From contig JAIXQU010000027.1 in the NCBI GenBank assembly GCA_027485575.1, positions 1 through 32,490 of the forward strand: a stretch of DNA of 32,490 nucleotides. Reading direction: 5' to 3'. This stretch comes from Cytophagaceae bacterium (GTDB taxonomy: Bacteria > Bacteroidota > Bacteroidia > Cytophagales > Flexibacteraceae). The translations under genes and the position numbers were made by a program. Below are positions 1-32,490 of the stretch, piece by piece. The notes below the pieces were generated by a model. It was not told where the DNA came from. It saw only the letters and a list, made by a program, of their open reading frames with translations, and ran no database searches. Numbering within the stretch: the stretch's first letter is position 1; every line of letters begins with the position of its first letter.

Positions 1-44
1 ATTTCTTCTAAAATTTCACTTACTTGCTGCTGTGTAAATCTCAT
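1..44 (-). CDS. Possible IS256-type transposase, N-terminal fragment
   Basis: An ATG at 42-44 opens a frame reading MRFTQQQVSEILEE that runs off the left edge of the window. The fragment is too short to identify by itself. The call rests on context: about 75 bases upstream lies a sequence resembling the outer end of IS256 (Mutator) family elements, and the transposase of that family starts at about this distance from its terminal repeat. The neighbouring gene is a pseudogene, which fits a mobile element beside it. It could equally be an unrelated gene. This is inference; the reading frame itself is seen. Confidence 0.35.
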   Translation of the reverse strand, partial: MRFTQQQVSEILEE

Positions 45-90
45 GGTATATGCTTTTAAAATTTGTCGATTCGAAAATCGTAAACTTTTG

Positions 91-120
91 AGCTTTACAC
101 ACTTTTTTGAACAGTATCCC
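91..120 (-). mobile_element. IS256-like terminal inverted repeat (one end)
   Basis: On the minus strand this reads GGGATACTGTTCAAAA followed by a run ending in GTGTGTAAA. IS256-family ends typically carry a CTGTTCA or similar start followed by a TGTGTAAA box. Only one end is inside the window, so neither the partner repeat nor the target duplication can be checked. Confidence 0.4.
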
Positions 121-132
121 GCATCAAGTGTC

Positions 133-162
133 GTCCGGGATGCCCTTCGGAACATTCCGGAC
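133..162. repeat. GC-rich hairpin with TTCG loop
   Basis: Arms GTCCGGGATG (133-142) and CATTCCGGAC (153-162) pair with a single G-T wobble. They enclose a C-TTCG-G sequence, which as RNA would be an extra-stable UUCG tetraloop. The hairpin sits between the IS-like end and the FISUMP remnant, and its composition differs from the AT-rich surroundings. It could belong to the mobile element or to an intergenic repeat. Confidence 0.5.
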
Positions 163-637
163 AGCGAAAGGATTTGTATTGGTTTCTATCAATATCTGTA
201 ACCCCTGCACCATTGCTGAATATGGATGGTTTATTGGTAAAAAGGTCTTCTCATCACCATAAATCAATCCCTTAGTGCTTACTACATAAGCCCTGATTTA
301 GTATTTGGTATTGGCTTCAAGAAATCTAAGTTGACTATTAAATTTATTTAAAAATCTATATGCTTCTTTGGTGGAAAAATCAGCAGTATCAGGGCTGGGG
401 GAAGTATTCCAACAAACTCCGCAATGAATAATACCAATTTTAGCCCCAGGATTAGTTTCAATGGTTCCACCACTGACACCAAAGTAACTTGTTACAAGTA
501 AAACATCTGTAGTAATAACTTTTAATAGGCTACGTTCGGTGTCCTTTTTACATCCATCAAAAAGCACTAAAATCAGGAAAAATGAATATTGAAAAAAGGG
601 TTTGCAATCTTTTAGATATTGGATTATTGAAAATCAT
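163..637 (-). pseudogene. FISUMP/fibronectin-type lipoprotein, degraded
   Basis: The intact stretch (stop at 298-300) reads a fibronectin-like repeat common in Bacteroidota FISUMP lipoproteins: GGTIETNPGAKI, then CGVCWNTSPSPDTADFST, then LEANTKY. Directly after the TAA at 298-300 the same frame continues IRAYVVSTKGLIYGDEKTF, the normal end of this repeat, so the stop replaces the second Tyr of a YYIRAY-type motif. One base of shift near 235-245 then gives NKPSIFSNGAGVTDIDRNQYK, the usual start of a FISUMP domain, which breaks off. At the N-terminus the frame reads SFFLILVLFDGC, a lipoprotein signal peptide, but it has no ATG: an ATG at 635-637 is one base out of frame, with a T-run between. 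At least two lesions are certain. The original product was probably a surface lipoprotein. Confidence 0.75.
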
Positions 638-788
638 TTTAAAAAAATAAGCACAAATGTAGATGATAATAAGACAAAGTAGGGATGTTGGCTTACCAGG
701 AAATTTTTGGGTTTTTTTGCAAAAAATATTGATTCCTTAGAGTTAGTGAAGCGCTCTTAGGAATTTTATAGAATGTCTCTAATAATTT

Positions 789-1130
789 TTACTCAATCTC
801 AAGATGAAGCTGGAGTGCCTTTTTTATCGCTGGCGAAAAACTGCCAGGTAGTTTTCCAATCTTTTTTACAAGTCTTTGCTTGTCTAAAGTACGGATCTGG
901 TCTGCTTTCGCTTTGGAGTCTTTGGGCAGATTTGCTATGCCTTTGGGAAGGAAAACCTCGAAATCAGCCATAAAAGCTGTATTTGAGGTGATGGGCAAAA
1001 CACTTATAACAGTATTGAACTTGTTGTTTTTGTTATTTGATACCACCAATACCGGTCTGGTCTTTTGAATTTCAGAACCAACAGTTGGGTCCAGGGCTGC
1101 CAGCCATATTTCCAGACGTTTAATATTCAT
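789..1130 (-). CDS. MazF/PemK-like toxin endoribonuclease
   Basis: This 113-residue protein has the layout of the MazF/PemK/CcdB-fold toxins. It starts MNIKRLEIWLAALDPTVGSEIQKTRPVLVVSN, containing the family's G-x-E-x-x-K-x-R-P-V-L-V-V-S motif, then a serine/threonine-rich strand around VLPITSNT, and a C-terminal helix of the R-x-L-x-K-x-R type (RTLDKQRLVKKIG). Known family members cleave mRNA and are neutralised by a cognate antitoxin. The ATG overlaps the end of the upstream small gene by 11 bases, the usual antitoxin-toxin arrangement, so the two are probably co-translated. The length is normal and no lesion is visible. Cleavage specificity cannot be read from the sequence. Confidence 0.85.
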   Translation of the reverse strand: MNIKRLEIWLAALDPTVGSEIQKTRPVLVVSNNKNNKFNTVISVLPITSNTAFMADFEVFLPKGIANLPKDSKAKADQIRTLDKQRLVKKIGKLPGSFSPAIKKALQLHLEIE

Positions 1131-1338
1131 TTTCCCAGCCTTCGAGATCTATGGCTTGAAATTCCTTTACAAGTTCTTTGTTTTCAATTGCTGCCAACTT
1201 GTACTGGTTATTCAGGGACTTGCTGTTCTTACCCCTCTTTTCAATAGCCGTAATTTCCAATTCTTTTCCTACCATTTCGGCTGGTATTTCAAAATCGACC
1301 CTACGAGAGGTGGATATGATGGTGGTGCGGAGTGTCAT
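1120..1338 (-). CDS. Antitoxin partner of the MazF-like toxin
   Basis: This is a 72-residue acidic protein starting MTLRTTIISTSRRVDFEIPAEMVGKELEI. The N-terminal half could form a short DNA-binding strand region, and the C-terminal part (LVKEFQAIDLEGWENEY) is charged and flexible, as is usual for the toxin-binding tail of type II antitoxins. It shows no obvious full-length MazE match, so the call depends mainly on position: it lies directly upstream of, and overlaps, the MazF-like gene. A longer reading from a TTG at 1354-1356 is possible, but the ATG at 1336-1338 is preferred. By analogy with other pairs, the complex may repress its own promoter upstream of 1338. Confidence 0.65.
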   Translation of the reverse strand: MTLRTTIISTSRRVDFEIPAEMVGKELEITAIEKRGKNSKSLNNQYKLAAIENKELVKEFQAIDLEGWENEY

Positions 1339-1497
1339 GATTTTATTTTTATTCAAATGTAGATGTTTTGGTTGGATATTAGAACAACCTTATTAACAGA
1401 GGAAGAGGTTAGGAAAGATACGTAAGGTTTCGTTTGTGCGTTAACGATCCAAGAGGTTTAGAACCATCGTCGATGTTTGGAGGAAGGTTTCCGGATG

Positions 1498-1590
1498 GCT
1501 GCGGGCCGGATAGAAGTGAAAAGCCCACAGGCCATGAGGTACGAAATGGCCGGGGACTTGAAACGAATAGCCGGAATTTCCCGCCCAAAT
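1498..1590. other. GC-rich structured intergenic element
   Basis: The 396 bases between the antitoxin and paaZ hold no credible gene, but this part is much richer in GC and foldable. GGCCAT (1530-1535) pairs with ATGGCC (1546-1551). The stem extends through CCC/GGG and AAG/CTT with small bulges, and an outer GCGGG (1501-1505) can pair with CCCGC (1580-1584). It may be a dispersed intergenic repeat, a small RNA or a leader upstream of paaZ. The sequence alone does not separate these. Confidence 0.45.
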
Positions 1591-1734
1591 ACTTATTATT
1601 CAGGAATTTAATATGGCTTTCTATTGGAAGTTCATATTTCTAATTTTGGAAAGCTTTTACATTTTCTTTTTCTGTTTTCAGTAAATCAACCAACTTTGAA
1701 CCTGATTCCTGGAACGGGAATTTTTACACCGATT

Positions 1735-4227
1735 ATGAACCAATTAGGAAATTATATTACCGGAAGCTGGGTGCCCAGCGAGGCGGATGGGACGCCACTT
1801 TTTAATGCTGTGACGGGCGATGTGGTGGCAGTGGCGACCAAACAAAAGCTTGATTTTGAATCGATTCTGGCGTATGGCAGGCAGAAAGGCGGGCCGGTTT
1901 TGCGGAAAATGACTTTTCAGCAGCGGGGTGAAATGCTCAAAAAGCTGGCCATGTATCTGACCAAAAGGAAGGAGGCGTACTATGAGATTAGCTACCTGAC
2001 GGGGGCGACAAGAATTGACAGTTGGATAGATATTGAGGGGGGATTTGGGAATTTGTTTGCGAATGCTTCGCTGCGGAAAAATTTTCCCAACCAGACTTTT
2101 CATGTGGATGGCGACCCTGTGGATTTGTCACGGGGTGGGGCGTTTATGGGGCATCATATTATGGTGCCAAAGGAGGGTGTGGCCATTCATATCAATGCGT
2201 TTAATTTTCCGATTTGGGGCATGCTGGAAAAGTGTGCTGTGAATTGGATGGCAGGTGTGCCTGCGGTGGTAAAGCCCGCAACCTCAACTTCTTACCTGAC
2301 CGAAGTGGTGGTCCGGGATATCATTGCTTCGGGAATTTTGCCAGAAGGGGCGCTGCAATTGATTTGCGGGCCGGCCAGGAATATTCTGGATTTTACAATG
2401 TCGCAGGATGTGGTAACTTTCACAGGTTCAGCCACTACGGGACGGATGCTGAAAGCCCATCCGAGGATTTTGGATGAATCGGTGCCATTTAATATGGAGG
2501 CAGATTCGCTGAATTGTTCTATTCTGGGATTGGATGCCAGGCCTGGAAGTCCTGAATTTGATCTTTTTGTGAAGGAGGTGAAAAAGGAAATGACGGTGAA
2601 ATGCGGGCAAAAATGTACTGCCATTCGCCGGATAATGGTGCCTGAAGCATATGTGGAAGATGTGCAAATAGCTTTGGGAAAAGAACTTGCAAAAACGGTG
2701 ATTGGCAATCCGAATTTGAAGGAAGTGCGGATGGGTTCGCTGGTGAGTCTGGAGCAGGTGAGTGAGGTGCGAAGTCGGGTGCAGGAACTGGCCAAAACGG
2801 CTCAGATTGTGTATGGCAATCTGGATAAGGTAGATGTGATGGGTGCAGATTCTGTGAAAGGTGCCTTTTTGAGTCCGATTTTGTTGCTGGAAATGGACCC
2901 GTTTAAAAATACAGCGGTGCATGATGTGGAGGCATTTGGGCCAGTGAGCACAATAATGCCATATAAAAATACGGAAGAAGCGGTGGAATTGGCCAAAATG
3001 GGAAAAGGTTCCTTGTGTTGTTCTATTGCCACTTTTGATGACCAGATTGCCAGGGAATTTGTGTTGGGTGCCGCCAGTCACCACGGCCGGATTTTGGTTT
3101 TGAACCGTGAAAATGCCAAGGTGAGTACTGGTCACGGTTCGCCTTTGCCAACCTTGGTGCATGGTGGTCCGGGAAGAGCCGGTGGGGGAGAAGAGATGGG
3201 TGGCATGCGGGGCGTGAAACACTATTTGCAGCGTTGCGCCATTCAGGGAACTCCGACTACAATTACCGAGATTACAGGCATTTTTCAAGCAGGAGCGAAG
3301 TACAAGGAAGCGGAACAGCATCCTTTTAAATATCATTTTGAGGACATTCAGGCGGGTATGTCGCTAACCACGCACAAGCGAACGGTTACAGATTCAGACA
3401 TCATCAATTTTGCGAACCTGAGTTGGGACCATTTTTATGCGCACACGGATATAACTTCGCTGGAAGGCAGTATTTTTGAGAAAAGGGCTGCGCATGGATA
3501 TTTCATTTTGTCGGCAGCGGCTGGTCTTTTTGTGTATCCGAACAAAGGTCCGGTGGCGGCCAATTATGGATTGGAAGATTGCCGGTTTGTGCGTCCGATT
3601 TACCACAACGACACCATTTATGTGCGCCTGACCTGCAAAGAAAAAGTGGAGCGGGACAGCAAAGGAAAGGAGTTTCCATCTGGCGTGGTGAAGTGGTTTG
3701 TGGAGGTTTTTGATCAGGACGATGAACTGGTGGCTGTGGCTACCATCCTGACTTTGGTGCAGAAAAAATCTCCGTTTATGGAGTTTACCAAGGCCAATAT
3801 TTTGGCAGCCATTTCAAAACTAAAGGATTCCAGCAAAGCCAACTGGGGATTGATGGGTCCGCAACATATGGTGGAGCATTTGATTTTTCATTTCCAGACG
3901 GCAATGGGTCAGATTGAAACTGCGGTGGTTACACCAGAAGACAGGTTGGAAAAATGGCAGGATTCTTTGTGGAACTTTATCCCGATGCCACAGGAGTTTA
4001 AACATCCGAAACTAAATCCGGAAGCGGCTATGCCTTTGGTTTATTCCAATTTGGCAGAGGCAAAAATGGAATTGGAAAAGGCGTTTGATGCGTATCAGGC
4101 TTATTTTAAGGCCAATCCGGTAGCCAAAAATCCAAATGCGGTGTTTGGGCCATTGGATAAAACTCATTGGGATTTGTTGGGCAGGAAGCATTGTGACCAC
4201 CATTTTCGGCAGTTTGGGTTGGTGTAG
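1735..4227 (+). CDS. paaZ: PaaZ-type aldehyde dehydrogenase/MaoC hydratase with extra C-terminal domain
   Basis: This 830-residue protein matches PaaZ, which opens the oxepin-CoA ring and oxidises the resulting semialdehyde in phenylacetate breakdown. Residues 1-~520 are the aldehyde dehydrogenase; the catalytic Glu255 (in NMEADSLN) and Cys294 (in GQKCTAIRR) are present. Residues ~540-680 are the MaoC (R)-hydratase; Asp565 and His570 lie in DHFYAH, matching the catalytic pair of E. coli PaaZ. Residues ~682-830 have no counterpart in the 681-residue E. coli enzyme. They resemble DinB/DUF1569 four-helix proteins, with possible metal-binding histidines in GPQHMVEH and CDHHFRQFGL. The ATG at 1735 is chosen because MNQLGNYITGSW aligns with the E. 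coli start; a longer reading from 1624 adds unrelated residues. No other paa genes are nearby. Codons are visibly richer in G and C at third positions than in most neighbours, which may indicate transfer. Confidence 0.93.
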   Translation: MNQLGNYITGSWVPSEADGTPLFNAVTGDVVAVATKQKLDFESILAYGRQKGGPVLRKMTFQQRGEMLKKLAMYLTKRKEAYYEISYLTGATRIDSWIDIEGGFGNLFANASLRKNFPNQTFHVDGDPVDLSRGGAFMGHHIMVPKEGVAIHINAFNFPIWGMLEKCAVNWMAGVPAVVKPATSTSYLTEVVVRDIIASGILPEGALQLICGPARNILDFTMSQDVVTFTGSATTGRMLKAHPRILDESVPFNMEADSLNCSILGLDARPGSPEFDLFVKEVKKEMTVKCGQKCTAIRRIMVPEAYVEDVQIALGKELAKTVIGNPNLKEVRMGSLVSLEQVSEVRSRVQELAKTAQIVYGNLDKVDVMGADSVKGAFLSPILLLEMDPFKNTAVHDVEAFGPVSTIMPYKNTEEAVELAKMGKGSLCCSIATFDDQIAREFVLGAASHHGRILVLNRENAKVSTGHGSPLPTLVHGGPGRAGGGEEMGGMRGVKHYLQRCAIQGTPTTITEITGIFQAGAKYKEAEQHPFKYHFEDIQAGMSLTTHKRTVTDSDIINFANLSWDHFYAHTDITSLEGSIFEKRAAHGYFILSAAAGLFVYPNKGPVAANYGLEDCRFVRPIYHNDTIYVRLTCKEKVERDSKGKEFPSGVVKWFVEVFDQDDELVAVATILTLVQKKSPFMEFTKANILAAISKLKDSSKANWGLMGPQHMVEHLIFHFQTAMGQIETAVVTPEDRLEKWQDSLWNFIPMPQEFKHPKLNPEAAMPLVYSNLAEAKMELEKAFDAYQAYFKANPVAKNPNAVFGPLDKTHWDLLGRKHCDHHFRQFGLV

Positions 4228-4453
4228 GATTGGTAATTAGTTTTGAGTTTGAATTTTTTGTTGGATTTCTGTAATGAAAATTTGTTTGGGATAATTTACT
4301 TGAATGCATCCTGAAAAGTGAAAATAGGGTAGGTTTAAATAAAAAGATGCCAATGTTTAATTGAAAACAAGGTTGAGAAAAAAGTGAAATCGCGATAATT
4401 ACTGTTTTGGTATTTAAATTATGAAAAGAAAATTTCTAACAAAATTTAAGCAA

Positions 4454-4488
4454 AAAAAAGGCCTTGAAATATTATCAAGGCCTTTTTT
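4454..4488. terminator. Bidirectional rho-independent terminator
   Basis: Perfect 14-base arms AAAAAAGGCCTTGA (4454-4467) and TCAAGGCCTTTTTT (4475-4488) enclose a 7-base loop. It stands between paaZ and the convergent Bor-like gene and has a T run on either strand, so it can serve both. The rest of 4228-4453 shows no recognisable feature. Confidence 0.85.
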
Positions 4489-4504
4489 GAAATTTTTGAG
4501 AATA

Positions 4505-4765
4505 TTAGTTTCCTTTTGAAACCCTCACTTTTTGAGATTTTAAACCTAAAAGATAAGAGCCAACACCTGAAATTAGAATATCTCCAAAGCTGTTGGTTGT
4601 TCTTACAGTATAATTTGTTGCACCATCCGCAAGTTCCTTAGAATCTACTTTGTTTGAAGGAAGAGCTCCATAGAACAAGTACCATTGTTTCTTTTTTTCA
4701 TCGTATTGACCTGGTTTGCCGTTTCCTTTTCCACTAGTACCAACGGAGTGCGTAATTGCATTGCA
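4505..4765 (-). pseudogene. Bor-like lipoprotein gene lacking its 5' end
   Basis: The frame ending at 4505-4507 reads KKQWYLFYGALPSNKVDS, then KELADGATNYTVRTTNSFGD, followed by a short tail. This is the core of the Bor family (lambda Bor-like outer-membrane lipoproteins, widespread in Bacteroidota), with the usual W-Y-x-x-x-G-x-x-P and x-x-A-x-Y-x-x-x-T-x-x-S-F patterns. Reading upstream, similarity ends at CNAITHSVG, where the lipid-attachment Cys is expected. Beyond that the frame passes into a palindromic element with no ATG, GTG or TTG before an in-frame TAG at 4799-4801. The signal peptide and start have therefore been lost. Too short for most gene callers. The family match is from recall of its pattern. 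Confidence 0.6.
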
Positions 4766-4860
4766 AGGTTTCGTTTTCCAAAGTGGCGATATGGCGGACT
4801 AAGAAGCACTGAACTTTCAGTTTACCACTAAACCCGCCATAGCGCTGTTAGGGGCTTATT
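4740..4860 (-). repeat. attC-like palindromic tail of a possible gene cassette
   Basis: On the minus strand, directly after the stop codon of the small lipoprotein gene, comes CCCTAACAGCGC. An 8-base arm CCGCCATA (4834-4841, plus strand) pairs with TATGGCGG (4790-4797) and extends through GCG/CGC beyond a mismatch. About 115 bases on, the element ends with CGTTGG, whose GTTGG can pair with CTAAC. Integron attC sites have this arrangement: an inverse core ending in AAC after the gene, a palindromic body and a core starting with GTT. The fit to RYYYAAC/GTTRRRY is imperfect and no integrase is in the window. Confidence 0.4.
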
Positions 4861-5313
4861 TTATTTATTCAGTTTCCCAAGTCTTGCTTTTGTTTTTACA
4901 GTCGTAGTTTTGATTAGGAAGCCAATACCCAAAATTGGTTTAAATACTTTTGTTTCGTACTGAGGATAAAAGACAACATCATAACCAGGATTGCTATTTA
5001 TCAATTCGTAAAGTGAATAATTTGCTGTTTTATCAGAAACAAAATTACCAATCACAGGGATACTTGCTAAACTTATCGCTGCCGCACCTCCCTCAACTAC
5101 ACCAGTTTTTTTTGTAAATATTCTTTCGAAATCGATACCAAGTATTTTAGTACAAGAGGCTTCAGCAGTTACCTGCTCTGATAATGAAAAATCACTTTTG
5201 TTTAGATCTACTCTTGTATTTGGCTCTCTCATACTATGATTAAGTGTTGTACAACTTGTGGATGCTGCAATTACTGCTACAAACATTACCATATTTATAA
5301 TTAATCTTTTCAT
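4861..5313 (-). CDS. Small Bacteroidota lipoprotein of unknown function
   Basis: This 150-residue protein begins MKRLIINMVMFVAVIAASTSC, a lipoprotein signal peptide with attachment Cys21. The mature part has NTRVDLNKSDFSLSEQVTAE, a glycine/alanine-rich hydrophobic stretch (GGAAAISLASIPVIGNFVSD) and a C-terminal half reading YELINSNPGYDVVFYPQYET, followed by a GIGFLIKTTTVKTKARLGKL segment. I recognise the pattern as a conserved uncharacterised Bacteroidota family, not as a known function. The start at 5313 is chosen because the signal peptide begins there; a longer frame to 5415 adds a highly charged unlikely N-terminus. It probably sits in the periplasmic leaflet of the inner or outer membrane. 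The gene is followed at once by the attC-like tail and is isolated from its neighbours, as a mobile cassette would be. Confidence 0.75.
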   Translation of the reverse strand: MKRLIINMVMFVAVIAASTSCTTLNHSMREPNTRVDLNKSDFSLSEQVTAEASCTKILGIDFERIFTKKTGVVEGGAAAISLASIPVIGNFVSDKTANYSLYELINSNPGYDVVFYPQYETKVFKPILGIGFLIKTTTVKTKARLGKLNK

Positions 5314-5821
5314 TTTTTTGCGTAGTCGCCACCTTTGTTTGTTTATTTTCCGTTTTTTTAAGTGGGTTCTGGACTCCACTTTTTGTATTTCTTTGCTGTC
5401 ACTATGGGTGGTCAACCCTTTGGCTTCCGCAGACCGTTTTGGATTTTAAACTTGCCCACAATTAACTAATAAGCAAGTAGTGTCTAAAACTAACTAGAAT
5501 TGAATAAGTCATTTCATTTTTTGACTTTTCTGACTTCTGTCGGCAATACTATGGCAAATCTTACACCACTCCAAATTTTTTTTATTTAGTTTTAAAAAGT
5601 CTTTTTACTTAAAAAAACACCAGTGCGTATTAAATTTTCAGATTTACAAGAGCATTTGTTTTTTTGTAATTCCGTTCGCTGAAGCTTCACAAAAACCTTC
5701 CTTACATATAAAATCTAACCAATCTGTACAAGATTTCGGAGGAAACCATAAGGCCATTTAAATACCAGGTTTCAAATACAGGAAAGCATCCCATTAAAGT
5801 TCGTCTCTTGCCAAAGGACTC
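5314..5821. other. Long intergenic stretch without recognised genes
   Basis: About 500 bases between the lipoprotein start and the nagB stop contain only short frames that look accidental, and no clear terminator or RNA gene. It must hold the promoter of the lipoprotein gene, but no convincing TAnnTTTG box was found. Confidence 0.5.
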
Positions 5822-7726
5822 CTAAAAATGATACCGCACAAAAGCCTCCATGGCTTCGTAATCGGCAAGACCAAGTTTTTTATAGCGGTCAGCTGTTTCG
5901 CGGTTCCGGTCTTCGGCCCGTTGCCAGAATTCTCTTTTGTCTGCCCCTGGAAACATGGCCGAGTCCTTCTGACTTTGGTGTTTGAAAACGGCCCGGCGTT
6001 TCCTGAAAAGTTCATCCGGACTCAGCGGAACTGCCATTTCAATCTGGTCGATGTCCCATTCCTGCCATGCACCGCGGTACAACCAAACGTAGCAATCTTT
6101 CATCCAGGCTTCATTTTTAAGCTTTTCAACTGCCTCAAAAACAGCGGTTAAGCAAACCCTGTGTGTGCCATGCGGATCAGACAAATCACCGGCAGCATAA
6201 ATCTGATGGGGTTTGATGGATTGAAGTAAATCTATGGTAATGGCCACATCTTCCGGACCAATCGGTTTCTTTTTTACCGTGCCGGTTTCATAAAAAGGAA
6301 GGTCCTGAAAATGGATATTAGCTTCTGGAATGCCTACATATCGACAACCTGCTTTGGCTTCACCTCTACGGATTAAACCTTTGATGGCCTGCACTTCAGC
6401 CGTGTCTATCTGGCCTGGTTTTTTGTCTTTTATGGATTTGAGAATGCGTTGAAAAACAGATTCCGCCTCTTGTTTGCTCATGCCCATCATCTCATTGTAA
6501 TCTCTGGCAAAATCTGCAAACCGAATGGCGTCTTCATCAAAAACAGCAATGTTTCCTGAGGTTTGATAGGCTACATGGACATCATGTCCCTGGTCAGCCA
6601 AACGAATAAAAGTACCACCCATAGAAATAACATCATCGTCTGGATGCGGAGAAAAAATGACTACTTTTTTGGGAAAAGGCGTCGCTCTTTCTGGCCGGTG
6701 GGTATCGTCGGCATTGGGTTTTCCACCTGGCCAACCGGTGATGGTATGTTGTAACTTGTTGAAAATGTCTATGTTGATTTGATAAGCCGGTCCAAATTCT
6801 GTAACCAAATCAGACATGCCATGCTCGGCATAATCCTTGTTTGTGAGTTTCAAAATCGGTTTTTGCACCTTTTGGCATAACCAGACCACTGCCTTGCGGA
6901 CCAATCTCCTGTCTGACCAATCGCAGGTTTCCAGCAACCAGGGCGTTTTGATTCTTGTAAGTTCTGCTGAAGATGCCTCATCCAGAAACACGGTGGCATT
7001 CGGGTGATTCTGAATAAAGGTGGAAGGTATTTTTTCCGTAATCGGACCTTCTACTGCCTTCTGGATGATGCTTGATTTTCCTTCGCCCCAGGCCATCAGC
7101 AACAGGCGCTTTGCTTTCAAAATGGTGCCCACGCCCATGGTTATGGCTCGTTGGGGAACATTTTCTTCTCCAAAAAAATCGCTTGCGGCATCCACTCTAG
7201 TTACTTCATCCAGGGTAATCATCCGTGTGATGGAATTCATGGGAGAGCCCGGTTCATTGAAACCAATGTGGCCCGTCCGGCCAATTCCAAGCACCTGTAA
7301 ATCAATGCCTCCTAGTGCATCGATTTGCTTTTCATAGTCCAGACAAAAGTTGGGCACCTCAGCTTTTGCCAATGTGCCATCCGGAATATGAATCTGAGAT
7401 TTTGGAATGTCGATGTGGTCAAAAAGATGCTCAAACATAAACCGCACATAACTCTGTAATGAATCCGGATTCATGGGATAATATTCATCCAGATTAAAAG
7501 TATGCACGTTTTTGAAACTGAGTTTTCCGCTTTTTACCAAACTGACCAATTCTGCATATACCCGGGTTGGGCTGGAACCGGTTGCAAGTCCAATCACACA
7601 AGGTTTGCCCTCGGCTTCTTTGGCTTTGATTGCTGAGGCAATTTCCTGAGCAACAGCAATGGAGGCTTGCTCGGATGTGTTAAATATCTGCGTTGGAATT
7701 TTTTCGAGACGAAGGTTTTGATTCAT
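5822..7726 (-). CDS. nagB: NagB-LmbE fusion (glucosamine-6-phosphate deaminase-like)
   Basis: This 634-residue two-domain protein joins a NagB sugar-phosphate isomerase domain (about 1-270; GLATGSSPTRVY phosphate loop, Asp80 in FNLDEY, His153 and Glu158 in GHIGFNEPGS) to a PIG-L/LmbE zinc deacetylase domain (from about 350; SPHPDDD with His361, Asp363 and Asp364, and a second zinc site at SDPHGTHR). NagB converts glucosamine-6-phosphate to fructose-6-phosphate and ammonia; LmbE domains remove N-acetyl groups, so one protein might do both steps of GlcNAc-6-phosphate use, though this is inference. The fusion is familiar in Bacteroidota. In E. coli NagB the catalytic Asp141 precedes GH (DGH); here the motif is RTGH, so Thr151 stands in that position. 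No nagA, transporter or chitinase gene is adjacent. ATG at 7724-7726 is well supported by the domain start. Confidence 0.9.
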   Translation of the reverse strand: MNQNLRLEKIPTQIFNTSEQASIAVAQEIASAIKAKEAEGKPCVIGLATGSSPTRVYAELVSLVKSGKLSFKNVHTFNLDEYYPMNPDSLQSYVRFMFEHLFDHIDIPKSQIHIPDGTLAKAEVPNFCLDYEKQIDALGGIDLQVLGIGRTGHIGFNEPGSPMNSITRMITLDEVTRVDAASDFFGEENVPQRAITMGVGTILKAKRLLLMAWGEGKSSIIQKAVEGPITEKIPSTFIQNHPNATVFLDEASSAELTRIKTPWLLETCDWSDRRLVRKAVVWLCQKVQKPILKLTNKDYAEHGMSDLVTEFGPAYQINIDIFNKLQHTITGWPGGKPNADDTHRPERATPFPKKVVIFSPHPDDDVISMGGTFIRLADQGHDVHVAYQTSGNIAVFDEDAIRFADFARDYNEMMGMSKQEAESVFQRILKSIKDKKPGQIDTAEVQAIKGLIRRGEAKAGCRYVGIPEANIHFQDLPFYETGTVKKKPIGPEDVAITIDLLQSIKPHQIYAAGDLSDPHGTHRVCLTAVFEAVEKLKNEAWMKDCYVWLYRGAWQEWDIDQIEMAVPLSPDELFRKRRAVFKHQSQKDSAMFPGADKREFWQRAEDRNRETADRYKKLGLADYEAMEAFVRYHF

Positions 7727-7874
7727 TTATTCAGAATTTCGGTTTGCAAGAAAACGGATTTTTCGGGTAAAATATCTATGGATTTGGAAGAAAAGGAGTT
7801 CTTATTTTTCCATCACTTCTTATTGTTTCCAAAGGGCAATAAGGAAAATGTAGGTATATCAGATTGCAGAAATG

Positions 7875-8181
7875 TAAGAATACGTGGATATTTTTCAGGT
7901 CGGTGCGAGAAACACCCAAAACTTCAACTTATTGGATGAACCGGGAAAGACCGACAAAGCCATTTTACTCATTAGAGCGATTTCAGGTTCAGTGGATGCA
8001 CTATTTCAATCAGCAGAATGCTTTTTTTGCTGAACCTATGGCATTGGCCACAATAGCTGCGGGTGCAGATGGAATAACTTTTGAAATTCATAAAGAACCA
8101 GAAAATACTGCCAGCAATGGTGCCCAAATTTTAAATTTCAAGAAAAATTTCAGTAAACAAAAAAGTAAGAGAATACTATAA
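7875..8181 (+). pseudogene. DAHP synthase remnant, internally deleted and frameshifted
   Basis: Two frames together give a shortened 3-deoxy-7-phosphoheptulonate synthase (first step of the shikimate pathway) of the KDO8P-synthase-like type. From 7878 one frame reads EYVDIFQVGARNTQNFNLLD, EPGKTDKAILLIRAISG and SVDALFQSAECFF, matching the family's DIxQIGARNMQNF...GK..LLKRG region. At a run of seven T (8022-8028) the frame must change by one base to continue as AEPMALATIAAGADGITFEI, HKEPENTASNGAQILNF, the C-terminal AAGADGI.EVH..PE.A.SDG region. Between the two blocks the segment that should hold the LCERGIRT and DPSH catalytic motifs, roughly 60-70 residues, is missing. The N-terminal half is also gone and a TAA lies just upstream. 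It cannot be functional. Confidence 0.7.
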
Positions 8182-8248
8182 TTTAAAATCCTCAAGGAAT
8201 TAGCCTACCTGATTAGCGAATTTTAAGTAATAGGCTTTAACCTTTTCA

Positions 8249-8256
8249 TACATTTG
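8249..8256 (+). promoter_or_regulatory. Bacteroidota -7 box upstream of lysS
   Basis: TACATTTG fits the TAnnTTTG consensus of the Bacteroidota housekeeping sigma factor and lies 28 bases before the lysS ATG. A clear -33 TTG partner is not seen, so it is a moderate call. Confidence 0.45.
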
Positions 8257-8283
8257 CGACTTAATTGAAATAGAATCATCGGA

Positions 8284-10014
8284 ATGAATTTAAGCGATCT
8301 GGAAATACAAAAAAGAGAAAAAAAAACTCAGCTTGAGGCCTTAGGAATTAATCCCTATCCGGCTGAATCTTTTGAAGTAAATGTAACAGCGTCGGATATT
8401 TCAAAAAACTACGAGCGAAGAAAGATGGACTATAAACACGTCTTGATCGCAGGTAGACTAATGGGGTTCAGGATAATGGGTTCTGCATCTTTTGCAGAAT
8501 TACAAGACGCCACAGGTAGGATTCAATTGTATTTTAAAAGGGATGATCTTTGTCCAACTGAAGACAAAACCTTATACAATGTTGTTTTTAAAAAATTGTT
8601 GGACATTGGTGATTTTATAGGGGTTGAAGGATATGTTTTTACAACACAGACGGGTGAAATTTCTATCCATGTCAGCTCATTTAAGATTTTAAGTAAATCC
8701 CTGCGCCCCTTACCAATTGTAAAAAGGGAAATTGATGAAAATGGAAATGAAATAGTTCACGATGAATTCAGCGATCCTGAACTAAGATACAGACAAAGAT
8801 ATGTTGACCTGATTGTGAACCCACATGTTCGGGAAACATTCAAAAAAAGGACACAGCTTACCAATTCGATGCGGCAATACCTCAATGGGAAAGGCTATAT
8901 GGAGGTGGAAACTCCCATTTTACAACCCATTTATGGCGGAGCCGCAGCAAGGCCATTTAAAACCCACCACAATACCCTTGACATGACTTTATATCTCAGA
9001 ATAGCCAATGAATTATACCTTAAAAGGTTAATCGTTGGAGGTTTTGAGGGCGTTTATGAATTTTCAAAAGATTTCAGAAACGAAGGAATGAGCCGGTTTC
9101 ATAACCCGGAATTTACGCAAATAGAACTTTATGTCGCTTATAAAGACTATATATGGATGATGGACCTGGTGGAAGAAATGGTTGAAAAAGTGGCCATGGA
9201 CCTCCACGGGACGACTGAGGTTACCGTTGGAGAACATGTGATTAATTTTCAAAGACCCTGGAAAAGAATTTCAATGTTTGATTCAATAAAGGAATTTACA
9301 GGCATTGACATCAGCTTAATGAATGAAATGGAATTAAGGGAAACTTGCGGTTCTCTTCAGATTGAGGTTGATAATTCAATGGGAAAAGGTAAGCTTATCG
9401 ATGAGATATTTGGAAGCAAATGTGAACCTTACCTTATTCAACCAACTTTTATTACGGATTATCCGGTGGAGATGTCTCCTTTGGCTAAAAAGCATAGATC
9501 TATTCCTGGTTTGGTTGAAAGATTTGAAGCCGTTTGTAATGGAAAAGAAATTTGCAATGCGTTTTCAGAACTTAATGATCCTATTGACCAAAGAGCCCGT
9601 TTTGAAGAACAACTTGAGTTAGGAAAAAGAGGCGATTCTGAAGCAATGATTTTAGATGAAGACTTTTTGAGGGCTTTGGAATACGGAATGCCTCCTACCG
9701 CTGGTTTGGGGATTGGAATTGACCGATTGACAATGATTCTTACCAATTCTCCTACCATTCAGGAAGTTTTGTTTTTTCCACAAATGAAGCCTGAAAAACA
9801 ATTGATGGTTCCCGGGCAAAAAGATTTTGAGGATCTTGGAATTAGTTCCGGTATTTCAAAAATTTTATCTGCTATGAATTTCCAAAGCATTGAGGATTTT
9901 AAAAAAGGCAATCCCAACAAAATTTTCAATGATATGGGAGGTTTAAGGAAAAAATTAAAAATTGAAGAAAGCCTTCCCACTCTCGACCAAATCAAATCCT
10001 GGATGGGAGTATAA
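8284..10014 (+). CDS. lysS: Lysyl-tRNA synthetase (class II)
   Basis: This 576-residue enzyme charges tRNA-Lys with lysine in the cytoplasm. The N-terminal OB-fold that reads the anticodon is at about 50-150 ([20 protein letters not shown]). The class II catalytic core follows: motif 1 near [20 protein letters not shown], motif 2 as FRNEG at 264-268 with Arg265, and motif 3 as GLGIGIDRL with Arg481. A tail of about 70 residues after motif 3 ([18 protein letters not shown] onwards) is longer than in E. coli LysS. It resembles the helical extension found in Bacteroidota enzymes; its role is unknown to me. The start [20 protein letters not shown] fits the family. It appears monocistronic, with its own promoter box, and is followed by a dispersed repeat. 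Confidence 0.97.
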
Positions 10015-10017
10015 ATC

Positions 10018-10208
10018 TAACCCGAAAATGCCATGAGGAAATACCTGTCTGCCGACAGGCCGGTATGCTGAGTCTAAACTACTTCAAATCATAGACGTCG
10101 AAACCTTTTCTTTTGTATCTGTTGAGTCGTTACGGATTTCAAATAAAAAGTGGTGATTTTTTGCTTTTAGCACCTCGTAACGAAGTCCTGACGACAAATC
10201 CGGGTTTA
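10018..10208. repeat. Dispersed intergenic repeat, copy A
   Basis: This ~190-base stretch is similar along most of its length to 31753-31970. Shared blocks include CCCGAAA-TGCCAT-AGGAAAT-C, GTCTGCCG, TTTTCTT-TGT, GTTACG-ATTT-AAATAAAA-GT and AACGAAGT-CT. Its two ends are partly inverted copies of each other (TAACCCGAAAATG and, on the other strand, TAAACCCGGATTTG), as in a MITE. It also holds the perfect hairpin CCTGTC-TGCC-GACAGG at 10047-10062. The right end covers the aroA stop codon. Confidence 0.65.
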
Positions 10209-11453
10209 AGAAAAACGAAGTTCGTATCCGGATTTTTCCAATTCAATCCAAAAATCCGGATACGATTTTTCAACCACCTCCGGATTTTCAATTGACACCC
10301 CTTTTTCGAAAAAATTAGAAAAAATGCTTAACGACATCGCCATACGGTGGTCGTTATAGGTTTTAAATGGAAGGTTGGGTTCGATTAGATTTTGCCTGCC
10401 CGGAACATAGCAAAACCCCTTTTTTTCATCGATTTCAATTTTGACACCTACTTTTTTCAATTCTGTTTGCATTGCCAAAAGCCTGTTTGTTTCCTTAATT
10501 GCCAAAGATTGTAATCCTGAAAATCTGGCCTCAACACCAGTAGCCGCACAAAGTGCTATCAAAGTTTGACCTTGGTCTGGAATATTGCAAAAATCATATT
10601 CAAAGCATCGGTCTGGCTTTATATCTTCTTCTTTTGAAATAAGGACATCACCTGAATTGAACTTACTTGAAACTCCCCAGTTTCTGTAAATGGACTGGAT
10701 GGCTGAGTCACCTTGAAAGGAATTCTCAAAAAGACCATTAAGGCTGAGCGCTGTTCCAACCGGTAAAACTGCCAGAAAAGAATACCAATAGGCAGCTGCT
10801 GACCAATCTGATTCAATGAATAAACTTATCTTTTGAAATTCCTGGTTCGGAATATAAATCCAACTCTTGTTGAACGTCCCTTTGATGCCCAACCTTTCCA
10901 TTAAATTCCATGTCAATTCCAAATAGGGCCAGGAAGCAACTGTATCGCCTTTCAAAATTATTTTTATCCCATTTGGTAAAATAGGTCCCGCCATCATTAA
11001 AGCTGAAATATATTGGCTGCTGATGGTCGCATCAATTTCTATTTCTGATTTTCTATTTGAATAAAAGCCATTGAATTTCAAGGGAGGAAAACCTTTTCTT
11101 TCCAAATATTCAATTTCTGCACCAAGGTAAACTAAGGCATCAACAAGAATACCGATTGGCCGCTCCTTCATCCGCTCTGAGCCAGTAAGTATCCCTTTCT
11201 TTCCAGTCAAAGCCATATAGGCTGTGAAAAATCTGAAGGTGGTTCCGGCATCTCCTGCATCAAATATTTCAGACTGATTTCTGGTAAATCTTTCAAGGGT
11301 AACCGTATCCTTTGCCTTCGACAGGTTTGAAATTTCGATTTTGTCGCCAGAAACCAATTTTAAAATAAGCGCCCTGTTGCTTTCACTTTTCGAGCCAGGA
11401 AGAATTGGAGAAGAATTGGAAAGTTCCTTAAATCTAAGTTGTAAAATTGACAT
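10206..11453 (-). CDS. aroA: EPSP synthase (3-phosphoshikimate 1-carboxyvinyltransferase)
   Basis: This 415-residue protein catalyses the sixth shikimate step, joining shikimate-3-phosphate and phosphoenolpyruvate. Visible motifs are PGSKSESNR (Lys22, Arg27), DAGTTFRFFTA in place of the usual G-N-A-G-T-x-x-R, SSQYISALMMA, the KETNRLLAMQTELKK segment and DHRMAMSLSIF near the C-terminus. The length is slightly below the ~427 of E. coli AroA but the fold is complete. A terminator lies between porV and this gene, so it probably has its own promoter. The last codons contain a perfect 15-base inverted repeat and the stop codon lies inside the edge of dispersed repeat A; the C-terminal residues may have been set by that insertion. 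Confidence 0.94.
   Translation of the reverse strand: MSILQLRFKELSNSSPILPGSKSESNRALILKLVSGDKIEISNLSKAKDTVTLERFTRNQSEIFDAGDAGTTFRFFTAYMALTGKKGILTGSERMKERPIGILVDALVYLGAEIEYLERKGFPPLKFNGFYSNRKSEIEIDATISSQYISALMMAGPILPNGIKIILKGDTVASWPYLELTWNLMERLGIKGTFNKSWIYIPNQEFQKISLFIESDWSAAAYWYSFLAVLPVGTALSLNGLFENSFQGDSAIQSIYRNWGVSSKFNSGDVLISKEEDIKPDRCFEYDFCNIPDQGQTLIALCAATGVEARFSGLQSLAIKETNRLLAMQTELKKVGVKIEIDEKKGFCYVPGRQNLIEPNLPFKTYNDHRMAMSLSIFSNFFEKGVSIENPEVVEKSYPDFWIELEKSGYELRFS
10223..10264. repeat. Perfect 15-bp inverted repeat inside the aroA 3' end
   Basis: CGTATCCGGATTTTT (10223-10237) and AAAAATCCGGATACG (10250-10264) are exact inverted copies separated by 12 bases. They lie within the last ~20 codons of aroA. 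As RNA this would be a strong stem and may act as a terminator or 3'-end stabiliser. Confidence 0.8.
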
Positions 11454-11474
11454 TCAATATTCAGGAATGGGCAT

Positions 11475-11505
11475 AAAAAATCCCTTACAAAACAATCGCA
11501 AGGGA
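11475..11505 (-). terminator. Rho-independent terminator after porV
   Basis: On the minus strand TCCCTT and AAGGGA form a stem with a 13-base loop, followed by six T. It lies just past the porV stop and before aroA, so it ends the porU-porV transcript. Confidence 0.65.
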
Positions 11506-11530
11506 CCTTGAAAATTATCTTTGTAAAAAG

Positions 11531-12745
11531 CTATTCAGCTCCAGGTCCTGAAGCTTTGTCGGTTACTGATTCTTCTTTTTTAGGTAAATTCAAATCAAAC
11601 AATAAAGAAAACCTAAGGGTTTCTGCCAAAGGATGGTTGCTTTGAACAGGCAGCAAATAGGCAAAATCAAGACCAAATGTCTGGTATCGGATCCCAACTC
11701 CGGCAGTAAAATACTTCCTATTTCCTTTAAACTTGCTTTCATGAAAGTATCCTCCCCTAACTGCAAATTGATTGTCGTACCAATATTCAACTCCTCCGCC
11801 AATCATAAGTTCCTGCATTTTTTCTTTCAAACCGTCTGGTGCTTTGTAAAGAGATTTGGCCATACCGGAAATCCATCCATCATCAACCACAACTGTCGGG
11901 TCTTTTTCAGGAGTAGGTACAAGCGTTTTGGCTACATCAAAAAGAAAAGTCACCTTATTATATGGATCTAGCTCCAAAGTTAAAGCTGGACCTATCCTTA
12001 AATTAGTAGGAATAAAATCTCTTCTATTGTCATCTGTGTAGGAAATTTTTGGTCCCATGTTACTGATGACTGCTCCAAAGGCAAATTGAGCAGGATTTCC
12101 TCCCAGGCTTATTTCTTTATTGTAAAACATCCCCAAATCCACAGCAACACTATTTGCGGGTCTTGCCCGGGTTGCATCGGTATTACCTGAAAAGGAACCT
12201 GCAAGATTTGAGCGGAAATATTTAATTCCTACACCCACACTTAATGATTTGGACAAAACCCTTGAATAGGTTGGGCAAATAGAAAATTCATTCGGATTTA
12301 AAGTACCCATTCCGACGCCTGAATTATCCGTCATTTGGATACTGCCCAGGTTGAAGTAAGAAAATCCAAGCCCGATGGCACTTTGCTTATTAATTTTGTA
12401 AAAACCGCTTAGGTATCCAAGGTAAACATCGTTTACTCCAAGACCTTTAAGCCACGGACTAATGGACACTGAACCGCCTATATCTTTTGAAACTGTAGCC
12501 AATTTTCCAGGGTTCCAATAAACCGAGTTTTGATCGGCAGAGAGTGCTGCACCCGCATCGCCCAAACCAGCAGATCTCGCATCAGGTGTAATGCCTAAAA
12601 AGGGCACTGCGGTTGTAATAACCCTAAATTCGTTAACCTGACCAGAGGCGTTAAAGGTTGGTGGTGGCTGCGTCTGACCTTTAACAAAGTCTGGAAAAAC
12701 AATAGAAATAAAACTTACTCCTACAAAAATCGATTTTTTAATCAT
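11531..12745 (-). CDS. porV: Type IX secretion outer-membrane protein PorV
   Basis: This 404-residue outer-membrane beta-barrel of the PorV (LptO) family belongs to the FadL-like barrels. It has a signal peptide MIKKSIFVGVSFISIVFPDFVKG. The mature N-terminus then holds the characteristic VPFLGITPDARSAGLGDAGA and SADQNSVYWNPGKLA signature. PorV binds C-terminal-domain substrates after they leave the T9SS pore and carries them to the PorU sortase. It is the gene directly downstream of porU (63 bases), and a terminator follows. Strands of alternating hydrophobic residues continue to the C-terminus (FAYLLP, LRFSLLFDLNLP). No lesion is visible. The identification is secure from both family pattern and linkage. 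Confidence 0.93.
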   Translation of the reverse strand: MIKKSIFVGVSFISIVFPDFVKGQTQPPPTFNASGQVNEFRVITTAVPFLGITPDARSAGLGDAGAALSADQNSVYWNPGKLATVSKDIGGSVSISPWLKGLGVNDVYLGYLSGFYKINKQSAIGLGFSYFNLGSIQMTDNSGVGMGTLNPNEFSICPTYSRVLSKSLSVGVGIKYFRSNLAGSFSGNTDATRARPANSVAVDLGMFYNKEISLGGNPAQFAFGAVISNMGPKISYTDDNRRDFIPTNLRIGPALTLELDPYNKVTFLFDVAKTLVPTPEKDPTVVVDDGWISGMAKSLYKAPDGLKEKMQELMIGGGVEYWYDNQFAVRGGYFHESKFKGNRKYFTAGVGIRYQTFGLDFAYLLPVQSNHPLAETLRFSLLFDLNLPKKEESVTDKASGPGAE

Positions 12746-12808
12746 CTTAATTATTTAAATGGGTGTAGAAACAACTCAATAGGCATGCTTAAACGCGAGG
12801 TGCAAAGA

Positions 12809-15800
12809 TTATCGTAATAATATTAATTTTTTGTTGATTTTATACCCTGCACCATCCGTGTTAGATTTTATTGCTACTTTACAAAAATAGGTGCCTCCCG
12901 GCAATTTGGTTCCATCACTTCTAAGACCATCCCAGGCCAGCTCCTTGAAGGCTCCCGGTCTTGCAATTGAGTTATCATAAATCCAGACTTTGTCAGTTAT
13001 CTGATTTCCCACTATATCATAAACTACCAGTTTTATTTCAATCTCTTCACCCGCATACGCATTCTGCAATTCAAGATAAAATTCATTAAAGGATGGATTG
13101 GGATAAAATTTAATTTCCTTGGCCACAAGGCCATTAATTTCGGCAATCCCTACTTCAAAATTGATGGCCCTCTCAGATGAATTATTAAAGCTATCCCAAC
13201 CTTTGACCTTAATTTGATGCATACCAGGACTTAGATTTTTTAAGGGGTACCTTGCACTTCCTTTTGTATAACTTCCTACATCATTCTGAAAGTATTCATT
13301 GAGAATATAAACTTCGTTGTCATCTAAAGTTGCGGTTAAATTATGCCCCAATCCAAGTCCGGATACATTGATCCCACTTGAATCATCTTCAAGAAAAACC
13401 AAAAGGTCTGCATCTTTTCCAACCAGGCCATAGTCAATAAAGGACTTATCGTTCATAAACAATTTAATATCAGGTCCTTTGGTATCTAACCTCGGATTGG
13501 GGTTTATTCCGCCGATATTCACAAATTTAGAACCATTAGCATCTCTGCGCTGGAAGGTATCTTTTGCGTACAGGATTATTCTTCCCTTGCCCGGGTCAAA
13601 CGAAACATCTTTTGAGACGAAAAATTTAAAAAGGAAATCTCCACTTGTGACATTGACTGAACCTTTATACAAAATATTCTTTTGATAGTCATAATTACAG
13701 ATTCTTGGAGATGTGGGAGATTCTTTTACTGCCAACGTATTCGGCCTATCATATAAAATGATGTCAGCCTTACCATTGAAGGTGGAATTCTTAATTCCTC
13801 CCTTTTGGATTTCTCCTGAAAGTTCTACCAATTCCAGGCCTTTGATTGTGTCCTCCCCCGTTAAACCGTTGATAACGATCTGGTCCTGAGGAAAGGCAAA
13901 CCTGGCGGAAGGATCACCCAACAATGTAAAACCCCGATTCGAGAATTTAGACGAACTTAAATTTTTGGTTAATCTTTGAACATCACCCATTCGCCCGGAT
14001 AAAGACCGGAAAAGTGAATTATAGAATGCAGTATTCATTACCAGATTGCTGTAAGACTCTACAGGCCTGCCGGTTGTCATTATTCCTATGGCACCGCCAT
14101 TCGGGTTTAAAACCAAACTTTCTGCGCCTGAGGTTTGAGTAGGATAATCATGCCTTCCAAAATCGCAGGTTGCTGTAACAAAAAAGGGCAGATTGTTTAT
14201 GTTGGTAAGACCTTCCGCCATTTCACTGGTAAATAAAAACTCATCTGCCCACACCGTTTCACCTCCATGACCCGTATAGTTAACAACCAGACTACCGTTA
14301 TTTATTGTGTTGATGAGTTCATTTGTACACGTTGGGCTCGTATACCCACCCGGACTTGCTACTTGTTCATAAGCTCCCAAATAAACCTTCTTTAAATTGC
14401 CATTGCTATTTTTTAAAAGCAAAATATCTGAAAGTTCATCGGCCTGACTGCTATGGAGACATCCATCTCCGTTGTCGGCAACAAAAGTGTATTGGTTTCT
14501 CCAATCCCCAAGGGTAAGACCTGAAGATGCATAATGCTTCAACTTATCTACCATTGCCTTGGCTTCCTGGGCAGTTTTTGCCGGTAGTCGTCCCACACCA
14601 ATATCAATGTTTTCATCGACTTCCCAACTTCCCCTTGTCCTTGCCAAAATGCCATAGTAATCGTCTGAAGCATACGATTGGTACAAATTCATGGACGCAG
14701 TGCTTTGATAAACAGGCACATAATTGGTATTGTTAGTAATCCGGTCTTTGTAATCATACGAGCAATCTCCGAACAATAACAAATATTTTAATTTGGGATC
14801 AGGACTTTTGTAATACAAATGCATTGCAAAGTTTCTGATGGCAGTTATGTCCTGTGACCCGCTTGAAAACTCATTGTAAATTTGAGCCGGGGTTACAACT
14901 TCAACATCTAATCCATCAAAATCTCTTCTAAAATCGGCTAACCGATTGGCGTCAATTAAAAATGAAGGATGCGCAACAATCAATAGGTCAGGTACAGCCA
15001 TTCCCCTTAAATTTTGACTTTGCACCACTGAGTAGCTCAATGGCTTAGGCAAGTTGGAAGTTGTAAAAGCAAAAAACTCCAGTAAGGTATCATCCAAAAT
15101 TGAAAACCTTTGGTTTTGAATATTTTGAATTGTAGCACTGGAAGGATTTGTAACATTCCAAACTTCCCCATTGGATGGAAAGCCAGGCAAATTGAATTCT
15201 GCCACTTCCTTCAAAAGAGAATTGGACCTAAAGCCAAAATTTTGGTTTCTCCAGGCCAGACTTCGATATCCATTCGCTTCAATAAAATCAATATATCCAA
15301 GGGATTGAGTGTTTCCCTGTTTGTCATATAAAACATTGATATTGATTGCACCTGAACCAGGCGCAGGCGTAAACGATCTTGTTCCAGCACTGATGTTGCC
15401 ATAGTTAGTCAGGATTGCGGCTCCATTAAGATTTATTGTGGGAGGTGTTATATTGGGAGGCAATGACAATCCACCCGCTGATAGATTGAAGGGGTAAGCC
15501 ACTCCACTTCTTGCCATTAGTTGATATCTTATTTTAACCAAAGAGTCATTGAGAAGCCCGGCCGCCTCAAAATTAATATCTTTACTCGTTGTAAAGTCCA
15601 GAACATCCGCATACCAATCTCGCCCAATAGAACGAACATTTACTTTGTCAGGAGAGTATATCCACCTTTCAGGAAAACTGGATTTAGAAACTACTGCAGG
15701 CGATGTAGCTGCAGGTTGATTGGCTATTCTTTTTCCGGGTTCATTGGAATAGGTTATAAAATAGTATGAAGTATCGGAGTATATATTTTTTTTAAAAGCA

Positions 15801-16615
15801 TATGTCCTCGTTGCAGGGTCAAAATTCCAGGTTTCTGGTTCCTGACCATAAAACAAAACTCTGTCATTATCGCCAAAAATTCCATCTCCTCCATCCAGAA
15901 CCTTAATGGCAAGTTCATCCATATCCCCAAAATTATAATCACGTTTGGCTTCAGAAAGCATTTTTCCTCCATTTCCAAACATACGAATCAAGGAAGAATT
16001 CTTTCCGACCAGGTCTAACCCAAAAGGTGCCAATTCTGCTGCGCTAATGGAATAAACGCCTGAATTTACAATGCCTACTTTGACCCATTGACCTTGAGAA
16101 AGAAAACTGTTTTCATCGGTAGTTGTCCTTAAAGCTGAAACTGCAGGTCGATTTATTTCGGTGTAGTTTGCCTCCAGCTCGAAGCTTTCCAATTTTTCCC
16201 AGATTTGGTTGTTTTTTCTGATGAGTTTTATTTTAACTCTTGACCCCAGGCTTCTTTCGATTTCATATTTTTCAATGCCAAAAGAAGGAACTGAAAAAGA
16301 GGCCGATGTGTCAACACCTGAAATTTGCCAAAAAGGTATTTCTACCCATTTGCTGGTTTTGAACCTGCAGGATTGAACTTCTTTTCCTTTAAAAAACTCG
16401 GATTTTACCGGAACTTTAAAAAAAGCAGTTGATGTTCCGCAAGCTTCACAGGACAAAAAATCGGTGGACTTACCCTCAAAGTCAGTCGCTTTTGAAACAG
16501 GATACCAATTGATGGTTCCTTTTTGTGAAATAGTTAATTTGGGCTGGCATTGCCCTTGAATTTGAGAAGCCAGAAATATCGGGATGAAGCCCAGAATCGA
16601 CAACAGTGTTTTCAT
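12809..16615 (-). CDS. porU: Type IX secretion sortase PorU (C25 peptidase)
   Basis: This 1268-residue gingipain-like cysteine protease cleaves the C-terminal signal from T9SS cargo at the cell surface and links it to lipid or releases it. The C25 catalytic region is clear: His783 in YTGHGG and Cys817 in VTATCDFGRHDYP, 34 residues apart. An upstream LLLFGDCSYDYKDR block and a downstream AIGIMTTGRPVES block belong to the same domain. The C-terminus (FYPNPSFNEFYLE, then WDGLRSDGTKLPGGTYFCKV) is itself a type A T9SS sorting-like domain, as in known PorU. The ATG at 16613-16615 is chosen because AGGAAAT precedes it and a signal peptide (MKTLLSILGFIPIFLASQIQG) follows; the TTG-started extension to 16651 is unlikely. 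It lies between purS and porV. Confidence 0.93.
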   Translation of the reverse strand: MKTLLSILGFIPIFLASQIQGQCQPKLTISQKGTINWYPVSKATDFEGKSTDFLSCEACGTSTAFFKVPVKSEFFKGKEVQSCRFKTSKWVEIPFWQISGVDTSASFSVPSFGIEKYEIERSLGSRVKIKLIRKNNQIWEKLESFELEANYTEINRPAVSALRTTTDENSFLSQGQWVKVGIVNSGVYSISAAELAPFGLDLVGKNSSLIRMFGNGGKMLSEAKRDYNFGDMDELAIKVLDGGDGIFGDNDRVLFYGQEPETWNFDPATRTYAFKKNIYSDTSYYFITYSNEPGKRIANQPAATSPAVVSKSSFPERWIYSPDKVNVRSIGRDWYADVLDFTTSKDINFEAAGLLNDSLVKIRYQLMARSGVAYPFNLSAGGLSLPPNITPPTINLNGAAILTNYGNISAGTRSFTPAPGSGAININVLYDKQGNTQSLGYIDFIEANGYRSLAWRNQNFGFRSNSLLKEVAEFNLPGFPSNGEVWNVTNPSSATIQNIQNQRFSILDDTLLEFFAFTTSNLPKPLSYSVVQSQNLRGMAVPDLLIVAHPSFLIDANRLADFRRDFDGLDVEVVTPAQIYNEFSSGSQDITAIRNFAMHLYYKSPDPKLKYLLLFGDCSYDYKDRITNNTNYVPVYQSTASMNLYQSYASDDYYGILARTRGSWEVDENIDIGVGRLPAKTAQEAKAMVDKLKHYASSGLTLGDWRNQYTFVADNGDGCLHSSQADELSDILLLKNSNGNLKKVYLGAYEQVASPGGYTSPTCTNELINTINNGSLVVNYTGHGGETVWADEFLFTSEMAEGLTNINNLPFFVTATCDFGRHDYPTQTSGAESLVLNPNGGAIGIMTTGRPVESYSNLVMNTAFYNSLFRSLSGRMGDVQRLTKNLSSSKFSNRGFTLLGDPSARFAFPQDQIVINGLTGEDTIKGLELVELSGEIQKGGIKNSTFNGKADIILYDRPNTLAVKESPTSPRICNYDYQKNILYKGSVNVTSGDFLFKFFVSKDVSFDPGKGRIILYAKDTFQRRDANGSKFVNIGGINPNPRLDTKGPDIKLFMNDKSFIDYGLVGKDADLLVFLEDDSSGINVSGLGLGHNLTATLDDNEVYILNEYFQNDVGSYTKGSARYPLKNLSPGMHQIKVKGWDSFNNSSERAINFEVGIAEINGLVAKEIKFYPNPSFNEFYLELQNAYAGEEIEIKLVVYDIVGNQITDKVWIYDNSIARPGAFKELAWDGLRSDGTKLPGGTYFCKVAIKSNTDGAGYKINKKLILLR

Positions 16616-16667
16616 ATTTCCTTTAAACTCAATAATTAAAAAAAAATTCAAAAAATTTTTAAAAAAA

Positions 16668-16919
16668 TTAGTTCAGCTCAAGCTCAACTTTAAAATTCTC
16701 CATTATCACATTGGCTAACAGTCCTTTACTTGCCTCTGTTACTTTATCGAAGGCCAATTTTTCAGAATCTGCTTCTATTAAAAATTCGATTCTTTTTCCG
16801 ATTCTCACATTTTGGGCTGAACCAATCCCAATTTGATGTAATGCTTGTTCGACCGCCTTTCCCTGAGGATCTAGAATCTCTGGTTGAGGCATCACGGTAA
16901 CATTGGCTTTAAAAATCAT
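16668..16919 (-). CDS. purS: Phosphoribosylformylglycinamidine synthase subunit PurS
   Basis: This 83-residue protein is of normal PurS length. It starts MIFKANVTVMPQPEILDPQG and carries the family's KAVEQALHQIGI and VRIGKRIEFLIEA segments. PurS bridges the glutaminase PurQ and the synthetase PurL in the fourth step of purine synthesis. PurQ and PurL are not in this window, so it is unlinked from its partners. Its ATG overlaps the pssA stop as ATGA, which implies translational coupling, and porU starts 52 bases after its end. Confidence 0.9.
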   Translation of the reverse strand: MIFKANVTVMPQPEILDPQGKAVEQALHQIGIGSAQNVRIGKRIEFLIEADSEKLAFDKVTEASKGLLANVIMENFKVELELN

Positions 16920-17629
16920 TGCTTAGATAGAATATTGTTTAAAAAGGAGACAGCAAGATAAACCAAAAAGATGGAAGGAATTGCAGAAAGACCTAAAAAA
17001 ATCAAAAAAACAAGACCTGAGAGCAATAGGGTATACCTAAGCAAGTTGGCCTTAAGGTCATAATTTTTAAATTTTAAAGCAATAAGTGGAATTGGGGCAA
17101 CCAACCAGGCTGATGAAATTAAGGCGATTGCAGAAATGAAATATGCATTTTCCAAAAATAAAAAATTTCCCCGGTGAAAGCTTCCTATCAAAAAAACAAT
17201 AAAAAAAGTATTGGCTGGTGTTGGAACCCCTATGAAAGAATCTGTTTGCCGCGTGTCATTGTTAAAGATAGCAAGCCTTACAGAAGAAAAAATACTGATT
17301 AAAATAGCAACCAATGCGAAATTTTCATTTTGCTCATTGTGCATAAAGCGTTCTCTTAAAAACAAAAAAACGACCAGCGAGGGCAAAACTCCAAATGTTA
17401 CAGAATCAGCGAGTGAATCCAGGTCTTTGCCTATTTTAGAAGTTGAACCCAATAACCGGGCAACAAACCCATCAAAAAAATCAGCGATTCCTGCGACCAG
17501 AATTAAGATCTCCACCTGGCCAATTGCAATCGTTCCCTGGGTTGAAAGAAGAAAAATGCTGAGGACACCACATGCCAGATTTAGACATGTGAGCAAATTG
17601 GACAAGTTATTTCTGAACCATAAAATCAC
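16916..17629 (-). CDS. pssA: CDP-diacylglycerol-serine O-phosphatidyltransferase
   Basis: This 237-residue integral membrane enzyme makes phosphatidylserine, the precursor of phosphatidylethanolamine. The CDP-alcohol phosphotransferase signature is intact: DFFDGFVARLLG followed by SKIGKDLDSLADSVTFG, giving the D-x2-D-G-x2-A-R-x-G-x3-D-x3-D pattern. Six or so hydrophobic segments follow, with charged loops such as NNDTRQTDSF. The reading starts at a GTG (17627-17629), MILWFRNNLSNLLTCLNLACG, which fits family N-termini. It is the first gene of the pssA-purS-porU-porV run and is divergent from the permease on the plus strand. Confidence 0.92.
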   Translation of the reverse strand: MILWFRNNLSNLLTCLNLACGVLSIFLLSTQGTIAIGQVEILILVAGIADFFDGFVARLLGSTSKIGKDLDSLADSVTFGVLPSLVVFLFLRERFMHNEQNENFALVAILISIFSSVRLAIFNNDTRQTDSFIGVPTPANTFFIVFLIGSFHRGNFLFLENAYFISAIALISSAWLVAPIPLIALKFKNYDLKANLLRYTLLLSGLVFLIFLGLSAIPSIFLVYLAVSFLNNILSKQ

Positions 17630-17724
17630 CCGGCAAAAATATGAAATAAAGAGATTTTATTTTTTCCTTTTATAAGTTGGTGAAATTTGAATTTCAACCA
17701 AGTAAAATTCCCAAATTTGCCCCA

Positions 17725-18933
17725 ATGCTTGTTTTCAGGATTGCCTTCAGATATGTATTAGCGCTTAGGAAGTTTTCCACCACCCAAATTCTATCTCTGC
17801 TTGCTTTTTTAGGTATTTTTTTGGGCAGTATGTCTATGGTGATTGTTTTGTCCGCATTTAATGGCTTTGAGACTTTACTCAAGCAAATTTACCATCACCA
17901 GGACCCAGATCTAAAAATTGAATCTTTAAAAGGCAAGACTTTTAAACTCGATTCATCTACAATCCAAAAGATGGCCAGGATTTCAGGTTTAAAATCGGTT
18001 CAAAGCTGTTTATCAGATAAAGCATCTCTTCAATATGGTGATGGACAAATGGTTGTTGAACTGGTTGGGGTGCAGCCTGATTTTGTTGCAGTAAGCCGGA
18101 TGGACTCTCTGGTGAAAAAGGGAGATTTCTTAATCCAAAAGGGAGGAAACTCTTTTGGGCTCGTTTCCGAGTCTGTTCGAAATGCTTTGCAAATAAATCT
18201 CAACAACCAATTTGAATTTCTTGAGCTTTCTTACCCGAAAAGAAAAAAATTATTGAAGCTTGGCACTTCGAAGATTTTCAACACTTTAAATCTTGGAATT
18301 GCGGGTTTCATTCAAATGGATGAACCAAGAGTGTATGCCCCAATTGAGTCTGTGCGGCAAATTATGGATAAAGAGGATGGCCTTAGTTATCTCGAAATTT
18401 ACACAAATCAGGGTTCAGATTTAGAAAGGATTAAAGCCGAAATTCAGAAAATCATTGGGAAAGACTTTTCCATCAAGAATGAAATTGAACAACATGCTGA
18501 CCTTTTTAAAATTTTAAAAATTGAGAAACTTTTTGTTTTTCTGGCGCTTGGTTTTATTATTTTGATTTCCTCCTTTAATCTTTTTGTAAGCTGCAGCATG
18601 CTTGTTATTGATAAAAAGAAAGACCTTTTCACCTTAATGGCCCTTGGACTTAAACCCGAAAAAGTTTCGGGAATAATCCGGTATGCGGGTGGAATAATAG
18701 CCGTTTTAGGCCTTATACCTGGTTTATTGCTTGGATTTGGATTTTGCCTTGCCCAAAAATGGTATGGATTTGTTCCATTGGGTATGACTAGCACCTTGGT
18801 TGAAGCATACCCTATTGATATTCAAGCATTTGACTTCATTATAATTGCCGTCTGGGTGGCGGTTATTGCATTGGCTGCGGTATTTAATCCCTCAAAAAAA
18901 GCTCCTTTGCTGGCATTAAACAGAAATGTTTAA
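17725..18933 (+). CDS. FtsX/LolE-like ABC transporter permease
   Basis: This ~403-residue membrane protein has the MacB/LolE/FtsX layout: one N-terminal helix (ILSLLAFLGIFLGSMSMVIV, followed by LSAFNGFE), a large periplasmic domain of about 230 residues, then three helices (FVFLALGFIILISSFNLFV, GGIIAVLGLIPGLLLG, FDFIIIAVWVAVIALAAV). Family members extract lipoproteins from the inner membrane or transmit force across it. The N-terminal MLVFRIAFRYVLAL fits other family starts, so the ATG at 17725 is used; a TTG at 17677 or GTG at 17680 would add 15-16 residues. The partner ATPase is not adjacent. The stop overlaps the end of the convergent kinase gene by 4 bases. Confidence 0.85.
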   Translation: MLVFRIAFRYVLALRKFSTTQILSLLAFLGIFLGSMSMVIVLSAFNGFETLLKQIYHHQDPDLKIESLKGKTFKLDSSTIQKMARISGLKSVQSCLSDKASLQYGDGQMVVELVGVQPDFVAVSRMDSLVKKGDFLIQKGGNSFGLVSESVRNALQINLNNQFEFLELSYPKRKKLLKLGTSKIFNTLNLGIAGFIQMDEPRVYAPIESVRQIMDKEDGLSYLEIYTNQGSDLERIKAEIQKIIGKDFSIKNEIEQHADLFKILKIEKLFVFLALGFIILISSFNLFVSCSMLVIDKKKDLFTLMALGLKPEKVSGIIRYAGGIIAVLGLIPGLLLGFGFCLAQKWYGFVPLGMTSTLVEAYPIDIQAFDFIIIAVWVAVIALAAVFNPSKKAPLLALNRNV

Positions 18934-19970
18934 TTCTTGATGGAGAATAGTTTAAACGAAAAAACTGCCCCTTTTCCAGGTTTGCTAGAAACGAAAATTT
19001 TTGATTTGTGGGCCTCGATTATCTGACTGGCAATTGCGAGGCCCAAGCCAGAACCACCTTTATCCTTTGACCTGCTTTTTTCAACCCTGTAGAATCTTTC
19101 AAAGATTCGTTTTTGATCATCCGATGTGATCCCGGTTCCATTATCTTCAACCAGAACTTCAACACAATCTAATTCCTGGCGAACCTTCACCAGAACATAC
19201 CCTCCCTCGTCAAAACCATACTTAATTCCATTTTCAACAAGGTTTCTCAATACCTGAAAAATTCTCTTCTGGTCTGCTATAACCAGGATAGGCTTTTCTA
19301 CATTTCGGTCTGAGATTAGCTTCATTTTCTTTTTGGATGCCTTTTTATCCAACTGATCAAAAACTTCATTTACAATTTGAAAAATATCAAATTGTTCCTT
19401 TTTCATTTTGGCAGCACCCATTTCTATTTCAGACAATGTCAAAAGATCCTGAACCAATTCATCTAAGCCATCCAAACTTTTTGCTGCCTTTTTCAGGAAC
19501 TTTTCTGAGACTTCTGCATCATCTTTTGCCCCATCCAAAAGTGTATAAATGTATCCCTGAGCGGCAAAAATTGGTGTTTTTAACTCATGACTGATGTCCG
19601 CGATAAACTCTTTACGGTAGGTTTCATTCTTTTTAAGGTCTTCAATCTCCTTTTGCTTGAGTTGAGCAAACAAGGTTATTTCTCTATTCAGGCTTTCAAT
19701 AGGGCTCAACTTAAAACCATTCCCTGATTTTGGAAACTTAAAATCCTTCTTTTTTAACTTTTCAAAGAGCGTGTTTATCTTAAATAACTCTTTGAAAATA
19801 AGGTATTCTACTGTAAAATAGATCAACAGGAAAGAGCTGGTAAGCGAAATCAGAAAAGCAGTAGCTACTGAAGTTGACGGCGTATTGGGAACCAGGCTAC
19901 AAAACGAGGCTGTCGAAATTGCTATGAAAAGCGAAAGAACAAACGATATAAACCTGGGCTGGATAAACAT
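18930..19970 (-). CDS. Membrane sensor histidine kinase (PhoR-like)
   Basis: This 346-residue kinase has two N-terminal membrane helices (about 8-28 and 34-54) joined by only a few residues, so it has almost no periplasmic sensor domain. The HisKA box follows, FIADISHELKTP with His128 as phosphorylation site. The HATPase domain contains NLVENGIKYG (N box), VEDNGTGI (G1), FERFY (F box) and GGSGLGLAIA (G2). It phosphorylates the regulator encoded 24 bases upstream in the same transcript. Signals may be sensed within the membrane or through a partner protein. Convergent overlap with the permease gene at 18930-18933. Confidence 0.92.
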   Translation of the reverse strand: MFIQPRFISFVLSLFIAISTASFCSLVPNTPSTSVATAFLISLTSSFLLIYFTVEYLIFKELFKINTLFEKLKKKDFKFPKSGNGFKLSPIESLNREITLFAQLKQKEIEDLKKNETYRKEFIADISHELKTPIFAAQGYIYTLLDGAKDDAEVSEKFLKKAAKSLDGLDELVQDLLTLSEIEMGAAKMKKEQFDIFQIVNEVFDQLDKKASKKKMKLISDRNVEKPILVIADQKRIFQVLRNLVENGIKYGFDEGGYVLVKVRQELDCVEVLVEDNGTGITSDDQKRIFERFYRVEKSRSKDKGGSGLGLAIASQIIEAHKSKIFVSSKPGKGAVFSFKLFSIKN

Positions 19971-19994
19971 ATTGGAGGCCCAATATCATAAAAA

Positions 19995-20693
19995 TTATGA
20001 ATCTATTTTATATTCGAATTTGTAGCCGACTCCTTTGGTCGTTGAAATATATCCTTCCCCAATCTTTTCCCTCACTTTCCTGATATGGACATCTACCGTT
20101 CTGGAAAGTACATACACGTCTGATCCCCAAATATTTATAAGAAGGTCGTCTCTTGAAAATACTTTATTGGGATTTTGAGCAAGAAAAAGAAGAAGTTCAA
20201 ATTCCTTTTTTGGAAAACTTAATAATTTTCCTTTCAGGTAAACGGAGTAACTAGACTTTTCGATAACCAGATTGCCGATTGAAATAGGTGCAACTTCTTC
20301 AACCTGGGTTTTAGTTCTTCGAAACAGAGCGTTAATTCTACTTATTAATGCCCGTGGTTTAATTGGCTTGTTGATATAATCATCTGCTCCTACCGCAAAT
20401 CCTGCAACTTCCGAATACTCTTCTGACCTTGAGGTTAGAAAAACAATAAAACTATTTTTAAGAGCGGGAATCTCTTTTAGTTGCCTGCAAGCCTCAACTC
20501 CATCCATCACAGGCATCATAATGTCCAATAAAATAATGTTTGGCTGAAAAGCCCGGGCTACTTCCAGCGCCCTCTTTCCGTTTTCAGCAGTCCTGACTTC
20601 AAACCCTTCTTTGGTAAGATTATATTGCAATAACTCAACTATATCGGGTTCATCGTCTACAATTAAAGCTCTATAACCATTTTTTGCTGCCAT
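19995..20693 (-). CDS. OmpR/PhoB-type response regulator
   Basis: This 232-residue two-domain regulator has a receiver domain (VDDEPD acidic pocket, phosphorylated Asp57 in NIILLDIMMP, conserved Thr in VFLTSRS, Lys in INKPIKPRAL) and a C-terminal winged-helix domain (about 135-232) with LSFPKKEFELL and SRTVDVHIRKVREKIGEG, then the GVGYKF end typical of the OmpR/PhoB class. It precedes its kinase and is preceded by the TlpA-like gene (10 bases). The target genes are unknown; the adjacent envelope genes are candidates. Confidence 0.94.
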   Translation of the reverse strand: MAAKNGYRALIVDDEPDIVELLQYNLTKEGFEVRTAENGKRALEVARAFQPNIILLDIMMPVMDGVEACRQLKEIPALKNSFIVFLTSRSEEYSEVAGFAVGADDYINKPIKPRALISRINALFRRTKTQVEEVAPISIGNLVIEKSSYSVYLKGKLLSFPKKEFELLLFLAQNPNKVFSRDDLLINIWGSDVYVLSRTVDVHIRKVREKIGEGYISTTKGVGYKFEYKIDS

Positions 20694-20703
20694 TTTTTAA
20701 TTT

Positions 20704-22056
20704 TTAAGGTTCGAGAAGCTCCTTCAATTTTTCTTCTAAAGCAGGGCCCCTTAAATTTTTTGCTATTATTTTTCCTTCCTTGTTAAGTAAAAAAGTTGCT
20801 GGAATGCCTCTAACCTGATAAAGTGCTGCTCCCTCCGAGCCCCATCCTTTTAAATCTGAAACATGATTGTTCCAAATCAATCCATCCTTTGCTATGGCTG
20901 CAAGCCATTTTTCTTTACTTTGGTCCAATGAAACGCTAAAAACTGTGAACCCTTTTGATTCATATTTATTGTATGCCTTCACCACAGTTGGATTTTCTTG
21001 TCTGCAAGGTCCGCACCAGGAAGCCCAAAAATCCAATAAAACCACTTTGCCTCTTAAACTGCTAAGCTTGTAAGGCTTTCCGTCTCTATCTGCCAAAGCA
21101 ATATCGGGGGCCATTTCACCAACAGACGGAGGTCCTGGAGGAAACTGCTTTAAGAACTCAGTAGATCTTGTTCCTGGTATTTCAGATGAATATCGTTTCG
21201 CGATTTCAAAGGCTGCATTTAATCCTTGCTGTTCTAATGGTTGCAAAGCTTTGGCCACAGATCGAAGAGCAATTTCCCTGGCCATTGTCTTTGGCCTTGT
21301 TAATTTAATTACTTGATCCCCAAGTATTACCCATTTATCCGGATCTGAATCACCAAACTTTTGAAATAAAGTTGAAACTCTGTTATCCCAAACATTTGCC
21401 CTTAAATTTTCTAAGTCCTCAAAATCCTCCGCCGTAATAAAATTTTCTGCACTGGTTGAAGGCTCAGAGGAAAGCAATTTGAAGTATTTTCCAACATACA
21501 AGTCTTTGCTTTCACTTTGAAACGAAATCAATTTTAGCTGGAAGTCTTTCATCAATGAATCTGCTTTGGTCTGCAAGGCTCTTAAACCAATATCAAATGC
21601 AGCTTTATCTTTTTGCGCCAAAGGGGTTAGATTCCTGTATTTGGTTTCCAAAACCCTCATTTCGAAATTCACTCTTGTGTTCAATGTCCTATATTGGACA
21701 TAGTTTTTATTTTCTTCTGAATTTGAAAATCTGGCTTCTTCCCAGTTTTTATCGTCGATTTCCATCTCCACATTTTCTCCTCCTAAAACCAAAGAGGAGG
21801 AATTTTCCCTTGTAAAACCCAATTTATACATTCCTCTTGGAAAAGAGTTCTCTTTGGAGTTAAAAACAAATTTTCCGGATTTTAAGGCAACCGAATCAAA
21901 ATCTAAAAGAATATCTCCTTGAAAAGCAAAAAGATAAATCTTCTTTGGGGGATTGGTAGATTTAATTTTTCCTTTAACTGAGGCAGAAAAAGCTGAACTC
22001 GCCCCGAAAAGCAAACAGAATAAAAATAGAAAAATATTTTTTGGATTAGAATCCAT
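20704..22056 (-). CDS. TlpA-like periplasmic thiol-disulfide protein with N-terminal DUF4369-like domain
   Basis: This 450-residue exported protein has a signal peptide MDSNPKNIFLFLFCLLFG, ASSAFSA. Residues ~25-130 look like the DUF4369 beta domain common in Bacteroidota (KIYLFAFQGDILLDFDSVAL, GGENVEMEIDD). A helical middle follows, then a C-terminal AhpC/TSA-thioredoxin domain from about 310 (MAPDIALADRDGKPYKLSSL) with Cys348 and Cys351 in FWASWCGPCRQEN and the cis-proline site GIPATFLL. It probably reduces disulfides or serves cytochrome maturation in the periplasm. The ATG at 22054-22056 is preferred over the TTG two codons upstream. It lies directly upstream of the two-component pair. Confidence 0.9.
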   Translation of the reverse strand: MDSNPKNIFLFLFCLLFGASSAFSASVKGKIKSTNPPKKIYLFAFQGDILLDFDSVALKSGKFVFNSKENSFPRGMYKLGFTRENSSSLVLGGENVEMEIDDKNWEEARFSNSEENKNYVQYRTLNTRVNFEMRVLETKYRNLTPLAQKDKAAFDIGLRALQTKADSLMKDFQLKLISFQSESKDLYVGKYFKLLSSEPSTSAENFITAEDFEDLENLRANVWDNRVSTLFQKFGDSDPDKWVILGDQVIKLTRPKTMAREIALRSVAKALQPLEQQGLNAAFEIAKRYSSEIPGTRSTEFLKQFPPGPPSVGEMAPDIALADRDGKPYKLSSLRGKVVLLDFWASWCGPCRQENPTVVKAYNKYESKGFTVFSVSLDQSKEKWLAAIAKDGLIWNNHVSDLKGWGSEGAALYQVRGIPATFLLNKEGKIIAKNLRGPALEEKLKELLEP

Positions 22057-22161
22057 AATCAAAGTGTAAAATAATGAAATACAATGTTAAGACAGTGTAA
22101 CCTTTTTGCAAGCAATGAGTCTGCCAATTTCAGCTGAATCATAGGTTTTCTGCCAAAAAAT

Positions 22162-22959
22162 CTATTTTTTAAAACTAATTGGATATTTAAGCCTTTCGTA
22201 GCCTACCATATCAAGGTCTACAGAACCTAAAAGCAGTTCTGCCTCGACTTTTAATGGAATTCGGTTTGAGTCATTTGAAATCCACATTTTTATGGGATTC
22301 TCACCCCTGAAAAGACTATTCTCAGGCATTATCGGACTGATTATAAAGGTGTTAATCTTACCAAATTTTGTCTTTACAATTTCTTTACCGAGGTACAAAA
22401 TTTTAAAATCATAGGTTTTATTCTCAAAAATGCCTCGCAGCCTGATTGTGTCTTTACTCTTGAAATCTTCATAATTCTGCAATCTCAAAAAATAATACCC
22501 GCTTACCATATCTAATATGTTAGGAGAAATGTCGATTTCCTGTGGTGGATTTCCTTCATCTCTAATGCTTGCTTTGTTGGTTGCGTAATCGAAATAGGTT
22601 TCTTCCTTTTTCTGGTATTTATTTTCCGAAATGCTTCTGAAGGCCTTTTGAGGCTTAAACTCTGTGGTATCAAAATAGGCACCATAAATATTTTTTATTT
22701 TTACAATACTTCTGAAAGCCCCGGTAGAATTACCTGTAATCTCAGCTCGAAAACACACTTTTTTGTTCACGAAATAGTACTTGTCTGTCAATGCCATTGT
22801 GGCTTCTCCAGCGGTGAAAAAGCCATAATGAATTCTATAATGAATTTTTTCGCCTGGCAAATAGGTTGGCTCAAAGAGCCTTCCCTTTGGTTTTGTAGAG
22901 GTAAAAAACATACAAATTGCCCCTAAAATGATGGAATGAAAAGCGGACTTTGCTAACAA
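22162..22959 (-). CDS. DUF3108 domain protein, exported
   Basis: This 265-residue protein belongs to the DUF3108 family of uncharacterised periplasmic beta-barrel-like proteins. It carries YLPGEKIHYRIHYGFFTAGE, the usual opening, then RAEITGNSTGAFRSI and KMWISNDSNRIPLKVEAELLLGS, the usual closing. A hydrophobic N-terminus (FHSIILGAICMFF) serves as signal or anchor. The only upstream start in frame is a TTG at 22957-22959; an ATG 16 codons later would remove most of the hydrophobic stretch, so the TTG is favoured. Function unknown. It may be transcribed with the TlpA-like gene, 105 bases away. Confidence 0.85.
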   Translation of the reverse strand: MLAKSAFHSIILGAICMFFTSTKPKGRLFEPTYLPGEKIHYRIHYGFFTAGEATMALTDKYYFVNKKVCFRAEITGNSTGAFRSIVKIKNIYGAYFDTTEFKPQKAFRSISENKYQKKEETYFDYATNKASIRDEGNPPQEIDISPNILDMVSGYYFLRLQNYEDFKSKDTIRLRGIFENKTYDFKILYLGKEIVKTKFGKINTFIISPIMPENSLFRGENPIKMWISNDSNRIPLKVEAELLLGSVDLDMVGYERLKYPISFKK

Positions 22960-22994
22960 ATTAACTTTTTATTTTTCTTAGATTATGCAAAGTA

Positions 22995-23031
22995 AACGCT
23001 ATAAAGGTAAATGACCTTGTTAAGTAGCGTT
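22995..23031. repeat. Bulged hairpin between the deacetylase and DUF3108 genes
   Basis: Outer arms AACGCTA/TAGCGTT and inner arms AAGGT/ACCTT form a two-part stem. It may weakly terminate the deacetylase transcript, but the T run after the stem on the minus strand is poor. Confidence 0.4.
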
Positions 23032-23066
23032 AAAAAAAATAAAGGAATCTACTTTGATATTGAACT

Positions 23067-23969
23067 TCAGAAAAATAGGTTCATGGCTGTCCGAAAGGTA
23101 TTACAATGAGCCTCAACTATATCTGTCAGCAATGTTGAGTAACCCCCTCCCATTACCACTACAACAGGAACTTTATTCGAATAACAATTCTTTAAAACCA
23201 GATTGTCTCTTTCGAGGCACCCATTTCTGGTTATTTTGAGCCTACCCAATCTATCTGTTTCAAGTATGTCTACTCCAGCCTGATAAAAGACAAAATCCGG
23301 CTCAATATCCTGAAAAAGTTTTGGAATCTGGTAGGCCAATAAGGATAAATAACGGGTGTCATCAATGCCATCTGGTAAGCCTATGTCCAAATCAGAATTT
23401 TCTTTTCTCAGAGGATAATTGTTTTGCCCATGCATTGAAAAGGTAAAAATCCTTTCCTCTTTTGAGAAAATAGAAGCAGTTCCATTTCCTTGATGAACGT
23501 CCAGGTCAATGATTAGAATTCTATTTCTTAAGCCCTTGTAAAGAAGATAATTTGCAGCAACAGAAATGTCATTCAAAATACAAAATCCCTCTCCACTTTC
23601 ATAAAAAGCATGGTGAGTTCCTCCGGCAACATTAAAAGCTATCTGATTTTTAAGGGCAAAGCAAGCACAATCAATGGTGCCCTGGGTGATGGTTAGCTCT
23701 CTTTTGAAAAGCTCTTTTGAAAATGGAAATCCAATTTTCCGAACCATTTGAGGAGCTATATTTTCTGTTTCAAGGTCATCAAAATACTGCTCTGAATGTG
23801 TAAGAAGAGCGACATCCTTTTCAAGTAATTCGGGTTTGAAAAGTTGGCTTGATGCAATACTTCCTTCATATTCAAGCTGCTCAGGAATCAATTCATATTT
23901 TTCCATTGGAAATCTGTGACCAGAAGGCAGTGGATGACAATAGTTTGGAGACCAGGCTATTTTAAGCAT
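23067..23969 (-). CDS. Histone deacetylase family protein (class IV-like)
   Basis: This 300-residue zinc amidohydrolase has the arginase/deacetylase fold. The start MLKIAWSPNYCHPLPSGHRF, PMEKY is typical of the HDAC11-like bacterial branch. Catalytic His119-His120 (GGTHHAFYESGEGFC), zinc ligands Asp157 and His159 (DLDVHQGNGT), the third Asp in the AGVD motif and the closing Tyr in MGGGYS are all present, so the enzyme should be active. Bacterial members remove acyl groups from proteins, polyamines or acetoin-related substrates; the substrate here is unknown. It follows the FtsE-type ATPase gene on the same strand after 68 bases. Confidence 0.9.
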   Translation of the reverse strand: MLKIAWSPNYCHPLPSGHRFPMEKYELIPEQLEYEGSIASSQLFKPELLEKDVALLTHSEQYFDDLETENIAPQMVRKIGFPFSKELFKRELTITQGTIDCACFALKNQIAFNVAGGTHHAFYESGEGFCILNDISVAANYLLYKGLRNRILIIDLDVHQGNGTASIFSKEERIFTFSMHGQNNYPLRKENSDLDIGLPDGIDDTRYLSLLAYQIPKLFQDIEPDFVFYQAGVDILETDRLGRLKITRNGCLERDNLVLKNCYSNKVPVVVVMGGGYSTLLTDIVEAHCNTFRTAMNLFF

Positions 23970-24037
23970 AAGGAATCAGTTTATTTTAGAAAATGACTGA
24001 CCTAATAAAAACAGGAGGAAATAAAAACGAGATTGAC

Positions 24038-24721
24038 CTAACGATTGTTTCTTGAATCTTCGATTTTTCCGTTCTTAAAAACGATAGTTGGAGCAGGAAA
24101 CTGCTGAATCAATTGCATATTGTGGGTAGCCAAAATAATGGCTGTACCGAACTGGTTGATTTTCTTAAACAACTCCATTATGCCTATTCCTGTTTCAGGA
24201 TCAAGGTTACCAGTCGGTTCATCGGCGATAAGCAAAACCGGTTCATTGAGCAAGGCCCGGGCAATTGCCACCCTCTGTTGTTCTCCGCCTGAAATCTGAT
24301 GTGGCATTTTATTGGAAGCAAATTCTACCCCAACCTTCATTAAAACCTCTGAAATACGATTTCTGATTTTTTGTTTTTCTGTCCAACCAGTTGCTTTAAG
24401 AACAAAGCTAAGATTTTCATAAACAGACCGATCCGGTAACAATTGAAAATCCTGAAATATAATTCCCAGTTTTCTTCTCAGTTTTGGAATATCACTTCTG
24501 TGAACTGGAAGTTTGTAGCCGACAACTTCAGCTGTTCCTGATTCAAATGTTAAATCTGCGTAGAGTGTTTTTAACAGGGAGCTTTTACCACTTCCTGTTT
24601 GACCTACGAGGTATAAAAATTCTCCTTTTGATACAACCAAATCTATATCAGACAGAACCAAGGAATTATCCTCCTGATAGATATTTGCATTATGAAAAAA
24701 AACTATGTTTTCTTTTTCCAA
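24038..24721 (-). CDS. ftsE: FtsE-type ABC transporter ATPase
   Basis: This 227-residue ATPase has Walker [10 protein letters not shown], the Q-loop in [10 protein letters not shown], the signature SGGEQQR and Walker [13 protein letters not shown], followed by the switch His in [17 protein letters not shown] and the overall length match FtsE, which with FtsX links peptidoglycan hydrolases to the divisome; the MacB/LolD branch is close and cannot be excluded. The first codon is a TTG (24719-24721), 11 bases after the stop of the small gene upstream, with no ATG available before the Walker A region. No ftsX gene is adjacent; the permease at 17725 is another possible partner. Confidence 0.85.
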
Positions 24722-24732
24722 AGGAATGAGAT

Positions 24733-24936
24733 TCAGAATTCGAGCTTTTGCAATTTGCCGAAAGGCAACTCTTTTATTATTGCCAATAGCTTTTCATTTT
24801 GCCCAGCCAAACCATATTTTTCAAGATTCTTCAACTCCCTGTCTACCCGAAAATAGGCTACCAAAACGAAATTGTCGTCTCGGAGTTGAATGTAATCCGG
24901 AATTTTAGCTTTTCCTTTAACTTTAATAATATACAT
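24733..24936 (-). CDS. Conserved small protein of unknown function
   Basis: This 67-residue protein reads MYIIKVKGKAKIPDYIQLRD, DNFVLVAYFRVDRELKNLEK, ending in PFGKLQKLEF. It is soluble and charged, with a beta-rich first half and helical second half. I recognise it only as a small protein often seen in Bacteroidota near this ATPase, without a known function. The start at 24936 is set by a strong AAGGAG ribosome binding site six bases upstream; a longer frame to 25002 is rejected for that reason. It is sandwiched between tal and ftsE with short gaps, so it is probably co-transcribed. Confidence 0.7.
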   Translation of the reverse strand: MYIIKVKGKAKIPDYIQLRDDNFVLVAYFRVDRELKNLEKYGLAGQNEKLLAIIKELPFGKLQKLEF

Positions 24937-24942
24937 TGATAT

Positions 24943-24948
24943 CTCCTT
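24943..24948 (-). promoter_or_regulatory. Strong Shine-Dalgarno sequence for the 67-residue protein
   Basis: AAGGAG on the minus strand, six bases before ATG 24934-24936. Such strong sites are uncommon among the genes of this window, and it decides the start codon. Confidence 0.75.
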
Positions 24949-25061
24949 CTGAATCGAAGAATCTAATATTTCATTAACAATTAAGGAAGCCCCTTTGTTC
25001 ATAAGATTGGTGGAATTGTTAAAAAACTAAATGAATTAAGTTTTGCGATAAAGAAGGAGGC

Positions 25062-25718
25062 TTATCCGTTTCCTTTTTTGTAATCGGCAAGAAATTTCTC
25101 CAATCCGGAATCAGTAAGGGGGTGCTTTAATAAGCCCATTATAACACTGTAAGGAATAGTGGCAACATCTGCTCCAAGTTTCGCACATTCAATTAAATGA
25201 ATCTGATGCCTTATAGATGCTGCAAGTACCTGGCAATCCATTCCATAATTATTAAAGATAGTCACCAAATCTTCGATTAACTCAAGACCATTGTGCCCTA
25301 TGTCGTCAAGTCTACCTAAAAAGGGTGAAACATAAGTAGCACCTGCTTTTGCTGCCAGCAAACCCTGGCTTGAAGAAAAAATTAATGTGCAATTTGTTCT
25401 GATTCCTTTTCCACTGAAATATTTAATTGCTTTAAGCCCATCCTTTATCATTGGAACTTTAACTACAATTTTTTCATCGATTTCTGACAACTCCTCTCCT
25501 TCTCTAACCATCCCTGCAAAGTCGGTAGAAATCACTTCCGCACTTACGCAGTCCTCAACAAGATTGCAAATAGCCTTATAGTGGCTTAGAATGTTATTTT
25601 TTCCGGTTATTCCTTCTTTGGCCATTAATGAAGGATTGGTTGTAACGCCATCGAGAACTCCCAAATCCTGGGCTTCTTTTATTTCGTTAAGGTTCGCGGT
25701 ATCTATAAAAAACTGCAT
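25062..25718 (-). CDS. tal: Transaldolase (TalC/FSA family)
   Basis: This 218-residue enzyme is of the short transaldolase / fructose-6-phosphate aldolase family, acting in the non-oxidative pentose phosphate pathway. [20 protein letters not shown] and GVTTNPSL give the family start; the Schiff-base lysine is Lys87 in KIVVKVPM. Phe133 in [11 protein letters not shown] aligns with Tyr131 of E. coli FsaA; Phe is typical of true transaldolases, so transaldolase rather than fructose-6-phosphate aldolase activity is predicted. The start MQFF (25716-25718) fits other members; a frame 8 codons longer exists. It appears to head the tal, small protein, ftsE series. Confidence 0.92.
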
Positions 25719-25877
25719 ATTTTTTTTTGAATCGGCTGGCAAGTTAGGGCCAATCTCAAAATCTGCACATTGAAAGTTAATAATTTACAATAATCTCCCA
25801 AACCAATAGGCAACAAAAATCAAGTAAACAAATTGATTTTCAGTTGTTTTTATCAGTTTTAACTCACATTACCAACT

Positions 25878-25911
25878 AAAAAAAAATGGCTACCGGAATT
25901 AGTAGCCATTT
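25878..25911 (-). terminator. Rho-independent terminator of tsf
   Basis: On the minus strand, AAATGGCTAC and GTAGCCATTT form a perfect 10-base stem with an 8-base loop, followed by a run of T. It lies 25 bases after the tsf stop. Confidence 0.85.
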
Positions 25912-25935
25912 CTAATAAATATTTAGGATAAGGGA

Positions 25936-26772
25936 TTAACCTCCTATAACAATTCTTTTAAACTCTTTTACAATCAAAGTTTTGGCAGTATCTGCTAAAA
26001 GCTGACGAATACTTTTTGATGGATCTTTTACAAAATCCTGGTTCAAAAGGGTAAAATCTTTGTAAAAACGGTTCAATTTCCCTGTTGCTATTTTCTCAAG
26101 CATTTCTTCAGGTTTGCCTTCCGCTCTTGCTTGTTCTTTTCCGATTTCAATTTCTCTTTCTACTGTTTTGGAATCGACACCATCTTTATCTACTGCCACA
26201 GGCTTCATTGCAGCAATTTGCATTGCGACATCTTTTCCTAACTCTTCAACATTGGCACCTGCCAAACCATCCAAGGCCAACAGAACACCTAGTTTTCCAT
26301 TTGAGTGAATGTAGGAAACTACTTTTTCGGCATTGATATTTTCATATCCTATGATGTCAAGCTTCTCTCCGATTTTCCCCATGTAATCAACCAGATTTTC
26401 TTCAACTGAACGACCATCAGCTAGAGAGATTTTTAATAAATCATCTTTGGAAGAAGCATTACTTTTAACAGCAATATCTAATATATCCTGGGCTAAAGTC
26501 CTGAAGCCCTCAACCTTAGAAACTGGTTCAGTTTCACAGGCCAGAGCCAACAATTTACCATTGGTTCCATCAGATGAAACATTGGTAAGAACTATACCTT
26601 CTGATACTGTATTGTCTGCTCTTTTGGAGGCTACTTTCTGGCCAGCTTTTCTTAGAATATCAATGGCACCTTCGAAGTCTCCATTGGATTCTGTCAATGC
26701 TTTTTTACAGTCCATCATACCCGCACCAGTCATCTGGCGGAGTTTATTTACGTCTTGTGCAGAGATTGCCAT
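25936..26772 (-). CDS. tsf: Translation elongation factor Ts
   Basis: This 278-residue nucleotide-exchange factor regenerates EF-Tu-GTP in the cytoplasm. The N-terminal UBA-like domain has VNKLRQMTGAGMMDCKKALT, which contacts EF-Tu, followed by GQKVASKRADNTVSEG and the core subdomains ending DPSKSIRQLLAD. Length is normal. In most bacteria, including many Bacteroidota, tsf follows rpsB; here the upstream side is an intergenic region facing the divergent gene at 27004, so tsf has its own promoter. A terminator directly follows, making it monocistronic. Confidence 0.96.
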   Translation of the reverse strand: MAISAQDVNKLRQMTGAGMMDCKKALTESNGDFEGAIDILRKAGQKVASKRADNTVSEGIVLTNVSSDGTNGKLLALACETEPVSKVEGFRTLAQDILDIAVKSNASSKDDLLKISLADGRSVEENLVDYMGKIGEKLDIIGYENINAEKVVSYIHSNGKLGVLLALDGLAGANVEELGKDVAMQIAAMKPVAVDKDGVDSKTVEREIEIGKEQARAEGKPEEMLEKIATGKLNRFYKDFTLLNQDFVKDPSKSIRQLLADTAKTLIVKEFKRIVIGG

Positions 26773-26970
26773 GACTTTGTTTTTTATCTGTTTTTAAAAA
26801 TTGGACCGCAAAATTCCGGAAAATAGACCATAAATACAAAGAGAATAAATCTGATTTTCGTGCGAAACCTAAATGCCAGATAAGAAAAGCTTTCATTTCA
26901 CATTGATTTTCAATAATTTATAATGAAAAAATCTTTTTTAAAAAGAAATGTGTTTTTTAAATAAGAACTC

Positions 26971-26978
26971 TATTTTTG
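26971..26978 (+). promoter_or_regulatory. Bacteroidota -7 box before the DUF2795 gene
   Basis: TATTTTTG fits TAnnTTTG and lies 25 bases before the ATG at 27004. The -33 element is not clear. Confidence 0.45.
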
Positions 26979-27003
26979 CGAAAAATTTAAAAATCGGGAA
27001 ACT

Positions 27004-27225
27004 ATGTATTGGACCCTTGAATTGGCATCTTATCTTGAAGATGCGCCTTGGCCTGCCACAAAAGACGAATTGATTGATTTCAGCATCAGAACAGGAGCTC
27101 CCATGGAAGTGGTTGAGAACTTGCAGGAGTTGGAAGACGACGGTCAGCCTTATGAAAATATTGAAGAAATATGGCCAGATTATCCTACCAAGGATGATTT
27201 CTTATTCAACGAAGACGAGTATTAA
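27004..27225 (+). CDS. DUF2795 family small acidic protein
   Basis: This 73-residue, strongly acidic protein starts MYWTLELASYLEDAPWPATK. It matches the DUF2795 pattern (LxxYLxxxPWPATKxELI, then a helix and a P-x-x-Y-x-x-xxE motif) and ends WPDYPTKDDFLFNEDEY, with a highly negative tail. The family is conserved in Bacteroidota, but no function is established to my knowledge. It has its own promoter box and the next gene begins 9 bases after its stop in the same reading frame, which suggests co-translation. Confidence 0.85.
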   Translation: MYWTLELASYLEDAPWPATKDELIDFSIRTGAPMEVVENLQELEDDGQPYENIEEIWPDYPTKDDFLFNEDEY

Positions 27226-27234
27226 AGACATTCT

Positions 27235-27915
27235 TTGATTCGAGTTCAGGAACTGACAGCTGGTTATGGCGAAAAGCAGGTAATCAGCTGTCTTTCTTTT
27301 TTAACAGATTCATTATCAGGACCGTTGGTCCTGGCTGGTCCGAACGGGGCTGGCAAATCAACTTTACTTAAGGCCATTTTAAATCAAATTCCGTATTCCG
27401 GAAAAATAGATTCAGGCCAAGCCAACCAAAGCATTGGCTGGATTCCCCAGACCTTCCAAATTTCATTGAGCATTCCTGTCATTGATTTTATCTCTCTGGG
27501 AACAATTAAAAAAGGAGTTCTCTTTTCTTCTTTGCCCAAAATTGCGCCTCAACTTGCAGAACAAGCATTGTCAGACCTCGGTCTATTGCATTTGAGGGAT
27601 AAAAATACTGATGAGCTTTCAGGTGGAGAATGGCAACTTGTTTGCATTGCCCAGCTGATGGTCCAGGAGACAGATATTTGGTTGTTGGATGAACCTACAT
27701 CATCTTTAGATGTATATTATAAAAGTTTCATTTTTAAACTTTTATGGGAAAAATCTGAAATGGGAAAGACCATCATTATTTCAACCCATGATTTACCGTT
27801 TTTACCCATCACAAAAGGAAATATCCTTCTGTTTGATGACCAGTATTCTTTAATGCCCATTTCAAAAGCAACCATATCAGACACAATAGAAAAATTGTCT
27901 CTCCGGCAATTTTAG
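27235..27915 (+). CDS. ABC transporter ATPase, metal-uptake type
   Basis: This 226-residue ATPase has Walker A GPNGAGKST, Q-loop IGWIPQTF, signature LSGGEWQL, Walker B WLLDEPTSSLD and the switch His in ISTHDLPFL. The sequence VQELTAGYGEKQVI and the overall spacing resemble ZnuC/MntB-type subunits for zinc or manganese uptake, but no permease or binding-protein gene is beside it, so the substrate is uncertain. No ATG or GTG is available before Walker A; the first codon is a TTG 9 bases after the previous stop and in frame with it. The TTG is therefore the likely start, with coupling to the DUF2795 gene. Confidence 0.82.
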   Translation: MIRVQELTAGYGEKQVISCLSFLTDSLSGPLVLAGPNGAGKSTLLKAILNQIPYSGKIDSGQANQSIGWIPQTFQISLSIPVIDFISLGTIKKGVLFSSLPKIAPQLAEQALSDLGLLHLRDKNTDELSGGEWQLVCIAQLMVQETDIWLLDEPTSSLDVYYKSFIFKLLWEKSEMGKTIIISTHDLPFLPITKGNILLFDDQYSLMPISKATISDTIEKLSLRQF

Positions 27916-27946
27916 AAAATCTTAAGGGAGGAAACAGTGACTCTAT

Positions 27947-27972
27947 TTTGTTAATAATTCTAAATTAACAAA
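27947..27972. repeat. Short inverted repeat after the ABC ATPase gene
   Basis: TTTGTTAAT and ATTAACAAA are exact 9-base inverted copies with an 8-base spacer, 32 bases past the stop. With no T run it is a poor terminator; it may be a weak terminator or an operator for the degP promoter. The rest of 27916-28182 shows nothing definite. Confidence 0.4.
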
Positions 27973-28182
27973 GCATAAAGACAACGATCTTTTCATTTCC
28001 AGAAGGCCTCTCATAAAGTTATGCTTCCACCTTGATTTGAAAACACCCTTTAATAACGTGAAAAAGTCATTTTGTCAGTCCCATTACTTAAACGTTTAAT
28101 CGATGTCAAATGGCATTCTCTTTGAAATGGGGACAATATTTGACTTTCAAAACAGTTTATAGCACTAATCAATTCTTAAAAA

Positions 28183-29664
28183 ATGAATAAGTTTATTTCT
28201 CTTTTGGGTGCAGGAATGGCAGGAAGCCTAATCACCCTGGGTACGTACAAGGCCCTTGATATGGACAGGAAAGAAGTTGTATTTCAAAAAGCTTCAGAAA
28301 ATTCAGCATACAGTCTGGCGGCTGCCCATCCAGGATCAACCGAGTTGGATTTTTCATCTCAAGCTGAAAAAGTGACCCCTGCAGTTGTTAACATTAAAGC
28401 GATTCAACCGCCAGTGGCAAACCAACAAAATGACATTTTCAGAGATTTTTTTGGAGAAGGAAGCCCATTTCAAATGGAGCCAGGACAACGAGGTCAGGGA
28501 CAACCCCGGGAAAATGCAGCGACAGGTTCCGGGGTAATTATTTCAAAAGACGGTTATATTGTGACAAACAACCATGTTGTAGCAAATGCATCTGAACTTG
28601 AAGTTACCTTATCTGATAAAAGGAATTATAAGGCAAAGGTTATTGGCACCGATCCCTCTACCGACCTGGCTGTAATTCAAATAAAAGAAACCAATCTTCC
28701 CACTTTGGCATTTGGAAATTCAGACATAGTTAAAGTCGGGTCCTGGGTATTGGCAGTAGGAAATCCTTTTAATCTCACATCAACCGTTACAGCAGGTGTG
28801 GTTTCTGCAAAATCAAGAAATATTTCCATTTTAAGAGAAAGATCTAGTGTTCCTATTGAATCCTTTATTCAGACAGATGCGGCTATAAATCCGGGAAACT
28901 CTGGAGGAGCGTTGGTAAATCTAAATGGGGACTTGATAGGAATAAACACTGCAATTGCTTCTCCGACAGGTTCTTATAGTGGTTATGGATTTGCAGTTCC
29001 GGTAAATCTGGTTAATAAAGTTGTTGAAGACATCATTCGATATGGAGCTGTTCAAAGAGGATTTTTAGGAATAGTGATCCGGGATTTGGATGGAAAAACT
29101 GCCAAAGAAAAAGACCTTAGTATTTCTGAAGGTGTAGTGGTAGATAGCGTAAACAAAGAAAGTGCAGCAAAAATTGCGGGAATCATAAAAGGCGATGTTA
29201 TTGTTAAAGTCGGCCCAACTACGGTTAATTCTGTTGCCGAACTTCAGGAACAAATCGCCAGGCACCGGCCCGGAGACAACGTGGCTTTGACTGTAAACAG
29301 AGATGGTAAAACATTGGTTATGAACACAATTCTTAAAAATAAAGACGGAAAATCAGAGGTGACCAAATCTGAAAGAAAAGAAATATTTGAAGTTCTTGGG
29401 GCCGAGTTTGAAAACCTGACAGCAAAAGATAAAAAGGCCGCTAAGGTTGAGAATGGAGTAAAAGTTTCCAGAATATTTCCTGGAGGAAAATTAAAAACCC
29501 AAACAGATATGAAAGAAGGATTTATCATTACCAAGGTTGATAAACAGCCTGTAACTTCGAGCAAAGAGTTTGCGACCATTATGGAAAAAAAATCTGGTGG
29601 TGTCATGCTGGAAGGGGTTTACAGCGACCTTCCAGGGAACTATTATTTTGCTCTCGGATTATAG
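28183..29664 (+). CDS. degP: Periplasmic serine protease DegP/HtrA
   Basis: This 493-residue protease-chaperone degrades misfolded envelope proteins. An N-terminal signal or anchor (FISLLGAGMAGSLITLGTY) is followed by the trypsin-like domain with the complete triad His131 (VTNNHVVA), Asp161 (STDLAVIQ) and Ser240 (NPGNSGGA). Two PDZ domains follow (about 290-385, with RGFLGIVIRDL, and about 400-490). Length and order match the Do family, and the second PDZ is shorter than in E. coli DegP. The gene stands alone, with a terminator just after it. Stress regulation is likely from family knowledge, but no such promoter was identified. Confidence 0.94.
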   Translation: MNKFISLLGAGMAGSLITLGTYKALDMDRKEVVFQKASENSAYSLAAAHPGSTELDFSSQAEKVTPAVVNIKAIQPPVANQQNDIFRDFFGEGSPFQMEPGQRGQGQPRENAATGSGVIISKDGYIVTNNHVVANASELEVTLSDKRNYKAKVIGTDPSTDLAVIQIKETNLPTLAFGNSDIVKVGSWVLAVGNPFNLTSTVTAGVVSAKSRNISILRERSSVPIESFIQTDAAINPGNSGGALVNLNGDLIGINTAIASPTGSYSGYGFAVPVNLVNKVVEDIIRYGAVQRGFLGIVIRDLDGKTAKEKDLSISEGVVVDSVNKESAAKIAGIIKGDVIVKVGPTTVNSVAELQEQIARHRPGDNVALTVNRDGKTLVMNTILKNKDGKSEVTKSERKEIFEVLGAEFENLTAKDKKAAKVENGVKVSRIFPGGKLKTQTDMKEGFIITKVDKQPVTSSKEFATIMEKKSGGVMLEGVYSDLPGNYYFALGL

Positions 29665-29684
29665 TTTAAGGTAAAATCGTTTTT

Positions 29685-29713
29685 AAAAAAGCCAGTTTTC
29701 AGCTGGCTTTTTT
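29685..29713 (+). terminator. Rho-independent terminator of degP
   Basis: AAAAAAGCCAG (29685-29695) and CTGGCTTTTTT (29703-29713) form an 11-base stem ending in a T run, 20 bases after the degP stop. Confidence 0.85.
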
Positions 29714-29747
29714 GTTTTATTTCCGGTTAATATTCAATTTTGAACCA

Positions 29748-31601
29748 ATGTCACTTAAGACGATTGTCATTTTTTTGAACTTGGTTGGCTTTGCAACCCT
29801 GGTGTTTTTTGCCTGTAACCAGGAAGACAAAAAAGTGGTGACCAAAGATCAAAAACCTAAAAGTATTGAATTTGCTGACCCGCAAACTTGTCTGCCTTGC
29901 CATACCGAAACGGTAAATTCTTTTTTGAAGACAGGAAAAGGCCGTTCTTTCTATCCGGTTTCAAAATCAAACTTTATAGAAAACTGGAAATCAGACCCGG
30001 TTTATGACAAAATTATTGACTTATACTATCAGCCAAAAAAAATAGGGATGGATGTCTCAATTCTTGAATTCAGGCTGGAAAATGGAGATACCATTCACAA
30101 AAGGATGGAGAAAATTGATTTTGTAATTGGTTCTGGAAATCAAACCCGCTCTTATCTTTTTGAACGAAATGGCTATCTTTTTGAAATTCCCCTGACCTGG
30201 TATACTAAAAAAGCAATATGGGATTTAAGCCCTGGCTATGAAAATGGGTCCAATAGCAGGTTTGAAAGAGAAGTTGGAGAAGAGTGTTTATATTGCCATA
30301 ACTCTGATGTTGAAGCCATTCCCTATTCCTCAAACAGATATAAGAAATTTGGAAATGCCATTGGTTGTGAAAAGTGCCATGGAGAAGTGGGCACGCATCT
30401 GGAAGAAATGAAAAGAACCAATGGCAAATCGAAAGACCTTAAAATTATATCTCTTGGAAAACTACCGCTTCAGGCCCAGATTGATGTTTGCAGGCAGTGT
30501 CACCTGGAAGGCGTAAAGGTAAAAAAAGCAAATGGACCCACTGGTGGATATAGTCCAGGAAAAGTTTTCTCAGATTTTTATGAAGTCTTTATTCCTGCTT
30601 CCGGAAAAAATGATTTTGGATTTGCCTCTCATTCGGAGAGACTCCAGCTAAGTAAATGTTTTGTAGAATCGGCGGGAAAGATGAATTGCATTACCTGCCA
30701 CAACCCTCATTCTGAAATTTCTGGTAAAGAAAAAGTTGAATTTTTTAGTCAGAAATGTCGGACATGCCATGGAAATGATGCACATGAACTCGCCTGTTCA
30801 GATTTGAAAAACAAAAAGAAAAACCCAGAAACGAGCAATTGCATTTCTTGTCACATGAAAAAAGATGGGACAAATGATATTCCCCATGTAAACTCAACTG
30901 ACCATTGGATTAGGAAAAAGTTTGATAAAATTCCAGAAGGAAGTGAGGGAAAAATGACTTTCAAAAATTTTGCAGGAAATTCTTACTCAAAAGCAGATCT
31001 GGGAATGGCCTTACTTCAGTATGCAGAAACGAGAACTGATTCACAAAAAATCAAAGAAGTGAAACAATATCTATCTGTCCTGACCTCCGAAAATCAACTA
31101 AAATATTATTATCTAAGCGGTGAAAAATGGCAAAACAAATTAGATACCAGTCAATTTAGAGTTTCTAACAATCCCTGGACCTGGTTTTATTGGGCACAAC
31201 TAAAAAAGCAAAATGCCATGCCGTTTTTAACTGATTTGAAACACTCCGTTGACCTGGCACCAGATATGATTGAATTTCAATATAAACTGGTTATGGCAGA
31301 AAACAAACCCACCCAAACCGAGAAAGACTATGCGTCTGTCTTCAGATTAAATCCAAAACATATTAAATCCTTATCCAATCTGGGATTTTATGCGCTCCAA
31401 AAACAAGAATATCCAAAAGCTGAAAATTTGTTCTTAAAAGCTTTGGAGCAAGACCCTGATTTTAAACTTGCCAATGAAAATCTGGTCCGCTGTTATTTGG
31501 AGCAAGGCAAATTCGAAAAAGCAAAGCAGATTCTGAAAAGGCTAATAAAAAGGAATCCTTTGGAAAAGCGATATGGGCAGATTTTACTTAGTATGCCATA
31601 G
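29748..31601 (+). CDS. Seven-haem c-type cytochrome lipoprotein with TPR repeats
   Basis: This 617-residue exported protein starts with the lipoprotein signal MSLKTIVIFLNLVGFATLVF, followed by FAC as the attachment site. Seven CxxCH haem-binding motifs lie between about residues 48 and 369 (CLPCH, CLYCH, CEKCH, CRQCH, CITCH, CRTCH, CISCH), and the arrangement resembles cytochrome c554-type multihaem proteins. The C-terminal ~150 residues form TPR-like helices (LNPKHIKSLSNLGFYALQKQ, ALEQDPDFKLANENLVRCYL). It probably passes electrons in the periplasm or at the outer membrane while the TPR part binds a partner; the redox partner is unknown. The ATG at 29748 is chosen because the signal peptide begins there; the ATG at 29712 falls within the preceding terminator. 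Confidence 0.88.
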   Translation: MSLKTIVIFLNLVGFATLVFFACNQEDKKVVTKDQKPKSIEFADPQTCLPCHTETVNSFLKTGKGRSFYPVSKSNFIENWKSDPVYDKIIDLYYQPKKIGMDVSILEFRLENGDTIHKRMEKIDFVIGSGNQTRSYLFERNGYLFEIPLTWYTKKAIWDLSPGYENGSNSRFEREVGEECLYCHNSDVEAIPYSSNRYKKFGNAIGCEKCHGEVGTHLEEMKRTNGKSKDLKIISLGKLPLQAQIDVCRQCHLEGVKVKKANGPTGGYSPGKVFSDFYEVFIPASGKNDFGFASHSERLQLSKCFVESAGKMNCITCHNPHSEISGKEKVEFFSQKCRTCHGNDAHELACSDLKNKKKNPETSNCISCHMKKDGTNDIPHVNSTDHWIRKKFDKIPEGSEGKMTFKNFAGNSYSKADLGMALLQYAETRTDSQKIKEVKQYLSVLTSENQLKYYYLSGEKWQNKLDTSQFRVSNNPWTWFYWAQLKKQNAMPFLTDLKHSVDLAPDMIEFQYKLVMAENKPTQTEKDYASVFRLNPKHIKSLSNLGFYALQKQEYPKAENLFLKALEQDPDFKLANENLVRCYLEQGKFEKAKQILKRLIKRNPLEKRYGQILLSMP

Positions 31602-31752
31602 TTCCGATTCAGAAATTATTGTACTCACTATGCCCTGGAATCTCTGGTTTTGATTTAGCATCAAACTTATAGCTTAGATTAACAGTCTTGCTTATCACAT
31701 GAACTGGTTCAACTTATGGATTTTTTTGGCTTTGTTAAGAAAGTAATTTATT

Positions 31753-31970
31753 TAAGCCCGAAATTGCCATTAGGAAATCCCCGTCTGCCGCCTTTTAAGT
31801 ATTCCGAGGTTAATCTGCTCCAATTCAAAGGTTTTACCACCTTTTCTTCTGTTTCCTTAGCGATGTTACGAATTTAAAATAAAAGGTACTGATTTCTTGT
31901 AAGCCTGCACAGCATTGCCATTGGGGTTAGGCTCTCACAACGAAGTTCTAACAAAAAATCTGGTTTCTTT
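31753..31970. repeat. Dispersed intergenic repeat, copy B
   Basis: Similar to copy A at 10018-10208 in the same orientation, with an extra ~30 bases near its middle-right. Matching blocks are the opening AAGCCCGAAATTGCCATTAG, GTCTGCCG, CCTTTTCTTCTGT, GTTACGAATTTAAAATAAAA and CACAACGAAGTTCTAAC. It lies in the ~550-base gap between the cytochrome gene and the amylase gene; the flanks show nothing else recognisable. Confidence 0.65.
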
Positions 31971-32150
31971 CTTTTCCTTAGGTCAAAATGCCTCAGTCCG
32001 AGAAAAATACCTCTTCATTTTAGCCATCTGGCTGGCAAGGAATCTGAGCGCTTTACTTTTATCTGTTTGTATAATAAAATCGGAGGAAGTGCAAAATTTT
32101 CCCTTTTTGCGTTTTAAAGTCAACCTTTTAACCAAAAAGTCGAAAAAAAA

Positions 32151-32490
32151 ATGAAGAAAAGATTTCTTATCGCCCTGGCTTGGTCTCTGCTCTTTTCCTT
32201 GCCAGGATGGTCGCAGGCAACCAAAGTTAAGAAAGTAGTTTTACAGGGTTTCTGGTGGGATTACTGGAACAACAACTTTCCCAATGCATGGGCCAACTAC
32301 CTCACTGAGCTGGCGCCACGCCTGAAATCCATGGGTGTAGATGCGGTATGGATTCCCCCTAGTGTAAAAAACCAGTCTACAGGGTATGTGGGTTATTCTC
32401 CATTCGATCACTACGATTTAGGAGACAAATACCAAAAAGGTGGCGGAAGCCTCAGCACCCGCACCAGACTGGGAACCAAAGATGAACTTC
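32151..32490 (+). CDS. Secreted alpha-amylase (GH13), 5' part
   Basis: The frame opens at an ATG (32151-32153) with MKKRFLIALAWSLLFSLPGW and SQA, a signal peptide, and continues to the window end without a stop, giving about 113 residues. The mature start VVLQGFWWDYWNNNFPNAWA, then LKSMGVDAVWIPP and GYSPFDHYDLGD, is the first part of a GH13 alpha-amylase barrel (beta-strand 1 and the conserved D-x-Y-D region). The enzyme would hydrolyse starch-like glucans outside the cytoplasm. The catalytic residues lie beyond the window, so activity cannot be judged. The third-position composition is more GC-rich than in the cytochrome gene. Confidence 0.9.
   Translation, partial: MKKRFLIALAWSLLFSLPGWSQATKVKKVVLQGFWWDYWNNNFPNAWANYLTELAPRLKSMGVDAVWIPPSVKNQSTGYVGYSPFDHYDLGDKYQKGGGSLSTRTRLGTKDEL

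Follow-up and report, generated by a model that had tools for sequence, protein, structure and literature searches.

The two diverged intergenic repeats (copies A and B) in the window, the 32,490-nucleotide stretch of Cytophagaceae DNA analysed here, appear to be old copies of a MITE that IS1380-type DDE transposases most likely mobilised in trans and that carries a fold preserved while the element was mobile. We favour this reading with somewhat better than even confidence.

Two copies of one repeat in the window

The original prediction described A and B as diverged copies of one repeat lying on the same strand, and the local alignment agrees: A against B scores 84, beyond the maximum of 30 in 1000 dinucleotide shuffles, whereas A against the reverse complement of B scores 23. 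The likeness thus stood, while the predicted edges shifted slightly, from 10018–10208 to 10021–10204 for A and from 31753–31970 to 31757–31963 for B (Table 1), and the ends that had been called partly inverted are terminal inverted repeats. The peptide NEVLT can indeed be read in the alignment of both copies (AAC GAA GTC CTG ACG in A, AAC GAA GTT CTA ACA in B), a reading that merely mirrors the conserved right end of the element, and neither copy holds an open reading frame of 80 amino acids or more.

Table 1. Positions in the window of the two element copies, their parts and the genes beside copy A
Feature	Position	Strand	Evidence or remark
Copy A of the element	10021..10204	model-forward on +	genome searches, end matches, covariance model
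Left target-duplication-like TCTAA of A	10016..10020		4/5 bases agree with right flank
Left terminal inverted repeat of A, CCCGAAAATGCCATGAGGA	10021..10039	+	end scan, alignment
20-bp palindrome module in A, CCTGTCTGCCGACAGGCCGG	10044..10063		motif matches
Right terminal inverted repeat of A, CCCGGATTTGTCGTCAGGA on -	10186..10204	-	end scan, alignment
Right target-duplication-like TTTAA of A	10205..10209		contains aroA stop codon 10206-10208 (-)
Copy B, long form, decayed including right end	31757..31963	+	flanks TTAAG / TTTCT
Left terminal inverted repeat of B, CCCGAAATTGCCATTAGGA	31757..31775	+	end scan, alignment
lysS, lysyl-tRNA synthetase	8284..10014	+	PF00152 3.1e-91; 3' end 6 bp from element
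aroA, EPSP synthase	10206..11453	-	PF00275 5.4e-66; stop codon in right flank of A

A covariance model of the family matches A at 10044–10204 (57 bits) and B at 31816–31901 (52 bits), and a search with the family consensus matches B at 31751–31966 with 80% identity to the consensus. The target duplication of A agrees in four of five bases and that of B is not recognisable; the forward-strand fold of B is no better than that of its shuffles (z +2.2). The evidence for a MITE is weaker for the window copies themselves than for the family as a whole.

A has the convergent genes lysS and aroA on its two sides, and B sits between two co-directional genes. Despite the stop codon in the flank of A, aroA still extends to position 415 of the 417 of PF00275. 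A terminator role for A was considered and found no support, with 0 terminator-like sites in 9500–10700 against 1.1 expected. At the lysS site none of four congeners has a profile match, and gene order differs there, so that no clean empty site is available. Elsewhere in the window, the minus-strand gene at 5822–7726 looks from its sequence like a fusion of glucosamine-6-phosphate deaminase with a deacetylase-like domain.

A dispersed family in the host genome

A profile search of the genome, proposed alongside the original prediction, turned the two copies into many. The element occupies at least 65 distinct places in the host genome (fetched and profiled), and in at least 45 of these a single piece spans both ends, where a place is counted at a profile score of at least 15 bits and fragments, as well as many degenerate copies, are included. 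An additional copy beyond those 65 lies at C89:14023-14194. As queries against the same genome, copy A gives at least 46 matches, some of which are pieces of one copy, and the family consensus gives at least 56. The host genome is a draft assembly of 198 contigs, a state that lends itself to the suspicion of an assembly artefact or of chance similarity; this explanation is refuted and has a negligible probability, since the A/B alignment exceeds its shuffle controls, the 65 or more places lie in differing surroundings, and homologues occur in other genomes of the order.

The 65 places span 36–222 bp and include forms of ~190 bp and of ~220 bp, the latter with an extra hairpin of ~30 bp. A few host copies and most fetched congener copies are ~165 bp long and have neither the extra hairpin nor a 20-bp palindrome, CCTGTCTGCCGACAGGCAGG, that is found in many host copies (28 matches in the genome). 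This palindrome is a present-or-absent module (window 10044–10063; L053, L054, L059), and it is also seen in two other genomes of the order that have no recognised element of the same fold. That it spreads on its own in the host genome found no support, all 28 matches lying in or at element copies.

Classified by their neighbours, mechanically called open reading frames of at least 80 amino acids, 12 host copies lie between convergent, 18 between co-directional and five between divergent genes, and ten host copies, like three congener copies, are unclassifiable; the orientation count leaves out L259. A second set of 40 elements gives 13, 24 and three, respectively. Among 58 gene ends reading into host or congener copies, 13 have their stop within the TTWAW flank, 1–3 bp past the edge of the profile match, and four extend deeper; aroA belongs with the 13. 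Between co-directional genes, 17 of 18 host copies have one orientation relative to the genes (nine of ten with stricter reading frames), and this orientation is mixed in other genomes, unlike in the host.

Terminal inverted repeats and target duplications

The ends of the element are ~19 bp long and of the type CCC...TTAGRA; one reads CCCAGAATAGTCATTAGGA or CCCGGAATTGCCATTAGGA, and its inverted partner is imperfect. A scan of the host genome with the end motif yields 44 forward and 41 reverse matches, compared with 2 and 0 in the control.

Exact 5-bp duplications flank 34 of 82 elements, against 12.4 with shuffled partners (maximum 23 in 2000 shuffles), and exact 6-bp duplications flank none of the 82; the consensus of the duplicated target is TTWAW. 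By source, exact duplications were found for 17 of 43 elements in the host genome, 4 of 13 in congeners and 13 of 26 in other families, and for the congeners alone the excess does not go beyond every shuffle (1.3 expected, maximum 5). A second, partly overlapping set of 40 elements, taken from the top of the order-wide match list and including four congener rows, has 27 exact 5-bp duplications; at least two of its congener places recur among the earlier congener rows. The target duplications that the original prediction had suggested looking for are thus present at the level of the family, as are the other features that make the element MITE-like, namely short length, lack of coding capacity, many copies and inverted ends.

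Ends-only elements of 40–58 bp were also observed, two with an exact TTAAA duplication (L194 2317–2371 and L198 3237–3276) and two with none that is exact (L197 3302–3341 and L147 455–512), and the ends by themselves may suffice for insertion. In the genomes G000 and G001 (for example L120, L123 and L135–L153) a second group of palindromic MITEs, 58–220 bp long, has related ends (CCCAGATTCCGCATTAGGA, CCCAAATTCCGCAATAGAA and CCCAGATTATGCAATAGGA), with exact 5-bp duplications in 11 of 24 among those listed. A pattern spanning both MITE groups has 176 matches in G001 and 3 in the control.

A hairpin conserved across families of the Cytophagales

The original prediction had also proposed a search for conserved structure, and the element indeed forms one hairpin from end to end with compensatory changes across families. 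When the structure of a single genus copy is laid over a structure-blind alignment of 30 elements, paired cells make up 82.2%, compared with 71.6% in shuffled alignments (0 of 500). Two-sided changes occur in 46 of 60 pairs against 27.1 when shuffled, and in 218 cells against 76.5 (each 0 of 500), and when the partners are slid by 1–3 columns there are at most 57 two-sided cells. Because several of the 30 elements are closely related, the count was rerun on 17 representatives of less than 80% identity, where 43 of 59 pairs have two-sided changes against 24.2 shuffled (maximum 32) and 129 cells are two-sided against 46.5 (maximum 65, 500 shuffles each); sliding gives at most 20 pairs and 34 cells.

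RNAalifold returned 29 pairs from the 30-element alignment, 21 of them with two-sided changes and all in the outer half. From a 60-row alignment it returned an empty structure, and consensus folds and covariance models were used instead. In a model-fitted alignment of eight elements, which leans to the structure by construction, 38 of 59 pairs are two-sided. Rfam (Rfam 15) has 0 matches above the gathering score in the window, and at E up to 5 across five loci the one match to an element is RF04228, with 22.3 bits against 140 and E 3.1. Of the two natures proposed originally, a MITE-like or an RNA element, the features of the first and a conserved fold are both present, with no matching Rfam family. 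These proposals need not exclude each other, as the element is a MITE with a strand-biased folded interior.

Homologues extend well beyond the genus. Within the host's family all four congeners are positive, and sequence and model searches found the element in none of six genomes from five other genera. A first covariance model, built from nine genus copies, finds unseen elements in three other families (E 1.4e-26, 2.8e-23, 3.9e-18, 1.6e-16 and, for those of G058, 1.3e-12 to 5.9e-9). The held-out homologues for this model were fetched via their ends; since ends-only elements reach just ~20–34 bits, the interior supplies the remaining score. A second model, from eight diverged copies including those of G000, G057, G058, G095, G131 and G231, matches 46 of 390 genomes of the order at E <=1e-4, in 22 of 129 genera and nine families, its weaker matches being partly short and ends-only; at 1e-9 it matches 35 of 390 genomes in six families. 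Copy numbers per genome across these 390 are lower bounds, with up to 7 candidates scored in each. Among the best elements of 30 genomes, 27 have a length of 163–168 bp. In a midpoint-rooted tree of 70 elements, those from f1, from f10 and from f15 group by family into a single clade each (support 0.976–0.995), and such family-wise clades fit long residence within lineages. Searches of plasmids, phages and viral contigs, with one query or pattern each, found no element.

The apex CACCRTAGCGGTGCTAYG of elements from other families (for example L245 and L248) could fold into either of two small hairpins that preclude each other, CACC/GGTG or RTAGC/GCTAY. These alternatives, seen by eye in the alignment, could possibly act as a switch.

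The fold is biased to one strand

On the model-forward strand, the mismatch A.C occurs 233 times and the wobble G.U 58 times among the 70 elements; measured against shuffled columns, the level retained is 0.27 for G.U and 0.58 for A.C. A.C is in excess in 16 of the 17 representatives and G.U in none, with one tie. The test is conservative, because structure prediction used the forward strand and would favour G.U there. An A.C mismatch reads as G.U on the opposite strand, and accordingly the reverse strand folds more stably: this holds for 29 of 30 elements (mean -62.8 vs -49.4 kcal/mol), for all 40 of the second set and, with DNA parameters, for all 17 representatives. In the window the better-folding strand is the minus strand for both A and B. 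Wobbles that are retained about twice as readily on one strand suggest that a single strand is what folds, either as RNA or as ssDNA. The candidate explanation of a cruciform or purely palindromic constraint is weakened by this bias.

Resident copies decay without compensation

A neutral-decay test was carried out within the host genome on 18 short-form and 14 long-form copies, chosen by length and sequence from the 45 two-ended ones. The short form keeps 983 of 1096 pairs against 974.1 simulated (sd 6.0) and the long form 763 of 1001 against 775.7 (sd 9.5). Double-hit pairs number 14 against 8.6 simulated in the short form, a point against free decay, and 28 against 33.2 in the long form, and compensated pairs 5 against 3.8 and 10 against 14.9. 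New mutations in the host copies have no strand bias (G.U 123, A.C 118), and the inherited bias remains, the reverse strand being more stable in 36 of 44 host copies, a comparison that took in 44 of the 45. The forward-strand fold lies at z -6.7 to -11.0 relative to shuffles in 10 of 15 congener copies, and above z -2 in 20 of 45 host copies. Resident copies are therefore not visibly constrained; they mutate without compensation or strand bias.

These observations bear on two further explanations. In the first, a plain MITE, the hairpin is a by-product of palindromic origin without function for the fold, and template switching between the arms (quasipalindrome correction) or a strand bias of mutation in mobile copies would keep it similar. 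The related genus MITEs, likewise palindromic with other interiors, fit such an origin, as does the abundance of double changes next to a scarcity of one-sided ones. Template switching is strand-symmetric, however, and the wobble bias is not; the residents lack the excess of compensation (5 vs 3.8 and 10 vs 14.9 simulated), and conservation in unpaired columns, which have not been erased, comes close to that in paired ones (mean majority 0.72 vs 0.78). We regard this explanation as unlikely.

In the second, which we consider quite improbable, the MITE carries a structured RNA of benefit to the host, an sRNA or an mRNA 3' element, of which a few master copies work and the rest are dead offspring. 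The strand-biased fold, its wide conservation in the order, the single clades of the f1, f10 and f15 elements (support 0.976–0.995) and the preponderance of convergent over divergent neighbours (12 vs 5 in the host, 13 vs 3 in the second set) would all suit such an RNA. Against it, no copy was seen to persist at its site (at lysS, the single site examined, all four congeners are without one), the residents decay freely, no Rfam family matches, and the element was not found in the six genomes of other genera in the family.

IS1380-type transposases as candidate mobilisers

Its ends, its duplications and its IS1380 relatives place the element, by sequence, among the MITEs, with IS1380 as the most likely affiliation. 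Ends common to the element and to IS1380 elements or remnants were found at L209 (CCCAAAATTGTCATTAGGA), L206 and L201. The genome G055 contains a 1440-bp IS1380-like pseudo-element in which identical ends, CCCAAAATTGTCATTAGGA, surround IS1380 pieces, with no exact duplication. In G196 a broken transposase ends near a matching end (PF13701 5.9e-16, NCBIfam IS1380 NF033539 7.9e-18), and G107 has several similar remnants near contig ends. An end scan around the intact IS1380 gene of G191 (440 aa) picked out CCC ends flanked by duplicated TTTAA, and around that of G224 CC ends with an ACTTG duplication, each being the best of many. The same scan gave nothing convincing for the intact gene of G044, a genome that also carries an element flanked by duplicated TTAAA. 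On two Arcobacteraceae plasmids, no convincing ends were found for the IS1380 genes.

Two expectations of mobilisation by IS1380 gave different outcomes. ISEcp1, a member of IS1380, is described as making 5-bp duplications with a preference for AT-rich targets (PMC2887853), and 5-bp AT-rich duplications are what the element family has (34 of 82 exact). A partner transposase in the same genome was found in 0 of 11 genomes of the host's family, the host included, searched with PF13701, and in one of 20 element carriers (G044) among 241 genomes of the order, where 19 match PF13701 at all and six exceed the cut-off. Element and IS1380 partner are thus seldom together, and among the end matches of the host genome no end pair at IS length stood out.

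The rarity of PF13701 in carriers (1 of 20) and its absence from the host's family would be expected if the mobiliser were instead another, non-IS1380 DDE family sharing CCC ends by chance. This we hold to be rather unlikely, given that similar ends occur on IS1380 elements or remnants in G055, G191 and G196 and that the duplications and targets resemble those given for ISEcp1 (PMC2887853).

Discussion

In the reading we favour, IS1380-type DDE transposases would recognise the ~19-bp CCC...TTAGRA ends and insert the element at TTWAW targets, of which 5 bp would be duplicated. A lineage that still jumps would have to keep its fold as a single strand, be it RNA or ssDNA exposed in transposition, and one particular strand would have to stay folded. 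After landing, this constraint would be gone and copies would decay, persisting where they do little harm, often with the TAA stop of a neighbour inside the duplicated target. The conservation of the fold across lineages, together with its free decay within a genome, suggests selection on propagating copies, and the simplest reading is that the folded single strand matters to the propagating lineage and not to the host at each site. What the folded strand does we infer, and mutation with a strand bias in mobile copies could produce part of the same fold and strand signal. As a tentative possibility, which we think doubtful, the element may be a bacterial counterpart of a SINE, that is, a parasite of DNA transposons whose spread needs one specific strand to fold in single-stranded form, as RNA of the element or as an ssDNA intermediate, with selection on mobile copies only keeping the fold across families of the Cytophagales.

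The likeness to IS1380 insertion sequences such as ISEcp1 rests on the CCC-type ends and the 5-bp AT-rich duplication (PMC2887853); unlike them, the element is ~165–220 bp long and has no transposase. ERIC/IRU and Correia/NEMIS elements are described as intergenic sequences of 100–200 bp whose transcripts fold into long stem-loops, and ERIC effects as dependent on orientation (PMC2229807). The ERIC consensus sequence has a length of 127 bp. Compared by description only, the element resembles them as a short, intergenic and palindromic sequence, but differs in its 5-bp TTWAW duplication in place of TA-type termini, its host group and its proposed partner IS class. For REP/RAYT (a 20–40-bp palindrome with a GTAG/CGTC tag and a RAYT transposase), the duplications and inverted ends argue against a correspondence. 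The second MITE group of the genus shares related ends, 5-bp duplications and a palindromic build with the element, whereas its interiors give full-length scores of 12–28 bits with the model, about what ends alone give. Cardinium belongs to the same order as the host. Its MITECca01, also a MITE, is described as ~240 bp long and IS982-derived, with no counterpart found in other Cardinium strains (PMC9769881). The main text of a review of prokaryotic MITEs mentions neither IS1380 nor Bacteroidetes (PMC10969869), and the literature searched names no such element family.

Between-lineage covariation, uncompensated resident copies and wobbles mainly on one strand are what tell selection on a fold apart from structure as such. 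To our knowledge, hairpin-forming bacterial MITEs are usually described as structured, and whether the fold is selected is not asked. IS1380-type transposition, in the form of ISEcp1, spreads ESBL genes. If our reading is true, the fold serves the mobile element and not the host, and IS1380-type transposition would have an unrecognised single-strand step or RNA cofactor; the element also provides a marker family for the history of insertions in the Cytophagales.
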